A DNA stretch of 5,418 nucleotides, taken from Acidobacteriota bacterium. GTDB lineage: Bacteria; Acidobacteriota; Vicinamibacteria; Vicinamibacterales; UBA8438. Under the pieces are notes generated by a model. It had not been told where the DNA came from and did no database searches. It saw only the letters and a list, made by a program, of their open reading frames with translations. Of the stretch, positions 1-5,418 are shown piece by piece (position 1 is the stretch's first letter; the number at the start of each line of letters is the position of its first letter). Both the position numbers and the translations under genes were made by a program. Location of the stretch: contig WTGR01000313.1 in assembly GCA_011523485.1 (NCBI GenBank), positions 1-5,418 on the forward strand, in the 5' to 3' direction.

Positions 1-1
1 C

Positions 2-387
2 GGTCCGAAGCGACCCGGCTTCAGATTCGATCACTTCTTCGTGCTCCCTGACAGATCGTGGTGGTCGCGGCGATGCAAGACGGCAAGACGGTTGCCGACC
101 TGCACGAAGAGGGCAACGAGAGCATGGTCGACGTGGTCGGGAAGCTCCGGCTCGACCGCGGCCGGATCGTGTTCAGCTTCGGCCCGCACCAGGGAACCGA
201 TGCTCGGCGCCGACGGACTCGCCGCTGGTGCCCGCGCTGCGCGCGGACCAGGAGCGGGATCTACCGGCGCATCTGGAAGCAGGCGGATCAGCAGATCGAG
301 ATCGCGACCAAGGTCCTCGGAGTGCGGATCCGGCGCACGATCACACCTGACAACCGCGCCGTAGGGGCGAAGACGCACGAACGGTGA
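2..387 (+). pseudogene. Frame-interrupted coding fragment, unknown function
   Basis: I do not recognise this protein. Coding character (G/C at third positions, balanced amino acids) runs through the stretch but changes frame. The frame starting at base 2 reads GPKRPGFRFDHFFVLPD up to about base 50. The frame of GTG 58 then reads VVAAMQDGKTVADLHEEGN up to about base 195. The third frame looks better from about 195 to 255, and the GTG-58 frame looks coding again from about 255 (YRRIWKQADQQIEIATKVLG) to the TGA at 385-387. As written, only 58-387 is a single open frame of 109 codons. The 5' end lies left of the window. Either the gene carries several indels or the sequence does. The opposite strand is also open (31-447) but has poorer codon use. 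Confidence 0.4.
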
Positions 388-534
388 GACGTACCCTGAC
401 GGTCGTAAGACGAAACGGAAGACGCCTGTATTTACTGCATGAAACACGAAGCGGGAGGGTAGCCGTAAGGGATGCAGCTTTTGTACAAGTCTCTGTGTAA
501 TGGGTGGTTACGCCGCAGTTATCACGAGTGTCTG

Positions 535-557
535 GTAGGTCGGGGCCACCCCCCTAC
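535..557 (+). ncRNA. Strong GC hairpin in the non-coding stretch
   Basis: GTAGG at 535-539 pairs with CCTAC at 553-557, and GGGG at 542-545 pairs with CCCC at 549-552, around a CCA loop with a two-base bulge. This gives a nine-pair stem. The same element could act as DNA. No known riboswitch or small RNA family is recognised, so this records a structural element and not a named RNA. Confidence 0.35.
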
Positions 558-559
558 AC

Positions 560-602
560 GTTGGGAAGTTCCCTCGACCCAACTGTTGGGCGTGACATTT
601 TT
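560..602 (+). promoter_or_regulatory. Alternative hairpins, terminator- or attenuator-like
   Basis: Three related segments lie in a row: GTTGGG (560-565), CCCAAC (578-583) and GTTGGG (585-590). The middle one can pair with either neighbour, giving two mutually exclusive stems (560-583, or CCCAA-CTG-TTGGG at 578-590). A run of five T follows at about 598-602, seven bases after the second stem. The layout resembles an attenuator or a weak terminator reading rightwards. The T-run is too far from the stem for a textbook intrinsic terminator, so the call is tentative. Confidence 0.3.
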
Positions 603-656
603 CCTCTACAAGTTCCCTCTTAGCAGTCGGTTACACGAAAGCTGATGACCATGCAA

Positions 657-666
657 GAGCATGCTC
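657..666. repeat. Perfect palindrome, operator-like
   Basis: GAGCATGCTC is a perfect 10-base palindrome inside the AT-richer non-coding stretch. It could bind a dimeric regulator, but a palindrome of this length also occurs by chance and no flanking promoter is clear. Confidence 0.25.
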
Positions 667-734
667 GCAGAACATCGCGACGAATAAGACCCTTGTAGCA
701 CAGGATTTCCGCAACCCAGGTACGACCAAAAAAT

Positions 735-1085
735 GTGCGGATCGGCGAAGACCAAGGAAGGGCCGGCAACACCGCCGGCAGGGAGTATCGACTGAGCAAC
801 GTCACAGATCCCGACGGCAAGACCGGTAAGGGCCGGCGGCCACGCGTGTCCCTGCACGACGAACCCGGACGACGGGTAGGCGCGTCGTTCAAGCGGGCTG
901 GTCGCCGTTCCGACGCACCGAGGGACAAGACGCACAGGCTCTGGGTCGAACCATGGAACAGGAGACCGGGATCCCTCGCCCGCCCACCGGCAACAAGGGT
1001 CAGGAACCAGGGACAGCCGGAGGGCGCTCGACGCCGTCGACGTCGCGGGTACTGGGTGGGGAACCCCGAGACGCCGATCAGCGCT
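735..1085. other. Stretch without a supportable gene
   Basis: Two long open frames overlap here: plus-strand from GTG 735 (open to 1259) and a minus-strand frame continuing from the Calx-beta remnant. Neither is convincing. The plus frame begins VRIGEDQGRAGNTAGREYRL, is rich in Arg and Gly, has only moderately GC-rich third positions, and runs into the antisense of the Calx-beta shards. The minus frame gives a Pro/Ser/Arg-rich product. The plus frame could be part of a small basic protein, but no family is recognised and no ribosome binding site decides a start. Confidence 0.3.
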
Positions 1086-1544
1086 GCCTCGACTCGCAGG
1101 CTCGTAATCAGGGGTAGAACCGTCGGTCTGCGCAGTGCCGGGCGCCGTGCTCCACTCGACGGTGAACGAAAGACGCAGGCCCGCCGGACTGCCCGACATA
1201 GAAGACGACGGCCGGCCGGCGGCGGACAGGCTCCTGAACGACGAGAGGAGCGAGACTGAACTCGATCTCGCCGCCCTGGCCGTCATCGGTGATGGTGCCG
1301 GTGAGCACGGCGACGACAGTCCCGATGGCACTGCATGAAGGCCCGCTCTGCCTGTCGTAGACGAGTCGTAGACGTCGATATACAGCGTCTCAGCGGCCCC
1401 CTCCGCGACGTTGTCCCGGACAACGATCACGTCGCGCACCACGATCTCGGCGGACGCCGCGCGCAGGACAAACGTCCCGCTCGACGACTTCGCCGTCCCG
1501 ACCCACGCATCGCGCCGGGGGTGCTCCGCGCGAAGGCGAAGCAA
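1085..1544 (-). pseudogene. Calx-beta repeat protein fragment, frameshifted
   Basis: On the minus strand three consecutive pieces together read like the end of one Calx-beta domain and the start of the next. About 1510-1380 gives KSSSGTFVLRA, then DNVAEG and ETLYIDVYDS, which match the late strands and the acidic Asp/Glu pattern. About 1340-1227, in a second frame, gives VLTGTITDDGQGGEIEFSLA, the typical GTITDDG domain end followed by the next domain's first strand. About 1225-1090, back in the first frame, gives LSFTVEWSTAPGTAQTDGS and PDYEPAS, the YsTadGTA...DY core. Calx-beta domains bind calcium and usually occur as tandem repeats in large secreted or surface proteins. Here about one and a half repeats remain, with at least two frame changes, no start, no signal peptide, and loss of similarity after base 1090. 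The domain call is from pattern recognition. Confidence 0.6.
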
Positions 1545-1561
1545 GGGACGACCGCGGAGCC

Positions 1562-1918
1562 GTGCGGCTCGGGCTGCGCGCCGAGGCGGACGTCCGACGA
1601 ACGACGGTCGAAGGCGTGGTCGACACCGGGGCGGTGAGTCTCGTCATCCCCGAGGAGATCGCAACGCAACTGGGGGCTCCAGGACTGGGGAACGAGAACC
1701 GTCGTCTACGCGGACGAGCGGCGCGAAGAACGGCCCATGACCGACGTCACGATCGAGATCGGAACCTCGCGATGCGGACCGAGGCCATCGTGGGGCCAGT
1801 GGGAAGCGAGGTCCTGATCGGCCAGCTGGTGCTCGAAGCACCCGAGCTGATCGCCGACTGCAGAAGGCGAACGCTGGCGCCGTGCCATCCGGAAGGGCCG
1901 GTCCTCGCGATCCACTGA
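1562..1918 (+). pseudogene. Retropepsin-like aspartyl protease, two compensating frameshifts
   Basis: The frame from GTG 1562 contains VDTGAVSLVIPEEIATQLG with catalytic Asp21 in a DTGA motif, the signature of bacterial clan AA (retroviral-type) single-domain aspartyl proteases. Similarity leaves this frame at a run of five G (1672-1676) and continues one frame over as LGLQDWGTRTVVYADERREE and then RPMTDVTIEIGT. It returns near 1766-1771 to the original frame as MRTEAIVGPVGSEVLIGQLV, LEAPELIADCRRRTLAP and HPEGPVLAIH, ending at TGA 1916-1918. Dropping one G at 1672-1676 and adding one base near 1767 would restore a continuous protein of about 119 residues, near the family's usual size. The true start may lie slightly upstream, since this frame is still open before 1562. 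Substrates of these small bacterial proteases are mostly unknown. Read literally, the middle third is scrambled. The defect is either real decay or two indel errors. Confidence 0.72.
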
Positions 1919-2549
1919 TCCCGCCCGCGACCAAGAGAACGACACCGGCCGGTCGGAGCGATGCGCCGACAAGTCGGAAACAACCTTCGGCTGAACGCTG
2001 GGGAATCTCGGCGGCGGGCAGGGTGCGGGGCACGACGTGAACGCCATCGCCGAAGTCGCCGACGATCCGGCGCGCGACCACGACGCTGTTGGCCGAAGGG
2101 TCGGCACCGAGGGCGATGCCGGTGTCCTCGATGACGCTGCCGGCGCCCACCCGCGCCGAGCGCACGTGCGCGTCGCTGCCGACCCAGACGCGGTCCCCCA
2201 GGTCAGTGTGCGGTCCGACGACAGCGCGATCGTCCACCCGGGCGCCTTCGCTCACCCGAGTTCCCGCCAGCAGCACGGCGCCGCCGCCCACGTACGCGTT
2301 GGGGCCGACGACGACGTCGGGGGCGACGAACGCCTGCGGATCGACGTACGCGCTCGGGTCGACCTTCGGCCCGCCGCGGTGCTCTGGCGCCACCTGCGGG
2401 GACACGTCGCACCAGACCTGGTGGCCCCACCGGCCTTCGGCCGCCGCGCGCAACGCGCTCGCCGCGTACTGCCCGGTGACCGCCTCGGCCGGACACAGCT
2501 CGTGCAGGGAGCCTGTGCCGCGCACCAGCGCCTCGGCCGTGTCGGCCAC
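1644..2549 (-). CDS. Left-handed beta-helix (hexapeptide-repeat) protein
   Basis: The minus-strand frame from GTG 2549 is open for 301 codons. Residues about 62-150 carry a clear series of six-residue turns of the [LIV]-G-x-x-x-x kind (for example KVDPSAYVDPQAFVAP, VVVGPNAYVGGGAVL, RVWVGSDAHV, RVGAGSVIED). These are the hallmark of left-handed parallel beta-helix proteins such as acyl- and acetyltransferases and gamma-class carbonic anhydrase-like proteins. Third positions are strongly GC-rich down to about residue 186 (near base 1990). Beyond that the frame runs antisense through the aspartyl protease and loses coding character, so the natural protein probably ended or was cut near 1990 and the rest to 1644 is spurious. 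The catalytic type cannot be decided. The N-terminus (residues 1-60) is not recognised. The GTG lies exactly where the divergent HD-domain reading begins, leaving no room for a promoter, so the 5' end may be truncated too. Confidence 0.65.
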   Translation of the reverse strand: MADTAEALVRGTGSLHELCPAEAVTGQYAASALRAAAEGRWGHQVWCDVSPQVAPEHRGGPKVDPSAYVDPQAFVAPDVVVGPNAYVGGGAVLLAGTRVSEGARVDDRAVVGPHTDLGDRVWVGSDAHVRSARVGAGSVIEDTGIALGADPSANSVVVARRIVGDFGDGVHVVPRTLPAAEIPQRSAEGCFRLVGASLRPAGVVLLVAGGISGSRGPALPDGTAPAFAFCSRRSARVLRAPAGRSGPRFPLAPRWPRSASRGSDLDRDVGHGPFFAPLVRVDDGSRSPVLEPPVALRSPRG

Positions 2550-2587
2550 CGCTCGACCTACGCGCGATCCGGCCCGAGGACATCCAC

Positions 2588-3106
2588 GTGGGCGACATCG
2601 TGCACGTGCTGGGCGGCATCAACCGCTCCATCGGCCAGACGCGCGAGCCGATCACCGTGCTCTGGCACAGCGTGATGGTCGCCGAGCTCTGCCGCTTCGA
2701 GCACTTCGACACCCAGCTCGAGGCGCTGCTGCACGACGCCGCCGAAGCCGCCGATTGGGGAGCGCCCAACCGCAACGGCATGAGCACGTGGCTGCCGCAA
2801 AGCGACAAGCGCGAGGACGCCGGCAACGCCGTCGTGGCCGGCCGCGGTCCAGACGACCTGGGCGGCAGCGAGAGCGCAACCGTGGCGAACACGCGGGCGG
2901 GCCGGAACAGGGCGCCAAGGCTCCCGCTCCTGGACGGTGGACCAGCCGCTCGCGGAACTGCTCGAGCCAGCGTCGCTCGTCGTCGTTCCACCAAGCACCG
3001 AACCGGATCGCAGTGCTATCCTCGGAAAAATGCCAACGGAGCATGCCGCCCGGCCGACCGACCGAAACGCTTGGGTACGAACCGAGCTCAAACGCCGGAG
3101 GCTTGA
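2588..3106 (+). pseudogene. HD-domain phosphohydrolase, N-terminal part, probably truncated
   Basis: The frame from GTG 2588 reads VGDIVHVLGGINRSIGQTRE, then PITVLWHSVMVAELC, then TQLEALLHDAAEA. This is the pattern of the HD phosphohydrolase fold, with metal-binding His27 (WHS), the His49-Asp50 pair that names the domain, and Glu53. It resembles phage, plasmid and chromosomal YfbR-like proteins acting on nucleotides. Similarity already begins upstream of the GTG, at about 2552 (LDLRAIRPEDI), where no start codon is available in frame, so the 5' end is probably missing. After residue 55 the expected YLGD and later helices and metal-binding Asp do not appear. Third positions stay GC-rich to about 2930 and then decay, although the frame is open to TGA 3104-3106, overlapping the next gene. 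I infer a truncated gene or a junction with unrelated sequence near 2745. The HD identity is fairly sure; the biochemical substrate is not. Confidence 0.6.
3017..3022 (+). promoter_or_regulatory. Possible -10 element of the AbiEii-type operon
   Basis: TATCCT lies eight bases before ATG 3030 in a stretch where coding bias fades (about 2985-3029). At this distance transcription would begin at or next to the ATG, giving a leaderless message, which is common in actinobacteria. No good -35 hexamer is visible, and the A-run before the ATG is only a weak ribosome binding site. Tentative. Confidence 0.25.
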
Positions 3107-3494
3107 AGAGGGAACACGGACCCAGCCGGGGGCGGTGCTGCCGCCCGATGCGTTCAGCAACGCGTACGCCGACCCCGACCCGCGGTTCCCGATGACCAGA
3201 CGCGGACCGGACTGCGAAGCAATCGCCGGGCTGCTGAACCGGGCCTGCTGCGGGTGGCCGCAAAGCCCGACGGCACGGGAGTTCTACGAGGCGATGCGCA
3301 CGCCGGTGCGGACCGCACGCCAGCGGGCGATAGTACGCGTGCTGATCGTCGAAGGGACGACCGACACGGTCGCACTCGGCTACCTCGACGGGGCGTACAC
3401 GTGGCGGCAACTGGCGCAGGCGATGCACGAGAACAACCACTACAGCACGGAGCTCGCCGACTACGTCAACCGGCACGCGAAGCCACACCGATGA
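3030..3494 (+). CDS. Unrecognised 154-residue protein, partner of the AbiEii-type gene
   Basis: I do not recognise the family. The protein is soluble, with no signal peptide or membrane segment. Visible landmarks are a basic N-terminal ELKRRR (19-24), VLPPDAF (36-42), and a central CCGWPQSPTAREFYEAMR block (73-90). An arginine-rich stretch (91-103), a hydrophobic strand RVLIVEG and a helical C-terminus (WRQLAQAMHENNHYSTEL, 125-142) follow. ELKR, VLxPPxAF and the C-GW-PT-EFY-A-R block recur in a second gene starting at 5120, which shows that it is a true, conserved gene. Start: the frame is open back to GTG 2937, but bias and amino-acid make-up favour ATG 3030. Its stop overlaps the next start as ATGA (3491-3494), so the two are translationally coupled. 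By position it sits where AbiEii toxins have their antitoxin, but no winged-helix AbiEi-type domain is evident, so an antitoxin role is inference from context only. Confidence 0.78.
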   Translation: MPTEHAARPTDRNAWVRTELKRRRLEEGTRTQPGAVLPPDAFSNAYADPDPRFPMTRRGPDCEAIAGLLNRACCGWPQSPTAREFYEAMRTPVRTARQRAIVRVLIVEGTTDTVALGYLDGAYTWRQLAQAMHENNHYSTELADYVNRHAKPHR

Positions 3495-4159
3495 CCCTTC
3501 CGGAACCGGCCCGCACGCTGTGGAAGCGGCACCACAAGGCCATCGACCGAATCGCCGCGGCGCCAGGCGGCGAGAGCCGCACGATGCTGGGCGGCGGATC
3601 GATACTCGCCGCACGGTGGCGCCACCGCGAGAGCACCGATATCGACATCCTTCTGCCGGACCGCGACAACATCGCCGACGCCGGCGAAGGCGGACCGCTC
3701 GACCTGGCGGCAGCCACGGGCGGGAGACACGAAGGCAGCACCCGCGAGCGGTTGATCGTGATACTCGAGAACGGCAAGCTCGACGTCGCGGCAATCCAGC
3801 CACAGCTACCAGGCCTGGAAAGCCAAACCGCCGTCGAAGGGCGTTCGGAGCAGGTCCTCGACAACGCGCAAATCCTGCGGGGAGAGTCCTACCGGACCGA
3901 CCGCGGCGTGACACGCGACGCCTTCGACATGGCAGTGGCCGCCGACGAAGACCCACGCGCGCTGGAGGTGGCGGTCAACAGCCTCGACGAGGCCAGGACG
4001 CAAATCATCTGTCACAACCTGCTGACCATGAACGATGACATGGTCAAAGACGCGAAGACGACGCTGCGAGGGGTACCGCCGAAGTACGAGAAATACCTCG
4101 GCCGCATGGGCGACGCGGCAGCCGACGCAGCTTGGAACCACCGCTACACGCACGTGTAA
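3491..4159 (+). CDS. AbiEii/AbiGii-type nucleotidyltransferase (toxin-like)
   Basis: The 222-residue product carries the polymerase-beta-type nucleotidyltransferase signature: MLGGGSILAARWRHRESTDI, with GGGS at 34-37 and the metal-binding pair Asp50 and Asp52 in TDIDILLP. A third acidic candidate, Asp98, lies in ENGKLDVAAI. A later RDAFDMAVA (142-150) corresponds to the R/K-D-x-x-D helix commonly seen in AbiEii-type proteins. Known AbiEii toxins transfer nucleotides to cellular RNA targets (tRNA or related) and cause growth arrest, and are paired with an antitoxin as type IV toxin-antitoxin or phage-abortive systems. Here all expected active-site acidic residues are present, so the enzyme looks functional. 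The start ATG overlaps the upstream stop (ATGA), with no separate ribosome binding site, implying coupled translation. The stop TAA at 4157-4159 is followed in the same frame by coding-like sequence, so the natural product might once have been longer. The family call is confident; the toxin role is inferred. Confidence 0.85.
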   Translation: MTLPEPARTLWKRHHKAIDRIAAAPGGESRTMLGGGSILAARWRHRESTDIDILLPDRDNIADAGEGGPLDLAAATGGRHEGSTRERLIVILENGKLDVAAIQPQLPGLESQTAVEGRSEQVLDNAQILRGESYRTDRGVTRDAFDMAVAADEDPRALEVAVNSLDEARTQIICHNLLTMNDDMVKDAKTTLRGVPPKYEKYLGRMGDAAADAAWNHRYTHV

Positions 4160-4213
4160 ATCCGGACGACCGAGATCGGCATCGCGATCGAAACGACGAG
4201 CCCAGCGGGCGGA

Positions 4214-4549
4214 ATGCGAACCGAGACCTACCAGCGGGGACCGGCACACGCCGCACTGACTCAATCCGGCATCGGCGCCTACATCGCCGCGAACAGCACC
4301 CTGCGTCGGCGGGGGTTGGAAGCAAGCCTCGACGCACTCGGCAACAAGGGCTGGACCGGGGTAGCCTTCGACAGCGACGACGGAACGCCGGAGCGACGCC
4401 TGAACGAAGCGCGCAGGAGCGCCGGGCTGAGCAACAAGATGGTCGAGATCGGCGACCAGGCAGAGGACCCCGCGAGAGCGCCCAAGGCCGCAGGTGACAA
4501 CACCCCGGCCGGAAAACAGCAACACCGGAACGACGGATACGACCGCTGA
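4214..4549 (+). CDS. Hypothetical 111-residue protein downstream of the nucleotidyltransferase
   Basis: No family is recognised. The sequence is hydrophilic, with QSGIGAYIAANSTLRRRGLE (17-36), LGNKGWTGVAFDSDDGTPER (42-61), and a charged, low-complexity tail rich in Ala, Pro, Lys and Gln after about residue 85. There is no membrane segment. It lies in the same frame as the nucleotidyltransferase, 54 bases after its TAA, and those 54 bases are themselves coding-like (IRTTEIGIAIETTSPAGG, GC-rich third positions). It may therefore be the C-terminal part of the upstream protein cut off by a stop, or a separate third operon gene starting at ATG 4214. The ribosome binding site for ATG 4214 is poor: GGGCGG lies directly against the start. 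Confidence 0.5.
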   Translation: MRTETYQRGPAHAALTQSGIGAYIAANSTLRRRGLEASLDALGNKGWTGVAFDSDDGTPERRLNEARRSAGLSNKMVEIGDQAEDPARAPKAAGDNTPAGKQQHRNDGYDR

Positions 4550-4715
4550 GCCAGGCTGAGTCGACCCCGGAGTGCGGCCGAAGACCAGCAACAAGGTCGC
4601 GACGAGGAGGGCGGCGATGCCGAACCCGGCGGTCGGGCGCCGAGCTGGCCTGCCGGCCAGCGGCCAGCGCCGCGCACGCGGCGAGGATAAACCGGAGGCG
4701 GCCTGATGCTAACAA
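4540..4715 (-). pseudogene. Remnant of a minus-strand membrane protein, frameshifted
   Basis: Read on the minus strand, about 4700-4655 gives a hydrophobic segment (RFILAACAALAAG). About 4632-4580, in a different frame, gives a second one (GFGIAALLVATLLLVFG) followed by RTPGSTQPGSA. Both have GC-rich third positions, and together they look like two transmembrane helices separated by a short Arg/Pro-rich loop, with an indel between about 4640 and 4655. TTG 4715 or ATG 4724 could serve as starts, the latter in another frame. The 3' end cannot be placed because the frame runs antisense into the preceding gene. Hydrophobic antisense frames can be fortuitous in GC-rich DNA, so confidence is low. 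Confidence 0.3.
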
Positions 4716-4721
4716 GCATCA
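4704..4721. repeat. Seven-pair AT-rich inverted repeat before the CRISPR-like repeats
   Basis: TGATGCT and AGCATCA form a perfect seven-base inverted repeat around an AACA loop. It lies eight bases upstream of the first CRISPR-like repeat and is AT-richer than its surroundings. It could be part of a leader, an operator, or a weak transcription stop. There is no T-run to make it a standard terminator. Confidence 0.3.
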
Positions 4722-4728
4722 TGGCCCA

Positions 4729-4931
4729 GCTCCCCGCCGGCGCGGGAATGGGCCCGTGGGGTGTGCGCCCGGAAGGCTTCCCCGAACATGCGGGGATGGG
4801 CCATCGTTTGCAACAGTAGGTGACAAGGTCCCCGACAGCCTGCCCCGCAACGGCGGGGGATGGACCATCCCTCAAGCCGATCATCGGCTGGAAGTCTCAA
4901 ATTGCCCCGCAACCGCGGGGGTGATCCGTTC
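4729..4931 (+). CRISPR. Short degenerate type I-E-like CRISPR array
   Basis: Four related 28-30 base units with the CCCCG...CGGGG stem and GGATGGNCC-type 3' end typical of type I-E repeats are visible. They start near 4729 (CTCCCCGCCGGCGCGGGAAT), 4777 (TTCCCCGAACATGCGGGGAT), 4840 (TGCCCCGCAACGGCGGGGGA) and 4902 (TGCCCCGCAACCGCGGGGGT). The last two share 17 of 18 core bases. The second and third both end in ATGG(G/A)CCATC. Spacers between units 2-3 and 3-4 are about 33 and 32 bases, the usual I-E size. The first interval is only about 19 bases, so unit 1 is doubtful or a spacer is partly deleted. Repeats differ more than in a living array, and no cas gene or further repeat follows. A weaker repeat-like sequence ending GAGGATAAACCG lies at 4667-4694. 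I infer an array remnant or a badly sequenced array end. Confidence 0.62.
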
Positions 4932-4932
4932 C

Positions 4933-5123
4933 CGCAACGACCTTCAGCACCACAGCCGGCCGCTCGACGGGGCGCTGCGCGCCGTCGAGCACACCGAGCC
5001 GAAGACGGGTACGGTCGAGGTCGTCTCGTTCGGACCCGACCCCGACCCCAACGAGCCAGGCGGGCGCGGCGAGACCGTCGAGACGGGCCGGAGGATAATC
5101 GTCCGACGGAGAACGATCGATGA
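4933..5123 (+). pseudogene. Coding fragment between the CRISPR remnant and the second partner gene
   Basis: The frame through 4933-5105 has strongly GC-rich third positions and balanced composition: RNDLQHHSRPLDGALRAVEH, then TEPKTGTVEVVSFGPDPDPN, then GETVETGRRIIVRRR. No family is recognised. Upstream it runs straight into the CRISPR-like repeats without a start codon, so the 5' end is missing. Past about 5105 coding character fades. A neighbouring frame ends PTENDR at TGA 5121-5123, which would give an ATGA overlap with the next gene, as in the first module. One indel near 5105 would join the two. Interpreted as the 3' remnant of an upstream operon gene. Confidence 0.4.
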
Positions 5124-5418
5124 ACGAGCTGGAACAGTGGCACGCCGGCCGCCGGGAACTGAAACGCCACGATCGGGATGCCGAACCGGAAGTGCTCGGA
5201 CCACCCGAGGCATTCGGCGACCAGCGACCGGACGAGGCGTTCCGGCAGAGATTCCACCCGCGGCACGACCCGGCGCAAGTCGGCCGCGACAGCCGGGCCG
5301 TACGCGGCCGTCTGCGTAGCAGCTGCGCCGGATGGCAGGAGAAGCCGACGAGCGAAGAGTTCTACGACGCCATCCGCGCGAAGGAGCCGACATCACGGCA
5401 GGTCGACCTGATCCACAC
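5120..5418 (+). CDS. Second copy of the partner-protein family (partial, runs off the edge)
   Basis: ATG 5120 is preceded at a good distance by GGAGAA (5108-5113), and the frame is open for 99 codons to the window edge. It is homologous to the 154-residue protein at 3030. ELKR (13-16) corresponds to 19-22 there, and VLGPPEAF (25-32) to VLPPDAF (36-42). CAGWQEKPTSEEFYDAIR (69-86) corresponds to CCGWPQSPTAREFYEAMR (73-90), followed by RQ and hydrophobic residues in both. Overall identity is low outside these blocks, so it is a diverged paralogue and not a recent duplicate. By analogy a nucleotidyltransferase gene should follow just beyond the window. Function unknown; no membrane or signal segment is seen in the visible part. 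Confidence 0.75.
   Translation, partial: MNELEQWHAGRRELKRHDRDAEPEVLGPPEAFGDQRPDEAFRQRFHPRHDPAQVGRDSRAVRGRLRSSCAGWQEKPTSEEFYDAIRAKEPTSRQVDLIH

Follow-up and report, generated by a model that had tools for sequence, protein, structure and literature searches.

The window, i.e. the whole stretch of 5,418 nt that was analysed, contains a two-gene module on the forward strand (Table 1), in which a gene for a small protein without a family name (hereafter the partner) is followed by a gene for a nucleotidyltransferase (NTase). As reported in a preliminary description of this DNA, the two genes are coupled by an ATGA overlap (ATG at 3491, TGA at 3492–3494); the frames, the coordinates and the 154-residue length of the partner given there agree with ours. 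By eye, a TAnnAT-like box similar to the possible extended -10 box listed in Table 1 is found upstream of about half of 15 other partner starts (counted without a control, and suggestive only). The gene at the end of the window is the start of a second module; its product shares 52% identity over 95 aa with the partner in another locus (L021) and scores 109 bits against the partner profile.

Table 1. Features of the module and of the second partner gene in the window
Feature	Position	Strand	Basis
Possible extended -10 box (TGCTATCCT), 7 nt before the partner ATG	3014..3022	+	sequence
Partner gene (putative antitoxin), 154 aa, apparently intact	3030..3494	+	sequence, aligned relatives, AF2 model
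AbiEii/MenT-like NTase, decayed copy (N-terminal part of 222 codons, closed by an in-frame TAA)	3491..4159	+	
NTase motifs I and II (GGGS ... R46, S48, D50, D52)	3590..3646	+	
NTase motif III, residue 132 (Glu in this copy)	3884..3886	+	
NTase motif IV RDAFD (+DxxD)	3914..3928	+	motif definition as given in PMC3985639
Remainder of the NTase gene, C-terminal part of the family, same frame beyond the TAA	4160..4549	+	
Second, divergent partner gene, 99 residues visible, cut by the window end	5120..5416	+	

Other parts of the window hold a few weak or fragmentary features. A hexapeptide acyltransferase fragment (1644–2549, minus strand; Pfam Hexapep, 37 bits) is directly followed by what looks like a truncated HD-domain protein (2588–2760, plus strand; without a Pfam match), and these genes adjoining the module may have decayed as well. 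A weak match to clan AA aspartic proteases (1562–1918) stays under the cut-offs, as does a similarly weak one to the TniQ C-terminus at 58–387 (E 0.0012), a possible transposon remnant. Three degenerate CRISPR-like repeats with a palindromic CCCCG...CGGGG core are spaced by 62–63 nt at 4768–4930, neighbours being identical at 20 of 28 positions at the best register (counted without a control); they resemble type I-E repeats, and no cas gene was noticed within the window.

The second gene of the module encodes an NTase of the AbiEii/MenT type, a member of AbiEii/DUF1814. The window protein scores 24.6 bits against Pfam AbiEii (PF08843; cut-off 22.5), with the best stretch covering residues 22–63 only, and PF08843 is matched by 23 of the 27 aligned NTases at E <= 0.01. 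The preliminary description had placed the gene correctly, and with this match and the recurrence of the pair at dozens of loci its observation goes beyond chance. The residues that it had pointed out, GGGS (34–37), Asp50, Asp52 and Asp98, are all present. In the aligned NTases G34, G35 and Ser48 are invariant; R46, D50, D143 and D146 are found in 27 of 27 rows, R142 and K132 in 26 and D52 in 25, and motifs I–IV are intact across the family. MenT toxins make up the top structural rows for the NTase, and the predicted MenT-type fold goes together with the MenT catalytic positions, which are kept in the aligned relatives. The Acidobacteria NTases have an additional C-terminal part beyond the region that they have in common with plasmid NTases.

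The copy in the window is not supported as a working module; its incomplete frame and Glu132 had gone unseen in the preliminary description. Among 60 other NTase relatives, 44 proteins are 305–381 aa long (the remaining 16 are 143–269 aa), and the window frame ends after 222 codons at a TAA (4157–4159), beyond which it is open in frame to 4549; this latter stretch scores 135 bits against the NTase family profile (model positions 224–346). At position 132 the window copy departs from its family, with Glu in place of the catalytic motif-III Lys found in 26 of 26 aligned relatives. Replacement of the motif-III Lys by Ala is reported to abolish the toxicity of AbiEii (PMC3985639) and of MenT1 (PMC10435456). 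Because of the premature stop and Glu132, the window NTase is most likely a dying toxin gene next to an intact partner. The stop itself may be a sequencing or assembly error. Compared with the nearest named relative (L003), differences at the first, second and third codon positions number 48, 38 and 116 in the 222 NTase codons before the stop, 31, 34 and 51 in 97 codons after it, and 55, 45 and 65 in 150 codons of the partner. The excess at third positions is strong upstream of the stop and less pronounced both beyond it and in the partner.

The partner has its own CGW...PT..EFY.A.R block, which had been noticed in the single sequence; it is largely conserved in 23 aligned partners (G75, E84 and A88 are invariant, and W76 and P80 occur in at least 90%) and is also found in the second partner gene. 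The AF2 model is all-helical and of high confidence (pLDDT 88.3). No match to a named family was found in Pfam, NCBIfam, PADLOC or PHROGs, and the earlier suggestion that the partner family might be undescribed is supported by these profile searches, in which no described antitoxin family came up in the four libraries. R126 followed by H133 in the window partner (P0001) resembles Rx4-6H, a motif of HEPN proteins; by our own count, His occupies the latter position in 14 of the 23 aligned partners, and the close relatives P0006 and P0008 have Arg.

To what extent the two genes travel together can be seen from the Acidobacteria genome with the nearest named relative (G001), which contains 17 NTase matches, 16 of them with a partner upstream that overlaps or lies within ~130 nt. 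NTase matches are found in 12 of the 28 genomes of the G001 family (23, 18, 15, 11, 9, 4, 4, 3, 2, 2, 1 and 1 per genome); G308 has 17 matches of 800 nt or longer, G309 has 12 and G001 has 10, and some genomes of this one Acidobacteria family carry a dozen or more modules. Ten further genomes of the family have a partner upstream of 58 of 60 NTases, always on the same strand (L114 and L128 lack one); outside G001 there were 75 matches in all, and these 60 are the ones whose upstream side was covered, the remaining 15 being short fragments that span no more than 214 of 319 model positions. Adjacent or overlapping genes on one strand are seen in many relatives. The NTase search covered the G001 family and the order-wide search used the partner only; scoring the best 23 candidates per genome (a number reached by G308), the latter found the partner in 12 of 162 genomes, identical to the 12 that bear NTases. 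When both lists are joined, 83 pairs result, out of 93 NTase matches and the 100 listed partner matches. The genomes surveyed are mostly in many contigs, and partial matches may represent contig ends. Partner and NTase distances are weakly correlated. In one Acidobacteria genome, a dispersed DNA repeat was observed near the modules at L017, L018, L027, L029 and L030 (blastn; 47–120 bp, 78–89% identical). The preliminary description had named, as findings that would speak against a new toxin–antitoxin pair, a match of the partner to a characterised antitoxin family and homologues that rarely sit beside NTases; given the lack of such a match in the libraries searched and the frequent pairing, neither has appeared so far.

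The partner is seldom met in broader samples: among the matches listed (best 12–14 candidates per genome), it was found in 1 of 297 genomes sampled from the phylum (G001 itself), in 5 of 249 genomes of the phylum of G002 (Gemmatimonadota) and in 1 of 274 genomes of the class of G003, a Gammaproteobacteria genome. Four of the five Gemmatimonadota matches are weak (E 1.2e-5 to 9.8e-4). All four of these weak matches (L135–L138, in four genomes) have the reversed order, with a longer, divergent partner-like gene directly 3' of the NTase that matches the partner profile over the C-terminal helical region only; the fifth match (L134) shows the usual gene order. The L135–L138 partners share a conserved N-terminal part of their own (GPHGSMIGG block), and in the three that were scanned, Pfam and NCBIfam gave nothing above cut-off. 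The NTase also comes first at one site in the Acidobacteria family (G308:C396), where a match to the partner lies 241 nt further downstream. In G003 one partner is paired (L139), and at L140 no NTase was detected beside the partner match; out of its 7 NTase matches four were examined, with a partner at C74 and none or a weak one at C22, C29 and C267. At L034 in the same genome, we observed weak partner-like genes at 2252–2968 and 969–1532 (-) (E 0.0019 and 6.5e-5), one of which directly follows an NTase; neither has a Pfam or NCBIfam family.

Which of the two genes is the antitoxin can be judged from the way in which the modules decay. The 100 listed partner matches include 57 full partners beside a full NTase, 21 full partners beside a partial NTase (of which one sits at the start of a contig) and 0 partial partners beside a full NTase; in addition there are 5 pairs with both genes partial, 8 full partners that are alone and 9 partial ones that are alone (we chose 350 nt for the partner and 800 nt for the NTase as thresholds between full and partial). 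The pair is thus tightly linked, with a one-sided loss of the presumed toxin (21 vs 0). If lesions fell by length alone, finding 0 of 21 one-sided lesions in the partner would have p = 1.3e-4, or p = 1.1e-3 with whole losses included (3 partner losses in 32), for copies that are related rather than independent. In toxin–antitoxin systems toxins are more easily lost than antitoxins, and therefore the partial NTases beside full partners point to the NTase as the toxin and the partner as the antitoxin. We conclude that the window probably contains a decayed two-gene toxin–antitoxin module, consisting of a MenT/AbiEii-type NTase and an antitoxin of an unnamed family. The preliminary description had proposed a toxin–antitoxin or abortive-infection pair; its first half stands as an inference at the level of the family, and for abortive infection we found no evidence.

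As compared to the MenAT systems of M. tuberculosis (MenT1/MenA1, MenT3/MenA3 and MenT4/MenA4), the NTase has the predicted MenT-type fold and the catalytic residues, whereas differences lie in the partner, which has no match among named families, in the extra C-terminal region of the Acidobacteria NTase and in the number of NTase matches per genome (up to 23). MenA antitoxins are described as belonging to several unrelated families (PMC11375011), so an additional antitoxin family here would make the module a variant rather than a new kind of system, one that would act in the manner of MenAT and AbiE. It is unusual that the NTase so often occurs with a partner of an unnamed family, that one branch has the gene order reversed, and that a single genome reaches 23 NTase matches.

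Three other explanations were weighed. That the genes are no toxin–antitoxin pair at all, the partner serving a non-toxic NTase as a subunit for targeting or regulation, is unlikely in our view: adjacent or overlapping genes on one strand and the extra C-terminal part of the Acidobacteria NTases would fit, but the distribution is multi-copy, patchy and decaying, a lone long NTase is rare (3/60) whereas partners beside a partial NTase or none are common, and the MenT catalytic positions are retained.

Somewhat less likely still is an ordinary AbiE system (AbiEi/AbiEii, type IV) with a very diverged AbiEi or HTH-type antitoxin. Like AbiE, the module is bicistronic with the partner first and a Pfam AbiEii NTase, which shares the four motifs including +DxxD that are described in PMC3985639. 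The nearest NTases in the plasmid collection (28–34% identity) belong to pairs of an HTH protein and an AbiEii/AbiGii-family NTase on Burkholderiales plasmids (e.g. Polaromonas JS666 plasmid 1, Cupriavidus pHG1); gene order and overlap are alike, with an HTH protein of similar length upstream and an overlap of 4–19 nt in 7 of 9 fetched loci (a Paracoccus locus has an 87-aa hypothetical protein in its place, and one locus is without annotation), and the NTases are homologous to ours (hhalign E 7e-24). On inspection of the model only, an HTH could be made up by the three C-terminal helices of the partner. However, the plasmid partners have their HTH at the N-terminus, and hhalign detected no homology between them and the partner here, giving a probability below 1% and a score of 14.4 that 5 of 60 column shuffles reached as well. 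In sequence-profile searches of Pfam, NCBIfam and PADLOC, none of the 23 partners matched an AbiEi family at E <= 0.1, and HTH families stayed under the cut-off (one weak HTH_62 match, E 0.076); Foldseek found no PDB match for the partner model at E <= 0.001. One of the plasmid pairs (L001 12498–16384, on a Polaromonas plasmid) was seen near the BREX genes brxL and pglZ.

Least likely of all is the reversed logic of HEPN/MNT, with the helical partner as an RNase toxin and the NTase as the antitoxin that modifies it: a small all-helical protein does adjoin an NTase, and R126...H133 of P0001 would fit, but the Rx4-6H pattern is not conserved, decay runs in the opposite direction, the NTase is of the AbiEii/MenT kind with MenT toxins as its top structural rows, and no HEPN family is among the Pfam or PADLOC matches of the partner at E <= 0.1. 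HEPN/MNT pairs as such are predicted to be very abundant (PMC7641770).

In a working toxin–antitoxin module of this family, the partner would be translated first, with translation of the NTase coupled to it, as the overlap in the window and in many relatives suggests. The partner would then bind the NTase and keep it inactive, most likely by blocking the active site or, by analogy, by triggering self-phosphorylation of the invariant Ser48. This serine corresponds to MenT1 Thr39 and MenT3 Ser78, two residues ahead of the DxD, and both of these residues are reported to be phosphorylated when their unrelated antitoxins act (PMC11375011); control through Ser48 phosphorylation as in MenT1 and MenT3 is possible. 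Loss of the partner would free the NTase, which, judging from its motifs, its fold, MenT1 and MenT3, would most likely add nucleotides to tRNA 3' ends and so stop translation and growth. A bolder reading, doubtful as a whole, sees in the partner the founding member of a new antitoxin family that silences MenT-type toxins, perhaps via Ser48 self-phosphorylation, and that may have a new helical fold; one Acidobacteria family would have expanded it, in some genomes, to twelve or more divergent modules that target tRNA and that diversify and decay under phage pressure.

MenT/AbiEii toxins are widespread, and one mechanism has been proposed for unrelated antitoxins that control the same toxin fold (PMC11375011); this mechanism could well be tested on an additional partner family that exists in many divergent copies. 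Direct tests are also possible for the expansion to many copies and for the one-sided decay. Acidobacteriota is listed among the phyla in which orphan toxins and antitoxins outnumber paired systems (PMC12654330). Pfam recognises the NTases and not the partner, which might lead surveys to list these NTases among the orphan toxins.
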